Source: Heliocybe sulcata (taxonomy: Eukaryota; Basidiomycota; Agaricomycetes; Gloeophyllales; Gloeophyllaceae). From it: DNA of 64,000 bases. Where the stretch lies: NCBI GenBank assembly GCA_004369045.1, contig ML213516.1, positions 273,579-337,578 of the forward strand, in the 5' to 3' direction. Shown here one piece after another: positions 1 through 64,000 of the stretch (positions are counted from its first letter, which is position 1; each line of letters starts with the position of its first letter). Position numbers and translations under genes: made by a program. The notes beneath the pieces were generated by a model that worked only from the letters and a program-made list of their open reading frames with translations, ran no database searches and was not told the origin of the DNA.

Positions 1-623
1 CCGCAAGCCGAACACAGCGCCATCCGGTAGCGGTGGGACTCCGGGTTATCGAGCAGCAAGGTGCGTGATCGGATGTCTCACCCGGATGGAGGTCCCCTGA
101 GGGACATCGCGCTCTCTCCATCTGATCGTCAGCTCGCCACTTGCCTCGACTGTCACCTCAGCGGAAGATAACCAGCCGCAACCGCAATCAGACGCCACAC
201 CTCTCAAAAGATACAACATCCGCACCGACGTACATTTCAATGCAGAGACGAACACAATGACTGCCATGTTCGAGATCCCCGGCGTGAAGAAGACTGATAT
301 AAAGATAATGCTGTCTAGATGCCCATACAGCAAGGCGAAGCAGGTTACAGTCAGAGGTATAGCTAAGTCAGTACTGCCTGACGATGCAGCGGCAGCGGGG
401 TTCTTCACCACGCGCGAACGACACCATGGCGAATTTAAAAGGACGCTGGTCGTTCCTTCGGACGCCGAGGTGCGTGGCAAGCATGACAGATTCTATTCCT
501 CATCGTGAGGTTCTACAGGCCAACGCGATCCAGGCCGAGTTCCAAGATGGCATCCTCATTCTTCGTGTCCCTGGAGGAGAGCCTGCGGAGCCATTTGATC
601 CAGAATCTATCCAAGTTATTTGA
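1..623 (+). CDS. Small heat-shock protein Hsp20 (5' end outside window)
   Basis: Holdase chaperone of the alpha-crystallin/Hsp20 family, expected in the cytosol as oligomers that bind unfolding proteins. Three exon segments can be read: up to base 60, 162-469 and 519-623. They are joined by a GT-AG intron at 61-161 (less certain) and a clear 49-nt intron at 470-518. The core shows the family signatures: an FEIPGVKK-like beta strand near base 265, the GEFKRTLVVPSDAE stretch before the second intron, and the GILILRVP strand after it, which is the C-terminal beta-sandwich signature. The protein ends soon afterwards without a long tail, as is usual. The start codon lies upstream of the window, and the segment at 1-60 is open in the right phase but carries no recognisable motif. 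Family assignment is firm; the N-terminal exon is tentative. Confidence 0.8.
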
Positions 624-1015
624 GCCGCAAAATCTCTTGATTGACTTTAAGCCCCTCGATGATTTTATGGCCCTTAATATTTCCCGGTGCTCATTGACCC
701 TTTAGCCTATCTATTAATCGCATCCCCCGCTCCGTCATGTTGGCTCGATTTATCTCTTGCATGGACTCACCACTGCTCTAGATGCATGTACGTATACCAC
801 ACAAAGTGCTGCTTGTATCCCTACCATTTTTGTTCGTTACTCTCCCATCTTAGTTCCAGCCTGGCACGTATGGTAGTTATTGTCTCTGCTATCGGCTCTG
901 ATCAAATGAAGTAATTTTCCACCAGGTCTAGCAGGCGCGGATGTCAGTACAATCAAGAAGACATAGGCACTTGCACGGTAAGGAGGTGTGCTCCGTCACG
1001 ACGAAGCTGTCAAAA
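624..1015. other. Convergent intergenic spacer
   Basis: About 390 bp between the 3' ends of the Hsp20 gene and SEH1, which converge. T-rich stretches fit 3' untranslated sequence; I see no gene. Confidence 0.5.
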
Positions 1016-2604
1016 TCAGTCTGCTACAGCATGCTCCATATCGACGTCTCCTTGTGACTCTTCCGCTTGTTCGACGCTAAGATGCCCCGCCGCTCTCCAG
1101 ACATTGCCGATCGTGGCCTTCCAAAGCCGGACACGGCCATCATTACCAGCCGATGACAAGACGGTTCTATAGGGCGAAAGTGAGTAATCAGTTCTGAATA
1201 GTATGCCGGCACGCACCCTGTGATATTCCATTCTACTCGCCCGACAGCCAGTCTACAAGCAAAGCGCCGCATGAGGCTACATTGTCTGGAGGATAGACGA
1301 GAACGCTCACTTATGGTCATCGAAATCAGCAACGATACTGGCAGTCCACTTCCCCTCCTCCTCCTCGCCCAGGACGGACATGTCCAGATCACTGTCCTGC
1401 GCTGGAGGCTTCACTCTCCATATCCGCACTCGTCCGTCTCGGCCACCAGTGGCAATCATGTGGTAAGAGCGACCGCAGGAGGGTGCCCATGAGACGGAGG
1501 TCACAGCATAAGCTGCTCGGCTTTCCGACTCTGCTGGTGGTGCGGTCCCTTCGGAGGCATACGGGTCCAGAGCTAATACTGCTACTGGGCGCCGCGCAGC
1601 TGTTAGTTGGATGATCTGCTCTTCACATTCAGTGACCTACATCAGGCTAGAAGGGATAGGCAGACGAACCTTGACGACGCCGCTAACCCCGGCGCCGGCA
1701 GCGATGAGTTCGCCCCAGTATTTATCTTTGCACCAGGAGATACACCATCCGCCATCGGCTTCGCGACTGCCCATTCCAGGCCGTGACAAGGGCTGATTTT
1801 GCGATTGCTGCAATGCATGGGCGACGAGGCTCGGGTTTGTAGCGTCCAGAGAGGCGTGAGTTTGGGTGGGGGTGGCAAGGGCAACTGTGTGAGACATAGA
1901 GGTCGCAGCGGGGCTGGAGGAAGGGATAACTTGGACATCGACCTCTTCTGACAGCTGCCATGTCGTTAAGGAGGGCTGTTCTACGCATTCGTAGATTCGA
2001 AGGTGGTTGTCTGAGGATATGGATGCCTAGCCGCAGCCCGGGCTTCAGCTGCTCAGTACGCGGGACAATCGAAGGGTCTACGCACGAGTTTCAGTCCGAA
2101 GTGCCGAGGCCCAAACTCGACAGCTCTGACTGTCCCCTTGGCATCCACCAGTACCGCTCTCTCAATCCAACGTGCACTCGCCGCCGAAGCGCCGTTCCCA
2201 TTCGGCTGAGCATCTGCCTCGACGGATGTCTCCTCCCATACTTTCACTGTCCGGTCAAAAGATGACGATGCAAAGATCGATCCAAATTCTGGGTGTGCCC
2301 AGTGAACTTTCGACACAGCAGCGTCGTGAGCCTGTGGTTCGAATGTCCACTATAGGGTTTGCGTCCAGGGCTCATGGGCTACTCACCTTCCAGTCGTCCT
2401 CAGCATTCCATGTCCCGTTACTTTCGTCAATTCTCCATATTTTTATTCTGCAGGACAGTACATGTAAGAGGCCGCGATAGAGTGAGTCTCAGAGGAAGAC
2501 CTTTGGTCCAGGCTGCATGTTGCTAGACGCAGACCGTAGAAGTCATAGGCGGCATCAGTGACAAGGTCGTTGTGCGCGTTTTGTATAAGACCAGATTGTA
2601 TCAT
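1016..2604 (-). CDS. SEH1: Nucleoporin SEH1 (WD40)
   Basis: Seh1 is a WD40 beta-propeller shared by the Nup84/Nup107 Y-complex of the nuclear pore and the SEA/GATOR2 complex that signals amino acids to TORC1. The start (2602-2604) opens MIQSGLIQNAHNDLVTDAAY, the typical Seh1 N terminus. After splicing one reads successive WD repeats: LATCSLDQR then IKIWR, VHWAHPEFG with SSSFDRTVKVWEE, a repeat around DNHLRIYE, SWAPSCGRSY with GGRDGRVRIWRV, and a last blade with SSAGNDGRVRLWKA. The protein ends in an acidic tail, with the stop at 1016. At least six introns of usual size separate the blades. It converges with the Hsp20 gene and starts about 290 bp from the 3' end of the UNC93-like gene. Sec13 is the nearest alternative, but the N terminus and the blade insertions fit Seh1 better. 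Confidence 0.93.
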
Positions 2605-2894
2605 TTTGTTATGCGAAGCAGGAAAGATGTTTGTGGCAGCAGGTCCGACGCGTCTCGAGAACCGAGAGGGTAGGGTTGAGAACGACGCGTCCGTGACGTG
2701 ACAGATCACAAGCACCAATTCACACACGGCGCGCCACAACTTGTCTGCAACAGCTCGAATCACAATGAAAATATTTTCCGAGAACCCAGCAGAACTCTAC
2801 GAGGCGTTCTAGCTAGTCTATCGTCTGCATGACTTACACCTGACATTTGACTTCTCTGAAAGGAAAGGAACATAATATACTTATAACTATCTGT

Positions 2895-4891
2895 CTAATC
2901 ACGATCAGCAGGGCGAACAAGGACTGATTCAACATCTTTCTCCTTGACGTCCATCCCGTGAGCTTCGATACTTGGTGTCCTGACATGCGTTCAGCGAGTG
3001 AGAGCTGAGTACGTGGGTATACAGCACGCACCTCGTATCTTCTAAATTCTCTTCCGTAGGGAGGTTCCGCACTCGCAGATAGAACATCGGTAAGGCGAAA
3101 AGTAGCCCGGCGACCAACAGGCACCACATGGTGATGAATATCGTCATGTATCTGTAACACACCATTAGATGTCTGTTGCAGGTTCAAAATGCTGAGAGAT
3201 ACTCACGGTACTCCGACGGCATCTGCTCTGAAGGCGATGGCAACGCCAGCGGACTGAATGCCTTTATCTTAATACCCAGGTCAGGTCAGGTCGGGCACCA
3301 CAAGTAAACAGATCCTACAAAATCCAGCGAAGTGCGCGAGCTTAGCAGGATCGTCCGACATGGTTCCAAGGACCCAATACACAGTAGTCTGCCAGATGGC
3401 ATCCAAGGCACCGCAGAAGATGTACAATATGATCTTGGCTGGGTACCCCTTGTCATAAATATCCATCTTTACAGAGTCTGGAGGGACAGACTCGCGGGTA
3501 TATTGCCTGAAGAATATATCTTAATCAGAAACGGATAAGAGAGGTAACTTCATACTAACTTCTGATAGATGTATGCCCAGACGTGGACGAGGAACACCAG
3601 CGCCAAGACTATCGCCCACCCAGAAAACGCTCTGGCTCTTCGGGACAGTCGCTGTTGGTCAAGGAAGAGACCAATCCCAACAGAACCAAGAATCTGAGCT
3701 ATCCAGTACACAAAGTTGTTGAGCGATCGTGCCCGGATATTGAACAAAGCGGCATTGTAATCGTTGAATTCTGACATTCTGGTCAGTATCTGGTATTGAG
3801 AAGCATTGATATTATCCCCACGTACGCCAAGCGTAATACCATATGCTCGAGAAGAACATGGGGAACAGCAACAAAATGAAAGGGTCTGTCTTTAGCGTAT
3901 GGTAGAGGCCGTAGAACTCGGATGTCCATGTTGGCTGCCGCGGGGTCGTCACTTTGGTTCCGTCAGTTCTGATCATCTTCTGTGGGTCTGCCATAAGGAG
4001 AGGAACAGCCATGCCAATCGCATTGAGCACGATAAGAGCGATCTGTAATAGAGATCAGTGGGTTGTGCAGCCGTTTTCTAGTCGGGTCGGCGTACGTAAG
4101 TCCCATTTCCGACTGCCATCCAAGTTAGTGTCGCCATATGCACAGTTATACTGCGGACATACCACCATTGGTCTGGAGGTAAAGAGCACTATAAGCAACT
4201 CAACAAAACGCCGCAAAGGCTGTCGCCTACCTTTAAGTGGATGTTTTCCCCTAGGGATACGGCGGCACCTACAACGCCTCCCAAGTTGTAGATGGTCCAA
4301 ATCAAACCGATGAATTTGCCTCGTTGGGCGTCCGTAGGGTACGCCATCATGAGGGCGCCTTGCGCAGTCCATAGCAATCCCGCACAGACGCCTTGTATGG
4401 AGCCGGCAGTAATAAGGAACCAACCAGCGTTCGGGTGAATGTTGAGTGCTCTGAACGGCTGAAGTCAGCACGGCTAATATAACCATGTACGAGGCGATAC
4501 TGACAAGTAAGATCCCAGTCCAAGCACGTATCCCGTCGTACCCAAGAACAGCGTCAGCCTCGGTCCCAAAACGTTCGTAATCGACCTGATACATGTCACT
4601 TCAACGTAAGTACACAATATCAGAAGCACTAGTGACGCACCCGGAAAAGAAGGCAAAGAAGCCGAAGATCGCGTACAGCGCCGTATTCGCATTCGCGCTT
4701 ATTGTGGCGCTAATCTGCCCACCACCACCGAGCCCTGTCATGGCATTGTAGAGTCCGGGGCATGTGAAGCAGACTAGCCCTAGCATAGCCATCTGAGTGT
4801 AGGGATTGTAGTAGAAGCCTTTGATCCCCTTCGGTCGCTCATAGCGTTGGACATCCTTAGGTGCTTCTTGAATAGGACCTACCACGAACAT
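2895..4891 (-). CDS. UNC93-like MFS transporter, copy 1
   Basis: Polytopic membrane protein of the fungal UNC93/DUF895 family in the major facilitator fold; substrate unknown. The start at 4891 gives a short soluble leader, then GFYYNPYTQMAMLGLVCF and the glycine-rich NAMTGLGGGGQ loop. Later come NVLGPRLTLFLGTTGY, LLWTAQGALMMAYPTDAQRG, YNLGGVVGAAVSLGENIHLK, EFNDYNAALFNIRARSLNN, and a tail ending in an acidic/basic stretch with the stop at 2895. About 11-12 hydrophobic segments are visible. The frame across the NIHLK-NGTY junction is restored only by a 10-nt micro-exon at 4163-4172. The last intron joins the ENLEDTR exon to a tail beginning TPSIEAHGMDV. A paralog of the same design lies at 31314-33281 on the opposite strand. 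Confidence 0.88.
4163..4172 (-). other. 10-nt micro-exon of UNC93-like copy 1
   Basis: On the minus strand the ten bases ACCAATGGTG lie between an acceptor ending in CCAG and a donor GTATGT. Including them gives K-T-N-G-V-G-N-G-T-Y across the junction. Leaving them out puts the flanking exons in different frames. The paralog at 31314-33281 has an equivalent ten-base exon. Confidence 0.7.
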
Positions 4892-5950
4892 CGTTAGGAC
4901 GAGGGTGATGTGGGAGAGGGCTTCTTACTGTATTCTGTAGCTATTTAATTGCGAGCCGAAGTACCATTCTCTGAGTTATTTTTGCTTCGATAAGAGGTAT
5001 GCGATAGAAGCAGCGGGTGATGTTCTTTGTCACGGAGGGGTGCATATAAAAGAATGAGAGGCCGTAAGCTCTCAAAGACCGGTGACTTCCCCGCTCCACA
5101 ACGCTTTTCCACAACGGAGGGCCTGATCCGGAGATCTTGGTTTGAATATTTGGAGACTTCGAATAGGCGCGCAGTTCAGATAGCACATTTGTTGTGTGCT
5201 GGAGTCATATCGAATTGCTTGAATACTCCAAATGGCAGCAAAACCGAGAAAGCTAGTTCGGCCTGGGGAGGAAAACATAGTTCTGTCCCGGGACCCATTC
5301 GGCGTAGCGGACGTACTGGAGTCAACATATCCAAAGGGGTTGTGAGGGTGCTCACTAGCATCCCAAACAATAGAAGCTACACTGGCAGAAGATCAGAGTG
5401 TCCGTTCCTAGACTTCATACACATTAGAATCGTAAAGTCGCGTACATACCAAGTGGCTTTTACCCTGCCACAGAGTGAGAGATGCTCATATTGGTCCCAA
5501 AGGGAATCAAGCATTCATCGCCTTGGGCCAAGGTGGACATCTCATCCTCCGAGCCGTCGCGTGCTCTCGATCTCCACTATACGCCAGATCCTTTCCTCGC
5601 TACACGAACACCGGTCAAGTAGTGTTACTCCAATGGGAATGTCATGCAAGAATAACCTCCTGGTATGGTCCGTTCTTGTGCAATTCTAGTCCAGTACTGT
5701 CGATCGAAAGGCCATGGCCCGAAGTTTGTGAATCAGGATACAAGTTGCCGGGAAAGCTTGGGCAATTCTGTCATGGACATCAGGTGCGTTCCAGTTGTAT
5801 ATCGGACGGTGAACTCCGCCAATCTCAAAACGACAAAGTGGGATGGCCAGAAACACTACCGGTAAGGCTGATGATAAAGCGTTGAACTGAAAGGGCGTCT
5901 GCAAGCGCGGGACGGGTGGCACCGTCGGTGGCTGTGTGGTAAACAAACCT
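4892..5950. other. Intergenic, no confident gene
   Basis: This holds the promoter of the UNC93-like copy 1 (minus) and about 900 bp of unassigned sequence. A plus-strand TATAAAAG at 5045-5052 has no convincing gene downstream. On the minus strand, 5686-5935 reads as a protein-like hydrophobic stretch (SALPVVFLAIPLCRFEI, later AQAFPATCILIHKL) that ends quickly in stops. It could be a remnant of a membrane-protein gene; I could not assign a family. Confidence 0.35.
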
Positions 5951-5959
5951 CCACAAATA
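5951..5959. repeat. Target-site duplication, left
   Basis: CCACAAATA, identical to 6481-6489, directly abutting the left end of the inverted-repeat element. Confidence 0.85.
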
Positions 5960-6070
5960 GGAGGCAAGGCCTTACCACTTAACTGCCTTATTCGGAACTC
6001 GCGTGTTTTCCACGCGACGGCTCGGAAAGGTGCGAATCACGCCATCGTGGCGCTGGCCACTCGAAATTTT
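5960..6070 (+). repeat. Left terminal inverted repeat
   Basis: 111 bp, pairing with 6370-6480. It contains its own small palindrome, CGCGTGTTTTCCACGCG, so each arm can also fold on itself. Confidence 0.85.
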
Positions 6071-6369
6071 GCTAAGTCCCCGTTCTGCATAGGTGAGTCG
6101 TTTGGAGTCATTAGAGTGTGTCAAAAGACTGCCTGAGAACTGGCGCGCATCGGCTGCAATAGTACTAGTGCTGCACTAGTAGTATATATTACAATGATAT
6201 TATATTGGTACACCATGCGACCATGATAGTATACAACTAAAGAGAAGACAAATATGATATACTCAAATCCCCGACAACATGCCCAGTCAATGACCCAGTA
6301 CTCAGTACTCAGTACTCAAATATGCATGACTTAAATGTCCGCCCTTGTGCACGGAAGAGGGACTTCACA

Positions 6370-6480
6370 AAAATTTCGAGTGGTCAGCGCGACGATGGCG
6401 TGATTCGCACCTTTCCGAGCCGTCGCGTGGAAAACACGCGGGTTCCGAATAAGGCAGTTAAGTGGTAAGGCCTTGCCTCC
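6370..6480 (-). repeat. Right terminal inverted repeat
   Basis: Reverse complement of 5960-6070 with about three substitutions. It ends exactly at the second copy of the 9-bp target duplication. Confidence 0.85.
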
Positions 6481-6489
6481 CCACAAATA
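6481..6489. repeat. Target-site duplication, right
   Basis: CCACAAATA, identical to 5951-5959. Confidence 0.85.
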
Positions 6490-7644
6490 CTAATACCGTG
6501 TGGCTGTGCCTCGCACAACTTCAACGTTGTTAACGTTCAACAGGCACCTAGTCCTGCTCAGTCTCTTCATACGGTCGTAAGGCGCAACGCATGGCTCTGT
6601 TAGTGGGATACTGTATTTCTTACACGCACTTGCTTTCTGATGTACCAGGTCCTACCATGTTTTTCAAGACAAACGCTTCAGTCTCCAGACGAAAACGGCT
6701 GCAAAGCCATCGACCACGCGACAACAAGCCCCACTAAACTACTATGGACATCCTAAAATGAACGGAGATTCCTATACTTCGGCGATGGTAGCCTGACCGG
6801 GCAGATAGACCTTCCGAGAGTCCTATCGAATAGAACTGGTCAGTCGACGAAGGCTATCATCGTGGTCATTGAGAGTTATGACATTTGGAGATCAGCAGGA
6901 GCATGGAAGGAGGTGCTGTTCATTTTTCAGTCCCGCCTCTTCAATTTCTTACCAAGAACTAGTCGTTTGGATGTGGCAACTGGTCTTCCGCAACGAATAA
7001 TCAATGCCACGATGAAGGCCAGCGAGCGACTACGATCTCGCAGGGAGAGTGCTGTAAACATGCTCTGCACGTGCACATCTGGTGCCACAGAATTCAACGC
7101 TAAACAAGCCGTCAAGCCTTGCACCGGGGGACGCTTCCTTGTATTCCGCTGGAGTAATGACGCATGCGGGCGCTTTTAGGTGAGTCATTAACATCTCTAA
7201 GACTGCTCATTGATTTGGCAACTTCTTGAAGAATAGGCTACGTGCGCTCCGATATCAGGCGAATGCCTAAGAGATGGGCATCGTGATAGCGTTTGCTCCA
7301 GCCAGGTCATGAGAGCGCACGGGAAGGGCCCCAGGCAGAGATCCCAGCATACGCTCTGATGACTAGCTGCAACGTGATGTAGGATGCATTCTGCCTTGAA
7401 GTCGCCTGGAAGGATGGAGGGCAGGACTAAGTACCGTAGTGTACCATGTATTCCTCCCGTGCCTGGCCGGTGAATAACGAGTTAACCGACACAATCTAGA
7501 TCAAGAAGGAGGGAGCGACGCGCTTGTGGCGGTGCATTATTTGTCCTTGCTTGTCACCCGCGTCAAGATCAATGAATCAAAAAATTACGCGCCGTGCAGC
7601 CACACCTTGTACTGCTACCACTCTCCCCCAGACTTCGACACGAT
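6490..7644. other. Intergenic, upstream of CTP synthase
   Basis: About 1.15 kb without a recognisable gene. Open frames are short and unlike any family. The 3' part must hold the CTP synthase promoter; no clear TATA box was seen, as is usual for housekeeping genes. Confidence 0.4.
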
Positions 7645-10079
7645 ATGACCAAGTACATTCTGGTTTCTGGCGGTGTGGTCAGCGGTATCGGGAAGGGCAT
7701 CATTGGTGCGAGGGAAATCACTGTATACCGTCGTAGACATTGTTCAGATACGGATATCATGTAGCCTCCTCGACCGGTCTGCTCCTGAAGACGACGGGTC
7801 TGAAGGTGACCGCGATCAAGATAGATCCTTATATGAATATAGACGCTGGTACTATGCGGCCCACTGAGCACGGTGAGACACCGATGTATGAGACGCAGTG
7901 CTCTGTCTGAGACATCGGAAGGCGAGGTCTATGTCCTGAATGACGGCGGAGAGGTGGATTTAGATCTTGGGAACTACGAACGATATTTGGATGTCACGTT
8001 ATCCCGGGATAACAATATTACGACAGGCAAGATCTATCGAGAAGTTATTGAGAAAGAGGTTGGTGGTACTGTATATGAGATACCTATGAATCGCGGAATA
8101 AATTCCTCTCTAGCGCCGGGGAGATTATCTCGGGAAGACAGTACAGGTACGTAGCGGCATCAATAAGAACATTCAACGGGAATGATATGCAATATACCTT
8201 CAGATTATCCCTCATGTCACGAATGCCATCCAAGATTGGATCGACAGAGTATCCAAAATTCCAGTAGACGATACGGACGAGGAGCCGGATGTTTGCATCG
8301 TCGAGGTATGGCTCTCGAATATCTGTCCCGCTAGGATAGCTACTGAAGTCATAATAGTTGGGAGGTACCGTGGGCGACATCGAGTCGGCACCATTCGTCG
8401 AAGCCATGCGACAGTTCCAGTTCCGAGTAGGACACGAGAACTTCGCATTGATCCATGTGTCTTTAGTACCGGACATGCACGGCGAGCAGAAGACCAAACC
8501 TACGCAGACGACTGTTCATGCATTGAGAGGCCTGGGTTTGCTCCCTGACTTAGTACGTCTTCGAGTATATCAATCTTTTCCCTTATCTTCGTCCTGAACG
8601 TTTACGAACAGATTGCCTGCCGATTACTATCTCATGAACCACTCGAAATTGCCACAAGAGAGAAGATCTCCCTCTTCTGTCATGTTGCCAAAGAGCAAGT
8701 TGTCGGCGTCCACGATCTATCATCCGTATACCACGTCCCACTGCTTCTTCGCTCACAAGGACTGATCGGATATCTGCAAAAACGATTAAATCTTACGGGC
8801 CTCAACATCTCGAAACCTATGATTGACAAAGGTACGATGCTGGCGAGGAAGTGGAAAGAGATGACCACCGGGTAAGATCATCATGACTTATGTGTCAGAT
8901 CCGTTAGTCTTACATCGAGACACGGTACAGGCAGGAGCGACTCTTCGATGAAGTCAAGATTGTCCTGGTAGGGAAGTATACAGACTTGAAGGATTCGTAT
9001 ATGTCTGTCGTCAAGTCCCTGGAACACTCTGCCTTCCGGTGTCAACGACGACTTATTCTGCAGGTGAGAGGGAATGCAGGCCTGCGAAAAACCCATCTCA
9101 CGTCTGCATTTAGTGGGTCGAATCATCGGACCTTGAGCCAGAAACGCAAGAGCTGCACCCGGCGAGATATCATGACGCGTGGAGAGCCCTAGTCGCCGCC
9201 GGGTGTGTACATTTCCTGCGAATTCTGGATTCGACTTTTAACATCGCTGTAGAGGCATCCTGGTTCCTGGTGGGTTCGGTATGCGAGGAACGGAGGGTAT
9301 GATCCTTGCCATCAAATGGGCGCGAGAGCAGAAAGTGCCCTTCCTGGGCATCTGCTTCGGCTTCCAACTCGCTGTCGTCGAATGGGCGCGCAACGTCTGC
9401 GGCCTATCGAGTACGTTCCTTGCCTCTCTTACGAACTTCCTTGCTGACCCTGCCCAAAGACGCACAATCCGGCGAACTCGTGGAAGACGCCGAAACACCG
9501 GTCATCATCTTCATGCCAGAAATCTCCAAGACGCACATGGGCGGCACGATGCGACTCGGCCTGCGCCCGACCGTCTTCCAAACAGGTTCGGAGAGCTGGT
9601 CGAAAGCGAGGAAGCTGTACGGCGGCGCGCCCAAGATCTGGGAGCGGCACCGGCACCGGTACGAAGTCAACCCTACCTTCATCGAGAAGCTCGAGGGCAG
9701 CGGGATGGACTTTGTCGGGAGAGATGAGAAGGGCGAGCGGATGCAGGTGATGGAGCTGCGAGGTATGCTTATGTACTGTCTGAGACGACCTTCAAGCTGA
9801 AGGCGTATCATATCAGATCATCCATTCTTTATGGGCTTCCAGGCGCACCCCGAGTTCTGCACGCGGCCGCTCAATCCCTCGCCGCCCTTCCTTGGGTTCG
9901 TGGCCGCGGCGTCTGGACAGGAGGTCCTCGAGCAGCAGCTTGACTTGCAGATACAGCTCTACCGCCCGCCGCACCCCGAGCACTCGATGGTAAGCGAAGG
10001 GGAGATCCTCGAGACCAAAAAGGAGGGCGCCCAGGGAGAGGGCCGTCTCCCGCTAGCCAACGGTGGTGACGCCGATTAA
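7645..10079 (+). CDS. URA7: CTP synthase
   Basis: Makes CTP from UTP, ATP and glutamine, the last step of de novo pyrimidine nucleotide synthesis; cytosolic and filament-forming in fungi. The start (7645) opens [18 protein letters not shown], the synthetase P-loop region. Spliced exons then give [40 protein letters not shown], the [10 protein letters not shown] motif, [11 protein letters not shown] and LPDLIACR. The C-terminal glutamine amidotransferase domain follows, with [13 protein letters not shown], the nucleophile cysteine in [20 protein letters not shown], and the catalytic His-Glu pair in QAHPEF. The C-terminal tail is acidic and charged. About ten introns of 44-60 nt interrupt the gene, including one starting GTTGGT near 8060. 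All diagnostic motifs of both domains are present, so the enzyme should be active. Confidence 0.95.
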
Positions 10080-10258
10080 TCATGTATCTCAGTGTCGTGC
10101 CCATGGTTTCTGTATTGTCAGAGCTGTGTGATAATGGTGACCCATCTATGCTATAAATGCGAGTAAATATACGAATACTAGATGACGCCATAGCTACAAT
10201 ACAACCCAAAGCAGGGTGATCCCAAATGCAGTACCGTGACCTCGTACAGCCTAGACGG

Positions 10259-12410
10259 TCAACGAGCTGCAAAACGGTTCTGGGTTCGCCTGCGTACACT
10301 GCCCCGTCCAACCCAGTGCTGCTTGCTCTCTGGCTCCCATCTGTTTCGATCCCTAGACTCAGGCGCCCGACCTCCCACGACAGCCTCAGTGTCCCTCCGA
10401 AGCCTTTTGTATCCTTTGGATGTGCTCGCCATCGAGAACTTGCCACGGTTTTGTGAGCTAAAGCCCATCTTCGCGAGGAAGCTCTCAGACAGATACGGCG
10501 GTGTCGGCAGCCCGTACGTGGTAGTCACCCAGTCCTTGAGTCCCTCAAGGATGACGTTTTTCGAGACACGCAGATCGCCGTCGCGCGTGGCGTAGAACCC
10601 AAGGAGCGAGCTGAAGGTGTCCTCAATAGACTCTTCGTCCACGCGCATGTTCTCGATCACCTGCGGGATGCTCTTCACCTTCTCCACAAGGTCCTTGCCA
10701 AAGTCCCCGAGCCTCGCCTTACCTCCAGGCACGAGCTGAGGGTTCTGCTCGAACCGCTGTGCGAGCTCAATGACTTGCGACTCGAGCTCCGAGATCGTCA
10801 CGGGCTTCAAGGGGACCTCTGTAAGCTGCCAGGAGACGAAGCCGACTTCCCATGGGAGGAGGACGAGGTCGCCGCGGCCTTGCGAGCCTGCACGGCCCGT
10901 CCGGCCCACGCGGTGGATGTACTGCTCCGAGGTCGAAGGTATACCGAGCTGAATGACGCGAGTAACACCCGGGTAATCCACACCGCGCGCAGAGACGTCT
11001 GACGTGACAAGGATGGACGCGGCCGACTTGTCGGTCCTGAACTTATCACTAGTCCTCGTGCGAGCGTGTTGTTCTTTCCTGCTGTGAATCTCATACAATG
11101 CCGTGCGGGTTACTGGGAAGGTCTTTTGCAATTCCTTCAACGTAGAGGTGAGCAGACTTGTGAGCTTGGTCGTCGATGCGAACAAGATGATCTTCGATTT
11201 CCCTGCGTTGGTGAGCTGGTCGTGCACAATCAACCGAGCGAGGTGAGGTAATTGGTCTGCAGCGTTGGGCAGGATGGTGTGATACTGCGGAATGTGCGCG
11301 TGCACGGGCGAATCGTCCTGCCCAACCGTGTCGATGCCGTGGTGATTCTGCGAGAGGATGCGCGCAGCGGTCTGACTGACGGCGCGGTTCATGGTGGCGG
11401 AGAAGAGGAAGGTCTGACGTTCGGGAGGGGCAGGGAGGGCGTCCGTGATGGCGTCGAGGTCGTCCCGGAAACCCATATCCAAAAGCGTGTCGCATTCGTC
11501 CAGGACAAGCTGAGAATGGCATGTGAGAAGACAGGTCGTGGTCGATGGAAAGACACACTTACAGTGTGGACGTGCCCAAGACCCTTGCGGATTTCCGGCT
11601 CGGTCTCCAGCAAATCGCGCAGCCGACCCGGAGTAGCGACGATGATATCCCTGGTCTCTTTCATCCAGTCACGCATCTGACGCGCTTTGGACTCGCCGCC
11701 GACAAAGAGTCTGACTTGCATATTGTGGTGCAACGTTAACCGTTGTGCTTCGACCGCGATCTGCTGTGCCAATTCACGAGTAGGGCTGATAATGAGCACA
11801 CCGCCTTGCGTCCGTTGAATTAGTTTTGATATCCGTCCCCTGTTCTGCGCGTCGTCCTTGTGGCCCCCTTCCCGGATGTCTCGCGTAGTCTTTTCTTCAA
11901 TAGCACGCAGGCGGCGCTCAACAGCGGGGATGAGGAACGCCAGTGTCTTACCCGTACCGGTCTTTGCTCTGACAAGGAGATCCCGAGGATGGTCCGGAGA
12001 GTGTTTGTGAGACAGAGAGAGACGGGGTACAAGGGGCAGTACCGCAGCCTGAACAGAGGTCATGGTCTTCAGATTGAAAGGAGGACCAATGAGAGCCTTC
12101 AATGTCTGTGTGTGGATTGCACCTCTCAACGACTCGAACTCAGGGAGTTCATCCTTGGCAGGGCGCTCTCTTGGAGGAACGCTCTCTATAGGTGCAGCAG
12201 AGGGAGAGGAGCCAGCTTCTTCCACCTCTGCAATAGCTGCCGCTGTCGACTGCCATCGGTGAGCAGACAGAGCTGCATATCTATTAGAAATTTTCGCTAC
12301 TCGTTATGCGAAGGGCACTCACCCACCCGGCTGCTGCTACCAGCGGAAGAGATCCTTAGCCATGAACGGCTGCATGTCCTCCCCGTCGCCAACCACGATG
12401 AGATGGCCAT
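10259..12410 (-). CDS. Mitochondrial DEAD-box RNA helicase, MSS116-like
   Basis: ATP-dependent RNA helicase of the Mss116 type, which helps group I/II intron splicing and RNA remodelling in mitochondria. I start at 12410: exon 1 gives MAISSWLATGRTCSRSWLRI and further Ser/Arg residues without acids, a good presequence. Its intron rejoins the frame at ALSAHRWQSTAAA. Motifs in order: AKTGTGKT (I), PTRELAQQ (Ia), ATPGRL (Ib), LDECD (II, written DECD rather than DEAD), SAT (III), TSDVSARGVDYPG (V), HRVGRTGRAG (VI). The C-terminal region has the family helical extension and a basic tail ending NRFAAR. Most of the protein lies on two long exons split near motif II. It converges with CTP synthase, only 180 bp apart. 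Confidence 0.9.
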
Positions 12411-13963
12411 TTGGACAACAACGACAAGGCCGTCGTGGTCAGTGCTGAGCGCTGAACAGTAAACCAGATCAAAAATAAAAGTTGAAGTACTTCCGCGTGG
12501 GAGATGCTTGTCCCGATCTAGTTGTGGCGTGAGCGAGTGCCTTCTACGTCTCGGCTATGTCTGCGCACTGAGTCCGCGTGAAACGACCAGTGAAAATGTG
12601 AGAGGCATAGGGGTAGAAAAACTGTGGTATATCTTGGCGGCTTTTGGGACATCGTGTGCAGCATGTATGTATTCGGAATCGGGGTGTTTCCCTTCTTAAT
12701 GTAGCCGTCCGCAAGTACTCCTTGATTCTGCGTCGAATTCGAGACTAAGAACAGGACTTGAAGGTATCAGCAAAGATTGAACCAAAAGCATGCCCAGCTT
12801 GAGTATGGATACAGTCTAATGGGCCAAGCATTGACCACCAGGCAGTGTAGCAAGTTATATACTCGCGCTTCTGGCAGTGTCAGAAATTGCGGCATCGGGA
12901 CTGTGGCCCAGTACGTCGGGATCGAGGCTCAGCGCTCAGGAAGACAAAGACAATCCAAGAAAACGCTGAATTTTGGCTATATAGTGCCGCAGGAGGAAGA
13001 GGTTTCAAAGGATGGTAAGCCGAGCTAGAAGAGTGGGACAGGCAAGCCGAGTACAAGAGGGAGAGCTAAACGGAGCTTAGCATGGCATCAAACTGATGCT
13101 AAAGTACCTGTACCTCATGTCGTTCTTGTAGAGGAGTAGGCTCAGTCAAGAGGCTGGAAACACCGAAATAAAGTAAGTCCCTCACCGCCAATGGGTACCG
13201 AGGACCCTAGGAAGCGGTTAAAAACGGTGCCCACTACAAGAGAGAAACTCTGGCATAACAAGAGGTTACAGGCACATGATAATTTGACAGACGTACTGAG
13301 TCAATGGACATGAGCTGTTGCCGATAACCGTAGTCTGCGGGCCGCAGAATGATGCGCATCGATATAACTGCATGAAATAAGTAGAGACGCGCGCAGTAAA
13401 AGACGTGTAAGGCCCAGATGTAGACAGCAACTGATTATGCATGCATACGGCCGTCCAGACTGTTCAATCAGGCGTACTCTTGAGGCCCGACCAAAGCGCC
13501 CGGATTAGATCGGACTTCGTAGCAGATTCAACGCATATAGACATCCTAATAGACTGTTCAAAAGAAAATTCTTAAAGCTCTTTATTACCGAGTGCTGGAT
13601 ATGACCCCAAGACCATAATCATCCGAGTCGCCTGCAGCATCAGCCGAATCATACTGCAAGCGAGTCAAGCCGCCTCGCTGGAGTCTTGTTCCCATCAACA
13701 AATAGGATTCAAAAAGTATCGAAAGCCAATAGCATCAGAGTGTCGAGAGCTTTTGGCATAACGTCAATCGAGGAGATGGAACGCTGCCGCAGGGCGCTAA
13801 TTACCGACGCGTCACGTCACGTGCGCTGTGATAAGTACCGTGACATATGTAACATATCCCGTGATTCAATCTGATTCAGTAACTTGATCATGAAGCTTAC
13901 TGACTTGAAGCATCCGGAGTATCGCCTTCTACAGCTGCTTAACGAGCTTGCTTTATCCTTTCG
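12411..13963. other. Divergent intergenic region
   Basis: About 1.5 kb between the MSS116-like gene (minus) and a small plus-strand gene. Only short open frames with poor coding character are present. I see no RNA gene or repeat that I can support. Confidence 0.4.
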
Positions 13964-14596
13964 ATGCCAGAACAGGGTAAAATGCTTTGACTCCGTTGTC
14001 CTTGCGAAATTGACATTACATGTGTCGTGAATAGCTCAATACGCGGCAGCAGCCCACATCCCGTTGATCAAGTCCCCTAGTCTTCGAGTGCCTCGAGCGG
14101 TGAGTCTATCGGAGTTACCGCGTTTTGAAATATTGCAGCAAACTGACGGCTGTCGCTGGAGTCGCCGTAGGTCGAACTACCACCCGACTTGCACCCCTTA
14201 CCGGACGACGTGAACGCATACGTGAGACCTTCTCTTCAGTTTCTATCTCTCAGCTTAGCACCCTGCTTGTAGTTTGTTTACCCGTTCACCCTCGAACCCC
14301 ACATCATCACACTCGAGTCCGCTCGCCGCTCCACCCTCGCAGCGCATGTGGCCAGACGGGAGGCTTACCTCCTCGCGAGGGATGACGAGAAAGAGCGGCG
14401 GAAACGCGAGGCGCTGCGCAAGATTGCCCCGGGATTTGAGCCGTCTGCTGCACCGCTCGTGCCCACGCCCATTAGGAAGAGCACGAGCGCACCTGCCGCG
14501 GCCACGAACATGGGTGGCGACGCAGAGGAACGGCCGAAGGATGTAATGGAGGATCTCGTTAGTAAGTTGGAAATGCTCGAGTCCTCTTCCGCTTGA
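13964..14596 (+). CDS. Small conserved fungal protein, function unknown (150 aa)
   Basis: Four exons (13964-13976, 14035-14099, 14171-14221, 14273-14596) join to 453 nt, an exact 151 codons, with GT-AG introns. The product starts MPEQGAQYAAAAHIPLIKSP and continues VELPPDLHPLPDDVNAYFVY, then LEPHIITLESARR. A long basic/acidic helix follows (ARREAYLLARDDEKERRKRE), then IAPGFEP, a Ser/Thr/Pro linker and a short C-terminal helix DVMEDLVSKLEML. There is no signal peptide or membrane segment. The helix is coiled-coil-like, suggesting a subunit or adaptor. I do not recognise the family. The consistent splicing and coherent composition argue that the gene is real. A start at the ATG 13891 would be out of frame with exon 2. 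Confidence 0.65.
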
Positions 14597-15788
14597 GGAT
14601 TGCATAGACGATCGTGAGTCCGTCTACACATTTGACTTGGGATGTAATCATAAAATCGCAAGCATTCTAGGACGTATTCAAAAACATCCACCGAGATATC
14701 GGGGACGCCGTATGTAGTCTATGACTAGAGATCCTCCACAAGTCCTGGTGAGATAGTCTTATGACACCTGGGTTGAACTGCACCACAGCAAGATCGGCCA
14801 GGAAAGGTAACTACCCACTGGACAGAAACTTGCAGCGCTGAGTCAAGCCCTCACATATGAGACGCTGATTTGGCCAAGAACACCCTTTTTCATCGGCATA
14901 TGACCCTCATGACCCTCGATCTCATCGGATTCGCCGTCTGCAGCGTCATTGGCCATCTTCTCGCAGACTCCCGCGTTTGGCGTGCGCTCTGGCACCCCGA
15001 GTTCTTCCCGCAAATAATTGTCTTCAGCTACAAAGCTGGCAAAGGCGACTTCATAATTGGTGAACACTGGACCACATCTCCAACCTCTTATACCGGGCCA
15101 TCTACCCGGCATGTCAAGTTGTGTGCCGAGTCAGCATGACGAAAGAAACCCGCCACCTGGTGCAAGGTACCCGGCTCTGTGATACGCTTCCGCACACCCC
15201 CTATGTACTTCTCTCTCTGGCGTCGGTCGTCTCTATCAAATCATGAACCCGGAGTACCCAGGCTCAGGAAGTTCGCGACCAAGTGGAAGGTTGCCTCTGC
15301 ACCTGTGGTGAAATTGTCCAAGACGAACTGCACCTTCCCGGCGATTGGATCCAGTACGCAGGGCCTTTCACTTGTTATTGACCTGCCTGAGCAGCGGTGT
15401 CGCAGGCGCGAACCGCCGTAGCACAGATAGACAGTCGGCTTTCACAGAGGGCGTCATGATGCTGTGTGCATTAAGGCGTTTCACCGAGAAATACGTGTTC
15501 AGTATCAGCACTCTCAACTTCGGACTACCGATACCTGTAACTTTTCATCCTGCGTGTCCGCCATTTATTGTGGGACCCTCGGTCTTGTTGCTCTAATACG
15601 GATCGTTCCTTAGGAACAAGGAAAGGTAACTAGCCGCTTACAGAACGGTCATAGGCTTCGTGCCACTTCCTTGAGCTTCACCCGGCGTGTAATCTGATGG
15701 CTCAAGACGAGTAGTAGGTCGCCAAAAAAGTATTTTGATCTAAATTGTTCGGTATGTTCTGGATGCGAAGATGTGGGTAGTGTCCAAA
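14597..15788. other. Intergenic with two protein-like stretches on the minus strand
   Basis: At 14843-15109 (minus) an 89-codon frame opens with ATG. It has coding-like composition (SFVAEDNYLREELGVPERTP, then acidic residues and HMPMKKG) but no known motif. At about 15240-15335 (minus) another frame reads VQFVLDNFTTGAEATFHLV and ends soon after in NFLSLGTPGS. They could be exons of one or two small genes, or remnants. I could not connect them by splicing. Confidence 0.3.
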
Positions 15789-17719
15789 TCAGTCAGTATG
15801 TGCTTTTCCGTTCCCAAAGATACTATGTCCGTTGATCCCCAAAGAATGGGTCGAATCCTCATCCTCCTGCAGCTCCTTTGCCTCCTCCAAGAAATCCTCA
15901 AACGTCTTCTTGAACCCTCTCGTCAGGTACTTTGCAATACCCTCGTACTGCTCCACCTTGTCCGCTATAATTAAAGATCATTAGCACTACACGCCTACCA
16001 TGCAATCCACCTGCATCGACTTACCCGTGACCGTCCACACCAAATGCCCGTTATACGAGATCATCCCGAGCCCAAGCGTACCCTTCCCAGCCTGCGGCGG
16101 GCTCGCCGTCCACCTCAGCACCTCCGCTCCATCCACATCGAACGGGCTCGCGGGCCCGGGCACATTCGTCAATACCCCATGGAAATTGCTCATCGCCCAC
16201 TCAACAATCGGCATGGTTCCCTCATGCTCATGCCCATTCCTCTCATCCCCATGGTGCGTGAAGTAGTATCCGAGGGAGTGCGGGAAGAGCATGGGGATAC
16301 GGTACACGTACTCGAGCAACGCGAATGTGAGGCGCGGGTAGAACGAGGTCTTGAGCGTCTGCATCTCGTCGTGGCACGCATTGAGGAGCGATTGGGTGCT
16401 GTGCCGGTGCGGGTCGAAGTAGGCGGTCGCGCCGGTGGAGAGGTTCTTCATGCGCTGGTCAGAGGGCGAGCGGATCGAGATCGGGATGAAGAGAGCAACA
16501 CTGCCAAAGTTTAAGTAAATGAAGGACGGGAGTATGGTGAGATGCTGACCGTTTGTCGGGGAAGCCGCCCCGCTCCTCGCAGTATTGGCGAATGGTCTTG
16601 ACCACCACAGCGCACATCACGTCGTTGAGCGTGATCCGCCTCATTGGCGTCTGGAACGCCTGCTGCACGATCTTAATATCCTTCAGACTCACGGCCGCCG
16701 AGAATGAGAACTCCTTCTCCTCTCTCCTCGGTCCTTTATACCGCAGCGCGGTCCGGCGGAACGTCACAAAAATCAGCGCAGCACGCGTACTGGTATAGAC
16801 GTCGTATACAATGCTGATGGCGGTGAAGAGGATATATAAAAGCCAGAATAGGAATGTCACGACCAAGCTCGGGATGAAGGGGTCCAGCGGGGCGAGACGC
16901 TTGCCATACCCGTTGATGGGGAGGTCGGAGAGCTTGGCTTTGCCGGCTTGGAGATTGTGCTTTGTGGCTGCCGCCTTTTTGAGTTGGGCTTCGATCTTGG
17001 GCCCGGCAGAGGTGATGGAGAGTTGGGAGAGGACGAAGCCCTGTCCGTCGGATAGCGCTGGGTGCCGCAGGATCAAGCATGCGCTAGTACTGATTCCAAT
17101 AATTCCTTACCGTGATGCGCGCGAGTGAGGATGGCAGCTTTCGCCCCCGTGGCGTCGCGATAGTTGTAGAAAACCATGACCTCCCAGAGTGGCTTGCTGA
17201 GATCCCAATCCTGTGCGATGAACCTTGCCATTTCATCTTCCAGCTCGTCCTTACCGTTCGCGCCGTCCGGCATGTGCACGACACGAATACTGTTCCGCAC
17301 ATCAAAGTTGGGGTCCTCCTTCAGACGCGCTGTGTGGAAGCGTCTATTCAAGCCTGTGACGCGCTGGCGATAGACAGGGTAGCGCTCTGTCATAGCTGAC
17401 CAGATTTTGATGAGCGAATCGAGCTCGAATTCTCTTTTGAAGGTGAAAATCCCCGCGCTGGACTCGGTCACGGCTGCGAGACGTGACTTAAGAACGAAAC
17501 TACTCACCATACAGGGTTGAAGTCAGTCCCTCTGGAAAGGAGAAACCACATGTTGTCTATGCCCGGTAAAGAATGTCGTTGGTAGTCCCATTCTTCTTCG
17601 AGCCATTTCCCTATGGCACCGCCTATTAGGCCCTTCCTTTCGGACGTCTCGATTTTGTTGGTCCTTCTAGCAACGTCCTCTACGGAGACAGATAGTCGGC
17701 GCTGCATGCTTGACGCCAT
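15789..17719 (-). CDS. WSD1-like O-acyltransferase (wax ester synthase/DGAT family)
   Basis: Acyl-CoA-dependent O-acyltransferase of the bifunctional wax ester synthase/diacylglycerol acyltransferase family. It is expected to esterify fatty alcohols or diacylglycerol at the ER or lipid droplet. The start at 17719 gives MASSMQRRLSVSVEDVARR. The active-site motif HHxxxDG is rebuilt across an intron as HHALSDG (about 17050-17130). A hydrophobic segment follows (LVVTFLFWLLYILFTAISIV), then RRITLNDVMCAVV and VALFIPISIRSPSDQR. The C-terminal WSD1 domain has NFHGVLTNVPGP, LGLGMISYNGHLVWTVT and a charged tail ending AHTD. Length and order match fungal homologs. Which alcohol it uses cannot be told from sequence. 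Confidence 0.85.
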
Positions 17720-17973
17720 TTTGTGCCGGAATTGAAGTATCAAAACACTGATAGAGCAAGTGATGAAGTGAAGAAAAGTTTGAGGTTTAAGCTTGCACCG
17801 CGCCACAAGAGGCCACAAGGTGTCTAAAATCACATGCCAGGAACACATACGTATACAAAGAGGGAGTTCATCAATGTCATCAAGGCGCTATGCTATCATA
17901 TAAAATATCGTTGTAGTCGTCGTCGTTCGTCGGCGCGACGGGCTACGCTTAGGCTTCTACTTAGATAATATCC

Positions 17974-20396
17974 TCAAGTCATCTGCTCTCGCGCTTGGGC
18001 GGGGTTGGAAGGGGTGGGACTTCGCCTACGTCTTGCTGAGAGGCCAAGTATCTCATCAGCTTCCACGGATCCAGCTTCTGGTAGGTCTTTCCGGAAGGAG
18101 ACCTTGACAGGAGAGACGCCCTCATTATAAGCCACGGCGTAAACGATATCCATGTCTGCCACAAGGTACGGTCAATAAAAGGGTCGCAATCGGGCGGAGA
18201 ACCGTGATGCTGATCTCACCTTCTAGAGAACGGCCTGCAGTCTCGGGGAAGAAGAAATAGATTATTGGCAAAGCAGCAAAGTTCAAAGCTGCGAAAACTG
18301 AGAACACGCAGAGAAGTTGGTAAGCACGTGTCGTGCCAATTTTTGGAAGAGATACGCACTCAAATACGTTCCCCAGTTGATGCTGTTGAATGCCGGGCCT
18401 ACGATCATGACCACCAGGAAATTGAATGTCCAGTTGGAGGCGGTACTTAGAGCGTTTGCCGGAGCACGGATTCCGATGCCGACAATTTCCGCGGGCTTTA
18501 AGAAGTGAGCATCAAGACAGTACCTTGAAAGAGGCAGACGATGCACGTACATACAGCCAGCCCATGCCTAGCCATCCGAGTGCGAAGAAGGTATTGAACC
18601 CGAAGAGTAGGACAGCGGAAACAATTTGCGCTGGGGAGGTGTTGATGGCTCCCAGAATTGCGAGCAAGGCCATCATAAGACAGCAACCCGCCGTGCCTAT
18701 AAGCATGAGCTTCCGGCGGCCAGCCCGGTCAATGAAGTAGATGGCCAGGAAGCTAGCCAGGAAGTACTCCGTTCCATTGCAGGCTGCCACAATGCGGGAG
18801 TCTACTCCATTCATACCCAGGCGTTGGAAGAGGACAGTCGCATAGCTACGTAGCGGCGATGATAAATCATGAGTAGAGCTTCATCGAAGCATGTTAACTT
18901 ACTAGCTGACGAGGTTTATCCCGGTAAGCTGCTGGACTGCTTGGCAGACCACTCCCGTGGCGGCACGGCGGAAGTTCTGGCTTCGACCACCCGTAAAGAG
19001 TTCCTTAAGAGATCCCTTGCTGACGTCTCCTTCCATGGCAACAGCTTCGCGGATAGCGACGAATGTCTGGCGCACTTCCTGATCATGTGGATTGGCATCG
19101 TCAATCGCTGCGATGACACCAATAGCCTCTTCGTTATAGCCTTTCTTGACTAGCCTAAACCACAGCGGTGTCAACTCGCGCCATTTCAGATGATTGAGCG
19201 ACGCTGCTTACCACCGCGGTGACTCTGGGAGCTGGAGACCATCACGTGTTAGGCTCAAGCACAGGTCGATAACGCAATCTGCGCTTTACTTACATACATA
19301 ATGCCTCCTACAAGAATCAATTCTAGAACGATCTGCAGAGCAATGGGAAGCCTCCATTGCAATGGTGATCCAGTCGCAAAATAGCTGGCATGGGCTTAGC
19401 TCCTGAAACGTCACGAAGTAGTGCTCCCTTACCAGGCAAAGTCAATCCACTTCAGCGGAACCCGTATCAGTCAAGGGCAATTCAACCCGCATACGCGTGA
19501 TGTCACTTACATATCTGATCATTGGTTAGCGGCTGGGGTCTCCCAAACACGAAGGTATTGAGTTTCGACTTACGATAGAGTAAGGCCCAGCGTGATCATT
19601 GTCCCTTCAAACATAATGAAGCTACCTCTGTTGGCAGCGTTAGAGCACTCCGCGTGGTATGATGGCACAGTGGATGTCTACGAATATTCAGCATAGCTTT
19701 CGAGTGGCAGAAAAGAGAGCATCTCACATTCAGGCCGTTGCCGACCCCCGTGACAATCCGGGCCACAATCATCTGCGTATAGGAATACGACGTTGTCTGG
19801 AGGATTGCTCCTATGATCATGATGATTCCACCCCAGAAGATGGTTCGCCTCCGACCCAGACGGTCGCCCACCCAGAGGTTGGATAGAGCTCCCATAAGGC
19901 AGCCGATTTCCTACGCATGGTCGTTAATGTCATATTTCAGAGACAAGACGACCAAATCAGACATACATAGATGGCGACAATAAAACTTTGCAGTGTGGCA
20001 TGGTTAGGATGAGCAGAATCAACGACTACCTGGGGGAAGGTAGCTTCGAACTTGTAACAGTGGCATCAGCTCAGCAACAAGAGGCATGGAAATATATCGA
20101 AATACCTGATTGCCGGTAAGTAATGCGGACATAACGCCTTGATCATAGCTAACGCTCAGTTGAGCGACGCGTTCATAGACGATTGTCGCCAGAACTCACC
20201 CAAAAAGAGTGAAGCCGATACCTGCGATGAAGGCCAAAGCAGCGTTCAGCTTCCGGCCCCGGAGCTTAGGTATACGAGCTGCAACATTGGCCTCAAACTC
20301 TGTAGGCGACTTGTCTGTGAGGTCCTCTATACGGACATCGGGTGAGCGGCGGCCCTGTTTCTCAGAATCTGGGCTGATGGAGCTAGGTGTCGACAT
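17974..20396 (-). CDS. MFS sugar porter
   Basis: Twelve-helix hexose or disaccharide proton symporter of the fungal sugar porter family in the plasma membrane. The start at 20396 gives a soluble, Ser-rich N terminus. Family motifs are visible in order: YDQGVMSALL after the first intron, DRLGRRRTIFWGG (loop 2-3), LPESPRW-type sequence before RLVKKG, QQLTGINLVSYYA (helix 7), DRAGRRKLML (loop 8-9), and PAEIVGIGIRAPANA with ASNWTFNF (helix 10). PETAGRSLEE follows helix 12. The tail is charged and ends REQMT. The gene is cut by ten or more introns, several of them between single helices. The FAD oxidoreductase gene lies upstream on the same strand. The substrate is not predictable. Confidence 0.9.
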
Positions 20397-21188
20397 GCTA
20401 GCAGGAGAGGATAAGATTCGGTTGATAGAACGCCGTACTGATGGGGAGGAGTAGGGACACCAAACAAGATACCTTGGAGATCACAGGAGCAAAGCACGTT
20501 GGACGTTTATATAGTAGCTGTTCCATTTTCATCGTATAGCACGATCGGGAGCCGTAGCGGCACGAATACCATGACGAGCAGCATGACCTGACGACGATGT
20601 TCCTACAAAAGACGATGAGAAGGCATACAGCTTATTCACGTACAGTGGAGATAGTGGTGCTCCGGGACGTTGAATTATGGCTTCTGAACGACAATAGGCA
20701 CGTATCAGGACTTCGCTTTTCGTCTGGCGGAGTGAAAGGATGAGCCTCTTGCTACTTCAGTCAAGTCCCCTTCGCACAGACTTAGGGGCGACGAGCTATC
20801 CGAACCCTCAGACAGCCTACTGAGGAGAACATGTGCCTACCGTCTGCCGGCACCCGCGTCAAGGTAAAAATAGTGCGAGGTTGAGACTTGACGCCAAAGT
20901 TTACGAGGGTTATCGTCGGGAAGTAATGACGCAGGTGACTATGGAAGTGTTCCGTTTACTTGTCCGAGCCACCGAAGTCGCCCTCTGTGGCGTCGAGAGT
21001 AATAATGGATTCCTATTGAAGCCTCGACTGGAGCCATGCGAAGCAACACAGCCACGTGTGAGGGTGAGTGGGGGTATGACTTCAAGACCGTCGGATCGGA
21101 GGACCGCGTCGCACACGCTGGTGGCAGGTGGGCCAGTAGAACCGCAGTTGTATTCCTAGATCCGTAGAACCCCAACAAGAGAGACACG
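20397..21188. other. Sugar-porter promoter region and spacer
   Basis: Upstream of the sugar porter and downstream of the FAD oxidoreductase. Apart from the TATA box I see no feature; longer open frames here are not protein-like. Confidence 0.4.
20506..20513 (-). promoter_or_regulatory. TATA box of the sugar porter
   Basis: TATATAAA on the minus strand, about 110 bp upstream of the ATG at 20396, a normal spacing for a fungal TATA-driven gene. Confidence 0.6.
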
Positions 21189-23144
21189 TTAGATAATGGG
21201 CACCTTGAAATCCACTTTGGCCAGCCTGTCCAGCCTCTCCTTCGTCACCTCGAAGCACTCTGGTAGACCGGTCTCCGCCCAGCTGCCACCCTTCATCAAC
21301 TTGACAAGGGCGGGCGCCGCTGTCATTATACGAGCCTGGGTAGTACCGACGCTTAATATAGGTCTATCCGAAGGAGCAGCTGCACTCACCATTCCGTGGC
21401 CGTTATGGCCTGCGCAGATCCATTGACCAGGCTTTCCGGGGAGCGCACCAACATAGGGCACTCCGTCTGCACTCTTTACCGAGAGGAAGCGTCAGAACCA
21501 GCCCATCTCGAGCATATGTCATACGCACTCTCCCGATAATACCGCTCCAGCTGTACTCGTACCCTTGTCCTGGCGACGTCTTCTCTTCCCTGCCGTGCGA
21601 GAACGGGGGTGAAATCCATCCCGAGTATGGGAATGCGATATACTTACCATCCGAATTGCTTTGTCGCGAAGTCAATGACAGCCTCGGTCACTGGGGCGAA
21701 CTCGGACAAGCTGTCGTCCGTTCGACGTTCGGGATGCTCTTCGAGATACTTCATTAGATGATGTTGATTGGGGTTGCTTCCTAGGGCACTGTCAAGCCTT
21801 ATTCTGTCGACGATGCACATAAAGTAAGCGCACCTCCAAACAGGACGATGCCATCGGTGTTCGCCCGAGGGTTGATGGAATAGAGTGAACCTCCGGGACA
21901 GAGAATACCATATGAGTTTTGGAGCGCTTTCGTCCCCGCAAACGAACGCGGGGGAATTGTTTTGTTACACCTAAGTGGTTATCAGTTCGAGCTCTTCAGC
22001 ATCGACCGGTAAAGTATTTGAGGCTGACATATGAGGGGTGGGCTTGATGATCCCGTTCATCTCGGGGAGCAACGCGGCAGCGTATGCATTGGTCGCATGC
22101 ACAACCGTCGGCGTGACGATGTCCCCCCTCTCCGTCTTGACTAGCCACTTCCCATCTTGCTCCGGTGTGGCCTCGACACCGACTACGGGCGTCCAGGTCT
22201 GAAAATTCAGACCGAGGCTGAGGGAGAGCTTGACGATGTGAGCGGCGACCTTCCATGGGTATAGAGTTGAGGCATCCCAGGCGTAGACGGAGACTGCGCC
22301 CTTGACTCGAGAGCGTTTCACCGCTTCTTCCTTGTCAGTGATGACTTCTATGTGCGATGTGGGCCCGCCTGCGGCCTTGAAGCGGGTGAAGGTGTCGTGC
22401 GCAAGAGCAGCCACCTCCTCTGAGATTGAAACATCAAGCTACATCAGTGAACAGGTTCAGTATAATACGTGGGACGCCGAGGAGGTGAATTCTGACCGTC
22501 TTGCCGACCCATAGGTCACAGTCGATCTTCTCTTCCTTGATGAAAGCCACTACTTTCTCCCATGTCTCTTGCTCGTTGGCAAGAATCTACGGCAGAGGTA
22601 AGTGGGCCAAATTCAGTGGGCGGGCGTGTATCCTACCTTGATAGCTTGCTCCGCGCCGAACATTTTTTCATACTTGGCGAATCCTCGCCACTATAATAGC
22701 AGGCCATGAATATAAGACGTCCGTTACCCGACTTGACTTTACGCACCTGATCGGGCTTGCAGTGGCCTGCATTACGACCAGTCGCAGCGGAGCACAACTC
22801 GCGTGTTTCTAAGAGCAGAACGCTCTTCGGTGGATTTTCTCCCTTGAGCAACTCGTACGCCGTCAAGACACCTGTCAACTAGAATCGTTGTCGTGTTAGA
22901 GGCGAAGCTTAAAGAGAGTAAACGGACGCACTCCTGATCCGATGATAACGACGTCCGCTTCCTTGGGTAAGTCTTCGGTCGTCCGGTGGTCCAGCAAGGG
23001 GTTCGCCCGCACGCCCTGCAGCCAGTAGGATAGGGACATGCCCTCCGCCAGTGGCAGGCTCGTTGTGGGCGGAATTGAAGCCTCTACAGCTTTCGCCGCA
23101 CCGCTCAAAGACTCGCTCCCTACGCTGGGGATGTCGTTGGCCAT
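21189..23144 (-). CDS. FAD-dependent oxidoreductase (DAO family)
   Basis: Flavoprotein amine/amino-acid oxidase-like enzyme of the DAO superfamily. The start at 23144 (MANDIPSVG) is the first ATG in frame. An N-terminal region with MSLSYWLQGVRANPLLDHR is followed by the Rossmann dinucleotide motif VVIIGSGLTG, split by an intron. After it come ATGRNAGHCKPDQ, a long substrate domain (WDASTLYPWKVAAHIVKLS), VHATNAYAAALLPEMNG and LYSINPRANTDG. A C-terminal FAD-binding segment reads DGVPYVGALPG and WICAGHNGHGM. No signal peptide or C-terminal peroxisomal tripeptide is seen (it ends KVPII). This subgroup is common in basidiomycetes and its substrate is unsettled. The closest bacterial analogues are OrdL-type glutamylputrescine oxidoreductases. 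Confidence 0.85.
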
Positions 23145-25060
23145 GATGTTTCCGTTGGCCACGGTGTTTCTTGTTTAAAGGCGTCGAGGACCTTTCAGGT
23201 CATGAACGCCACTAAGGCTCTACTTATCGCGCACGTTATCATCAGAACGCTATCTTCAGGAGCAGGACTCGCTGCGGCTTCGGAGGTCTTCGTATCTTCG
23301 GCACTAGAGACGTTGAATTTGTTGGATGGCGGCTTGGCGGAACGAGACACAAGGAGACAAGGAGTGCCGATCCGCTTAGTGCCTGACGCCATTTGTCTCG
23401 AGGCGCCCAGGAATTAAATATCTGCAGCCGCAGTATCCCTGCGTAAGTGGACCCTGTTGACTCCCAGAACGAAGATTCGTTACAAGGATGAGCTCTGCCA
23501 TATGCCTCCTAGCAGGTAAACTTGTACTGCAAGGGAGCTGAGGCCTTCGGGGTCTCAACTCCGTTCGGGACACTGAACTCCAAATCCAGTTATGACCGCC
23601 AACAGGATCTCGATCTTGACGTAGTGTACGAGCCGGCCGCGCTATCTGCTTCAACTTTGCGGGGTCGCTCAGGCCTACAGTAGTCGTAATGGTAGCTCTA
23701 CTATTTACTGAGAAAATACTCTGCGAGTAAGCGATGCGACTTTCATACAGCCGAAATGCATCCCTAATGTCAGCTCTCAGGCCGCCAAGCGCCTACGGTT
23801 GACCATGTGAGTCAGGTCAAAATTCTCAATCGACCCGGATAACTCCGGATGCAGGTGTGCCTCGTTTCGTTCGCTGATGAGCAGACTTTGGACATCGTCT
23901 TGCTGCATGCCGTTGCAGAAGTTTCCGCCAATCTTAGGGTGTCCCAGTAACTAACAAACCTTTACTTTAAATGGGGCAGAGATCTGAACCGGGAACATCA
24001 ACTAAACGGTGCAGGTACCGTCGTAGTTTTCGGGGTCCACGTTCGCGTCAAAGACTCGATTTTCTGAGTTATATACCTGTATCCTAGTAAACCTCATATA
24101 CCTCATATAAAGCATGATAATGTATATGTTCATATGTACATATAGTGAATGTTAAGAACTGAGATAAAGAGCTTGAAATTAGCTTGAAACAGGGAGCAAA
24201 TTAATTGCCGGGTGCACTGGCGCCACTAGTGAGTGCAGGCTGATGGCGCACGAGATGTGTAGTGTAACCTAAACTACTGTATCTCTCTGAATTCTAATAC
24301 CTTCTATGGTGTCGTAGTGCATATCATACAGTCCTGTGTTGTGTAGTCTTTACTTTGGCCTTACCGTGCATGTGCCATGACTACATATCCTTATAGATTT
24401 CGTAGCATATGTGCACTTCTGTAGAGTACCTATATGTATATGTATCTACTGAATAGATTGTATAATAGCTCCCATGATATAGGATGGATAGGCGAGGATC
24501 CATGTCCTTCGAGGCTTGAGCGCATCCTTGCGCCACAGCCGCGTCAATGAGTCGCATATATATGGCAGGTCAGTGGCTTCTGCCGTCGTCCTTGCCAGTA
24601 ATTATGCAAGAGGCATCAGAAATTGACAATCTCTAACCCCTATCAATCCTGCTAGGCATCCCATAGCATCTGCGGAATAGGTTTCAAGTACTGCAATCCG
24701 CAAGGTTGCAGTCAGGTAGGGCAAACGACGGACGGGAGACATGATCCGGGGAATTCCGTAACACGGCAGTAACCGAACCCTCGTCTAATCTGCGCGCGCC
24801 TCACAAGTTTGACCTGACACACATGACCCGCCCGCCTCGCCTAGGATCATAGCACATATATATCCAGCAAATCTTATATATCCACCAGATTTGCTAAAGT
24901 GAAGAGCCCTAGGGAGATAAGAGTATATGAATATCTCTATCTGCTATCGCCGCGCCAGGGGCTAAGTCTCGAGCAACATTTATGAGGACGCGACCCGTCC
25001 TTGAAGCTTGACGTCTCGCCCCCGTCTCCCTTCCGAGAACTCCAGTGTCAGGACCCAGGC
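23145..25060. other. 1.9-kb intergenic region with AT-rich tract
   Basis: Between divergent FAD oxidoreductase (minus) and MFS porter (plus) genes. The segment 24060-24480 is markedly AT-rich with repeated CATATA/TATATG words and no coding potential. It may be an old repeat, but no ends or duplications can be recognised. The 3' part serves as the MFS promoter. Confidence 0.4.
24866..24895. promoter_or_regulatory. Inverted repeat upstream of the MFS porter
   Basis: AGCAAATCT and AGATTTGCT, perfect 9-bp arms around a 12-nt AT-rich spacer, about 165 bp upstream of the MFS start. It could be a dimeric regulator site; function inferred only. Confidence 0.3.
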
Positions 25061-27279
25061 ATGGAACGCAAAGAAAGCAAGTTCTCGGTCGACGCGGAGA
25101 AAGGCCCGGTGGTGGAAGTCAGCTCTGTCGAGCATGACAGACGCGAGTATGACTACACCCCGGAGGAGGTCGAAGCCTACGAACTCGATCCCGAGATGTC
25201 GAAGACAGTCTCCAGAGCGTGAGTTTTGGTCTTAGAGATAGTGCTGTTACAGCCAGTGCTCACCTGAACTGTTAGATATGATCGACGTATTATGCCGGTC
25301 GTTTTCTTCATGTACCTCTTCTCCGCTTTGGACAGAGGTAACTTGGGTACGTACTGACTCCTCCATGTTACTACTTCGTATGCCAACTGAATTTGAACCT
25401 AGGAAACGCGAAGACGGATACTCTCGAGCAAGACCTGCATCTCGTCGGGAACCAGTATAACACCGTCCTCACCGTCCTGTCTTTGATGTTCGCCACAATG
25501 GCTGTCTGCGGCGGTTACGTGACCAAGAGGTTCGGCCCGCCGCGCATGCTCCCGATATACATGCTCGGATGGGGCTGCATGGCCATGATCGTACGTGGTC
25601 TTTTGTTCAACCGAATGCTCAGTGTTCCTGACGAACATGCAGAACGCCGCCGTCAAGGTCAACACACCTCTCTAGCTGCCGTCAGCTCAACGCTGATATA
25701 AGCGTCTGTAGGACTACGGTGGAATTGTCGCTGTCCGGTTCTTCCTGGGGTCGTTCGAGGGTTTCTTCGGACCGTCCGTGCCCATTTACCTGTCCTCCTT
25801 CTACACCCGAGGTGAACTCGCCAAGCGGTTGGCCATCTGGTACTCTAGTACGGCGATATCGGGCGCGTTCGCCGGGCTTCTGAGCTACGGGTAAGTCGCC
25901 GCCGGACGGACTGAGGAAGCGCCGCTTACCCGTCCACTGCAGCATATTCCATATCAAGAGCTCAATGTCGGGATGGCGCATCCTGTTCCTTCTGGAAGGA
26001 GGGCTGACACTGATGGTGGCCGTCATTGCCTTGTGCGTCGTCTACACAAGGGAGTATTATCGGACAATGGCAGACTTATTACACCTCGCAGCTTCGTCTT
26101 GCCGGCGTACCCTCAACATGTGAAGTTCCTGACGCCCAAACAGAAAGAAGCCGCTGTGGTAAGTTATATCTCTTCCTATTCCAATAAGCGTGTATTCACC
26201 GTACGGACCGTAGATGCGACTGCTGAGTATGCAGCACGACCTAGATGGCAAGGCTATTAGCTAACTTCATCTGTAGAGGATGCATCGAAACGAGTGGACG
26301 CCCCCTTCAACGCGCGAGAATTCTTCGCCCCCGTGAAGGAGTGGAAATTCTACGTGCTGGTCGTATTCGCCCTCGTGCGTGCATCCATTCCAGGGCTCTC
26401 GAGTAAACTCACGATTTTGCACAGTGCTATGGAACGGCCTCTTCCACGGCAACGACGTTCCTGCCCCAGCTCATCGGTCGCTTTGGCTTCTCGAAGGTGA
26501 AGACGAACTTGTACACCGTGGCGCCTAACGTCGTCGCCGCACTGTACCTCTACCTGCTTGCTTTCCTCTCCGACAAGGTCCGGCAGCGGACGCCGTTCTT
26601 GGCCCTGGCCCTTTGCACCACGATGATCGGATGTATCCTTCTCGCTGCGCTGCCTCTATCAGCAACTGGGCCCGGTTATTTCGCGTGCTTCCTGATTCAG
26701 GTATGATGGCTGCTTGAGTCCGACATTTGGAGTGACGTACTAACCTCGTATTGATGTTCAACGTAGTGCGGGGCGTTCGTACCCACTAGTTTATTCCACT
26801 CTTGGTATGTATACCGCTTTGCCTTCTCGGACCCATCAAATCTTACTTTGCGTCTAGGCATAACAACAACGACCCCTCGGAGAACGGTCGTGCCTTTAGG
26901 ACGTTAGTCACTCTTCAATCCAAACTCTTTTCCCCACCCGACTGACGATCGTCCCCAGCGGATTCCTGACATTCTCTGCCAACGCCGGGTCCTTGATATC
27001 CTCCAACATCTTCCTGGATTCCTGGGCGCCGAAGTACACAAAGGCGCTCATTATCTCCGCAAGTACTGGGGATAACGATTGCCCTGAGTATGCGGACCTA
27101 CATGGCGCTCGACAACCGAAGGAGGAACAAGGAACAAGGAGTCAATTGGGTTAGTGCGCGTCTAGACCATGGCAGGACATTCATTAACAATATGTGTCAT
27201 TCTGCAGACGTCAAGAGATGTTCCGACCGCTGTCCTCGCGGAAGGACCAAAGAATCCCAGCTTCAGGCATTTCCTTTAA
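25061..27279 (+). CDS. MFS organic-anion porter (Dal5/Tna1-like ACS family), with a frame change near the 3' end
   Basis: Twelve-helix transporter of the anion:cation symporter family (allantoate, nicotinate and related acids). The start at 25061 (MERKESKFSVDAEKG) leads to YDRRIMPVVFFMYLFSALDR and NTVLTVLSLMFATMA. Further on are VRFFLGSFEGFFGPSVPIYL, SGWRILFLLEG, FLPQLIGRFGFSKVKTNLYT, AFLSDKVRQRTP and AFRTGFLTFSANAGS. The expected end is MRTYMALDNRRRNKEQGV, then RDVPTAVLAEGPKNP and RHFL before the TAA at 27277-27279. The reading frame changes by one base around 27061. Upstream, helix 12 is in one frame (KALIISA); downstream, the tail is in the next. No intron fits there. Either the gene is slightly broken or the assembly has one extra A. 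Confidence 0.85.
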
Positions 27280-27435
27280 AGTACCGCGCACTCTTTCGCC
27301 GATACTGTACTTGTTGTATAGACACCTAGAGTCCGATGTTCTCATGATCAGCTTTTTACGACTACCTCGAATGATTAGTGATGCCGGGGGTACATGTTTG
27401 ACTAGTCGAATGCATTTATCATGACCTATTCGTAT

Positions 27436-31313
<3,878 letters not shown>

Positions 31314-33281
31314 ATGGCTCTCACAATCCCGGAGAAGGTTGACGGTCAACACCAGCGTTTCAGAATATTCTATTACAGCCCGTACACCCAAGTGTCATTG
31401 CTTGGCCTCGTATGCTTTACGTGCGCTGGCTTGTACAACGCTATGACTGGCCTTGGAGGCGGCGGCCAGGTCGACCCTAAGACTAGTGCTAATGCCAATA
31501 GCGCCCTATACGCCTCACTCGCGGTCTTATCGTTCTTCGCTGGGTGAGTATACTTTCCCGAAGCTGCACCAAGCCATAGTAAAACTGGTCTAGATCAATC
31601 ATGAATGTCCTCGGTCCAAGACTTACGCTTTTCATTGGCACAACGGGATATATCCTGGGTCTTGTGTCTTACCTGTACGTCAGCACGTTTCTTCCTCACA
31701 GACTATATAGCTCACGTCTATTCTTTTAGTGTGATCAATATACACCCTAACGCTGGGTGGTTTGTGATCACTGCTGGGGCCATCGAGGGTCTTGGCGCGG
31801 CTCTGCTATGGACTGCACAAAGCACTCTCATGATGGCGTACCCAACTGACATGCAGCGCGGTCGATTCATTGGAATCTTCTGGGCAATCTATAACCTAGG
31901 CGGAGTTGTGGGTGCTGCCGTATCCCTTGGTCAGAATATGCATCTTAAGGTGAGCCAAATGGCGCACACCCTTGCTTTTTTTAAGCAGTATTTAATGGCC
32001 TTGTGGCGATTGTAGACGAATTCAGGTGTGGCTTAATGCGATGTCGCAAGTTATTTGATTAACTAGTTCATTATACTGCAACAGTCAGCAACGGAACCTA
32101 CGTAAGCTGCGATTCATTGCCCGCAGGTAATATCGGCATGACATTGATCTGTTTGTGCGCAGATTGGCCTTATATCTCTGAATAGCGCAGGGATGGCTAT
32201 TCCCATTTTTATGGCAGATCCTCGTCGTATGACTCGGTCCGACGGAAGTAAAGTAACAACACCTCGACGTCCGTCATGGACCTCTGAACTGCACGGGCTG
32301 TTCATTGTTCTTGTTACGGATCCCACCGTCATCCTGCTCTTTCCGATGTTCTTTGCCAGCAACTGGTACTTCACCTGGCGTAGGATTCTTTGTCATATCT
32401 TCTTCTGTGTTTCACTAATGTTCTTTGACAGAATTCAATGATTATAACGCTGCGTTGTTCAATGTTAGGGCACGTTCCTTGAACAATCTATTGTATTGGA
32501 TCTGTACCATAATGGGGTCTACGATCATTGGATTCGTCCTAGATCAGCCGCGCCTGACCCGCCGATTTCGTGCGTTCTCCGGCTGGACGTTGGTATTGTC
32601 AATGACCTTCATCGTCCATGGGTGGGCGTTCATGTACCAGCGGTGAGACCAGCACGCTCATAACAAGATAATCTCATTACTGACATGGTTTATACAGACA
32701 GTACACTCGACAGTCTCTGCCCGCCAATGCCATCAAGATGGACATCCACGACGAGGGATACGTGGGCCGGACTCTGCTGTACATGCTTTGCGGGGCACTC
32801 GGCGCAATGTACCAAACCTTCGTCTACTGGATCTTGGGCGCTATGACTAACGATCCCGCGAAACTAGCTTACTATGCCGGATTCTGTATGTGGCAGTTTC
32901 TTGATGGCAGATCTCGGCGGCTAACACAGCCTGCAGATCATTCCATTCAGTCAGCGGGTGCAGCGGGCGTTTTCCGAACGGATGCTGTCGGCCTTCCGTA
33001 AGTCTGTTCTTCGTGCTAGCATTTCCACTGACCATGCGCGGCGAATGGCAGTTATATGAATATCTTCGTGTCTACTTGGGTACTGCTTGTGGTGGGACTC
33101 GTGTTCGCCTTACCAGTGCTTTACTTGCGCATCCGTAACCTCGAGAACGGTGATGACGGCGCCTCCGAGTAAGTCCCCCATCTTTAGTTATTTCGACCCC
33201 ATTCTGATTGTGCTATTTCGCAGTAGAACAGCGACATCGGTTACTGACCTGCACATTGACTCAGAAAAGCAGGACGCATAA
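31314..33281 (+). CDS. UNC93-like MFS transporter, copy 2
   Basis: Paralog of the gene at 2895-4891, with the same motif order and introns in matching positions. Motifs include YYSPYTQVSLLGLVCFTCAG, NAMTGLGGGGQ, NVLGPRLTLFIGTTGYILG, LLWTAQSTLMMAYPTDMQRG, YNLGGVVGAAVSLGQNMHLK, FNDYNAALFNVRARSLNN and MDIHDEGYVGRTLLYMLCG. The tail is QSAGAAGVFRTDAVGLPYMN, then YLRIRNLENGDD and a short exon ending DLHIDSEKQDA. The stop is at 33279-33281. A 10-nt micro-exon at 32016-32025 is needed between NMHLK and SNGTY. It converges with the NCS1 permease gene, 285 bp apart. The substrate is unknown. Confidence 0.88.
32016..32025 (+). other. 10-nt micro-exon of UNC93-like copy 2
   Basis: ACGAATTCAG between an acceptor ending TGTAG and a donor GTGTGG. 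Including it yields K-T-N-S-V-S-N-G-T-Y in frame, matching the K-T-N-G-V-G-N-G-T-Y of copy 1. Confidence 0.7.
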
Positions 33282-33566
33282 TACCATCACGACTTACGAC
33301 TATCTTTATGCTGTAGATATATCTGTAACAGTGCACCATATCCCTTTATTCATTTTCGTAGGTATCGCTTGCTATTGTGTTAGTGCAATTGCGTTGAGCG
33401 ATACTCTTACACGGCTTCACCAATCCGCCCAGGGCCGGACGACCTCAACAAGGACTGCCATTGAATACATCTATCGTACATCCCGACAATAAAAACGCCG
33501 GTTAAGTACCTTGCATTCCCATCCATAGTACTTCCTGCAGCCTGCAGGGCTTCGTGCCCGTCTATC

Positions 33567-35627
33567 TTACCACAGCACTTTCCTTTCAACAGCCCTCAGC
33601 ACCAAATACAACGATGCAGCAACGAAGAATCCAGTCTCTACGCCAATATCACCTGTCCCAGCCTGGGCTATAGGACCCACATACCAAGCTTGCGACATGG
33701 ACGGAACGAGGATCGCGACAGCTCCAAGAAACGACAGAACAGCCGCGATGCCTGGAGGCAAGCGACGAGATTGGTTCCAGTAATCCAGAGAGTACAGGGA
33801 GAAGTCGCCCTTGCGGAAAACACAGTGTTCGACTAGGACGATGGCGGCGAAGACGGCGCTCCAGTAGCCGATGACACCTGCGTAATCCAGTCACACTTGA
33901 CTTAGTTGATGTGAGAATGAGTAGACTGTACTCACTGATGATATCAACGAAGGTTTCGTAGAAATGTGTCGCGCCAACGATAGCTACAGGTATTGTGCTG
34001 CCCAGCCTCGTCAGCATTTTTCGTGGAAGAGGCAGGAAGAAACCAACGTACATCGCCGTGGAGACAATCGCAAACAGATACCGCGGGATCTTTGCAAAGA
34101 ACGGCGCAATGGTCATAAAACTTGTGCCAAACGTGTACATTGTCGGAGCGCAGGCCGCGGGCACGGTCAAAGCCACAAGGACAGTCAGGAATTTCCCGAA
34201 GCCGCCTGCCGGAGCGAGGACTGCGTAGAATAGACCGCCGACGTTGTCGCCATCTTCGAAGCCTTCGTTCCATGCGGGAACTGTAGACGCTGCAGCGGCA
34301 AAGGCCGCTCCGAGGCAGTGGCCGGAGAACTATAACAGGATGATGAGTGATAGACGAGAGGCAGTAGGTGACCACGCGTACGCAGGCGACGAAGAAACCC
34401 AGGTAAGTGTATAGAAAGATCCTTTTGCTATGTAAAACAAGTGTGAGACACGATCACCTGATCTGATAGCTGGGTATATACCTTGATGCCTGCGCGCTGT
34501 GATAAACGCCATAATCCGGGCTGTACGTGCACCAACTAATAACCGTCGATCCGACGGTGCCGGCAAAAGACAAGACATGCGCAGCGGTGGTGGGAGTGGC
34601 AGCGGTCACCGGTGCTTCATGCAGCCGCTTTCCGCCTACGCCAAGCATTACAACCAAGGCGATAACGTTGGGAATCCATGCGACGCTTTCGTACCTTCGA
34701 CACCGAGGCTATGAGAACATAATCGAGGGAGCGGAAATGAGACTAATACCAGTGAAGCACTCGATATCCAAAAAACACTACCACAAGGGATATGATCCCG
34801 ATGATGACGATGCCGAGTGTGTCGTTCAGATTATCCGAGACGGCTGCAAGAGTTTGGCCTCCAACGATGCAGTTCAGGACTAGGAAACCTTGCATGGTGA
34901 AGACGTTGAGAGCGCTGGGAATGATCGCTCCGTAGTAACTAATATACGGCGAATTAGCCATCATGAAGGATAGAGACAGAAAAGTCGCCGTACCCCCATG
35001 AGTATCTTCCCTGGATCATGGCACGCATGCCCAGTTTGGGACCAAATACCGCACTACCATCTCATGTTAGGTGAGGTTCCCTAGGATTCGGGACAGAAAG
35101 CCTTACAAGTATGCAGGGATAGCACATGTTCTGGAGTCAGGCCGTTAAGTGGCGGCGGAGTCCGAGGAAAAATTGCAGAGCTTACATGACATCGACTACG
35201 ACAAGCGTTGCCAAGCTGTCCCGTAGTCCCAAGGAAAAGAAAGCAGGTCCGGCACTTCCTGTGCTGAACCTGCAGGAAACGTTAGTATTCCTAAGTAGTA
35301 GCATGCTCGATAACACTCACGAAAGGACGCCCATATTCGCAGAGAACCACACGAAGAACATCTCATACAGCCTTGTATCAGTCCTCTGCTCAGGCGGGAT
35401 GGGCGAAATACTGCAATATAGTCTTTTAATGCCATGTTCAGAGCCGCAACATTGAAATAGACGTACCCATGAGTCTCCACACCCCATCTCCTCAAAAGCG
35501 AGCCGGTCCTCTTTGCCCATGTTGTCGTCCTTGACTCCTGGTAAGTCCCCTTCTCAAGGTTATCCTCAGCAGGGAGGACACCTTCGTCGACGTCGTTCTT
35601 CTCCTTGGTCTCGGAGTACGCGTCCAT
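33567..35627 (-). CDS. NCS1 purine-cytosine permease (FCY2/fcyB-like)
   Basis: Nucleobase:cation symporter-1 family transporter for cytosine and purines in the plasma membrane. The start at 35627 gives a charged N terminus (MDAYSETKEKNDVDEG), then WGVETHG and IEPIPPEQRTDTRLYEMFFV-type sequence. Membrane segments follow: NMGVLSFSAGTIGPAFF, YYGAIIPSALNVFTMQGFLV with NCIVGGQTLAAVS, WIPNVIAL, SFAGTVGSTVISWCTYSPDY (a nucleobase-binding helix in the family), and FSGHCLGAAFAAAAS. Later segments include LTVPAACAPTMYTFGTSFMT, IPRYLFAIVSTAMYVGF and VEHCVFRKGDFSLYSLDYW. It ends AVERKVLW. Several introns of usual size. The regions named fit FCY2-type members better than uracil or allantoin carriers. Confidence 0.88.
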
Positions 35628-37111
35628 GGCGGTCGTAAACACACCTTTTGCAAGTCACGATAAGGTTAACTGACTTGGACTCCATATCTCCTTCTATCCA
35701 GCAGCCGTATCTGAGCGAAGCTCAAGAAGCAATAGAGCTAAGCTAACGCTCGTCGCTTCAATGGTTTCCCCGACGACATCAGGCAGAGAGAGCGTGCACT
35801 CGACCTGTGACGAACTGCTAATGGTTTCATGAACGTCCAGCCTCGAGTACTGTCGAAGCTGTTTGGAGTTTCCAAGACGTATTTCTGGGAGCGGACAAAT
35901 TCGACTTGCTTTACTAAGCCCGTACGGGAAGGTCTTACGAGATTCATAGTATCCGAGCCCGGAAGTTATCCGCAGAGTACGAGGCGTCGTGAATGATAAA
36001 GATATGTCTTGAGATGAGCGAAGAAGACTTGGCAGGCAAATTCAGAACGAATCCAGAAAGGCATGCTGGCTTCCGTATCTGGTTGCTCCCAGAGCTCAAA
36101 TAGGGATCAGCCTGAGCTTGGTTTGACTTCGACCACCACCTGCGCTCCCTGGCTACTCATCACTTCAATATTTCAGAATGCACTCGTAGAAGCCCCTCCT
36201 GTGGCTGCTTTGACGGTCAGTGTGGACTAGATATCGACCTCACAATGAGCAGAGCGCAATAACGCTGGTACTGACTCCGAAAGTCAATCGGAATCCCCAC
36301 CTTTGAATACACCGATGGCATGCACATGCAAGGGTCTGAAGATTTGTTCGTTTCATGAATCTGTGGATTCCATCGGAGGGCCCTGTGCTATTACCGTATG
36401 TCCAATTGCATATCCTACATAGGCGCCGGAATAACGAGCGTCCCAGTTGGCTACATTTGCAGGAACCGCTGACCTTCCATTGAACACGGCGGAGGTTTGA
36501 CCAAGGCGACACTCCACAATGTATTGAAGCTCATACTGCGATCTCTTCACAGATACTGATGTCGGTGAGATGCCCGGCCGACTAGATCGGGTCCCAACTA
36601 GGCACATGCTTCCGTCTTCCTGGGCGACCTCTATTCGCTCTCCAGGAAGAATGGAGGGTGACCAGATTTTTCGGCTCAAGGAGCAGTTCACTGAATGGAG
36701 AATATGATAATGCCTTCCACTTTTGATTCTATCTTCGGAATGGGGCTCCTTTGTTCTCTCTAGTCAAACCCCTTCAGGCGGCTGTGTCCCGACTGCGATC
36801 TCCATCATTCATATTGGACATGCTCTGGCGGTCATACCGCAAACCAGCGCTACCGGCAATGCTTTGCCGCCAGTAACATGACCGAATGTTGCCGTCTATG
36901 CCGTCGTAGGTCAGCCCGTGCTTGTCACTCAGAGCGGCTGGTGATCTCTCTCTGCGAAACGATGCTCCAAGCCTGCGCTTTCCGGTTGTCTGCAATACAG
37001 TCTTTAATCCGCCTCTGTCGGGAGAATCTGTACGCGTATAAAAGAGATCGTCTCGTCTGAGGACCACTTCATCATCCCAAACATCGACCACCGAGCACAT
37101 CTAGCACCACC
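35628..37111. other. Divergent intergenic region
   Basis: About 1.5 kb. On the minus strand, 36353-36688 is an open, protein-like frame (KIWSPSILPGERIEVAQEDG; later VANWDARYSGAYVGYAIGHT) without an ATG or known family. It may be an exon of an unmodelled gene or a remnant. Nothing else can be supported besides the TATA box at 37037. Confidence 0.35.
37037..37044 (+). promoter_or_regulatory. TATA box of the small secreted protein
   Basis: TATAAAAG 68 bp upstream of the ATG at 37112. Confidence 0.65.
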
Positions 37112-37420
37112 ATGAAATTCACAATGATATTCGCTCCTCTGCTCCTCGCCACCTTTGCTTTAGCACAGGGCCCTTGCTACAACCAGTACGTACTCTGCAG
37201 GTCAACCTCTACGGCGGCGCTAGGTCTAACCATGTCTACAGGGCCGATCCTGACAATGGCATAGGCAACTACTGCTACTGCGAGGGCAACGGTGCGTCCA
37301 AGACTTTGATTCGAGCCTTCCTTCCAGAGGAGGATCTGATGGACCTTTATAGGCCTTTGCTATGTCGACCTAAACGGTTCCTGCAACCCGCTTGGCGCAC
37401 AGATCACTTGCCCCGAGTGA
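37112..37420 (+). CDS. Small secreted cysteine-rich protein (63 aa)
   Basis: Three exons (37112-37185, 37242-37291, 37353-37420) total 192 nt, an exact 64 codons, with GT-AG introns. The first 19 residues form a clear signal peptide (MKFTMIFAPLLLATFALAQ). The mature part, about 44 residues, contains six cysteines in the order C, C-x-C, C, C, C. They occur in GPCYNQ, GNYCYCEGNG, LCYVDLNGSC and ITCPE, enough for three disulfides. Size, secretion and cysteine content match small secreted proteins of fungi (effectors, antifungal or cell-wall peptides). I recognise no family. The strong TATA box and intact splicing support expression. It lies between transporter genes and a decayed Rad4-like fragment. 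Confidence 0.7.
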
Positions 37421-37859
37421 TTGTCCAAATTGTGATGGGAATCGAGGGTATCTGGAAGGTCGGGCGGGCATTTGGATGGTATAGGCTCGGCACCTAGGCC
37501 TAGGGTCTCGCCTACATTTCTCATCGCTTGTACCTCTCTCGAACGCGCGTCCCAATGTCAACATTGCATGTTAAGCTGTGTGCACATGTCGTGCTCTCCT
37601 CTTCAGGAGTTAGAGAGGAAACGGGTGGCATGAATATTGTCATGCACTTGTACAACGGTTTATCGACCGGGCGCTCTCGCTAGCTTTATTACCTCAAAAA
37701 TGCTAACCGTCAGTCTCTTGCTGTTAATGGCGCTGGCAATGAGAGCAATATGGCTATGAATTATCCCGATCGTGTCGTTCTAGGACTAGTGTCTTAGCGG
37801 TATAGCCGTAATACAAAGCGAAGCAAATATACCTCGTACTTTGCTGCGGACGACGTACG

Positions 37860-38409
37860 CGTGAGGAGGTGGAGCTACGAATGGTTCAGAAGACTCTTGG
37901 ACGCGTATCCGCTGAGAAGGCCGGAAACAGCTTGCTGCAGATCGCCCTGCAGATCGCCCAGCCAGAGATGAAGATGCACAGGCCTATTCTCTCGCTTCTG
38001 TTGACCGACCGTCTCCTGTTTCCGGGTCGAAATCGCTCCAAAGCACTTGATGAGGCGGAAAAGAACTGGTGACGTGAGTGCGCTGCTGTTCGCGGCGTTA
38101 TACCGTGGCCTCGGAGTCCCTGCGCGGTTGATAGTGAGTTTGCAGAGTGGCGGGTGGTGCGACGATAAGCGGAAGACGGAGAAGAAGGACAGAGGGAAAA
38201 CAGAGGAACCTGCCCATAATGAGGAGGTTGACATGGAGGAAGTGGTTATATCGAGAGATGTCAAAGGAAAAGGCAAGGAGAACGATAGCGTCCTTGGTGA
38301 TGGAGAGGGATTGGATGGTGGGCACATTCGTGCCGATGATAGTAAAAGGAAAGGCAAGGCGAAACCGGTCATTAAACTGGGCAAGTCGAAAACTGCGGGC
38401 GAAGGCTGA
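37860..38409 (+). pseudogene. Rad4/XPC-like fragment (transglutaminase-fold part), probably degraded
   Basis: The stretch from about 38030 reads LMRRKRTGDVSALLF, then ALYRGLGVPARLIVSLQ, the conserved core of the Rad4/XPC transglutaminase-like domain that recognises damaged DNA in nucleotide excision repair. An acidic/basic linker rich in Lys and Glu follows, ending KAKPVIKLGKSKT, also typical of Rad4. Just upstream the expected Ser-Lys-Ser-Leu lead-in (GSKSLQS) lies in a different frame. Downstream, the BHD1-3 beta-hairpin DNA-binding domains are not found within the next 3 kb. Rad4 is normally near 900-1000 aa, so this is a fragment of a duplicated or relocated copy. A full gene presumably lies elsewhere. 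Confidence 0.5.
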
Positions 38410-39578
38410 ACTGTGCGCAGTCTTTACCAGGTACCCTGTTGACGAGAGGTATAGTACCCGAGGCACGCCCTCCACCACGGGGAGCGGTAACGCTGCCGCT
38501 GGGAACGGACGTCAGAAACGTACTTGAGATGATCTCTCCGACTCCGGAGAGCAGATAGTCGAGAACGACAGTGAGTCCCCACCTGGCGAGAGGGCAAATG
38601 TCGAGAAGATTATCCACGTGGTGCCGGCAACTTCTGTCAGATCTGACCGGGTGTTCTGGATTCACAAGGCCAAGACGAGCACAAAATTGCGGAAGGAGAA
38701 GGGGAGGCAGTTAGAATACCGAAGAGGTGTCGCTGAATGAGTACTTGTCTTTGCATGTAATCCGCGTACGATTGCCACCGCTGACGAAAATCAACGGCTG
38801 TCCTGCCGTTGACGAAGCTGTACGCGTACACTCGATCTCAACTGGCACGGTCGAAGCAGAGACAATACCTCAAGGCTCTGCGTCCTATACCGAATGTTTG
38901 TTTGCCCATGCATCACGGCAGACTGCAGAAGGGAAAAGGTGAAGGTCCGAATCTTAGTGTCAGAAGACGCAGGAGAGGTGGCTATGTAGGATTTATTTGG
39001 TTTCCCTGGACGTATGCGGAGTTTCGAGACGAACGGAAGCAGAGCGTAGTCCACCCAGGATGAAAGGACGTACTGGCTTGTTACTTCCGTCTTTTCCTCC
39101 CCTCTCTGTGTGCTCTTCAGTGGAGTACCTAAGCTCCTATGACTTCCTTCTCGCGGCACACATGGGATATACACTTTCGTTGTCAGCACGAGCTTCAGCG
39201 AAGCCATGGGCACATCGAGCCAGTTGTTTGATGATTGGCAGAGTGAGAGCGCATGGAAGCCATGTTCAGCAGAGATGAGAGAAGTGTATTCGATGAATAG
39301 CGATACCGACAGCGAGCGTGAAGCTTTGTGGAGGCCTGCAGTCAGAGCGCATCCGCACTCGCCGGAGAGTCAAAGCATAGCGATGCGAGGCTGTTCTGCG
39401 ACGTCTTCATCTGAGTCGACAACAACGGTAGTCAAGCGGCGCTCTATTGCGGACTATAACTTGAGCTTAGCATAAGTAGAGAGCATAGAACAACATTCGA
39501 TGGGTGGATAGTAAAGCTGATGACGGTCGACCGGTCAACGACAGCGAGCTCTCGACAATAATGAATAATACATGATGC
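38410..39578. other. Unassigned region after the Rad4-like fragment
   Basis: Contains short, lysine- and serine-rich open frames (for example FWIHKAKTSTKLRKEKG near 38660, and SRSQLARSKQRQYLKALRP... near 38830). They may belong to the decayed gene. No intact product can be built. Confidence 0.35.
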
Positions 39579-41059
39579 ATGGTCGCATCGCGTGACGTCA
39601 GCGCATGCCGTTCGATGTCACGCGTTCGTGACAAATTGACTGCGCAAGTTGTTCGCACTTTCAATCCTCCTGCGCCGGTAGGTTCTCCTCTACTATTACG
39701 TCAAATATTCGAGTTCCATTTTCCGACAGCAGCTTCCATGACAGAGCATATGAGCGGCATAATCAGGGCCTCGAAGCTGACGCTTCGCTGTTGGCGAGAC
39801 GTTCACAACAGGATGCATCTCGCCTGTGTTACAGGCTGCCAGGAGAGATTATTGCTCTATCTTCAACCTTCTACATGCAATACTTCTGCTCAGAAGCGGT
39901 GGGCATCCTCCGCGAAAGTGTTCGCCAAACGTCGTATTTCCAAGGCCGACATTCTTGCTACCGCTGCCGCCGGACTCCGCAGACGCTCCTCACTCCTGCT
40001 ATTGCGTACTCTGAACCAGGACCAATTATATGCTGGAGACTTTGTTGATCTGAGTGGCAAAGTAGCGAAAACTGTGCACTTTTCGTTGGCGCCTGCAGAA
40101 GCTCGGCTTGAAATGCAGTATTTCTACTCAGATGGTCGCAGGAATATACCGTTTCCTCCGGATTGTCAAGGGTTCTTCTACTGGCATCACGACCCTGATG
40201 CGCCGCCTGTGTCAGGGCAGGTTCGCTTTCGCACCACGACATCGTCTGACCCGGCTACCTTTCCAAGTGGGCGCGACTTGCAGCTGCCAGACGGACAGGC
40301 TTGGAATATAGCGCTCTTCGACATTGCTCTCCGCGCAAAGTACGCTGGGCTTCGTGCACATCTTCTCTCGCAGAGCTTGGTAACAGCAGAGGTGCTGGAT
40401 ATTGCCCTAAACATCTCTGCAAGAAACGGGAAAAGGATATACCATCCAGCTACCGGTAGCCTTCTCCTTTGGAAGTTCGGACAGAGATTTCTCGTTGATC
40501 TTCCGAGCCTCCAGGAAACAATTTGGGTTATAGGAAGCTCGGCGGGAGAACGGCTTCGCTTGCCGTCGCTGTCCTCGGTCTGTGTCCGCGAATCGGAAAC
40601 GACCGAGATCTGCTATGTCCTGAGCGAAGGTTCTGGCTTGCATACCTCTCAGCAGACCGGCAAGCGTGACTTCTTGGAGGGAGTCGATCACACACCGTTC
40701 ACAGGTGTGTCGCTACAACTGCTCTTGTCTTGAGATACTTACGAGCAGCATTATAATGTTCAGGGCGAGCTCTGGTTCAGTTCGAACGCTCGACACTACC
40801 AGAGCACAAGGGCACCCGAACCGTCGTACTCCGTATCCTCAGAGTCATGACAAAACCGGACAGCTCTGACGAGGCGTCCTGGATGCCGGAACCGCAGGAG
40901 GACAGCTTGGATATGACAGAGATACACCAGCACTCTTGGTCATGGAACGTCGACCAGCCTCAGTACAGTAGATCACTTGGCCCGCTGGCGAAAGCGCTGA
41001 GGATTCTATTCGATAACGAGGCTTCTCCAAGAGCGTCAAGACCTAAGTCATACGCATGA
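39579..41059 (+). CDS. Agaricomycete-type hypothetical protein (473 aa)
   Basis: A long exon 39579-40704 joins across a 59-nt GT-AG intron to 40764-41059, giving exactly 474 codons. The middle reads YYSDGRRNIPF-like sequence, then GFFYWHHDPDAPPVSGQVRF, DPATFPSGRDLQLPDGQAW and YAGLRAHLLSQSLVTAEVLD. The C-terminal exon continues ALVQFERSTLPEHKGTRTVV. These segments resemble a family of cytosolic proteins expanded in polypores and relatives, some with an N-terminal F-box. Here the N terminus (FEFHFPTAAS, ASKLTLRCWRDV) has no convincing F-box. No signal peptide or membrane segment. Function unknown. An earlier start within the upstream unassigned stretch cannot be excluded. Confidence 0.6.
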
Positions 41060-43378
41060 GCTGGCACACTCGATCGTCTGTGCTCTGGTGCTCATATCAT
41101 ACTGTCTTTGCGGCGACTAATGACGGTAATAAGACCCGGTTCAGGTGGACTGTAAACGTGCGCCGCGTTATTCCTATAGTATGACTACGGCTTTGGCGGT
41201 TGAGCCTACGGCTTGGTAAACTACATAAGTCATCATTTGCGTGTGAACCATTGATCAACCTCAGCTTCAGAAGTGTCTCCCAAAAGCCATGAAATGGCGA
41301 TATTCATGGCATTCTGTTACTGATCTGGCGGCATGATATGGGCGCTAGCTGTGCTCCACTCGATGCATTGCGATTCTTCCTGTTATGCATGTTTGGACCT
41401 TCTGATATGTGCGTCTTCGGGACTCCTGTATGTGATTGACTTGCTCTAACTTTTCATGGAATGCCGTCGCACTAGTGACTAAATCAGCCTTCAATATGGC
41501 CTTTTCTCGCTATCCGTCTAATCGATCAATGGATGCGGTGCAGTCTGTCCAGCTGAACGGGTTATGTAGCAGGCACGCCTTACTCCTCGGATCCGTTTCG
41601 CCTGTCTCTGAGATGTGCGTCCAGCGATCTCACACAGAGGTATGCTGGGTTCCCTCATGGTTGGCCGTCGCGAATCGATTTACGGTCGGTCGCGCTCTTA
41701 TCCCATTACACTGGGAGATCCTATGCTGAAAGGTCGAGTTCTGTCCTGTCAGACGCGCGGTGGATCCCCGCTACCTCAGACTTGTTCGCGGCAATTTCTG
41801 GGTTATAATCACCTGGCTTTGATTGAACTATTCTGACGGTCAGATAGTGGATGCGTCTAAAGCAATATCTCTCCGAAACAGATGCACCGTGGAGCTCGTC
41901 GATCCTACGGTGACTACTCCCGGCGGCAGATTGACATCCTGTACTTGGCAATGGACCATAAATGACACAGCCTCAAGCGTCGCGGACCGGAGGGGGCACT
42001 GTGGAAGTACGAGGTACTAAATTTCCCCCAACGTTCACGCCGACCTCAATCTTGAAGTTCACTGGCCGCAATCAGATTCTCTGACATGGGGAGTCCACCA
42101 GAATCCGTGGTACTTCTGTGAAACTCGGTTACAAAAGGTCGTAGCCTCTATCAATCCGATGACTAGTGAGCAGACATGAAGCTGCACTGCCGTTGGTAAA
42201 TCCATGCGCGGCAGTAGGCTGCCGCAAAGATACAAAGGTGTGCTATAACTGGCCTAGAAGATCCAAGACAGAATATTAATGCGTATCATGATATCTGGTC
42301 TCGATTACGATGATACATCAATCAGAACTGATCTTGCTTCTCCTCCTGGATACAGCGCTCTCTGTTCCTTAAACTTCCGTGTCTTTCTCCCCGGGGGACT
42401 TTTTCCGGTCGTGGCACTTCTATAGCGATGAATGTGAGTCTTGCCGGTTTTTCATTCCTGCATACCTTCCAATCAAGATGCATTTGGAGTATGCCGCAGA
42501 AGGTAACATACCCGCATAAGGCAACCCGCGTCCCGTATCCGGTTATTCCCGTAGCTTCCGCTTGAATCGGACGAGGTCTGCTCCAGTTGCTTCGACAGCG
42601 CTCTGACACCGCTAGCTACGCTCAGCGCTCAAGTCTTGCTCAGAGGTCGGTGAGAGTATAGTATTTCCGTCAGTATCGATGAGCTGGGGCGACTTCTGAC
42701 CTCGGGAACAGTAGAAAGGCTTGCTGCCATGCATGCTACAGTACCATAGAGACGCTATAAGCTTCCGGAATCATCTGCTTCCGCCAATCAAATTACAAGC
42801 TGGGTCGGCTCATGATGTTGCGGGGTTCAATTGAGCTCGACCGCGGGCTGGTACGAGGGACGCGAGACGAGGTGTAAAACGCACTCCTACAAGCTTGTCG
42901 GACGATCCATACTTACATCCAGAAGCGCTTGGCCTGAATCGGACCCCTGTGCGTCAACTTCCCTTCCATCGTATCATCTCATTCAAATATATCGCCTTAC
43001 CCGAAACGCATGGACAAAGCCCGCATCACTGCTCCTGATTGGTCCCTGCCGCTCGACCACTCAGGGCCAAGAACCGCCTGACCGACACAAGCTTCTTCTA
43101 ACCAATCAGCGTGCGTATGGGAGTGCTTAAGGCACCCGGAACAAGCAGTTTACATCTCCGCGATTGGCCCATGTCGTTGCCAGGAGACAAGCAGATCGGA
43201 ATGAAAGACAATGCTATAAAGCCCCGGGCGGGGGAGCTGGGCTGGCATTCCCTTTCACCATCGAGGCCGGATCCTCTTCCACACGTCAAGTCGCTCGCAG
43301 CTCAGGACAGGCTCCTCATTCACTTTCTCTACAAACACCATCCCTTTTCTTAATCCTTAATCCCCCCTTACTTGCAAA
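41060..43378. other. 2.3-kb region without a recognisable gene
   Basis: Only short frames without family features on either strand. The last 200 bp form the promoter of the Gas1-like gene, with a TATAAAG at 43215. Confidence 0.45.
43215..43221 (+). promoter_or_regulatory. TATA box of the Gas1-like gene
   Basis: TATAAAG about 165 bp upstream of the ATG at 43379. The intervening C/T-rich leader is typical of highly expressed fungal genes. Confidence 0.5.
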
Positions 43379-44064
43379 ATGTTCGTCAGCAAGTCCATCC
43401 TCGCCTCCCTCATCGCCGTCAGCTTGTCCGCACAAGCCAGCGCACACGCCCTCATCGCCCCCGCGCTCGGCGTCAAAGGCACCGGCGTCCGCGCCAACGT
43501 CCAGCGGCCCTCCACCAACTCCCCCTGTGGGAACGTCAATGTCGCGTCCACGATCAATACAAGCACCGCGATCACGATGACTGGGAACACGTTCACTGCC
43601 ACGGTGACGAACTTCAATGCGTGAGCATGCGCCTTTATATTGATTTTATGTATGAGTCGTCGTCTGATGTGGATGTAAAGGGGGCAGGACGGCTCGCGCC
43701 AGGTCACTGCAAAGGTGGACGCTACAGGCGCGGGAAAGAGCTTCGTAGCTGCTACTGTCACGAAGAATGGCGACAAGGTATACCTTCTGTCCCTGACCTC
43801 CCCCGTGCTTGCACTTAAATAACTCTGCAGGCCCCAACGAACGTTGGCTCGCAACAAATCACGGTCCAAATGCCCGCGGGCACCAAGTGCACGGGCGGGA
43901 CCGCCAAGGACCTCTGTGTCGTCTCGCTCACGACCGCAGGCGGGTTTGGCAACTGTGTCGCCGTGAAGCAGGGTGCGGCCACCAATGCTGCTGCAAAGAC
44001 CAACAAGGCGAAGGCGGGGAAGCAGGCGAGGGCTTGGGTGCGTTTCAGTCTCTCTCATATATGA
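43379..44064 (+). CDS. Secreted Gas1/GEgh16-like protein
   Basis: Secreted protein of the GEgh16/MAS (appressorium-type) family, widespread in fungi and linked to surface or host contact; no enzymatic activity is known. The start at 43379 gives a signal peptide (MFVSKSILASLIAVSLSAQA) and a mature N terminus opening SAHALIAPALGVKGTGVRA, a hallmark of the group. Then come SPCGNVNVAST, TVTNFNAGQDGSRQVTAKVD, VTKNGDKAPTNVGSQQIT, PAGTKCTGGTAKDLCVVSL and GFGNCVAVKQ. Two introns split the core. The C terminus is uncertain. Read through, it ends RFSLSHI at 44064. A third GT-AG intron would instead end it at 44096 in KFMRAG. Confidence 0.8.
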
Positions 44065-44419
44065 TTATGCTGCAGAAATTTATGCGAGCTGGTTAGGCTT
44101 CTCGCTCAGACAAAGTTTCACGTACGGCTGAGGAGGAGGAGTATGAGGGGCTCGAGGAGCTTGACTAAGGGCTAGGGATGAGAAAGGATGGGCTGTCCAA
44201 GCTGCTTGCGACTTTGATGTGTTGGACTCCATTGTGTTCTCACCATGCTTCTCCCTGTATGATCTCGGTATCGCAGGTAGATGGGCATGGCAATCATGAT
44301 GATGGGTCTTCCGGAAGGTCCTGTGTACGTTCTGCAAGGCGTCCAATCCCGATACAAGGTAATCTGCATGTATAAACGATACTTCAACAAGCACCACCCG
44401 TTCACCCACCATCCATAAG
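44065..44419. other. Convergent spacer
   Basis: Between the Gas1-like gene and the hydroxyacid dehydrogenase 3' ends. No feature recognised. Confidence 0.4.
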
Positions 44420-45869
44420 CTATGTCCTCCCTTTCAAGTCCAACTCGGCCTGCATACCCTCCCCGAGGACGCCACCCAGCAGATTCCTGGCAGCACACGT
44501 AGCCATCCCGAGCCTCGTCTCGAACGTGGCACTCCCGATATGCGGAAGCACAACACACCTATACAGCTCTAAGCCTTACCTCCTGCCTCCAACCACGAAA
44601 CACAACTCACCTCGGCTCCTTGACCAGCGGATGATCAGGCGTCACGTTAGGCTCCCCCTCGACGACATCCAGCCCGGCCGCCCATATCCACCCCTCCCTC
44701 AATGCCTTCGCGAGCGCGTCGGAATCAACGAGCGTGCCTCGCGCCGTGTTGACGAGCACAGCAGTCTTCTTCATTTTCCTCAAGAAGCCCTCGTTCACCA
44801 GGTGGTACGTCTTCTCCCCGCCAGGCGCGAGCACGAATACGACATCGCTTTCCTTGGCGAGGGTGTCGTAGTCCACCCTTCTAACCGACTGGATGGGGTG
44901 GAAGTCTTTGGTATAGGCTGAGTCCTGGGAGGGCGAGGGCGTGGAGGAGGGGTTGGAGGAGTAGAGCGCGTGGGTGAAGCCGAAGGGGAGGAGGCGGCGG
45001 AGGGTGGCTTGGGCGATGCGGCCGAAGCCGAGGAAGCCGGCGGTGAGGGTGCGGGTTTGGGAGGGGGAGGAGGCGAGGGAGAGTTGGGGCCCGCAGAAGG
45101 CGAAGGGGGACCAGGTGGCGTTGGGCCAGTCGCCACGCGAGACGAGGCTGGTTGTTCCTTTTGCGTTGCGGGAGGCCATGAAGGCGAGCATGACGGAGAT
45201 GTCGGCGACTGTGGTGGGGGCGGTTAGTCGTGGAGGATGGGGTACAGGTCGCGCTTACCAGCGTCGGTGAGGACGTCTGGGGTGTACCCCAGACGGACGT
45301 TGCGCTTGGCGAGGAGAGCGAGGTCGACGTGCTCTATGTCAAATCGATATATGCAATTGGGATGGTAGAGAGTGTGTTGCTTACCGTAGCCGACAGACAT
45401 GGTGGACACGACCTTCAAACTGGGTCCAGCTGCGCGGAGTGTAAGATTGCTTGGCTTCATGGGGTATTACCGAGCACACAAGCCTTTGTCGAGCAGTTCC
45501 TCGTTGACCTGGATTGCGCTCAGCATCCCTCAACTTGAGTTATGATGCTGTGTCACACCTTGTCTGATAACATGAGTAGCACGCCTCCTGCACCGGGGAT
45601 GTGCTCCAGCAGCCACCCGCGGTCGCAGGCTCGGTTCTCTGGCCACACTACGAGCTATACTCCCCACTTACTTCAGTATATTGCGTTAAAACTATGGATT
45701 TACATACGTCCAGCTCTGACCTCTCCTGCAGTAAGGGCATCACATCCGGACCCAGGTCGCGAGTGACCACCACCTTCGTGCGTCCGCTGGCTGGCCTGAG
45801 ATGAGAAGCGATGGAGGTCAGACGTTGCATCGGACTGGGAGATGCTGAGGATGCTGACTGAGAGGACAT
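44420..45869 (-). CDS. D-2-hydroxyacid dehydrogenase (glyoxylate/hydroxypyruvate reductase type)
   Basis: NAD(P)H-dependent reductase of 2-ketoacids such as glyoxylate or hydroxypyruvate. The start at 45869 ([20 protein letters not shown]) leads to [51 protein letters not shown] and [15 protein letters not shown]. The Rossmann motif [20 protein letters not shown] follows. The catalytic triad is visible: Arg in [10 protein letters not shown], Glu in GLDVVEGEP, and His in [12 protein letters not shown]. Six exons. Intron 3 is best read with donor GTGCTC so that LLDKGLSGPSLKVV stays in frame. The leader is Ser/Arg-rich and could be a weak mitochondrial presequence. The protein ends AELDLKGRT at 44420. 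Confidence 0.9.
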
Positions 45870-47291
45870 GGTTGAGTTACGCCCGGCAATAATTGTTCTG
45901 GAGAAGACGGATGTCCGCTCGTGAACCGGGACGGCGGACAGTGATTGGCCGTTATATGTGCGATCTTGCCGGCCCGGTATGCCGGCCACAGATCACAAGT
46001 TGTCGTCCTGTTCGGAGTCATGGTTGCGTCGTTGCTGCGAGTTCCCTGAGGCTTGGGATAAATGCTTGAGCTGACAGGATCAATCATTGTCTTTGACATA
46101 GTACCTGGTGAGGATAAGCAAGCGGGGCTTGAATTCATTCGGAGGTTGTAATATAGTATTGAAGCTGTGTTTGTGTAGGGTATATATATAAGCAGGCGTG
46201 CTCGTCTAAATAACATGGATAATGGAAAAATCATGTCTTGGGTCGAAATTGATGTCGTTATTCTCAATGGTTTTCCATTAGTGTAGTCCACACACCAGAT
46301 ATAGGGGCGTAGAAAATAACTGCATCACTTCATGACGGCTTGCCACAGGCTAATAACTTCAGCGCAATGGTAATTTGAGTTATCTTGAGGCCGGAAAGAA
46401 CGAAGGCAACAAGGCTGACCAGAGTTCGGCCTGTGCCACAATCGCACGCGCACGTGATACTCACCCAATATGGCCTTCCAATATCCTCTTCCGTCGATGC
46501 CTCTCACGCCACTTCCCACTGCTTCTGTCGTACTTTACGATCTGTCTGCACATTTGCATGTACGTCACCCTTAGAGTGCGCTCTTATAAAACAGAGGTTT
46601 AGAGTACTGTGCGTCCGAAATTTTTTCTTTCTCCCACTACCATCACTCTTGAATATACTGAGGTCTAATCTTGGTGGGCGCTTGCCACGTACGAACTTCT
46701 GCGTCAGAATTCTGGTCGAAGCCTAGGAGGGCATTCAACTGCATCATTTCATCTGCTAGAAATTCAAGCGACGTCTAAAACGGTGAGCTTCATTTGTGTT
46801 TTCTTTTGCTCTATCTTAGTACCGAGAAGACAGCGAAACCGTCAATCGTATCTTCTTGAGACGTAGTGCATATATCCCTGCACCACAGGCAAAAGCAGAC
46901 GTTTAGCAATCTTTATCCATATTTATTCACTTCAGAGATACAAAGTAACTGCTTTTCGAGGGGAGGGTTCAGCCTACAGGGTCTTCTTCTCTGTGTTGTG
47001 CGTTCCTGCTTTGGGAAGCATCGCTTATTCTGAAGATCATAGCCGCTGATGTCCAAATCTTAGGAGAATTTCCACTCGCATACAGTCACGCAGCGAGTTC
47101 GTGCGCCTGTGGCGAAGTTCACTCGGTCACGGGTACGACCATCTCGCTTTGTGATGTGTCATTGCGTTGACATAAGCGAGCGCTTGCGTGCGAGTCAGTG
47201 ACGCACTCACCTTCGCGTCGGCCATCCGATCTCAAATTCTCGGACAGTTTCTGCCACAACATCTGTACTCGAGTCAATACTGCACACCGAC
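45870..47291. other. Divergent intergenic region, dehydrogenase and listerin
   Basis: About 1.4 kb holding both promoters. No gene or repeat could be supported. Confidence 0.45.
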
Positions 47292-50200
47292 ATGGCGAAG
47301 AGCCACAAATCCTCCGCCTCGTCTGCCACCAAGAAGAAACACGCTCGAAAGGCAGGCGGTCCCCAACCGCAAGACCCCGCCCTGAAGAACCAGAAGAAAG
47401 ACAAGACCAAGGGCAAGGGCAAGAACAAGGAACCGCGCAAGAAGGTGTATATTCCCCCGTATAAGCCGCCACCGCCCCAACCCGATCCCTTGGACACCTT
47501 CGGCCTCGCAAAGCAGCTACCGCCAGAGCTGCTGGTCGTGCTGAGAAGTCTGAAGAAGAAGGATAGTGTGACTAAGGCAAAGGCGCTGGAGGAGTTGAGG
47601 GATGCGTGGGTTGAGAAGGCGGTTAGGGAGAGGGATGAGGAGGCGGGTACTGTCACCACGTTGGTACTTATGCTGCCTGTGTGGGTGCGTCTTGTTTCGT
47701 ATCGCATGTCTTGCTTATATTCATGAAGCAAAGGCCCACCACATCCCCTCGCTGTTCTTTTCCCCTTCGCGCCGCATCCGTCTCCTTGCCACAACCGTCC
47801 ACGCCTCGCTCCTCCGCCTCTCCGCCTTCCGCGTTGAGTTCCTCACATACATTACGGACGTAGCCTCCCCCGACCAGATCTCATACGTGCTGGGAACATG
47901 GTGCATGGCTGCGAGCGACCCCGACAGACTCGTCTCCCGCTACGCTCGACAGTCTTTTGAAGACTTTGTGACGCTCACGCCTTCGACGAATGCCAGTACG
48001 AGTCGGCTCGTGCTGAACGAAAGCACTATGGCGTCTCTCCTGGCTATGATATCAAGGACAGCTTTAGACCCGGCAGGTGTCTACTTGCAATTTCACCCTC
48101 CAATCATCAGTGTGGAGGCCGTTGTCCCTGGGCGGAAAGGCGGGAAGCAACCCCATGCCAGGCAACCGAAGCGGGACGAAGAAACCAGTACGAGAGCGAA
48201 ACCTGAAGACGAGGAAGAGAGCGAGGACGACCGTAAAGCTCGCCTACGAATTGGGGCACTCGGTGCTCTCAGATGGGTCCTTGGTAAGCTCTAACACTTC
48301 GTACGCCCACATCGACTTTACGTTCTTCCGACAGATATCCGCAAGGCATCAGGGACACAAGATCAGGGCCAGGAACCCAGAAAAGACTTGAGAGAAATTC
48401 TATCAAGCCGTGTGCTGTGGACGTGCCTCCACGAAGGGCTGTCCGCGCCTTGGATATCTGACCTGCCAAGCTTTGGGTATAACCAACCCGGCGTCCGACG
48501 AAGTGCGTGGTTATTGCTCCAATCCGTGGTAGCATTACTCGGCGCTCTTTCTGGTATGTCCTTTCTTCAACAGTTATTTACAAAAGATTACGTGCTAACA
48601 GTAAGAAGAGGAAAGCAAGGAATTATTGCCGGTACTGTCTACTGCTGTGTTGAGGAGCGCGTGGGTAGAGGGGGATGCGGGTGTTAGGAGCGGGATGTGG
48701 CAGCCGCTTATGATGTTTCTTAAATGTACGTGAGATTTTGTCGCTTCACCGGTTTCAACACTAACGTCTTTTGCAAACAGCGTATCCCGAGGCGTGGATG
48801 ATCGACGCATCGTCCACATCTTCGAGTCAAGACGAGGACGAGGGATCAGGGTCTGAAGATGAGACTGGCGATGAGGAAGAGGACGAGTCGGCCTCCGCAC
48901 CCGCCACTGGGGAGACGTCTGAGAAGGCTTCGGCAGTTACAGGAAGATCGCAAGCCTACACCGAATTCCTTCACTTCCTCTCGACAGGCTGTTCCAACTC
49001 TCCATTGCAAGGATGCCCGACTGTCGTCATCGTGCTATCAACTTTGCCAGCTTCCGTGCGAGTTCAAGTTTACCCTAATGTTGTAACGGAATCTCATATT
49101 TCTTATTTTTTAGTTCTTGACGCAGCCCAGTTTACCGGGTGCGCTAGAGGAGCTGTTCGTGGCATTCTGGGACGCGCTGGACTCCCGCGCGCTAAGCGGG
49201 CTGGATAGAGACAAGGCGTCGGCGGCGTTTTTGGAGGCGGTGTTGGAATGTACTTTGTTCCTTGTCAGGCGGGTACGCCAAGATCCTGCGTTTCAAGGTG
49301 AGGAGGGAGTGGAGGGCGTGAGTAGGGGTGTGGTGGAATCCCAGTTTAGGAAGGTGATGGAAGAGCTGCTGGCTCAGAGGTTAAAAATTGATGAGGTGGC
49401 TGGCGGGAGTATATTGGCTAAGCAACTAGGGGCACTCGAAACGATTGACGAAGGCAAGCTTTTCTCCTCCTTTTCGCCGCGTCTTGTTGATAGAGGAGTA
49501 CTTTTCTAGAGCTATTTACAGCCGCGTGGACACCCATCGCAAATACCGCCCACAGTGGGGATATCGTCAACACGCAGGCGACGAGGTTTGTGGCCGTTAC
49601 GTTACGGGGGTTCTGGGATGCTTTCAGGGAGGGCTCGAAGGCAAGGGACGCAACGGCGAGCCTGATACGTGAACTTGTGGAGAGGGCGATTGCGAATTTG
49701 AAGGCGAGGGTAAGCGAAGGAGAGGGGAAGGATGGTGAAGGGTTGATGATTGAGAGTGTAATGGAAGTGATGAGTGAAATACTTTCTGCCGACTCTGGGA
49801 TCTCTGCGGTACGCTGTGTCGGACGGTGGATGAGGAATTTACTGATATCGGTTTCGGTGCTATAGGAGATTGACGAAGCTATACAAGGGCATGTAGCGCA
49901 ACTGGTGACCACCGCGCCCTCTTTGCTGCTTACATACCTGGTGCGAAGGGGGGATGTGGAGAGGGTTGTGGAGGTGTGGCACCAGGTTCTGGACACCGTA
50001 TCCGGAAAGGACACGCAGAACTTGGCGACGAGTCTGAAGCCGTTCTTGGGTGCTGAGATGCCCGCTTACTTGGAGCCGGAAGATGGAGAGATGGACGAGG
50101 CGTTTGGGAAGTTGTTGGCGGATGAGAGGGAGGGAGAGGTTGTGCAGAAGGTGTTGCGAAACCCGAGTAGGTCACTAGCAGTTACGTTGTTCAGCTGACT

Positions 50201-53200
50201 GATTTGATTTGCCCTTCTAGAGCCATTCCTCTCGAGCAGCTGTGTTAAAGGGATAGTTGAGAACCTCACGTCGGCGTTTGGTGCGCAGCTCCAGCAGGCG
50301 CTGAGGGATAGCGTGGTGGCGATGGAGCCTTTTGAGAGGGTTCTGGGTCTGCTGCGATCTGCCTTGTCAAGCAACGGTGAGGCGGAGGTGGATGTGAGTG
50401 TGGCTCTCAGGCTGTTCCCGGATCTGGCGGTGTTTGGGTGGTTGCTGCCGAGGTATATGAAGGAAACAGGGGAGAGGGGTGAGAGTGCCTTTGATGTCGC
50501 GAGGGAAATGTGGAGGGAGGGGGAGAAGAGGTATGAGACGGAGGCGAGGGAAGTTGTGAGGGCGGTTTTCGTGGGGCGGTTGAGGGATTTGGTCGTGGAT
50601 ACCGAGGTCGTGGCTACGTAAGTCAGGTTTTGGTTCCAGTGATGAGGTTCCTGACGTCTCCGGCTGGGTTTGCTGATAGACCCGGGAATGTGCTCGACAT
50701 GGTCGCAGAAGGAGTGCCGGGACTTTATATTCACCCGATGGACGTTATACCGGGGCCAGATACTTTGCGTCAGACACTGGAGGCACTGCCAACATACACG
50801 GAAAATCCTAGCGCAGCCGTGGTCACCAACCTCATACCACCCCCGTCTCTTCTGGAAGACACCCCAACTATTTCTCCGGAGTACGACATTCAAGGATACT
50901 CGCGGTACGGAAGAGTGACTACAGCGTTAGCGCGAATTTTCAGCTCGGATAGACAGAGCGCGAAAGAGCACATATGGGCTGTGCAGCATCTTTTGGCGGG
51001 AGCTACGTACGCCGAAGACGCTATCCATCTGCAGGAGGAACGTAATCCGCTGTGCAGCCGGCAGGTGTCCAAGGCGGAGCTGCAGACGTTCATAAGCAGA
51101 GTACAGCTAGTCGCTGCGTACCTGCTTGTGCCGGATAATGAAGAAGGCTGGCATGCGAAGGTCGTTAGTAGGGTGCAGGATAAAGCAGAGCCAACTTCCA
51201 GCATTTCGTTTCTGGCCCACGTCATACGGTACGCTAGCGAGAAGGACAGCCCGAGAGAGGCCAGAATCGTATATGCTGCGCTCCAGCCTATCATGGGGAG
51301 CGCCAGTAAGGAAGACGGGGACCAGTGGATTCTACTTGCAAGGAAGATGGCCCCGTTGGCATCCATGGCTATCGTTTCATCTGTGACCAAGCTGGGTCCG
51401 GAGCCCCCGCGGTTGGATCGATACAGGAATGAGCTTGCGGCAGGCGTGCTTGGGATACGGGCTGCGAAAGCGAATGAGGAGGGGCTGTGGACGCTGATGA
51501 GGCTCGCTGCTGCTGCTCCGGATCCTGACTCGGATGTGGTGTTTTTGCCGCAGCTAAGGGCTGTGAATCTTGTGAAGGCGTGTCAGGGGTGGGTTGAGAG
51601 CGATGAGGATATTGAAGAGGAGGTCGAGAGTGTGATGACGCTGGTTTTGTATCACCTTGCGCCGATTTTGCAGGGCGTTCCCGGCGGACACTGGGATTTC
51701 ATATTTGATGTTACGGAAAATAATCTAGAGGCGAGTTCTACCCATCAGTACTCTCGTCCATTGACACTAGTTCTCACTGCCCGCCGTAGAACTGTTCCTT
51801 CAATGACGAGTCCAGCCTTGTGACACTCGCGAGGACACTCTGGCTCGTCACTGCGATTCAAGACTTAGCCACAACAAATAAGTCGTTGCGTGCAGTCTGG
51901 GAGGAGCGCCGGCAGTCGGTTTTGACCCTTGTCAGGGATCTCGTTGCATCTCGGGAAAGTAAGTAACAACGAATCACTGAGGATTTATCTGATGGAAGTC
52001 AGCTTCGGGAGACTCGACTAAACCCCAGTCCATATGTCTGGAACTGGCTATGTCGATTATTCAAGACTTGCCACAGTCGCTTCTTGATGATAAGACGTTA
52101 CCTTCAGTAAGCAGTGCTAGGCTCTTGTATAGACATGCCCTGCTTACACGATGCGCAGATGTGTCGTATCCTGCTCGGCACGTCAACAGAGGCGCAAAAG
52201 ATGGCGTATCAATTACTGCAGGAGTCTACGCAGAAATACACCGAGAACCTCGTTATCGAAGCTGGAGTCGACACCGAGGCTACTGTCAAATGCGAGCTCC
52301 CCGTAGAGCTTGTCGATATTCTGCAGAGGGGTCTTCTCGACGACGATGATTATGTGCCTAAGGTCCGTGCCCCGTATCACCAAAAGCAAAGATCCTTCAC
52401 ACTTAATTGATGTCTAGGATCCTTTCGGGTACTTCCTGGCGTGGATGGCAGCGTTTGATCTATTTTCGAATGCGGTGCGCCCACATCATTCGCTGATGGC
52501 TCGGTTTGGCTGACTTTGTGAGGTTAGTCATTCAGAGTCAAGTCAGGATATATCCAGCATCTTAGGAGCCTGGATGTTATCTCGGCGAAGTTCGTGCCCT
52601 ACGTCTTCAATGCGCTCGGTTTGTACGGCGGTCCTCGATCAACGTTCAGACTGGATCCGTGGGCAGTGGACGAATACTATATCTCTGGTAAGCTCCGCTG
52701 ATTGGCCCCCTCCTGTCCACTGACGCTAACCAATCCGCTCAAAGTATCCGATCCCGAGACTCCCTTCAGCGTACCACTCCAGGCAGCACATCTTTACTAC
52801 CGAAGTCTCCTGATCATTCCCTCGCTCATCCGATCCTGGCTACAAGAATGCAAAGATCGTTCCCTTTCCACAACCGTCACGACATTCACTTCTCAGCACT
52901 ACTCTCCGGTTATTATTGCCACGGAGTTTGCACGGGTCAAGTCCCCTGATGCAACATCTGAGTTAGAGCATGAGAACCTGGCAATAAAAGTGGCCGCAGC
53001 TGTTAACGAAGTGACGGCTTCTTGGGCTGTGGACGAACATCAGCTGGAAATATCCATGAAGTTGCCGACGGACTGGCCGTTACACCCAATACAAGTGCGA
53101 GATTCCAAGAAGGTCGGTGTGGAAGAAAGCAGATGGCGGGCGTGGGTGCTCGGTGTGCAGCAAATCATGTGGACCCAGGTTCGTTCACGTCTCATTGGGC

Positions 53201-53562
53201 GAAATGTACCGCAGCTGATAGGTCCTCTAAGAATGGCTCTATCGTTGACGGCTTGAGTCTTTTCAAGAAAAACGTCAGCCTTCACTTTGAGGGACAGGTT
53301 GAGTGTGCCATCTGCTATTCGTAAGTCAGCCCTCCGTTGTCGTGTACATCGCTCTGAAATGGGTACAGGATCATCAGTCCAATGGACTATAGTCTTCCGA
53401 AGAAGCCGTGTAAGACTTGCAAGAACAGATTCCATTCAACATGTTTATACAAGGTATGTATACATCCTGTGTGGGTCGTGGCATGGTATCTGATTATTGG
53501 TTTAGTGGTTCAACACAAGTCACTCCTCGACATGTCCCCTATGTCGCTCGGAGATCTTTTGA
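47292..53562 (+). CDS. LTN1: E3 ubiquitin ligase listerin (Ltn1)
   Basis: Ltn1 ubiquitinates nascent chains on stalled 60S ribosomal subunits in the ribosome quality-control complex with Rqc2 and Vms1. The start at 47292 ([20 protein letters not shown]) is followed by a Lys-rich leader, then [18 protein letters not shown] and [20 protein letters not shown], the conserved N-terminal domain. About 1600 residues of HEAT/ARM-like helices over some 18 exons follow. The end carries the RWD-like region and a [49 protein letters not shown], stop at 53560-53562. All zinc ligands are present. One intron near 51729 appears to be GC-AG (GCGAGT...TAG), rejoining NNLE to [10 protein letters not shown]. Acidic low-complexity segments lie near 48820-48900. 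Confidence 0.93.
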
Positions 53563-53739
53563 GATGAGTAATATGGTGTGGCATGAGCCTGTGTTTTGTC
53601 GTCAGCAGGCATTTTGCATAGTATGGCAGAGTACGACTTACATGAATGAGAGCAGAATAAATAGAATAACTATACGATACACAGCGTCGATGGCCCTAGA
53701 AATACAGCGAGGTCGCCACCACAACCATCCATTCGCTCG

Positions 53740-54236
53740 TCAATGGGGGTATCGTGAGCGCTTGTAGCTGCTGGTCCTTTGCGTTGGTACAGGCCGCCGA
53801 GGTTCGCTCGCCCGCCTCAAGCGCTCTATCACGGGCTTTGCCAAGAATGCGGTCCCGTTGTCTTCTTCATAGAGGACATGCTCAGCTGCAACAGGTTCGA
53901 TGATGTGGACGTCGGCAGGATGAAGGGATGTGGAATGGGAGTAGCGGAATATTGAGATGAATTCATGTCGGAAGACATTAACGTCCACCACTGCCAAGGC
54001 GGAAGCTGCCGATCCTGATAGATGTTGTGACACTGGATAACCAACCATACATCAGTTCCGCAGCCTAAACGTTTAAGCTTTAGAGGGTAAGACGAACCCT
54101 GTACGAGCTGTACTTCTCCCCTTATGCGTGCCAAAGCAAATTGACATAGATTTGGCGCCGAGGTGATATCCACAACAGAGATATGTTCGAGGGATGCCTT
54201 GTCGGAGGGATAGATAGGAATTGCTACGGCTGCCAT
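53740..54236 (-). CDS. Small conserved hypothetical protein (151 aa)
   Basis: Two exons, with an intron of 41 nt starting GTCACA and ending GGCAG, give 456 coding nt. The product starts MAAVAIPIYPSDKASLEHIS and continues VDITSAPNLCQFALARIRGE, PLKLKRLGCGTDVWLVIQ, VDVNVFRHEFISIFRYSHST, LHPADVHIIEPVAAEHVLYE, DNGTAFLAKPVIERL, and a basic tail. It is beta-rich, with no signal peptide or membrane segment. I do not recognise the family. The coherent sequence on both sides of the intron and a TATA box about 95 bp upstream argue for a real gene. It converges with listerin (178 bp). Confidence 0.6.
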
Positions 54237-54326
54237 GATGGAGAAGATTTATCCAAGAGGATGAGGTTCAGAGCAGATGTCGAGGGCGAGGTGAGTCAGA
54301 CGAGCATAAGCACCCAGCGTTCCGAG

Positions 54327-54333
54327 CTTTATA
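54327..54333 (-). promoter_or_regulatory. TATA box of the 151-aa protein gene
   Basis: TATAAAG on the minus strand, about 95 bp upstream of the ATG at 54236. Confidence 0.5.
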
Positions 54334-56313
54334 GAGGGTCGGACACGCATGGGCCATGCGGGTTCGGGAGGGGCCTTCAGAACAGCTTCACCGCTGTTCT
54401 GGGCTTGAGACATCTAATTATGATCAGAGAAGCAGTGCTTTTTGGAGTCCCCGTTAGGTTCTTCGGCACGAAGAAGTTGGTCCCAGTCACTTGTTTCGGG
54501 CGCGGGAATATGGCCCTGGTTAAATACAACAACGTATCCTGTTTCTAGACCTCTTAACGGACCGAGAGCGTCGTCGAGACTTGCAGTCTGCGCCATGATA
54601 TTGTGAAACACTCGTGATAAATCTGATGCAATTTGTCGAGGGAGGCATCAGCACACAGCTTTCGATTATCCGGTGACCGAAATATCAAGTGGCACGAGAA
54701 ATAACCTTTTCTTAGAGACCGTGTCAAGGAGTCCTTTGATCGTGTCACCTTCGCGGACATAGGTCAAAGATGCAACCTGCTATTGGTACCACTACGCTGT
54801 CACTTCATGTGCGACACGCAACTCAGCGCCTCATAAGGACATCCCACCGTTATTGGCGGAAGGGAGGGAACTTTAGAAGCTGTCGAAGGGAACGCGGGGA
54901 ATTAAGCCAGAAGCCATACCATGGTTCCATCCCCTTCCTACTCCACATTCCAATGAGCACGGACCACAATGCGATCACTTAAAGTTGCGTTAGACATGTT
55001 CCGACCTTCTCGAGGACGCCCGTGTATACTGTCCAATCATCGCAGGGCAAGCCAGTCCCAGAATACCCGGCCTCTGCGTATTCTGAGAACGCCAACCACA
55101 CAGTAGCGCAGTATGAATGCCCTGCCAAGATCAGCCGTGCACTTTGAGCCAGCGAAACCGACACGAAGCAAACAGCACAGCGGTACAGTCTCATAGCGCC
55201 ACCGAGAGTGAGGTTGACCGCGCGCTAAGGGACTGACAAAGAGTGGTCAGCGGGTGCACAGCCAATCCCAATACGCTTGTCCGCGCCATTATAGGCGGAC
55301 AATCCTCCGAGAGCGAATGAGCAAGTCGAAGTTGACGGGCGTACGATCATGAGAACAGTTCACAGGGCTGCACGCAGTAAATCCGACAACACCGAAAGGC
55401 AAGCGCCTCCGCACTTGACTTACGACTGAACAGTTCCGTATAGGTACTTGAGCTCCGTATAGGTATTTGGTCGCGGCTTTAGACGGGGGACCTGAGAGAC
55501 ACGGATTTTACGCGTATAATGCGTTGCTGACATCATTTCCATGATTGCTGTGGGGACCATGACGGTGAATAGCCCAGCAACGTCTACAGCAGGTAGTAGA
55601 ACACCAATCATACAACACCACAGTGAGTGCTTACAACAGGATGATAGTTGCCGACAGAGTTATCACCTACGGCATTATATGCCCTTGCAAAGGGAAACAG
55701 ACGGAAGATTGGATCACAGTAGAGACGCGTAGCTGGACACTAGAAAGCGAGAGACTGCGATGGAGATGCCGGAGATGCGGCTTGCGAGCAGTGGAAGAGA
55801 CCGTCACCATGATACGGCAAGTCCGTCGAAACCCGTCGTCGTGAAGTACCGGGAGAGCCGGCTCTGCGAGAAGGTTGGATCGGCAAGCAAAGAACGAGTG
55901 AAGAGGGTTCAGATGTGCTGTGAGTATATATATCTCCGGACATCGAGACTTTCGAGGTGTTCGCCGTTTGTGTCCAGGTAAGCCTCGAGCGAGATCGATG
56001 GTCTTCGCCGCTCAGTAACGACATCTGTGATAATTGTCACTTGAGAGGCATCAAGCCTTCCCCGTGTCCTAGATGGAACTCGTCTGGTAGTAATTAGCAG
56101 AGCAGAGACATCAGAGTTACGCTGTAGGATGGAGGAGGAGGGGCAGGACGTGTCGGCAACGGCAGCGGCAGCGGCCAGTGCGCTTGCTGCTGAAATTCTC
56201 ACGCCACGAAGCACTCGGACATCTCCCGCAGAATGATATCATAATAATAACCTGACGACGTCCCTGACCTCCATGTATTGAATATAATACTATACACTAG
56301 GTTACGCGCAAAC
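54334..56313. other. 2-kb gene-poor region with two short protein-like frames
   Basis: At 55641-55844 (plus) an ATG-led 67-codon frame has a zinc-ribbon look: ICPCKGKQ, then WRCRRCGLRAVEE. At 55909-56211 (minus) an open frame contains TRRVPSRTRGRLDASQVTII and ERRRPSISLEAYL but no ATG. A small hairpin (CAGAACAGC/GCTGTTCTG) lies at 54377-54400. None of these can be tied to a known family. Confidence 0.35.
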
Positions 56314-57427
56314 ATGTTCTGGAGACTCTGGGCCAGCTCGAATGGCATAAACTATGTGCGTGCGATGCCTTCTTCTCCCATCTACAAGGGCTCTACCGCG
56401 GCGCGCTGCATGCTAACTTGAAGTTGGCAGTAGTTCAAACACGGGGAGGAATCCTGGGCCCTTGTGACGGGCGCGTCCGACGGCATAGGCAAGGCGTAAG
56501 CAGTCTTTACATGTTGCGTACTAGAGCAACAGGGGTGACGAGTCCAAATTTCTGTCTAGAGTATGCAAGGCGCTTGCACAAAAGGGCTTCAACGTAATAC
56601 TGCACGGCCGCACCCAAGAGAAGCTCAATAGTGTGAAAGAAGAGTTGCAGGCAGCTTGTCCGGAGCGTAAATTCGAGATCGTGGTTGCGGATGCTACGCA
56701 GGCATCCCTCGTGCCTGAGGTAGCAGCCGCGGTCAAGGACAAGCACGTCACTATCTTATTCAATAATGTAGGGTATACGTCTACCTTGATTGAACCTTTG
56801 TTTGACCAAGATCCATCTGGCGAGTACTAATTCAACACTTATCCGTGACAGCTTGGACTGACCGCTAACCGCCTTGGCGCATCCTGTAATTGACAGTCCT
56901 GCAAACAGGAGTCGACGTCGGCTGCACATGGCTGACGCAGCTTACACGAGCCATGTTACCGCAACTCATTGCGAACAAACCCTCCGCAGTGGTCAACGTT
57001 GGCAGCTTTGTAGCTGCGCACCCTCCGCCGTTCCTGTCTGTCTACGCCGGAGCGAAGGGCTACAGCTTGGTCAGTCTTCCGTCTGATGCTCACATTCCCT
57101 TATTTACGCAGTTTACAGGCATTTTCTCGCGCCTTAAGAACCGAGATGCGCTTGATAGGCCATAAAGACGTCGACATCCAGTACCACGAAGTTCACTCGG
57201 TCGCAACGCAGGCAAATGGAAGGCCAGTGAGCACTATAGTGCCGCATCCGGACGCTATGGCGCGTGCGATCCTTGTTGCCATTGGCCGGCGGACGGGATT
57301 CATCACCCCGTACTGGGCGCACGAGCTGACCAGCTGGTTTATGTCTGTTGTGCCAGAGACGTGGCTCAATCACCTTGTTGCCGCGGAATTGCAGAAAGAG
57401 AGAACAGATTTGCAGAAGTCGAATTGA
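56314..57427 (+). CDS. Short-chain dehydrogenase/reductase, copy 1 (3-ketoacyl-CoA reductase/steroid dehydrogenase-like)
   Basis: NAD(P)H-dependent oxidoreductase of the classical SDR fold, closest in style to the KAR/17-beta-hydroxysteroid group. The start MFWRLWASSNGINY is followed after an intron by ALVTGASDGIGKA (cofactor motif TGxxxGIG), GFNVILHGRTQEKL and VADAT. NNVG appears in place of the usual NNAG. NVGS then carries the catalytic serine, and YAGAK carries the YxxxK dyad. The C terminus has hydrophobic helices (ITPYWAHELTSWF, VPETWLNHL) that may bind membrane. About five short introns. It is paralogous to the gene at 62920-63982 over its whole length, and converges with the repeat-precursor gene A. 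Confidence 0.87.
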
Positions 57428-57723
57428 TTCTGGTGACGAGAGTGCTGGCATACCGTTTCTTGTCCTGTCCCGATCTTACCAATCAAACTCGGTTGCTAAA
57501 GTACTCGACAGGGAGACTACAGGATATATTCGGCGGCATCATCTAACACATACAAGAAGCAAAGGTTTGCGGAGCTGCGGATGAGTCGTAGCGATTAGCT
57601 CAAATCAAGGACGTATACAAGATGATGACTTACTCGACATGCCGTTTCATAGGCCTTCACGAGTTTATTGAGCATGGCAACCCTCGCATCGTCATCGATC
57701 TGCATGGCGGCTGCGGGACGAGC
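57428..57723. other. Convergent spacer, SDR copy 1 and gene A
   Basis: About 300 bp between the stop of the SDR and the stop of gene A; nothing recognised. Confidence 0.4.
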
Positions 57724-58387
57724 TTACGAGCCAGTTGGTTGAGGGGCCGGGTCCGTAGAGCTCGAGCCCGAGTCAAAGAAACTCTTGATGCCCTCGAAAC
57801 CTTCTACTACTGCTGGAATAGCTCCCACCACCTCGGGTCCATACTTCTTGGCCGCCTTGCCGAAGGTACTGGCCGTCCTCCTGCGCCGGGCCCTAGCGTA
57901 CTATATCATCAGCGACGACAAAGCGAGTCTTTGATATTGGGACTCACGGAGCAGTAGGCTGGGCGGCCCGGTCCGTTGAGCTCGAATCAGGGTCGAAGAG
58001 ACTTTTGATGCCCTCGAAACCTTGTACCACCGCTGGAATGGCTCCCACCACCTCGGGTCCATACTTCTTTGCCGCCTTGCCAATGGTACTAGCCGTACTC
58101 CTGCGCTGGGCACTAGCGTACAATATCATCAGCGACGGCAGAGTGAGTCTTTCCTATAGGGGCTCACGGAGCAGTAGGCTGGGCGGCTGGGTCTGTTGAG
58201 CTCGAAGCAGGATCGAAGAGACTCTTGATGCCCTCGAAACCTTGTACCACGGCTGGAATTGCCTTCACCACGTCAGGTCCGTATTCTTTTGCTGCTTTGC
58301 CGAAACTGCTGGCTGTGCTCCTGCGTTGCGGTCTGGATGTATGGCGTGGTCAGCGCTGAATCAAGGGACTCTGGCATTACTTGACGC
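57724..58387 (-). repeat. Tandem exon-plus-intron repeat, 220-bp period
   Basis: Three successive copies of one unit (165-nt exon plus 55-nt intron) in gene A; the last copy ends with the stop. Similarity extends through the introns, for example GTCGCTGATGATAT in both complete introns. The duplicated block was therefore genomic DNA and is young. Confidence 0.85.
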
Positions 58388-58888
58388 ACGATGAAATGGG
58401 CTGAGGACCGGAGGATCCGGAACCAGATGTTTCTTGACCAAACACTTCCTTGTTGAAGGGTGTGGACTCTGAAATAATCTGTGGTAAATCATCAGGCGAG
58501 GCAAGGCCTCTCTTCTGAGCGTCGCTACAGATGCACAGCATGTCATAGTTCAGTCCATGCACACAGGAGCGAACAGGGAAAAACCTGACGCAATAATTGG
58601 GACAGGATACGAGAACGGAGTCGGGGCAGCAACGGCGCTGCCAATGTCTGACGGCGTCACGGAAGGCAGAATTGGCCCTGGGCCATCGTAAAACGATGGG
58701 AAGTGGAAGTGATCGCTATATCTCGCAATCAGCACCAGAGACGAGCCGTTCAGAGTCAGTGCTCACAGGGCTATCGAGGGCGTGGCCGTTGTCGATGTGA
58801 AGGTTGGAGGCTGGGGGAGCGGAACAGCGAACGGGGCACCAAGACAGGGGAAAGCAAGTAAGGCGGGAAGGATGACTGTGGCGAGCAT
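57724..58888 (-). CDS. Secreted Kex2-type repeat precursor A (302 aa, four units)
   Basis: Six exons (58767-58888, 58563-58715, 58390-58524, 58168-58332, 57948-58112, 57724-57892) sum to 909 nt = 303 codons. Exon 1 is a signal peptide (MLATVILPALLAFPCLGA); exon 2 is a proline-rich leader. Exons 3-6 each encode one unit opening with a basic site: AQKR, PQRRS, AQRRS and ARRRRT. The last three continue FGKAAK or IGKAAK, a short YGP segment, VV.AIPAVV.GFEGIKS, then a Ser/Asp/Pro/Gln linker. All internal introns are phase 2, so units can be added or lost without breaking frame. Exons 4 and 5 are both exactly 165 nt, separated by near-identical 55-nt introns. I infer secretion and cleavage by a Kex2-type protease into amphipathic peptides. 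Function unknown. The 38-nt intron 2 (58525-58562) is short and less certain. Confidence 0.75.
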
Positions 58889-58902
58889 GACGACGGAAGT
58901 CA

Positions 58903-59073
58903 CTGAAAAGCTATCCTGTTCATGACCTCAAGGCCACCGCTCAAGAGGACAAGGAGCGGGCGTGAACTCACGCGAATAAATTGACAATAGTTGTATGTTA
59001 TACGAAAAATGCAAGCAAAGGCTTCCAAGAAATTAGAGACTCGAGCGAACGCGCGAGTTGACCAAAGACTTAC
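58903..59073 (-). other. Probable 5'-UTR intron of gene A
   Basis: Donor GTAAGT immediately after a GTGCCGGACA sequence, acceptor CTTTTCAG 14 bp upstream of the ATG. Gene B has the same GTGCCGGACA sequence followed by GTGAGT at the equivalent place. Confidence 0.45.
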
Positions 59074-59163
59074 TGTCCGGCACCTGGAAGGAAAGGATAG
59101 AACGAAGAAGTGAGCGAAGAGACCTGCAAGTCCGCTGGAGTTTCTGCAGCCTATGTGCTTTGC

Positions 59164-59170
59164 ATTTATA
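59164..59170 (-). promoter_or_regulatory. TATA box of gene A
   Basis: TATAAAT on the minus strand, about 280 bp upstream of the ATG. The same distance is seen in gene B, consistent with an intron in the leader. Confidence 0.55.
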
Positions 59171-60507
59171 CCTTGCGAAGTCCAGAGTCAGCGGCATGGC
59201 AGTGCTCATCGACTGTAGAAGTCCATGCGACAACCGGTGTTCGCAGCAAGGGGAAGAGGTTTACAAGTATCAGATACAGTGGCGAAGGCCACGCCACCCT
59301 CGCAAGGGTATGACGGGCATGTATCTGAGAAGCCTTCTCGGGTACTGGATCGTTTTGTACCAGAAATATGGGGTGGAATCGCTGCACAAGAGTATTCTGA
59401 CTCTTGAGTCCAAGCAATATGTTTTCAAATCCACGGGCAAGGCTCTTGAAGTCTCCGGAGCAGCATTCCTTCAAGTCTTATAGAAGCTTATAGTTTATTG
59501 AAGCGCGCCTGGCCTATGCAGGGTATCCGTAGTGGGTCCGAGTGCCCCGATCAAGGTGGCAACATTCGAATGGTTTTATGTTGTTCAACAGACGGCATTG
59601 TCGGTGATCTCAGCACGAGATTGTACAGTCTAGAGTCAAAGTGGTCCAAGATCAGTACTAGTACCACAAAAGACTGAACGCCATGACGGACGCTAGTCAT
59701 GAACGTACGTAGAAAGCTATAGTTTGATAACATGTACTGTTCAGTACTGTACAGAAGAAGTCCCATGAGTATAGTTCCATCGGGCCTCGCAAGCTCCATA
59801 GAGACGCATTATCTTCGTCGCGGCCCTCAAGTGAGTTGAAGCTCAAGTAAGTTGAAGAAAGTCTCGAGTCGCTCAGTCGGAGGTCTGAATCTTCCTGTCT
59901 CTCGTGGACGGGCCGGACTTCCGGCTAGCGGACCGTTGCACCTCTGAACAAGTTCGAACAGGCATTTCACCCAGCATTTGCATTAATACCCTAGACACTC
60001 AGCGCTGAATATTGACTAGTTCTCGCAAGTTCGTAGTTCGACCCCTTTAGTCTTTTGAATCAAAGGTGTGCATTTCTCTGACTTAATCTGCACATTCCAT
60101 ACCTCGATTGACTGAGTCCCTATCTGATCAAGTCCTATCCTCTGTGTCTATGGGGTACACCTCGCTATTGGATAGAACACAATCAACTGCGCAAAATGCA
60201 TCCTGCCTGCCTTTCAGTCATCGGCCAAGCTCCCAAGAAAAGAAAGGACGGTAGAAGCTCCACCCCCAAGGACATCCTCAACGTCCTTGCCGATGCTTCG
60301 AGACGGCAGGCGTTTCGTACCAATACTTCAAATTCAAATGTTAGTGTCAATCATGGAATTACTATCATGGACAGCCCGAATTCAGGTGCTCACACAGGCC
60401 TTTGAGACAAGATCTGCTTCAGAGTTTCCCGGTCCAAACCGCGACGGCTAGGTCTAAATGGCAGCCATGAGTCAGTCTCAGAAGAAACAGGTTAGTCTGT
60501 AAGGCTC
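59171..60507. other. Intergenic between the two repeat-precursor genes
   Basis: About 1.3 kb. A plus-strand ATG frame at 60196-60405 (69 codons; KKRKDGRSSTPKDIL, SNVSVNHGITIMDS) is basic, lacks a signal peptide and has no known family; it may be spurious. No other gene seen. Confidence 0.4.
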
Positions 60508-61749
60508 TTACGAGGAAGTGGGCTGAGCGTCACTCGAACCCGAGTCAAGCAGATGATCTATACCATCCACAATATCCGAGCCATGCTCCACCGCAAACTT
60601 GAGGGCATCGCCGGCAAGACTCCTACGCTGCGCCCTATGCCATGGCATACTGAGACCAGTATCAGATAGACTGAAGCGTGCACACATACTGTGAGGTGGG
60701 TTGAGGGGTCGTTGCAGTGGGACTGGAGCCCGAATCGATGAAGCTTTTGATGCCGTCAAAGCCTGATATCACTTCCGGGAGGGCGTCCACCACTTTTGGC
60801 AGTAACTTCTCTCCCGCTTGGAAAGCTGCGCCAGCAAGGCTTCTCTGCTGCACCCTGACATCACTTGTGATCAGTAATAGATAGAGCTGTTTGGCAGTCG
60901 AAAAACGTACGAAGTAGATTGAGGGCTTGGATCGGTCTCGCCTGCGACGGGCACAATACCGTTCACTGGTGAGATACCTCCAGTAATCTCGTATCCCTTT
61001 GCAAACTTGTTGAATGCTTCGACGGTGCTTCTTCGCTGTGCTCTGTGACGATCCCATGTTAGCGATCTTCCCTCAGAGCTTTTGTAAGCGGACGCACGAT
61101 GAGCTGGCCTGGGGACTCGACGCTCCTGAATCCAATCCGAAGATCTCACCGATTTCTTTTGCGACGTCAGGAACATCTCCGAAAATTGTGGAAAGTCCCC
61201 TCCTCCGTTGGTTCCTATGTCGTGCAGCAGTATGAGTCCGAAAATTCGAAATGCCGCAGTACCTAACAAGGGATCATACGTACAGGCCATTGACTAAGTT
61301 GGGAGCCGCTTCTGGGCCCAAATTTATTCCAGGAAATAGGGACAGTGGAAGGGTAGCACCTCTGTCAAGAAGAGCGTCAATAATGCGGTATAGGGCATTA
61401 GGCATGACGTACGTGGGAGTGGCAGATGCGACCGACGAGGGCGCGGCAGCAAGTGCAGATGCAGACGAGGACGGGGGCGGGGACGCTGTGGCCTGGGCAG
61501 ATGCATAGGAGGATGCCGGATGGTCTTTGCCGTGATGTCTACCGTGATAATTCCCAGCCATTTGAGGGTTTCTGTTTTACATGCGTCAGTGCTCTGGAGT
61601 AATGGACGGCGTAAACCAGTCGCGCACGATGGGAAAGACGTAGGAATGGACGATACTATGACGGGAGTACCGGCTGAAGGAAGCACGATAGGTGCCGCAA
61701 GACAGTGCGAAGCTGCAAAAATGGCAGGAACAAGAATAGTGGCACGCAT
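60508..61749 (-). CDS. Secreted Kex2-type repeat precursor B (295 aa, four units)
   Basis: Seven exons (61640-61749, 61413-61571, 61284-61361, 61098-61214, 60911-61042, 60690-60854, 60508-60634) sum to 888 nt = 296 codons. Exon 1 is a signal peptide (MRATILVPAIFAASHCLAAP). Exon 2 is His/Ser/Ala/Pro-rich (NYHGRHHGKDHP, then SASALAAAPSS). Exons 4-7 each carry a unit opening NQRRRG, AQRRST, VQQRSL and AQRRSL, and ending in a Ser/Gln/Pro/Thr linker. The exon-6 unit keeps the A-type core (KVVDALPEVISGFDGIKSF) and the ancestral 165-nt length. The others have diverged to 39, 44 and about 42 codons. Introns between units are 55-56 nt and phase 2, as in gene A. Paralogous to gene A; same inferred secretion and processing, older duplications. 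Function unknown. Confidence 0.75.
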
Positions 61750-62027
61750 TATGATAGTAATGGAAAAGACTAATTGGGATCTCAGTACCTTGCTCCAGGG
61801 AGCCAGAACTGAAGACTTACTAGTATAGATTATCAGTGCTCAGCACGACAAAGTTTGCAACAAGTATACAAAGAAGGTGTAGTATAAAGGCTATAGGTGG
61901 TTGAGGTAAGATCGAATATCGCAGGGCGTTGATGACTCACTGTCCGGCACCAGGTAAGAGAATAGAATGAAAGGCTGAGCGGAAGACCCTGTTTTCGCTG
62001 AGGTTTCTACAACTTGGGCCCTTGAAC

Positions 62028-62033
62028 TTTATA
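62028..62033 (-). promoter_or_regulatory. TATA box of gene B
   Basis: TATAAA on the minus strand, about 280 bp upstream of the gene B ATG. The surrounding sequence and the downstream GTGCCGGACA match the gene A promoter. Confidence 0.55.
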
Positions 62034-62919
62034 CCTTTCGGAGCCCTGTGTAGACAGGATACAGACAATCGTTGATCATGACTATGGCACAGCGACCGGG
62101 CTTGGAATCAAGGAGAAGTGAGTGTATGAGTATCGGACACCTTGCGCCACCATTTGGTGGGTATTACGGTGTCGCCGTTTATGGACAGTGTGGCGGACGT
62201 TATGGCACGCGCTTCTGGAGCAGTAGGGCCATGATCCCCTTGATAGCGTTCTTCGCCTGCCTGGATTCGCTAAAGACTATGTGTTGCAACTTGCAAGATC
62301 AAAGCACAGCAGATTCAATCACTCCTGAAGCTCTTGAGACAGATTGCATGAGCCACACAGTCATTTATGGTGCAGTATCGCCAGGTGGTCGTTCTAAAGT
62401 ATCCCTGATCCACGCCGGACGGAGTCATGTAATCAAAGTGGCGGCATCAATGGGGCACCTCGGGGGTATGGTAGTCGACAGCAGTGCCAGAGAAGACTTA
62501 GCCGAGATAGCACTAAGGACTGAAACGTCTCATATTTGCAGTCCAGGGTTCAGGAGGACAGACGTCGCCACTAAGAGAGCCACCTGAACACGGAGTGGTC
62601 GGAGTAGCACTGATTGAATCTCCGATACAGTAAGGGCGAGCCACCGGCCATAACGGTTAATAAACGGTTGTAGAACGGACTGTCACTTCATCTCTTCGCC
62701 CGTCTATGCTGCTGGCTTATACCTCTGTTCAGCAATGCAAGAAGCGCGAAGTCTACTCTCAGGCAACGATGGCTGCTTCTTTCAGCGCACTCGCTACTTG
62801 CCCACGCGTATAAATAGCTTGCGTTTCTCATGGCATCGCAGCTCGTGACATTCCAAGCAGAGCACACTCAGCCTCGAAGGCAGACAGAATACCTGGAGTC
62901 CCAGCAATTATCGTCATAG
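62034..62919. other. Divergent region between gene B and SDR copy 2, with an orphan open frame
   Basis: A 171-codon plus-strand frame runs 62072-62587. It includes VAVYGQCGGRYGTRFW, which recalls the start of a fungal CBM1 cellulose-binding domain, but the later CBM1 cysteines do not follow and no signal peptide precedes it. It may be a chance frame or a remnant. Confidence 0.35.
62809..62817 (+). promoter_or_regulatory. TATA box of SDR copy 2
   Basis: TATAAATAG about 110 bp upstream of the ATG at 62920. Confidence 0.6.
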
Positions 62920-63982
62920 ATGCTGTGGCGACTGGTTTCGAATCTGAACGGGATTGACCAAGTGCATATTTCATGTGAATCGAGTCTACGAGCCGGTAAC
63001 TCATTATTTTCCATTAGTTTCGTGCAACAGATGAACCCTGGGCCTTGGTGACTGGAGCATCGGATGGTATAGGCAAATCGTAAGTTCCTGGGTCACCCAT
63101 GGCCGTCGTCTAGTGTTCATCTGACATGCACAGTCTTTGCAAAGTCCTTGCGAAAAGAGGCTTCAACGTTCTTCTCCACGGACGAGACCACAGGAAGTTG
63201 TACAAGTGTTGCCAAGAACTGCTAGCAGCACACCCGTCTGGAAAGTTCGAGCTCATCGTCGCAGACGCGACTCAGCCGGCCACTGTACAAGACGTTGTTA
63301 CTGCAGTCCGTGGCAGGCCAATTACCGTATTGATCAACAACGCCGGTTATACTACCGGTCCTGTTCAGCCTCTCCTGACTATTGACCCTGAAGGTAAATG
63401 AGCAGCGTCTCTTATTGTGTATACGCGACCTAGCCATCGTATCCGCAGAAATTGGAAGAGCGATCAGCATAGGCATAACTTGGACTATCCAGCTCACGCG
63501 AGCCCTTCTCCCAAGACTGGTTGAAACACAACCGTCAGTCATTGTCAATGTTGGAAGTTACGCTGCATCGCATCCCCCGCCTTTCATCTCGGTCTACACC
63601 GGCACGAAAGGCTTTCTACAGGTGCGCCCCCTTTGCAGGTTTCGCATTCTTGTTCATTTGGTGCCTTTAGGCCTTCTCTCAGTCGCTTAGGAACGAGATG
63701 CGCACAATAGGTCACAAGGGCGTTGAAGTTCAGTACCACGAGGTCTATTTTTGTTCGACGAAATCAAACGGCGCACCGGAGAATCTGGCTACACCTTCGC
63801 CAAATCGTATGGCCCATGCTATCATCGCCGCCGTCGGTAGTTGCAAGGGCCATGTAGTACCTTACTGGGTACACGAGCTCTTAAGTTGGTTATTTCTTCT
63901 AGTTCCCGAGCGGATCATTAGCAGGATAGCGGGGTCGGTTCTGGCAAGGAAAAGAACCGATACTGGCACTTTGTGGCAGTAG
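62920..63982 (+). CDS. Short-chain dehydrogenase/reductase, copy 2
   Basis: Paralog of the gene at 56314-57427 with the same exon plan. It starts MLWRLVSNLNGIDQ, then PWALVTGASDGIGKS, GFNVLLHGRDHRKL, VADATQ and LINNAGYT (canonical NNAG, unlike copy 1). NVGSYAASHPPPF carries the catalytic Ser; the YxxxK dyad is in YTGTK. Then NEMRTIGHKGVEVQYHEV and C-terminal hydrophobic segments (YWVHELLSWLFLLVPE), ending GTLWQ at 63982. An intact active site is predicted. It is divergent from gene B and may share its regulatory region. The substrate is unknown; long-chain ketoacyl or steroid-type substrates are likely by similarity. Confidence 0.87.
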
Positions 63983-64000
63983 GGCTGTGGCCTTGGCATG

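Follow-up and report, generated by a model that had tools for sequence, protein, structure and literature searches.

Genes A and B are neighbouring minus-strand genes of the brown-rot mushroom Heliocybe sulcata, located in the 64,000-nucleotide stretch of DNA that was analysed (the window). In the splice models of each, a signal-like N-terminus and a leader precede four units, and together the two genes are probably a divergent pair of KEX2-processed repeat proteins (KEPs). Secreted precursors cut by Kex2 are already known in fungi, but the modular layout of one exon per peptide is unusual. The DNA sequence itself shows how the exons are laid out, which phases the introns have, where the basic sites lie, that exons were duplicated in tandem, that three units of A are constrained and that an upstream region is common to both genes, whereas transcription, secretion, cleavage, peptide release and a surface function are predictions.

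Exon structure and duplication of genes A and B

The features of the two coding regions are listed below, with units numbered A1 to A4 and B1 to B4.

58888-58767, 58715-58611, 58524-58390, 58332-58168, 58112-57948, 57892-57724, minus strand: coding region of gene A, six exons, 286 aa (splice models)
58767..58888, minus strand: A exon 1, 122 nt; signal-like N-terminus (by hydropathy only), hydrophobic core, CLGA/P
58611..58715, minus strand: A leader exon, ending at a GTATCC donor; least certain part of the model
58390..58524, minus strand: A1 exon, AQKR/GLASPDD...; nearest to B1; splice model and dibasic-exon scan
58168..58332, minus strand: A2 exon, PQRR/STASSFG...; splice model, repeat and scan; a retained intron gives an immediate stop (P*)
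57948..58112, minus strand: A3 exon, AQRR/STASTIG...; splice model, repeat and scan; a retained intron gives an immediate stop (P*)
57724..57892, minus strand: A4, terminal exon, ARRRR/TASTFG...; ends TC/GTAAGC, a donor-like site that contains the stop TAA
61749-61628, 61571-61284, 61214-61098, 61042-60911, 60854-60690, 60634-60508, minus strand: coding region of gene B, six exons, 316 aa (splice models)
61628..61749, minus strand: B exon 1, 122 nt; signal-like N-terminus (by hydropathy only), CLAA/P
61284..61571, minus strand: B leader exon, Ala/Ser/Pro-rich; an additional 51-nt intron within it is possible
61098..61214, minus strand: B1 exon, NQRRR/GLSTIFG...; splice model and dibasic-exon scan
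60911..61042, minus strand: B2 exon, AQRR/STVEAFN...; splice model and dibasic-exon scan
60690..60854, minus strand: B3 exon, VQQR/SLAGAAF..., a monobasic boundary; splice model; missed by the dibasic scan
60508..60634, minus strand: B4, terminal exon, AQRR/SLAGDAL...; ends TC/GTAAGA, a donor-like site that contains the stop TAA

In these models all ten coding introns (five in each gene) are in phase 2, each of the eight internal exons has a length divisible by three, and neither a frameshift nor an internal stop is required. Exon 1 has the same length (122 nt) and the same phase in both genes. The initial annotation had described this gene pair, its coordinates and its unit boundaries, and had placed each unit on its own phase-2 exon opening with a basic site; the splice models confirm all of these points, the last at 8/8 unit starts. 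Its protein lengths, 302 aa for A and 295 aa for B, were not reproduced. Since the unit exons agree with the sites that it quoted, the discrepancy must come from the leader exons, where the models are least sure of the splice sites.

A basic site opens every unit although the unit bodies have diverged. It is dibasic before seven of the eight units; the boundary between B2 and B3 (VQQR) has a single Arg, and by their sequence these two units would remain joined unless that Arg is cut. Products apparently cut after a single Arg in Pichia (Vogt et al., PMC9769878) support cutting at this boundary. A3 and A4 each contain an internal KK, which one KEP screen counts as a cleavage site.

An unsupervised scan for phase-2 exons opening with [KR]R recovered A1-A4 as one chain at the modelled coordinates and listed B1, B2 and B4; B3 was absent. 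The longest such chain was one exon in 290 and two exons in 10 of 300 dinucleotide-preserving shuffles of the window, and one exon in those 13 of 28 loci that do not lie near A or B (some 60 kb in all, partly overlapping). Part of gene A lies in a tandem array:

57723..58382, minus strand: three tandem 220-nt repeats, each one unit exon plus the adjoining intron; the other two are 64% and 84% identical to the reference copy

The units in this array, A2, A3 and A4, are near-copies with 81-87% mutual identity. Pairwise dN/dS is 0.08, 0.07 and 0.17, with dS of 0.5-1.7, and their variable columns fall at codon positions 1/2/3 in the proportion 8/6/32 (P = 7e-7). The substitution pattern indicates purifying selection on the A2-A4 amino-acid sequence, as measured on these three repeats of gene A alone; as no convincing homologue was found, the units have no support from between-species conservation.

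The likeness of A and B extends upstream of their coding regions:

59067..59084, minus strand: element upstream of A, GGTGCCGGACA followed by GTAAGTC; read as the end of a 5'-UTR exon and its donor
61934..61951, minus strand: element upstream of B, GGTGCCGGACA followed by GTGAGTC; a copy of the element before A

A TATA-like box further upstream is also common to both genes. The exact 18-mer occurs at two places in the 31.6 Mb genome, before A and before B; with up to three mismatches it has 43 sites against 40 for a control, which is background, so that only the two exact copies exceed it. No remnants of the adjoining SDR were found by tblastn between A and B or upstream of B. The gene has probably grown by duplication of phase-2 cassette exons that each carry one complete unit; the whole gene, together with its upstream region, would have been duplicated to give A and B, and gene A would have multiplied one unit threefold.

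In A and B alike, the terminal unit runs into a donor-like GTAAG that is left unspliced and supplies the TAA stop codon, so the unit exons behave as in-frame cassettes. Splicing might then set which peptides are made and how many, a reading considered unlikely but worth weighing. Phase-2 cassettes could be skipped in frame, and where a GTRAG following a phase-2 exon is left unspliced, the frame continues as NNG-TAA or NNG-TGA, which would end the protein exactly at the unit boundary. The uniform phases and exon lengths agree with this, as do the immediate stops that arise when introns 4 and 5 of A are retained, the stop codons supplied by both terminal GTAAG sites, and the exon-modular secreted families known elsewhere, namely aphid bicycle genes (PMC9168663) and schistosome micro-exon genes. 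However, just three of the ten introns (A 1, 4 and 5) stop immediately when retained; six first add 2-19 residues, and B intron 1 stays open. Intron retention could merely trigger decay, and plain exon duplication also yields a cassette layout. If splicing does act in this way, one gene would give rise to peptide sets of varying make-up and size, with a skipped exon dropping a peptide while the frame is kept. The donor-as-stop ending makes a specific prediction for RNA-seq.

Relation to KEPs and other repeat-built precursors

A and B resemble the KEPs of Le Marquer 2019, Umemura 2020 and Vogt 2022 in their KR/RR-separated units and their compact repeat region; by hydropathy, the N-termini of both also have a hydrophobic core and a cleavage-like A/P site and may be signal peptides. 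They differ in that the units are long (36-53 aa), are divergent in B, and occupy one phase-2 exon each. Cleavage after KR or RR gives five fragments from A and four from B, counting the leader and the C-terminal fragment; Le Marquer 2019 asks for at least four. That study also asks for at least three similar fragments after exclusion of the C-terminal one; by pairwise identity, without the FIMO step, A has two (A2 and A3, A4 being C-terminal) and B has none. Vogt 2022 requires that one fragment share at least 70% identity with each of two more, which A2, A3 and A4 provide at 81-87%, or 81-90% when KK and RK are added to the cleavage sites. In B identity reaches 35% in just two pairs (47% over 19 residues and 55% over 22, with length differences of 61 and 60), and the gene fails this test. 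The fragment comparisons used Biopython local alignment in place of BLAST+.

The initial annotation had taken A and B for paralogous secreted precursors of Kex2 type. This is still the best reading, given the repeat-and-dibasic plan of A, one P_proprotein (PF01483) match above cut-off in the genome (C3:41291-41458), read as a kexin, and the lack of any Pfam match above cut-off in A or B (all matches lay below it). Its count of up to eight different peptides of 40-55 residues was too high. Because A2-A4 are so alike, A yields two kinds of peptide and not four, and the pair would give multiple peptides of about six distinct sequences, 36-53 residues long after trimming.

No convincing relative of A or B was found by searches of their own genome and of the protein database. 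One protein search scored the 8000 candidates with the most shared words, at candidate lengths of 0.55-1.75 times the query. As a control, the adjoining SDR used as query retrieved proteins of H. sulcata, Gloeophyllum trabeum and Jaapia, so the database covers close species. A and B themselves were not found among its H. sulcata proteins and may never have been predicted by annotators; absence in relatives may therefore be an annotation gap. Two matches were set aside. The protein P0001 (E 2.7e-3, 30% identity over 42%) shares repeats of about 19 residues, TAS..G, that lack dibasic separators, and was rejected as a relative by judgement; the genomic match C4:1114936-1115316 (E 0.157) is a long Ser-rich open frame, unlike a Kex2-unit precursor by eye, and was taken as chance. 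In a profile search of PDB sequences the sole hit was a de novo design, with E 1.5. A genome scan for an acceptor followed by [AP]QRR gave 92+84 places against 81+81 for the control; among the 100 of 176 places listed, none were clustered and none lay on the contig of A and B. Further genes of this type may still exist elsewhere in the genome.

A further near counterpart is Rep1 of Ustilago maydis (and Hum3), with amphipathic, Kex2-separated repeats; those of Rep1 measure 34-55 aa and those of Hum3 31-36 aa (PMC4617103). The units of A and B, at 36-53 aa, lie within the Rep1 range with one of eight boundaries monobasic, and are counted as amphipathic on the basis of six of the eight. The 652-aa Rep1 carries twelve repeats, against four units in each of A and B. 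The likeness is one of described features, and the protein-database searches gave no named match. SP7-like effectors of Rhizophagus also combine a signal peptide with imperfect repeats, and their gene structure was taken as evidence for common origin; they differ in that the repeats are hydrophilic and several of the effectors carry a nuclear localisation domain, and 'kex2' is absent from the main text (PMC11333574). Aphid bicycle genes, in which nearly all internal exons are in phase 2 (PMC9168663), and schistosome micro-exon genes likewise build secreted, fast-evolving proteins from many exons. Both are animal genes with no evidence of kinship to A and B, and their exons are described as unusually small.

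Among the matches listed in open-licence literature, no fungal precursor with one exon per unit was recognised, which is weak evidence of absence. Le Marquer 2019, Umemura 2020 and Vogt 2022 do not use the word 'exon' in their main texts, and 'intron' appears a single time across the three, in a methods passage. Umemura places Heliocybe among the 49 genera of one widespread KEP type. The screens of Vogt 2022 and Le Marquer 2019 start from predicted proteomes and require similar repeats. The pair was not found among the deposited proteins and B does not pass the repeat test, which suggests that precursors built from exons can escape such screens. Should exon phase and Kex2 site prove to be linked, gene structure would offer a way of searching for divergent precursors of fungal peptides, as it did with aphid bicycle genes (PMC9168663).

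Predicted peptides and their possible roles

As divergent KEPs, the precursors would enter the secretory pathway, Kex2 would cut after the RR or KR opening each unit, and a Kex1-like carboxypeptidase would trim the remaining basic residues. The predicted products are small, cysteine-free peptides of 36-53 residues, each beginning with an amphipathic helix of roughly 30 residues and ending in a disordered Ser/Thr/Pro tail. Amphipathicity exceeds that of shuffles in six of the eight units (uncorrected P < 0.05), the exceptions being A3 (P 0.081) and B2 (P 0.424). Models of B3 and A4, of low confidence (mean pLDDT 63), show a single helix (residues 2-39 and 3-37) and a disordered tail. The peptides would act outside the cell and would most likely be surface-active or wall-associated, like the Ustilago Rep1 repellents.

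Antimicrobial or cytolytic activity against competitors, as in other multi-peptide Kex2 precursors, is an unlikely alternative function that deserves some weight. Most membrane-active peptides are cationic, whereas all eight units carry a net charge between 0 and -6, and they have no cysteine framework. In its favour, the predicted products are secreted amphipathic helices in tandem, and Vogt et al. suggest that the targets of KEP peptides lie in the biotic environment (PMC9769878).

A slightly smaller chance attaches to proteins that are never cut, either because the units form a repetitive wall or matrix protein with basic linkers as spacers or because the loci are decayed and unexpressed. 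That A and B were not found among the annotated proteins would fit, as would the one monobasic linker, by which dibasic sites are not strictly maintained in B. Against this stand the basic sites at all eight unit starts (seven dibasic) despite diverged bodies, the intact reading frames, and the purifying selection in A.

A role as developmental or mating-like signals is improbable. Alpha-type pheromones do belong to the KEPs (PMC6339444), and the A2-A4 sequence is constrained. The units nevertheless exceed the pheromone size class of 9-24 aa (PMC6339444), the B repeats are strongly unlike each other, and an XA/XP dipeptide follows the site in at most one unit (A4, TA, if the cut follows RRRR). 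Least probable by far is a modified, dikaritin-type RiPP precursor, since none of the 18 UstYa matches listed is on the contig of A and B (counts being lower bounds) and the units are 36-53 aa long and modelled as helical, even though the genome has at least 18 such matches and an ER signal with Kex2-separated repeats is the plan of ustiloxin-type precursors (PMC7329392).

Unit exons of genes A and B

A and B are neighbouring minus-strand genes for putative secreted precursors, each with a leader and four units (A1-A4 and B1-B4). Joining exons at consensus GT-AG sites gives the following models.

Gene models
Gene A: 58888-57724, minus strand, 286 residues
Gene B: 61749-60508, minus strand, 316 residues

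Exon 1 is 122 nt in both genes and encodes a hydrophobic, signal-like N-terminus; the terminal exon of A reaches 57724. All 10 coding introns of the two splice models are in phase 2, and all eight internal exons have lengths that are multiples of three. The bicycle-gene paper (PMC9168663) describes genes with numerous similarly sized exons in one phase as rare across most genomes. The eight unit exons all begin with a codon that is split by the junction, followed by a basic-site motif (DAQKR, PQRR, AQRR and ARRRR, in order, in A; NQRRR, AQRR, VQQR and AQRR in B). The initial annotation listed these unit-opening sites correctly; of the eight sites, VQQR alone is monobasic.

The exon models of both leaders are uncertain. 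The modelled donor of A intron 2 is GTATCC, and the B leader may contain one further intron of 51 nt. The segment modelled as A intron 2 (58525-58610, minus) is open, in frame with A1 and cysteine-rich in its reading, and an alternative A leader that includes it is possible. A short open frame (MQIDDDARVAMLNKLVKAYETACR; 57633-57702, minus) begins about 22 nt past the A stop and ends at a GTAAGT donor. A Pfam search with it gave no match, and it may represent a lost exon or a further small gene.

Both strands of the window were scanned blindly for exons with a YAG acceptor, [KR]R within the first six codons, an open frame, and a phase-2 GTRNG donor 85-180 nt on. The scan yields A1-A2-A3-A4 as a four-exon chain with the modelled coordinates. 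B1, B2 and B4 are among its 12 minus-strand candidates, and B3 is missed because its site is monobasic. In 300 dinucleotide shuffles of the window the longest chain was one exon (290 times) or two (10 times). It was also one in the 13 of 28 sampled genomic loci that do not lie near A and B; these total about 60 kb, some overlap each other, and one overlaps the window end by about 1.6 kb.

Stop codons, constraint and duplication

The last unit of both genes ends in TC followed by GTAAG, a donor-like site at the position where the other units' exons end, and the TAA within it is the stop codon. Where a phase-2 exon runs unspliced into GTAAG, the reading is always NNG-TAA, and with GTGAG it is always NNG-TGA. 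If A intron 4 or 5 were retained, translation would stop at once in this way (P*); a retained A intron 1 would also stop it immediately. With six other introns the stop would come after 2-19 added residues; B intron 1 remains open. Given this behaviour, the late A unit exons can, as far as sequence indicates, act as modules that stand either inside the gene or at its end, and the frame is kept when a unit exon is gained, lost or skipped. The layout may be only a clue to how the array evolved, not to splicing use.

A contains three tandem copies of an exon plus intron, 220 nt each. dN/dS is 0.08 for A2/A3, 0.07 for A2/A4 and 0.17 for A3/A4, and the variable columns of A2-A4 number 8, 6 and 32 at codon positions 1, 2 and 3, respectively (P = 7e-7). 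A introns 4 and 5 (57893-57947 and 58113-58167, minus) are identical at 47 of 55 sites and are no less alike than synonymous sites in the exons beside them, but the eight differences are not significantly fewer than those at A3/A4 four-fold sites (7/26; P = 0.22). Gene conversion or constraint on these introns is possible. A1 is nearest to B1 (51% identity), then to B4 (48%); B3 shares 44-52% identity with A2-A4. Upstream, the two genes have in common a TATA-like box and the end of a 5'-UTR-like exon, GGTGCCGGACA, joined to GTRAGTC. A genome search for this 18-mer that allowed up to three mismatches gave 43 sites, a total otherwise at background (control 40); the match is exact at two of them. 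We infer duplication of a whole gene with its promoter, plus threefold amplification of one A unit.

Predicted peptides and their proposed processing

The best-supported route for A and B is a putative one in which the precursor would be secreted and cut by Kex2 after RR or KR, and a carboxypeptidase would trim the basic ends, releasing the peptides. A six-frame exon search, which may miss further kexins, found one P_proprotein match in the genome. Parting B2 from B3 would require a cut after a single Arg; Vogt et al. (PMC9769878) give examples of such cuts in Pichia.

Once cut apart and stripped of their basic ends, the units would measure 36-53 residues; they contain no cysteine and carry net charges of 0 to -6. 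An 18-residue amphipathic stretch exceeds shuffles in six of eight units (uncorrected P < 0.05); A3 (P = 0.081) and B2 (P = 0.424) are not above them. AlphaFold models of B3 and A4, built from five-sequence alignments, predict a single helix (residues 2-39 and 3-37, respectively) and a disordered tail, with mean pLDDT 63. They are consistent with, though short of proof for, a helix-plus-tail peptide.

The closest working analogy is Rep1, the Ustilago maydis repellent precursor, whose amphipathic repeats of 34-55 aa are described as Kex2-separated and forming surface-active fibrils (PMC4617103). The peptides may also have a role that is subtle or ecological, since the Coprinopsis knockouts of KEX2-processed repeat proteins (KEPs) described in PMC9769878 had no detectable phenotype. 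None of the 18 listed matches to UstYa, the type of gene expected beside a dikaritin-type RiPP precursor, lies on the contig of A and B, and at most one of the eight units carries an XA/XP pheromone signature.

KEP membership, relatives and neighbouring genes

A falls within the similarity criterion of Vogt et al., as tested by Biopython local alignment in place of BLAST+. Only two similar fragments remain in A, by pairwise identity instead of FIMO, once the C-terminal fragment, which the pipeline of Le Marquer et al. leaves out, is excluded; that pipeline asks for at least three. By the same comparisons B falls outside both similarity criteria, so that it is not established as a KEP by definition. 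B is clearly a paralogue of A and, if cut, would work as A does.

Protein searches of the same genome returned A, B and one further match, rejected as a relative. A public search with A gave one weak match, judged unrelated, and one with the A and B alignment gave none. The survey of Umemura names Heliocybe for one KEP type common to 49 genera; this is probably something other than A, because the search with A gave no such wide family. A and B were not found among the annotated proteins of Heliocybe sulcata (Gloeophyllales) although the flanking short-chain dehydrogenases (SDRs) are annotated there, so no young origin can be read from absence elsewhere.

These two SDR paralogues (PF00106), at 56317-57427 (+) and about 62930-63980 (+), are 46-55% identical, exon by exon, and, two weak matches aside, are the only such matches in the genome at E 0.001. 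Four listed relatives in Jaapia argillacea, seemingly on one contig, hint at a locally duplicating SDR family. Farther off, a long gene at 47202-53560 (+) ends in a RING-like tail (C-x2-C...C-P-L-C) and is a candidate listerin (LTN1) E3 ligase; by its motifs, 10259-12303 (-) is a candidate DEAD-box RNA helicase.
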